DNA of 5,150 nt from an uncultured Acidimicrobiia bacterium (GTDB lineage: Bacteria > Actinomycetota > Acidimicrobiia > UBA5794): the NCBI GenBank assembly GCA_905480055.1, contig CAJQOW010000253.1, positions 1-5,150 on the forward strand, in the 5' to 3' direction. A program made the position numbers and the translations under genes. The notes under the pieces are model-generated. The model had not been told where the DNA came from and made no database searches. It saw nothing but the letters and a program-made list of their open reading frames with translations. Below, piece after piece: positions 1 to 5,150 of the stretch. Each line of letters opens with the position of its first letter. Position 1 is the first letter of the stretch.

Positions 1-460
1 CCTCGATCACGAAGTCGGGATCTGATCTGGTTGCGTCTTGGGGCGAGAACTCCACATCATCGCCCCGCCGGGACGCCCGCGCCACGCTGTCTGTGACGCT
101 GCGCAGCACCTCGTCAGGCGTCATCCGGAGCATCTGCTCCATATGGATGGGGGAGGTGGACACGAACACGTGGACACGCTTGCGAGCCGCACCCTCGAGT
201 GCGTCTGCAGCCCGCTCGATGTCGTCGGGATGCGTGCGCGCAAGGGATGCGATCACGGGGCCTTGGACTTCCCTGGCGATGCGGGCCACGGCTTCGTAGT
301 CGCCGGGGCTCGATGCGGCGAAACCCGCCTCGATCACGTCCACGCGAAGCTTGGCGAGCTGCTTTGCGATGACGAGCTTGTCGTCGGGCGACAGTGCGAT
401 GCCTGGTGCCTGCTCGCCGTCGCGAAGCGTTGTGTCGAAGATGATGAGTTTGTCCTGCAT
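1..460 (-). CDS. leuA: 2-isopropylmalate synthase, N-terminal part (runs off left edge)
   Basis: LeuA condenses acetyl-CoA with 2-oxoisovalerate to give 2-isopropylmalate, the first committed step of leucine synthesis in the cytoplasm. The 153 visible residues are the start of the HMGL-like TIM barrel. Residues 8-17 read FDTTLRDGEQ, the family signature with the catalytic Arg13 and metal-binding Asp14. EAGF (44-47), SSPGD (50-54), the STSPIHME segment (101-108) and VEFSPQDATR (136-145) follow in the expected order. The signature comes within ten residues of the start, as in E. coli LeuA, so this is not the N-terminally extended form of mycobacteria and corynebacteria. The start at 460 is supported by GAAAGGA seven bases upstream. 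About 360 residues, including the C-terminal leucine-binding domain, should lie beyond the left edge. It is the last visible gene of the ilvBNC cluster, 120 bases after ilvC. Homocitrate or citramalate synthase are alternatives, but the sequence pattern and neighbours favour LeuA. Confidence 0.95.
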   Translation of the reverse strand, partial: MQDKLIIFDTTLRDGEQAPGIALSPDDKLVIAKQLAKLRVDVIEAGFAASSPGDYEAVARIAREVQGPVIASLARTHPDDIERAADALEGAARKRVHVFVSTSPIHMEQMLRMTPDEVLRSVTDSVARASRRGDDVEFSPQDATRSDPDFVIE

Positions 461-474
461 GAGTGGTCCTTTCG

Positions 475-539
475 TCGGTGGTGCGATGCGAATCCGGCGC
501 GGCGTCAGCCTGCCGGGTTCGTAAGTCGCACACGACCGA
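475..539 (-). promoter_or_regulatory. Long imperfect RNA hairpin in the leuA leader
   Basis: Three nested stems fold the ilvC-leuA gap on itself: TCGGT/ACCGA (535-539 with 475-479), GTGCGA/TCGCAC (526-531 with 481-486) and a 10-bp stem (512-521 with 489-498) that has one C-A mismatch on the minus strand. Small internal loops separate the stems and the apical loop is 13 bases (499-511). That makes 20 of 21 positions paired. The base of the structure sits about three bases from the leuA ribosome site at 465-471. There is no U-tract after it, so it does not look like an intrinsic terminator. It could tune leuA translation, protect or process the polycistronic mRNA, or bind a regulator; the function is inferred. 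The rest of the gap (540-580) holds only short alternative pairings and no gene. Confidence 0.5.
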
Positions 540-580
540 ATCGGGGCTCGATGCCCGAGGATCGGGGCGCAGGACTCGGT

Positions 581-1594
581 CTAGACATCATCTGCAGGGG
601 TCTTGGCAACCATGAATGTCATCATGTCGCGAAGGCGCTTACCCGTGACCTCAACCGGGTGCTCTGCGATGGACGCACGGGCTGCGTTGAGGTTCGGTGA
701 CCCTGCCTCGTACTCCGCCATCCACTCCCTTGCGAACTCGCCCGACTGGATCTCGCCAAGGATCTTGGCCATCTCTGCCCTCGTCGCATCGTTGACCACC
801 CGTGGTCCTCGCGTCACGTCGCCGTACTCGGCGGTGTCCGACACCGAGTGGCGCATCCATTCAATGCCACCCTCGAACAGGAGATCAACGATCAGCTTCA
901 GCTCATGGAGTACCTCGAAGTACGCCATTTCGGGTGCATAGCCACCCTCGACGAGGGTGTCGAAGGACGCCTGGATCATGGCTGACACGCCACCACAGAG
1001 AATGACCTGTTCCCCGAACAGGTCGGTTTCGGTCTCCTCCTCGAAGGTCGTCTGGATGACGCCTGCGCGCGTCCCGCCGATGGCATGGGCATAGCTGAGG
1101 GCCAGGTCCAGGGCTCCGCCCGTTGCATCCTGATGGATGGCCACGAGTGTCGGAACGCCCGACCCCTCGACGAACTGTCTGCGAACGAGATGGCCCGGGC
1201 CCTTCGGGGCGACCATTGCGACATCGACGTCTGGCGGAGGTGTGATGAATCCGAAGTGGATCGAGAATCCGTGGGCGAACAACAGCGCATCGCCAGGGTT
1301 GAGCCTGGGGGCGATGACGTCGGCATAGAACGATGCCTGGATCTGATCCGGCACGAGGATCATGATCACATCAGCCCATTCGGCAGCGGTCTCGGGATCC
1401 ACGACCTTCAGGCCCGCATCAGAAGCTGCCTGGACCCGAGGTGACCCCTCGCGCAGTCCAACTACGACGTCCACGCCAGAATCCTTGAGGCTGAGAGCAT
1501 GAGCATGGCCCTGGCTGCCAAACCCAATGACGGCGACCTTGCGCCTCGTGATGAGGCCTGCATCGGCATCCTGCTCGTAGTACATCTTGACCAT
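581..1594 (-). CDS. ilvC: Ketol-acid reductoisomerase, class I (NADP+)
   Basis: IlvC isomerises and reduces 2-acetolactate or 2-aceto-2-hydroxybutyrate to the dihydroxy acids leading to valine/leucine and isoleucine, using Mg2+ and NADPH. The protein is 337 residues, the usual length of short class I enzymes. The Rossmann motif GFGSQG is at 24-29 and the cofactor loop GLREGSPR at 46-53. AHGFSIHFG surrounds His108, and APKGPGH holds Lys131. DLFGEQ gives metal ligands Asp191 and Glu195; the C-terminal knotted domain supplies Glu227, Glu231 (HELK) and Ser252 ([10 protein letters not shown]). All expected catalytic residues are present. I chose ATG 1594 because [11 protein letters not shown] is the usual start of this family and TAGGAG lies ten bases upstream; a longer frame to 1663 would run back into ilvN. 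The gap from ilvN is 13 bases, and the ribosome site overlaps the ilvN stop codon, suggesting coupling. The cofactor loop has Arg where a second Ser/Thr is common. Confidence 0.98.
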
Positions 1595-1604
1595 TGCTGT
1601 GTGG

Positions 1605-1610
1605 CTCCTA
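1605..1610 (-). promoter_or_regulatory. ilvC ribosome binding site overlapping the ilvN stop
   Basis: TAGGAG contains the ilvN stop codon TAG (1610-1608) and an AGGAG core, with ten bases to the ilvC ATG at 1594. It supports the short ilvC start over the in-frame upstream ATG at 1663, and ribosomes finishing ilvN would end on this site. Confidence 0.65.
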
Positions 1611-2111
1611 TACCGACTTGGCTTGCTTGCGTGCGCTTGACTTTGCATCCTTGGCGAGGGCAATGCGACCGGACTTCACCTGGCTCACGATTCCGTACGT
1701 TCGCATGATCTCGAGAAAGTCCTCGAGCCTCGTGGGTTCGCCAACGACCTCGAATGTGATCGTGGAAGCACCGACGTCGACCGCCTTTGCCTCGAAGATG
1801 TTTGCTGCCTCGAGGATCTCACCTCGCCGTACCGTGTCCGCGTTGACCCGAACCAGCATGATTTCACGCTCGATCGCCTCGCCGGGAGTGTGCTCGGTGA
1901 CCTTGATCGTGTGCACCAGCTTGTAGAGCTGTTTGACGATCTGCTCCATCTCCGGGCCATCGACCACCATCGTGATCCGAGAACGGGTCGGGTCCTCGGT
2001 TGGGCCGACCGCGAGGCTGTGGATGTTGAAATCTCGCCTTGCGAACATCGAAGCAATTCGTGCAAGGACGCCCGGTTTGTTCTCAACCGTGACCGAGATG
2101 ACGTGCTGCAT
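1608..2111 (-). CDS. ilvN: Acetolactate synthase small (regulatory) subunit
   Basis: This subunit binds the IlvB catalytic subunit, raises its activity and confers feedback inhibition by valine or other branched-chain amino acids. The 167-residue protein has an N-terminal ACT domain (about 3-77) followed by the ACT-like C-terminal domain starting at [11 protein letters not shown] (about 83 onward). Asn11, Gly14 and Asn29 line up by position with the E. coli IlvH residues of the valine site (motif VENKPG, then RRDFNIHSL), so valine sensitivity is likely. The tail from about 155 is Lys/Ala/Ser-rich. The ATG at 2111 shares its A with the ilvB stop (TGATG) and has GGAGG seven bases upstream, which decides this start over the longer frame reaching 2195 inside ilvB. 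The symbol could equally be ilvH; both names are used for this family. Confidence 0.97.
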
Positions 2112-2118
2112 CACAGAT

Positions 2119-2123
2119 CCTCC
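2119..2123 (-). promoter_or_regulatory. ilvN ribosome binding site within the end of ilvB
   Basis: A strong GGAGG core lies seven bases before the ilvN ATG, inside the last ilvB codons. With the TGATG stop/start overlap it indicates translational coupling, which fits the need for both subunits of one enzyme. Confidence 0.75.
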
Positions 2124-2578
2124 GGTCCCATATAGATGATCTCGTTCGAGCCACCCGCCTTGATCATGGGAAACACCATCGCATCGGGGTCGCACACGAA
2201 CTCCATCACGACCGGGCGATCACTGACTGCCAAGCCCTTCTCGATCGTGGGAACCACGTCATCGGGATGCTCGGCTCGGAACCCAGCGCACCCCATTGCC
2301 TCAGCAAGCATCACGATGTCCGGGTTTGTGGCTGACAGCTCCGAACCCGAGAATCTGTGGTCGTAGAAGAGCTTCTGCCATTGGCGCACCATGCCGAGGT
2401 TTGCGTTGTTCATGACGGCGATCTTGACGGGGATTCCCTCAACAGCGGCCGTGATGAGCTCCTGGAAGGTCATCTGGAAACAGCCGTCTCCGTCGATGGC
2501 AATCACCATCGTGTCCGGTACTCCCTGTTGTGCACCGATGGCCGCTGGAACCGCATACCCCATGGTCCCGAGGCCACC

Positions 2579-2590
2579 GGAATTATCCAC
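2579..2590 (-). other. Frameshift point in ilvB (one base missing)
   Basis: On the minus strand this reads GTGGATAATTCC. The family sequence Trp-Ile-Asn-Ser needs TGG ATN AAT TCC, so one base is missing between 2585 and 2584. ATC is the likeliest original codon from local codon use. There is no slippery heptamer here to support programmed frameshifting. Confidence 0.85.
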
Positions 2591-3840
2591 GTGTTGGGTC
2601 GATCAAAGGACCAGAACTGTGATGCCCACATCTGGTGCTGACCGACGCCCGCAACCACGATCGTGCCTTCAGGAGCGTGCTTTGCAAGTTCGTCGATCAC
2701 GTACTGCTGTTGGATCGGTCCGGCTGGGTCCTGGTCATAGGCGAGGGGATAGTCACGTTGCCATATCGCAAGTTGCTCCATCCACGCTGAGCGGTCAGGA
2801 AGTTCACGATCCTCGAGCCTCGATGCACCCTTATCGATGAGCTGGTTCAGCACCGCCTTGGCGTCGCCGACGATCGGCACATCCGCCGTGCGAATCTTTC
2901 CGATTTCGGCAGGATCGACGTCCACATGGATGATGTTGGCGTGCGGTGCGAAGAACTCGGGATCGCCGGTAACCCTGTCGTCGAATCGAGCGCCGATCGT
3001 CACGAGGAGGTCAGCCTTCTGCATGGCGGTGCTTGCAGTGAAACATCCGTGCATGCCGGGCATGCCGAGGGTCAGCGGGTGTTCATCAGGGATGGCGCCC
3101 CTGGCCATGAGGGTGGTGACGACGGGCAGCTGCTGCTGCTCGGCAAACGCCTGCAACTCGGAGCTGGCGCCCGCCCGGATGATCCCGCCACCTGAGTAGA
3201 GCACAGGCCGCTCGGAGGCGAGGATCATGTCGATCGCTGCGCTCACCTGACGTGGATGGCCTTTGACCGATGGCTTGTAGCCCGGCAGGTGGATCTGACC
3301 TGCACCTTTCCAGTTGATCTCACCAGCGAGCGCATCCTTGGTGATATCGACGAGCACAGGACCCGGTCGACCCGTCGCTGCGATGTGAAATGCCTCTTTG
3401 ATCGTCGATGAGATCTCGTCGGTGCGAGTCACCAGGTAGTTGTGCTTCGTCACCGGCATCGAGATGCCCCATGTGTGGGCTTCCTGGAAGGCGTCGAGCC
3501 CGATCGACGTCGACCCAACCTGTGCAGTGATGGCAACGACAGGGATGGAGTCCATGTTCGCATCCGCCAGCGGCGTGATGAGGTTCGTTGCACCCGGTCC
3601 CGAGGTCGCAAATGCGACCCCGACCCTGCCGGTTGCGTGGGCGAATCCCGAGGCCATGTGCCCGGCGCCCTGCTCGTGCCTCGCGAGGATGTGGCGAATG
3701 CCGCTGTCGTGGATGGCGTCGTACGCCATCAGGATGGCACCGCCGGGTACGCCAAATACGACGTCAACTCCCTCGTCCTCGAGTGATCGGATGAGGATGT
3801 CAGCTCCGTTGAGTGTCTCAGCCATGTGGTGCTCCGGATA

Positions 3841-3869
3841 GAAAAGAACCCCCCGGTACACGGAGGGTT
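3841..3869 (-). terminator. Intrinsic terminator (attenuator) before ilvB
   Basis: On the minus strand AACCCTCC (3869-3862) pairs with GGGGGGTT (3854-3847) to form an 8-bp GC-rich stem with one G-U pair and a 7-base loop, followed by CTTTTC (3846-3841). It lies between the leader peptide and the ilvB ribosome site (3832-3837), four bases before the latter, so its only evident role is to stop transcription before ilvB when branched-chain amino acids are plentiful. Confidence 0.82.
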
Positions 3870-3870
3870 T

Positions 3871-3895
3871 GGCGCATCGGGTATGAGGATGCGCC
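3871..3895 (-). promoter_or_regulatory. Leader hairpin starting at the ilvL stop codon
   Basis: GGCGCATC (3895-3888) pairs perfectly with GATGCGCC (3878-3871) around a 9-base loop. The first G of the stem is the last base of the leader TAG stop codon, so a ribosome that finishes the leader peptide would cover the 5' arm, while one stalled at the Ile-Leu-Val run would leave the stem free. It may serve as an RNA polymerase pause hairpin or as part of the switch controlling the adjacent terminator, from which it is separated by a single base. The exact role is inferred. Confidence 0.65.
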
Positions 3896-3933
3896 TATGC
3901 GATAAGTACTACGAGGATGGTGAATGTGTTCAT
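3895..3933 (-). CDS. ilvL: ilv leader peptide MNTFTILVVLIA
   Basis: A 12-codon frame lies between the promoter and the terminator. It reads Met-Asn-Thr-Phe-Thr followed by six branched-chain codons ATC CTC GTA GTA CTT ATC, then Ala and TAG. Branched-chain codon runs of this kind are the hallmark of attenuation leader peptides of ilv operons, as in E. coli ilvGMEDA and Corynebacterium glutamicum ilvBNC. Scarcity of charged Ile, Leu or Val tRNA would stall the ribosome here and change folding of the following RNA. No strong ribosome site is visible; GGCGAC a few bases upstream is weak. The inferred transcription start is about 24 bases upstream of the ATG. The peptide itself probably has no other function. 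It is too short for ordinary gene calling. Confidence 0.8.
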   Translation of the reverse strand: MNTFTILVVLIA

Positions 3934-3963
3934 GGTTGTGTCGCCAATGTCGGCGTGTGTGCG

Positions 3964-3991
3964 AGTATGGCATCGCCGTGATGCATGTCAA
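3964..3991 (-). promoter_or_regulatory. Sigma70-type promoter of the ilv operon
   Basis: A perfect -35 TTGACA (3991-3986) is followed after 16 bases by CATACT (3969-3964), which keeps the key A2 and T6 of the -10 and is preceded by TGC, an extended -10. Transcription would begin near 3956-3958, leaving about 24 bases before the ilvL start and about 115 bases to the terminator. The spacer contains the perfect dyad GCATC-N5-GATGC (3970-3984), a possible operator. Confidence 0.65.
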
Positions 3992-4031
3992 GATGAGCGC
4001 AGGGTAGGGCAGCAAGGGTGGTGTCGAGTCC

Positions 4032-5150
4032 ATGAACGCAGATGAACGCCAAGCCCTCCTGCCGATGGTGTCCATGGCACGCGACATCCTGGCCGACCTC
4101 GACGAGGATGACGTGCCTCCTCGCGTCATGCGCGTGGCCAAGAGCGCTGCACGAAGGCTCCCTCCACCACTCGAGCAGTCGCTCATCGACTACATCGCCG
4201 ACGACGCGTCGTTTCGGACCACGGTCGAGACCGTGTGGGCGGAAGACGGCACAAGCGACAGTGTCGTCGAGGCCTTTCTCGCGGACCCTGATCAGGCCGC
4301 CGCGTTGCTCGCCGCGGCCTCTGTCGCTGCGGAGGCCGATCGAAGTGCACGCGATGTTGAACGCCTTGAAGCGCTCGTGCAGCAGCTCGAAGCACAACAG
4401 GCACAGGCCAAGGCTCGTCTCGCTGATGTTCGAGCTAGCGCACGGCGCCAGGCGACCGATGCCAAGGCGTCGGCAAAACGTGCGAGGCTGGGGCTCGAAT
4501 CCTCGCTCACACAAGCCAGGGCCGACGAGGCAGCTGCCAACGAGGCGCTCGATGTGGCCAGCGAACGAATCACAATGCTCGAAGCAGAAGTCGCGGATCT
4601 CAAGGCGCGGCTGAAACGGCTTGCCGACCGCGAGACGAAACGTCATGTCCCCACAACCGCCCCAACCATCCAGATGTCGATTCCTGCAGGGGCGCCCCTG
4701 GACATCGCACAGTGGCTCGATGTTGCCGAGCGAACGCTGCGTCCATTTCGAGAGACGTCGGTGGGCTCGGATTCCGATGCGCGACGAGCCACGCTGGTTC
4801 TTCCGCCAGGGGTTGCACCGGATCAGCCCGAGTCCGTTCAGGCCCTTGCTGAGATGCCGGTTGGGATCGCGGTCCTGGATGGGTACAACATCGCCAGTGC
4901 CCTTGGCGTCGATGACTTTGCTGGCGCTGAGGGAAGGGAGCGCACACTGAGGGTTGCGCGGAAGCTCCATCGACACATCAGCGGTTCCACGATCGTGTTG
5001 TTCGACGCGGTGGGCATCGAGGGTAGGGAGTCGTATGTCTCCGATCTCGGCGTCGAGGTGCGATTCACCCGCGATGTTTCGGCCGATGACGCGATCGTCC
5101 ACCTGCTTGATTCCGGGACTTCGAGCACTGTTGTGATCACCAACGATCGG
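4032..5150 (+). CDS. Coiled-coil protein with C-terminal NYN (YacP/PIN-like) nuclease domain, runs off right edge
   Basis: The frame is open for 373 codons to the window edge. An N-terminal helical segment (about 28-70, PPRVMRVAKSAARRLPPPLE) resembles that of actinobacterial NYN proteins. An Ala/Arg/Glu/Gln-rich region without proline, about 98-202, has strong coiled-coil character, and a linker leads to the NYN domain from about 278. There VLDGYN gives Asp283 and Asn286, VLFDAVG gives Asp325, SADDAIV gives Asp352/353 and VVITNDR gives Asp372: the acidic residues expected of a PIN-like metal-dependent RNase. The rest of the domain should follow to the right. B. subtilis YacP (Rae1), of the same family, is a ribosome-associated mRNA endonuclease; such a role here is inference. 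No signal peptide or membrane segment is seen. The ATG at 4032 is the first in frame after the stop at 4005-4007; the upstream AAGGGTGG is a weak ribosome site. It diverges from the ilv operon with 98 bases to ilvL; I see no convincing promoter of its own. Confidence 0.88.
   Translation, partial: MNADERQALLPMVSMARDILADLDEDDVPPRVMRVAKSAARRLPPPLEQSLIDYIADDASFRTTVETVWAEDGTSDSVVEAFLADPDQAAALLAAASVAAEADRSARDVERLEALVQQLEAQQAQAKARLADVRASARRQATDAKASAKRARLGLESSLTQARADEAAANEALDVASERITMLEAEVADLKARLKRLADRETKRHVPTTAPTIQMSIPAGAPLDIAQWLDVAERTLRPFRETSVGSDSDARRATLVLPPGVAPDQPESVQALAEMPVGIAVLDGYNIASALGVDDFAGAEGRERTLRVARKLHRHISGSTIVLFDAVGIEGRESYVSDLGVEVRFTRDVSADDAIVHLLDSGTSSTVVITNDR

Follow-up and report, generated by a model that had tools for sequence, protein, structure and literature searches.

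A 5,150-nucleotide stretch of DNA from an uncultured Acidimicrobiia bacterium (the window) carries, upstream of ilvB, a short frame of branched-chain codons followed by two neighbouring hairpins, and the question it raises is whether this segment is an attenuator and, if so, how it switches. The initial annotation regarded it as a complete ilv attenuator of standard layout, tuned by charged Ile, Leu and Val tRNA. Leaders with terminators ahead of actinobacterial ilvB genes have been known since 2005, when their mode of regulation was called unclear and parts of an attenuator were missing from some leucine and cysteine leaders (PMC1262725). Later work dealt with ilvB leaders of Corynebacterium (PMC10272879; PMC11857589), Streptomyces (PMC8079986) and Mycobacterium (PMC13236596). 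We argue that a supply-sensing switch upstream of ilvB is very probably real, of a known general kind and of unusual layout. The element is likely to be a translation-dependent transcription attenuator of the ilvBNC-leuA operon, and one of a set found on branched-chain genes.

All parts of the element lie on the minus strand. A promoter scan returned a single promoter-like site, formed by a -35 element, TTGACA (3986..3991), and a -10 element, CATACT (3964..3969), the latter preceded by TG and placed 30 nt upstream of the leader start codon; the spacer is 16 nt long and 10 of 12 positions match the consensus. Because 1.3 such sites were expected from shuffles, this match alone is not above chance. 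The leader peptide frame, MNTFTILVVLIA (3895..3933), has 12 codons and a TAG stop, and reads M N T F T I L V V L I A stop, with the putative control codons Ile-Leu-Val-Val-Leu-Ile (ATC CTC GTA GTA CTT ATC) at 3901..3918. When the 330 nt upstream of ilvB were shuffled 2000 times with dinucleotides preserved, two of the shuffled sequences had a short open reading frame (ORF) with a run of at least six I/L/V codons. The G of the leader TAG is also the first base of hairpin P1 (8 bp, 3871..3895), which is followed by P2, the predicted stem-loop of an intrinsic terminator (9 bp, 3847..3869), both seen by folding and covariation. The U-tract of the terminator, CTTTTC, occupies 3841..3846, and a GGAG at 3832..3835 was picked by eye as the likely ribosome site of ilvB. 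The promoter-like pair, the 12-codon leader with its six I/L/V codons, P1 starting from the stop, and P2 with its U-tract, which the initial annotation had placed in this order ahead of ilvB, were all confirmed.

The 132-nt leader RNA folds with -38.1 kcal/mol (z -3.0), and an equal stability was reached by 0 of 200 shuffles. P1 and P2 stand side by side in the minimum-energy fold; because the two coexist, the layout, which had been taken for that of standard attenuation, is not the textbook one. Rfam release 15 gave no family at gathering threshold in the window, the best match below it being Phe_leader, with 19.5 bits against a threshold of 55. It is mainly because of its conservation in relatives that the element can be regarded as more than chance.

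The genes downstream follow the order ilvB-ilvN-ilvC-leuA, all on the minus strand. The N-terminal part of ilvB (acetolactate synthase large subunit) occupies 2503..3825, with its ATG at 3825; ilvN (acetolactate synthase small subunit) lies at 1608..2111, ilvC (ketol-acid reductoisomerase) at 581..1594, and leuA (2-isopropylmalate synthase), which is cut by the window edge, at 2..460. No leader element of its own was seen by eye for leuA in the 461-580 interval.

For comparison, genome contigs were scanned with the ilvB protein, and the best 80 of 254 relatives, mostly Acidimicrobiia, Actinomycetes or metagenome-assembled Actinomycetota, were kept as loci. For 73 of 81 sources a simple scan, some hits of which are spurious, reported a short ORF upstream with three or more successive I/L/V codons. 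Leaders were picked by hand from 58 relatives and the window, visual inspection supplied 11 further ones in which the run is broken or shorter, and a covariance model, R1, was built from 18 leaders. R1 matched 75 of the 81 sources (80 relatives plus the window, 18 of them model members) at E <= 0.1, and 70 at E <= 0.01. Among the unmatched sources, the element was visible by eye in L029, L030 and L074 and doubtful in L078, and none was seen by eye in L037 and L044. Related genomes had been proposed as a check on the initial annotation, and a loss of the codon run or the terminator did not occur there. Close relatives, such as L004/L005, L029/L030 and L075/L080, were kept in these counts, and the leaders are for this reason not independent events.

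Both hairpins carry a record of compensatory change. Changes on both sides of a pair occurred in 6 of the 17 pairs of P1 and P2 among 18 ilvB leaders, and in 12 of 17 among 27 mixed leaders, and in each case 0 of 500 shuffles scored as high. RNAalifold recovered only 10 pairs from the mixed MAFFT alignment A1, and the cleaner subsets A2 and A5 were used instead. In the coding part, the second-position T of four successive control codons was invariant across 18 aligned leaders; the invariant bases are the middle T of I/L/V codons, as expected if the run is read as codons. A promoter-like pair with at least 9 of 12 matches preceded 53 of 59 leaders, with TATAAT or CATACT taken as consensus and CATACT drawn from the same data. 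The distance from the -10 element to the start codon in these 53 ranged from 7 to 40 nt (median 16), and was within 12 nt in 20 leaders, the window with its 30 nt not among them; so short a distance fits leaderless or near-leaderless translation. In L046, L061, L064, L070 and L072, the end of the R1 match is separated from the downstream ilvB match by about 360-400 nt, in which a small ORF lies; that of L061 ends in RRDWTAWEFERQVRNLAHKLGCTVRRVETGPVEARP... by hand translation, and those of the other four look alike.

R1 also found second copies in the same genomes, upstream of citramalate synthase (cimA) and 2-isopropylmalate synthase (leuA), and a class-wide scan gave a match in 54 of 148 genomes under strict filters meant for large samples. 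Altogether, 134 leaders were tabulated. Each was assigned to a gene by its best match to reference ilvB, cimA and two leuA types, and a single example of each gene served to check the family name. The four leuB-ilvE cases matched no reference and were named from one family search (L127) and from resemblance by eye. Six of the 70 class hits that were fetched duplicated positions already in the count and are absent from the codon table, as are nine ilvB leaders seen by other means (L046, L061, L064, L065, L068, L069, L070, L072 and L078). Counted over the last eight residues, the 92 ilvB leaders are mixed (I92 L228 V137), the 19 cimA leaders contain I67 L0 V2, the 19 leuA leaders I3 L75 V2, and the four leuB-ilvE leaders I9 L2 V6. 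Citramalate synthase leads to isoleucine and isopropylmalate synthase to leucine, and the codon content therefore follows the purpose of the enzyme. The presence of a run is partly a product of selection, as R1 contains I/L/V codons, the stop was chosen by the longest run, and the earlier leaders were picked by hand; Ile without Leu in cimA and mainly Leu in leuA are explained neither by the codons in R1 nor by the longest-run selection. The proposed tuning by Ile, Leu and Val tRNA thus gains from the relatives, which keep the run and both hairpins and vary the residues of the run according to the pathway that the downstream gene serves.

A second model, R2, starts one codon before the stop and therefore lacks the codon run. 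Searched in 14 genomes chosen for their R1 hits, it gave 27 strong hits (E <= 1.2e-8), namely 14 at ilvB, 10 at cimA, two at leuA and one at leuS, all of them branched-chain genes; 12 of these were in its own alignment, A5, and 15 outside. The next hit, at E 3e-5, was a tRNA beside a terminator. At E <= 0.05 the same genomes gave 53 hits, the 27 strong and 26 weak ones, and no runs of other amino acids were found in the 10 of the 26 weak hits that were viewed by eye, these being terminators beside tRNAs or genes, or seemingly coding DNA. Because the stems of R2 come from branched-chain leaders, Trp or His versions with other stems would escape it. At E <= 1e-4, R2 had matches in 21 genomes of a class sample of 40 and in 19 of the 41 sampled from the phylum; these hits were partly inspected, and the weakest include the tRNA-terminator chance hit. 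In the phylum sample, an ilvB-like protein was present in 56 of 60 genomes, and 30 loci were retained; of the 25 loci read in a rough scan, 16 had a short ORF with an I/L/V run. A hairpin at the stop and then a terminator were seen by eye in 13 of the 16 (L197, L198, L200, L203, L210, L212-L217, L219 and L220), four of which (L197, L198, L203 and L213) are in genomes also held by the class samples; the leaders of L205, L208 and L222 are longer and of Streptomyces type.

Two details of the other copies may be added. At 230-296 of L187, an element with P1 at the stop lies upstream of the leucyl-tRNA synthetase gene (leuS), its leader ending in RLLRM; leuS attenuators had been predicted earlier in Streptomyces (PMC1262725). 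Three of the four leuB-ilvE leaders (L127, L133, L156 and L158) share the terminator stem CCGTCCACTTCGGTGGGCGG, the ilvB type being CCCTCC. Judged from sequence, what appears to be new is the occurrence of the element also on cimA, leuA, leuB-ilvE and leuS, with control codons that follow the product of the enzyme. The literature search, from which most subscription journals fell outside, yielded no description of the present leader family or of an Ile-only cimA leader. The change of control codons between ilvB, cimA and leuA amounts to a natural experiment showing that the codons matter, and R1 and R2 offer a way to annotate leaders that gene callers miss.

The choice among synonymous codons is also biased. 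GTA makes up 106 of the 137 Val codons in ilvB leaders versus 126 of 2348 in ilvB coding regions, and CTT 68 of 228 Leu codons versus 144 of 2132. TAG is the stop in 121 of 134 leaders overall, and in 86 of the 92 ilvB leaders. The preference for GTA and TAG may reflect a choice of sensitive tRNA isoacceptors. In M. tuberculosis the regulatory role has been assigned to GUA (PMC13236596), and for C. glutamicum both CUU and GUA are listed among the conserved control codons (PMC11857589).

Geometry and pairing tests kept 130 of the 134 leaders. In 125 of them the first base of P1 is 0-3 nt away from the T of the stop codon, and the linker between P1 and P2 is 0-6 nt in all 130. When the RNA was hidden up to 13 nt past the A site and the remainder folded (65 loci), the mean pairing of P1 fell from 0.96, when the A site lay 15 nt short of the stop, to 0.33 at a distance of 6 nt and to 0.00 at the stop itself. 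P2 stayed formed in every ribosome state at equilibrium; two Streptomyces-type leaders likewise showed no switch, and equilibrium folding was for that reason dropped as proof that an antiterminator is absent.

The search for an antiterminator was therefore based on transcripts cut just before the 3' arm of P2, with a 0.3 rise in pairing of the P2 5' arm as the cut. Three E. coli leaders were clearly detected: the pairing was 0.62 stalled in trpL, 0.60-0.90 in thrL and 0.67 in leuL, with 0.01 at the stop in each. By the same cut, no stall-dependent antiterminator was found in 127 of the 130 present leaders, in folds that ignore pseudoknots and proteins, the other three being L018, L028 and L157. 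In the window, the P2 5' arm pairs at 0.05-0.16 in stalled states versus 0.16 at the stop, below the cut. Partners were also swapped among the 92 ilvB leaders, and a clear preference for the own partner was seen only within P1 and within P2. For P1 arms or codons against P2 arms, exchanging the partner changed the duplex energy by no more than 0.45 kcal/mol, and most of these differences ran the wrong way, in a test that is blind to pairing between invariant bases; the own partner is favoured by about 0.2 kcal/mol in two pairings, codons with the P1 5' arm and codons with the P2 5' arm. Like E. coli trpL, thrL and leuL, the present family has control codons in a leader and an intrinsic terminator: a short predicted leader carries codons of the end products just before the switch, and a predicted intrinsic terminator precedes the first structural gene. 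Nonetheless, since no stall-dependent competing helix rose above the cut in 127 of 130 leaders (again in folds blind to pseudoknots and proteins), the switch that defines a classical attenuator was not found. This counts against the attenuator, as a classical one should have a competing antiterminator. Of the complete ilv attenuator claimed initially, a predicted translated leader that senses branched-chain tRNA and acts on a terminator thus stands, whereas the word complete does not, as no antiterminator was found. With 127 of 130 leaders lacking a detectable one, the question of how the switch works can be tested directly on a short RNA.

We propose that a ribosome translates the 12-codon leader. 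With ample charged Ile, Leu and Val tRNA, it would reach the TAG and cover the 5' arm of P1, which would be kept open; P2 would then form, and transcription would end at the U-tract. With uncharged branched-chain tRNA, the ribosome would stall on the early control codons, P1 would fold just ahead of it, and RNA polymerase would read through. In favour of this scheme, comparison among relatives shows a conserved leader that is read in codons, a choice of control codons that follows the product of the downstream enzyme, conserved P1 and P2, and a P1 so placed that a ribosome at the stop codon must cover it. The direction of the response would be that of the experimental models in M. tuberculosis and C. 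glutamicum, in which a hairpin after the control codons forms upon stalling and allows readthrough (PMC13236596; PMC11857589), and P1 has a position like that of the post-codon hairpin in those leaders. Replacement of LVVI by AAAA abolishes induction in M. tuberculosis (PMC13236596), and Val-to-Ala changes abolish the valine response in C. glutamicum (earlier work told in PMC11857589). In S. coelicolor, changes of control codons were without effect, as told in PMC1262725.

P1 might act on P2 through its closeness, although such closeness is not peculiar to the leaders. All 62 leader terminators have a hairpin of -10 kcal/mol or stronger within 6 nt upstream, but so do 12 of the 24 terminator-like sites outside leaders and 128 of 400 positions taken at random. 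The 24 are what was left of 34 sites once nine leaders and a reverse copy of a leader terminator had been set aside by eye, and the control holds few true non-leader terminators against a random background of 32%. A terminator hairpin such as P2 must close at its base inside the exit channel of the polymerase, and because of this a stiff hairpin 0-6 nt upstream could hinder it. We give somewhat less than an even chance to the idea that P1, lying 0-6 nt from the base of P2, blocks the full zipping of P2 without any shared bases. A ribosome at the stop would remove this obstacle to the closing of P2. In C. glutamicum, loss of the leader start codon lowered expression by 80% (told in PMC11857589), which is the opposite of what an abutting hairpin predicts without translation; a further hairpin exists in C. 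glutamicum.

It is unlikely, yet worth weighing, that the element is a classical attenuator in which the antiterminator was missed, be it a pseudoknot, a small overlap at the boundary, or a protein-assisted pairing of P1 or the codons with P2. Antiterminators are part of the published descriptions of the C. glutamicum and M. tuberculosis leaders (PMC11857589; PMC13236596), and since the antiterminator and terminator of C. glutamicum share only a boundary trinucleotide (PMC11857589), a very small overlap may suffice. Three of the 130 leaders (L018, L028 and L157) do pass the cut for stall dependence. Moreover, L205, a Streptomyces-type leader with visible complementarity, rose from 0.01 with the first codon stalled to 0.53 with the last, versus 0.25 at the stop, and fell narrowly under the cut, so that leaders from actinobacteria may call for a finer test. 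Against a missed antiterminator stand the clear detection of E. coli trpL, thrL and leuL by a test that gave no rise in the window, and the swapped-partner duplex energies of the 92 ilvB leaders, which differ by no more than 0.45 kcal/mol.

Comparison with the systems described so far bears on the same point. The Corynebacterium ilvBNC leader, or ilvB-II motif, resembles the window in its I/L/V peptide with CUU and GUA, its hairpin after the control codons, its intrinsic terminator and its ilvBNC genes (PMC10272879; PMC11857589). As described there, its frame continues past the control codons (MTIIRLVVVTARRLP), whereas in the window the stop follows soon after and P1 starts on it; and its antiterminator shares a boundary trinucleotide with the terminator (PMC11857589), whereas P1 and P2 of the window share no bases. 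The ilvB-II motif is defined by stems P1 and P2, a frame that spans most of P1, and a P1 loop able to pair with P2 (PMC10272879). The present leaders do not conform to this definition: P1 is at the stop in 125 of 130, no own-partner pairing of P1 with P2 was found among the ilvB leaders, and 127 of 130 are under the stall cut. The mycobacterial ilvB1NC attenuator is like the window in its LVVI control codons with GUA, and a ribosome at its stop codon is proposed to block the antiterminator, with codon replacement abolishing induction (PMC13236596); its two hairpins are described as mutually exclusive, whereas P1 and P2 of the window coexist. The Streptomyces ilvL, MRTRILVLGKRVG, shares with the window an ILVL run and a terminator upstream of ilvB, and is reported to be leaderless in S. 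lividans (PMC8079986). In L205, whose leader is of this type (MRTRILVLGKRVG), GGCAAGCG of the codons after the run is by inspection complementary to CGCTTGCC in the terminator, and no such complementarity was seen in the window. The pairing of GGCAAGCG with CGCTTGCC is a candidate antiterminator, in a system where codon mutants were reportedly without effect (PMC1262725).

The actinobacterial LEU element (PMC1262725) is like the leuA leaders of the present family in having a Leu-run leader upstream of leuA. Its base stem is formed by Leu codons and the leuA ribosome site (PMC1262725), and it is described as a pseudoknot at the ribosome site that is said to lack a typical terminator (PMC8079986). 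Unlike it, the leuA leaders of the present family carry P1 and an intrinsic terminator. The report on hairpin clusters as terminators (PMC8355165) is not pertinent to the question of the switch.

A second alternative, which we judge quite improbable, is that P1 is a pause and synchronising hairpin only, and that the choice about P2 is made otherwise, for example by contact between ribosome and polymerase. In the window, P2 contains a UG (3860/3859) 11 nt beyond the 3' end of P1, a distance typical of hairpin-stabilised pauses. However, the UG is by eye not kept in distant relatives, a pause hairpin has no need to abut the terminator, and, judged by the coordinates, both P1 and P2 stay wholly uncovered while a ribosome sits on the early control codons. 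A terminator that is leaky and constitutive, preceded by a short translated ORF and free of amino acid control, would agree with the ineffective codon changes in S. coelicolor (told in PMC1262725), but it is hardly credible, as runs of Ile alone go with cimA, Leu-rich runs with leuA and mixed runs with ilvB, and as the codon-free R2 matches only branched-chain genes at E <= 1.2e-8 in 14 genomes.

The preferred reading, a translation-dependent attenuator, can be extended to a broad actinobacterial group, in which one interchangeable device would sit on ilvBNC, cimA, leuA, leuB-ilvE and at times leuS, with codons swapped for each branch, no competing antiterminator, and a hairpin at the stop codon that gates the zipping of the adjoining terminator. 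As a whole, this extension is doubtful. If true, it predicts that blocking translation of the leader raises expression, the reverse of trp-type attenuation.

Two further observations concern the neighbouring genes. Near 2,580, at about residue 414, ilvB changes frame: the N-terminal ORF runs to a stop at 2503, and the C-terminal TPP domain reads from 2590 to 2111 on the minus strand, in another frame than the N-terminal part. The frame is open in relatives, for example over 626 aa in G001, and the change is either a sequencing error or a real break. On the plus strand, a divergent ORF of at least 373 aa (4032-5150) starts about 40 nt from the -35 element. It matched no Pfam family below E 0.006, with weak coiled-coil-like matches in the middle of the protein, and its C-terminal stretch, with VLDGYNI and VITNDR, resembles what we take to be an NYN/PIN-type nuclease.
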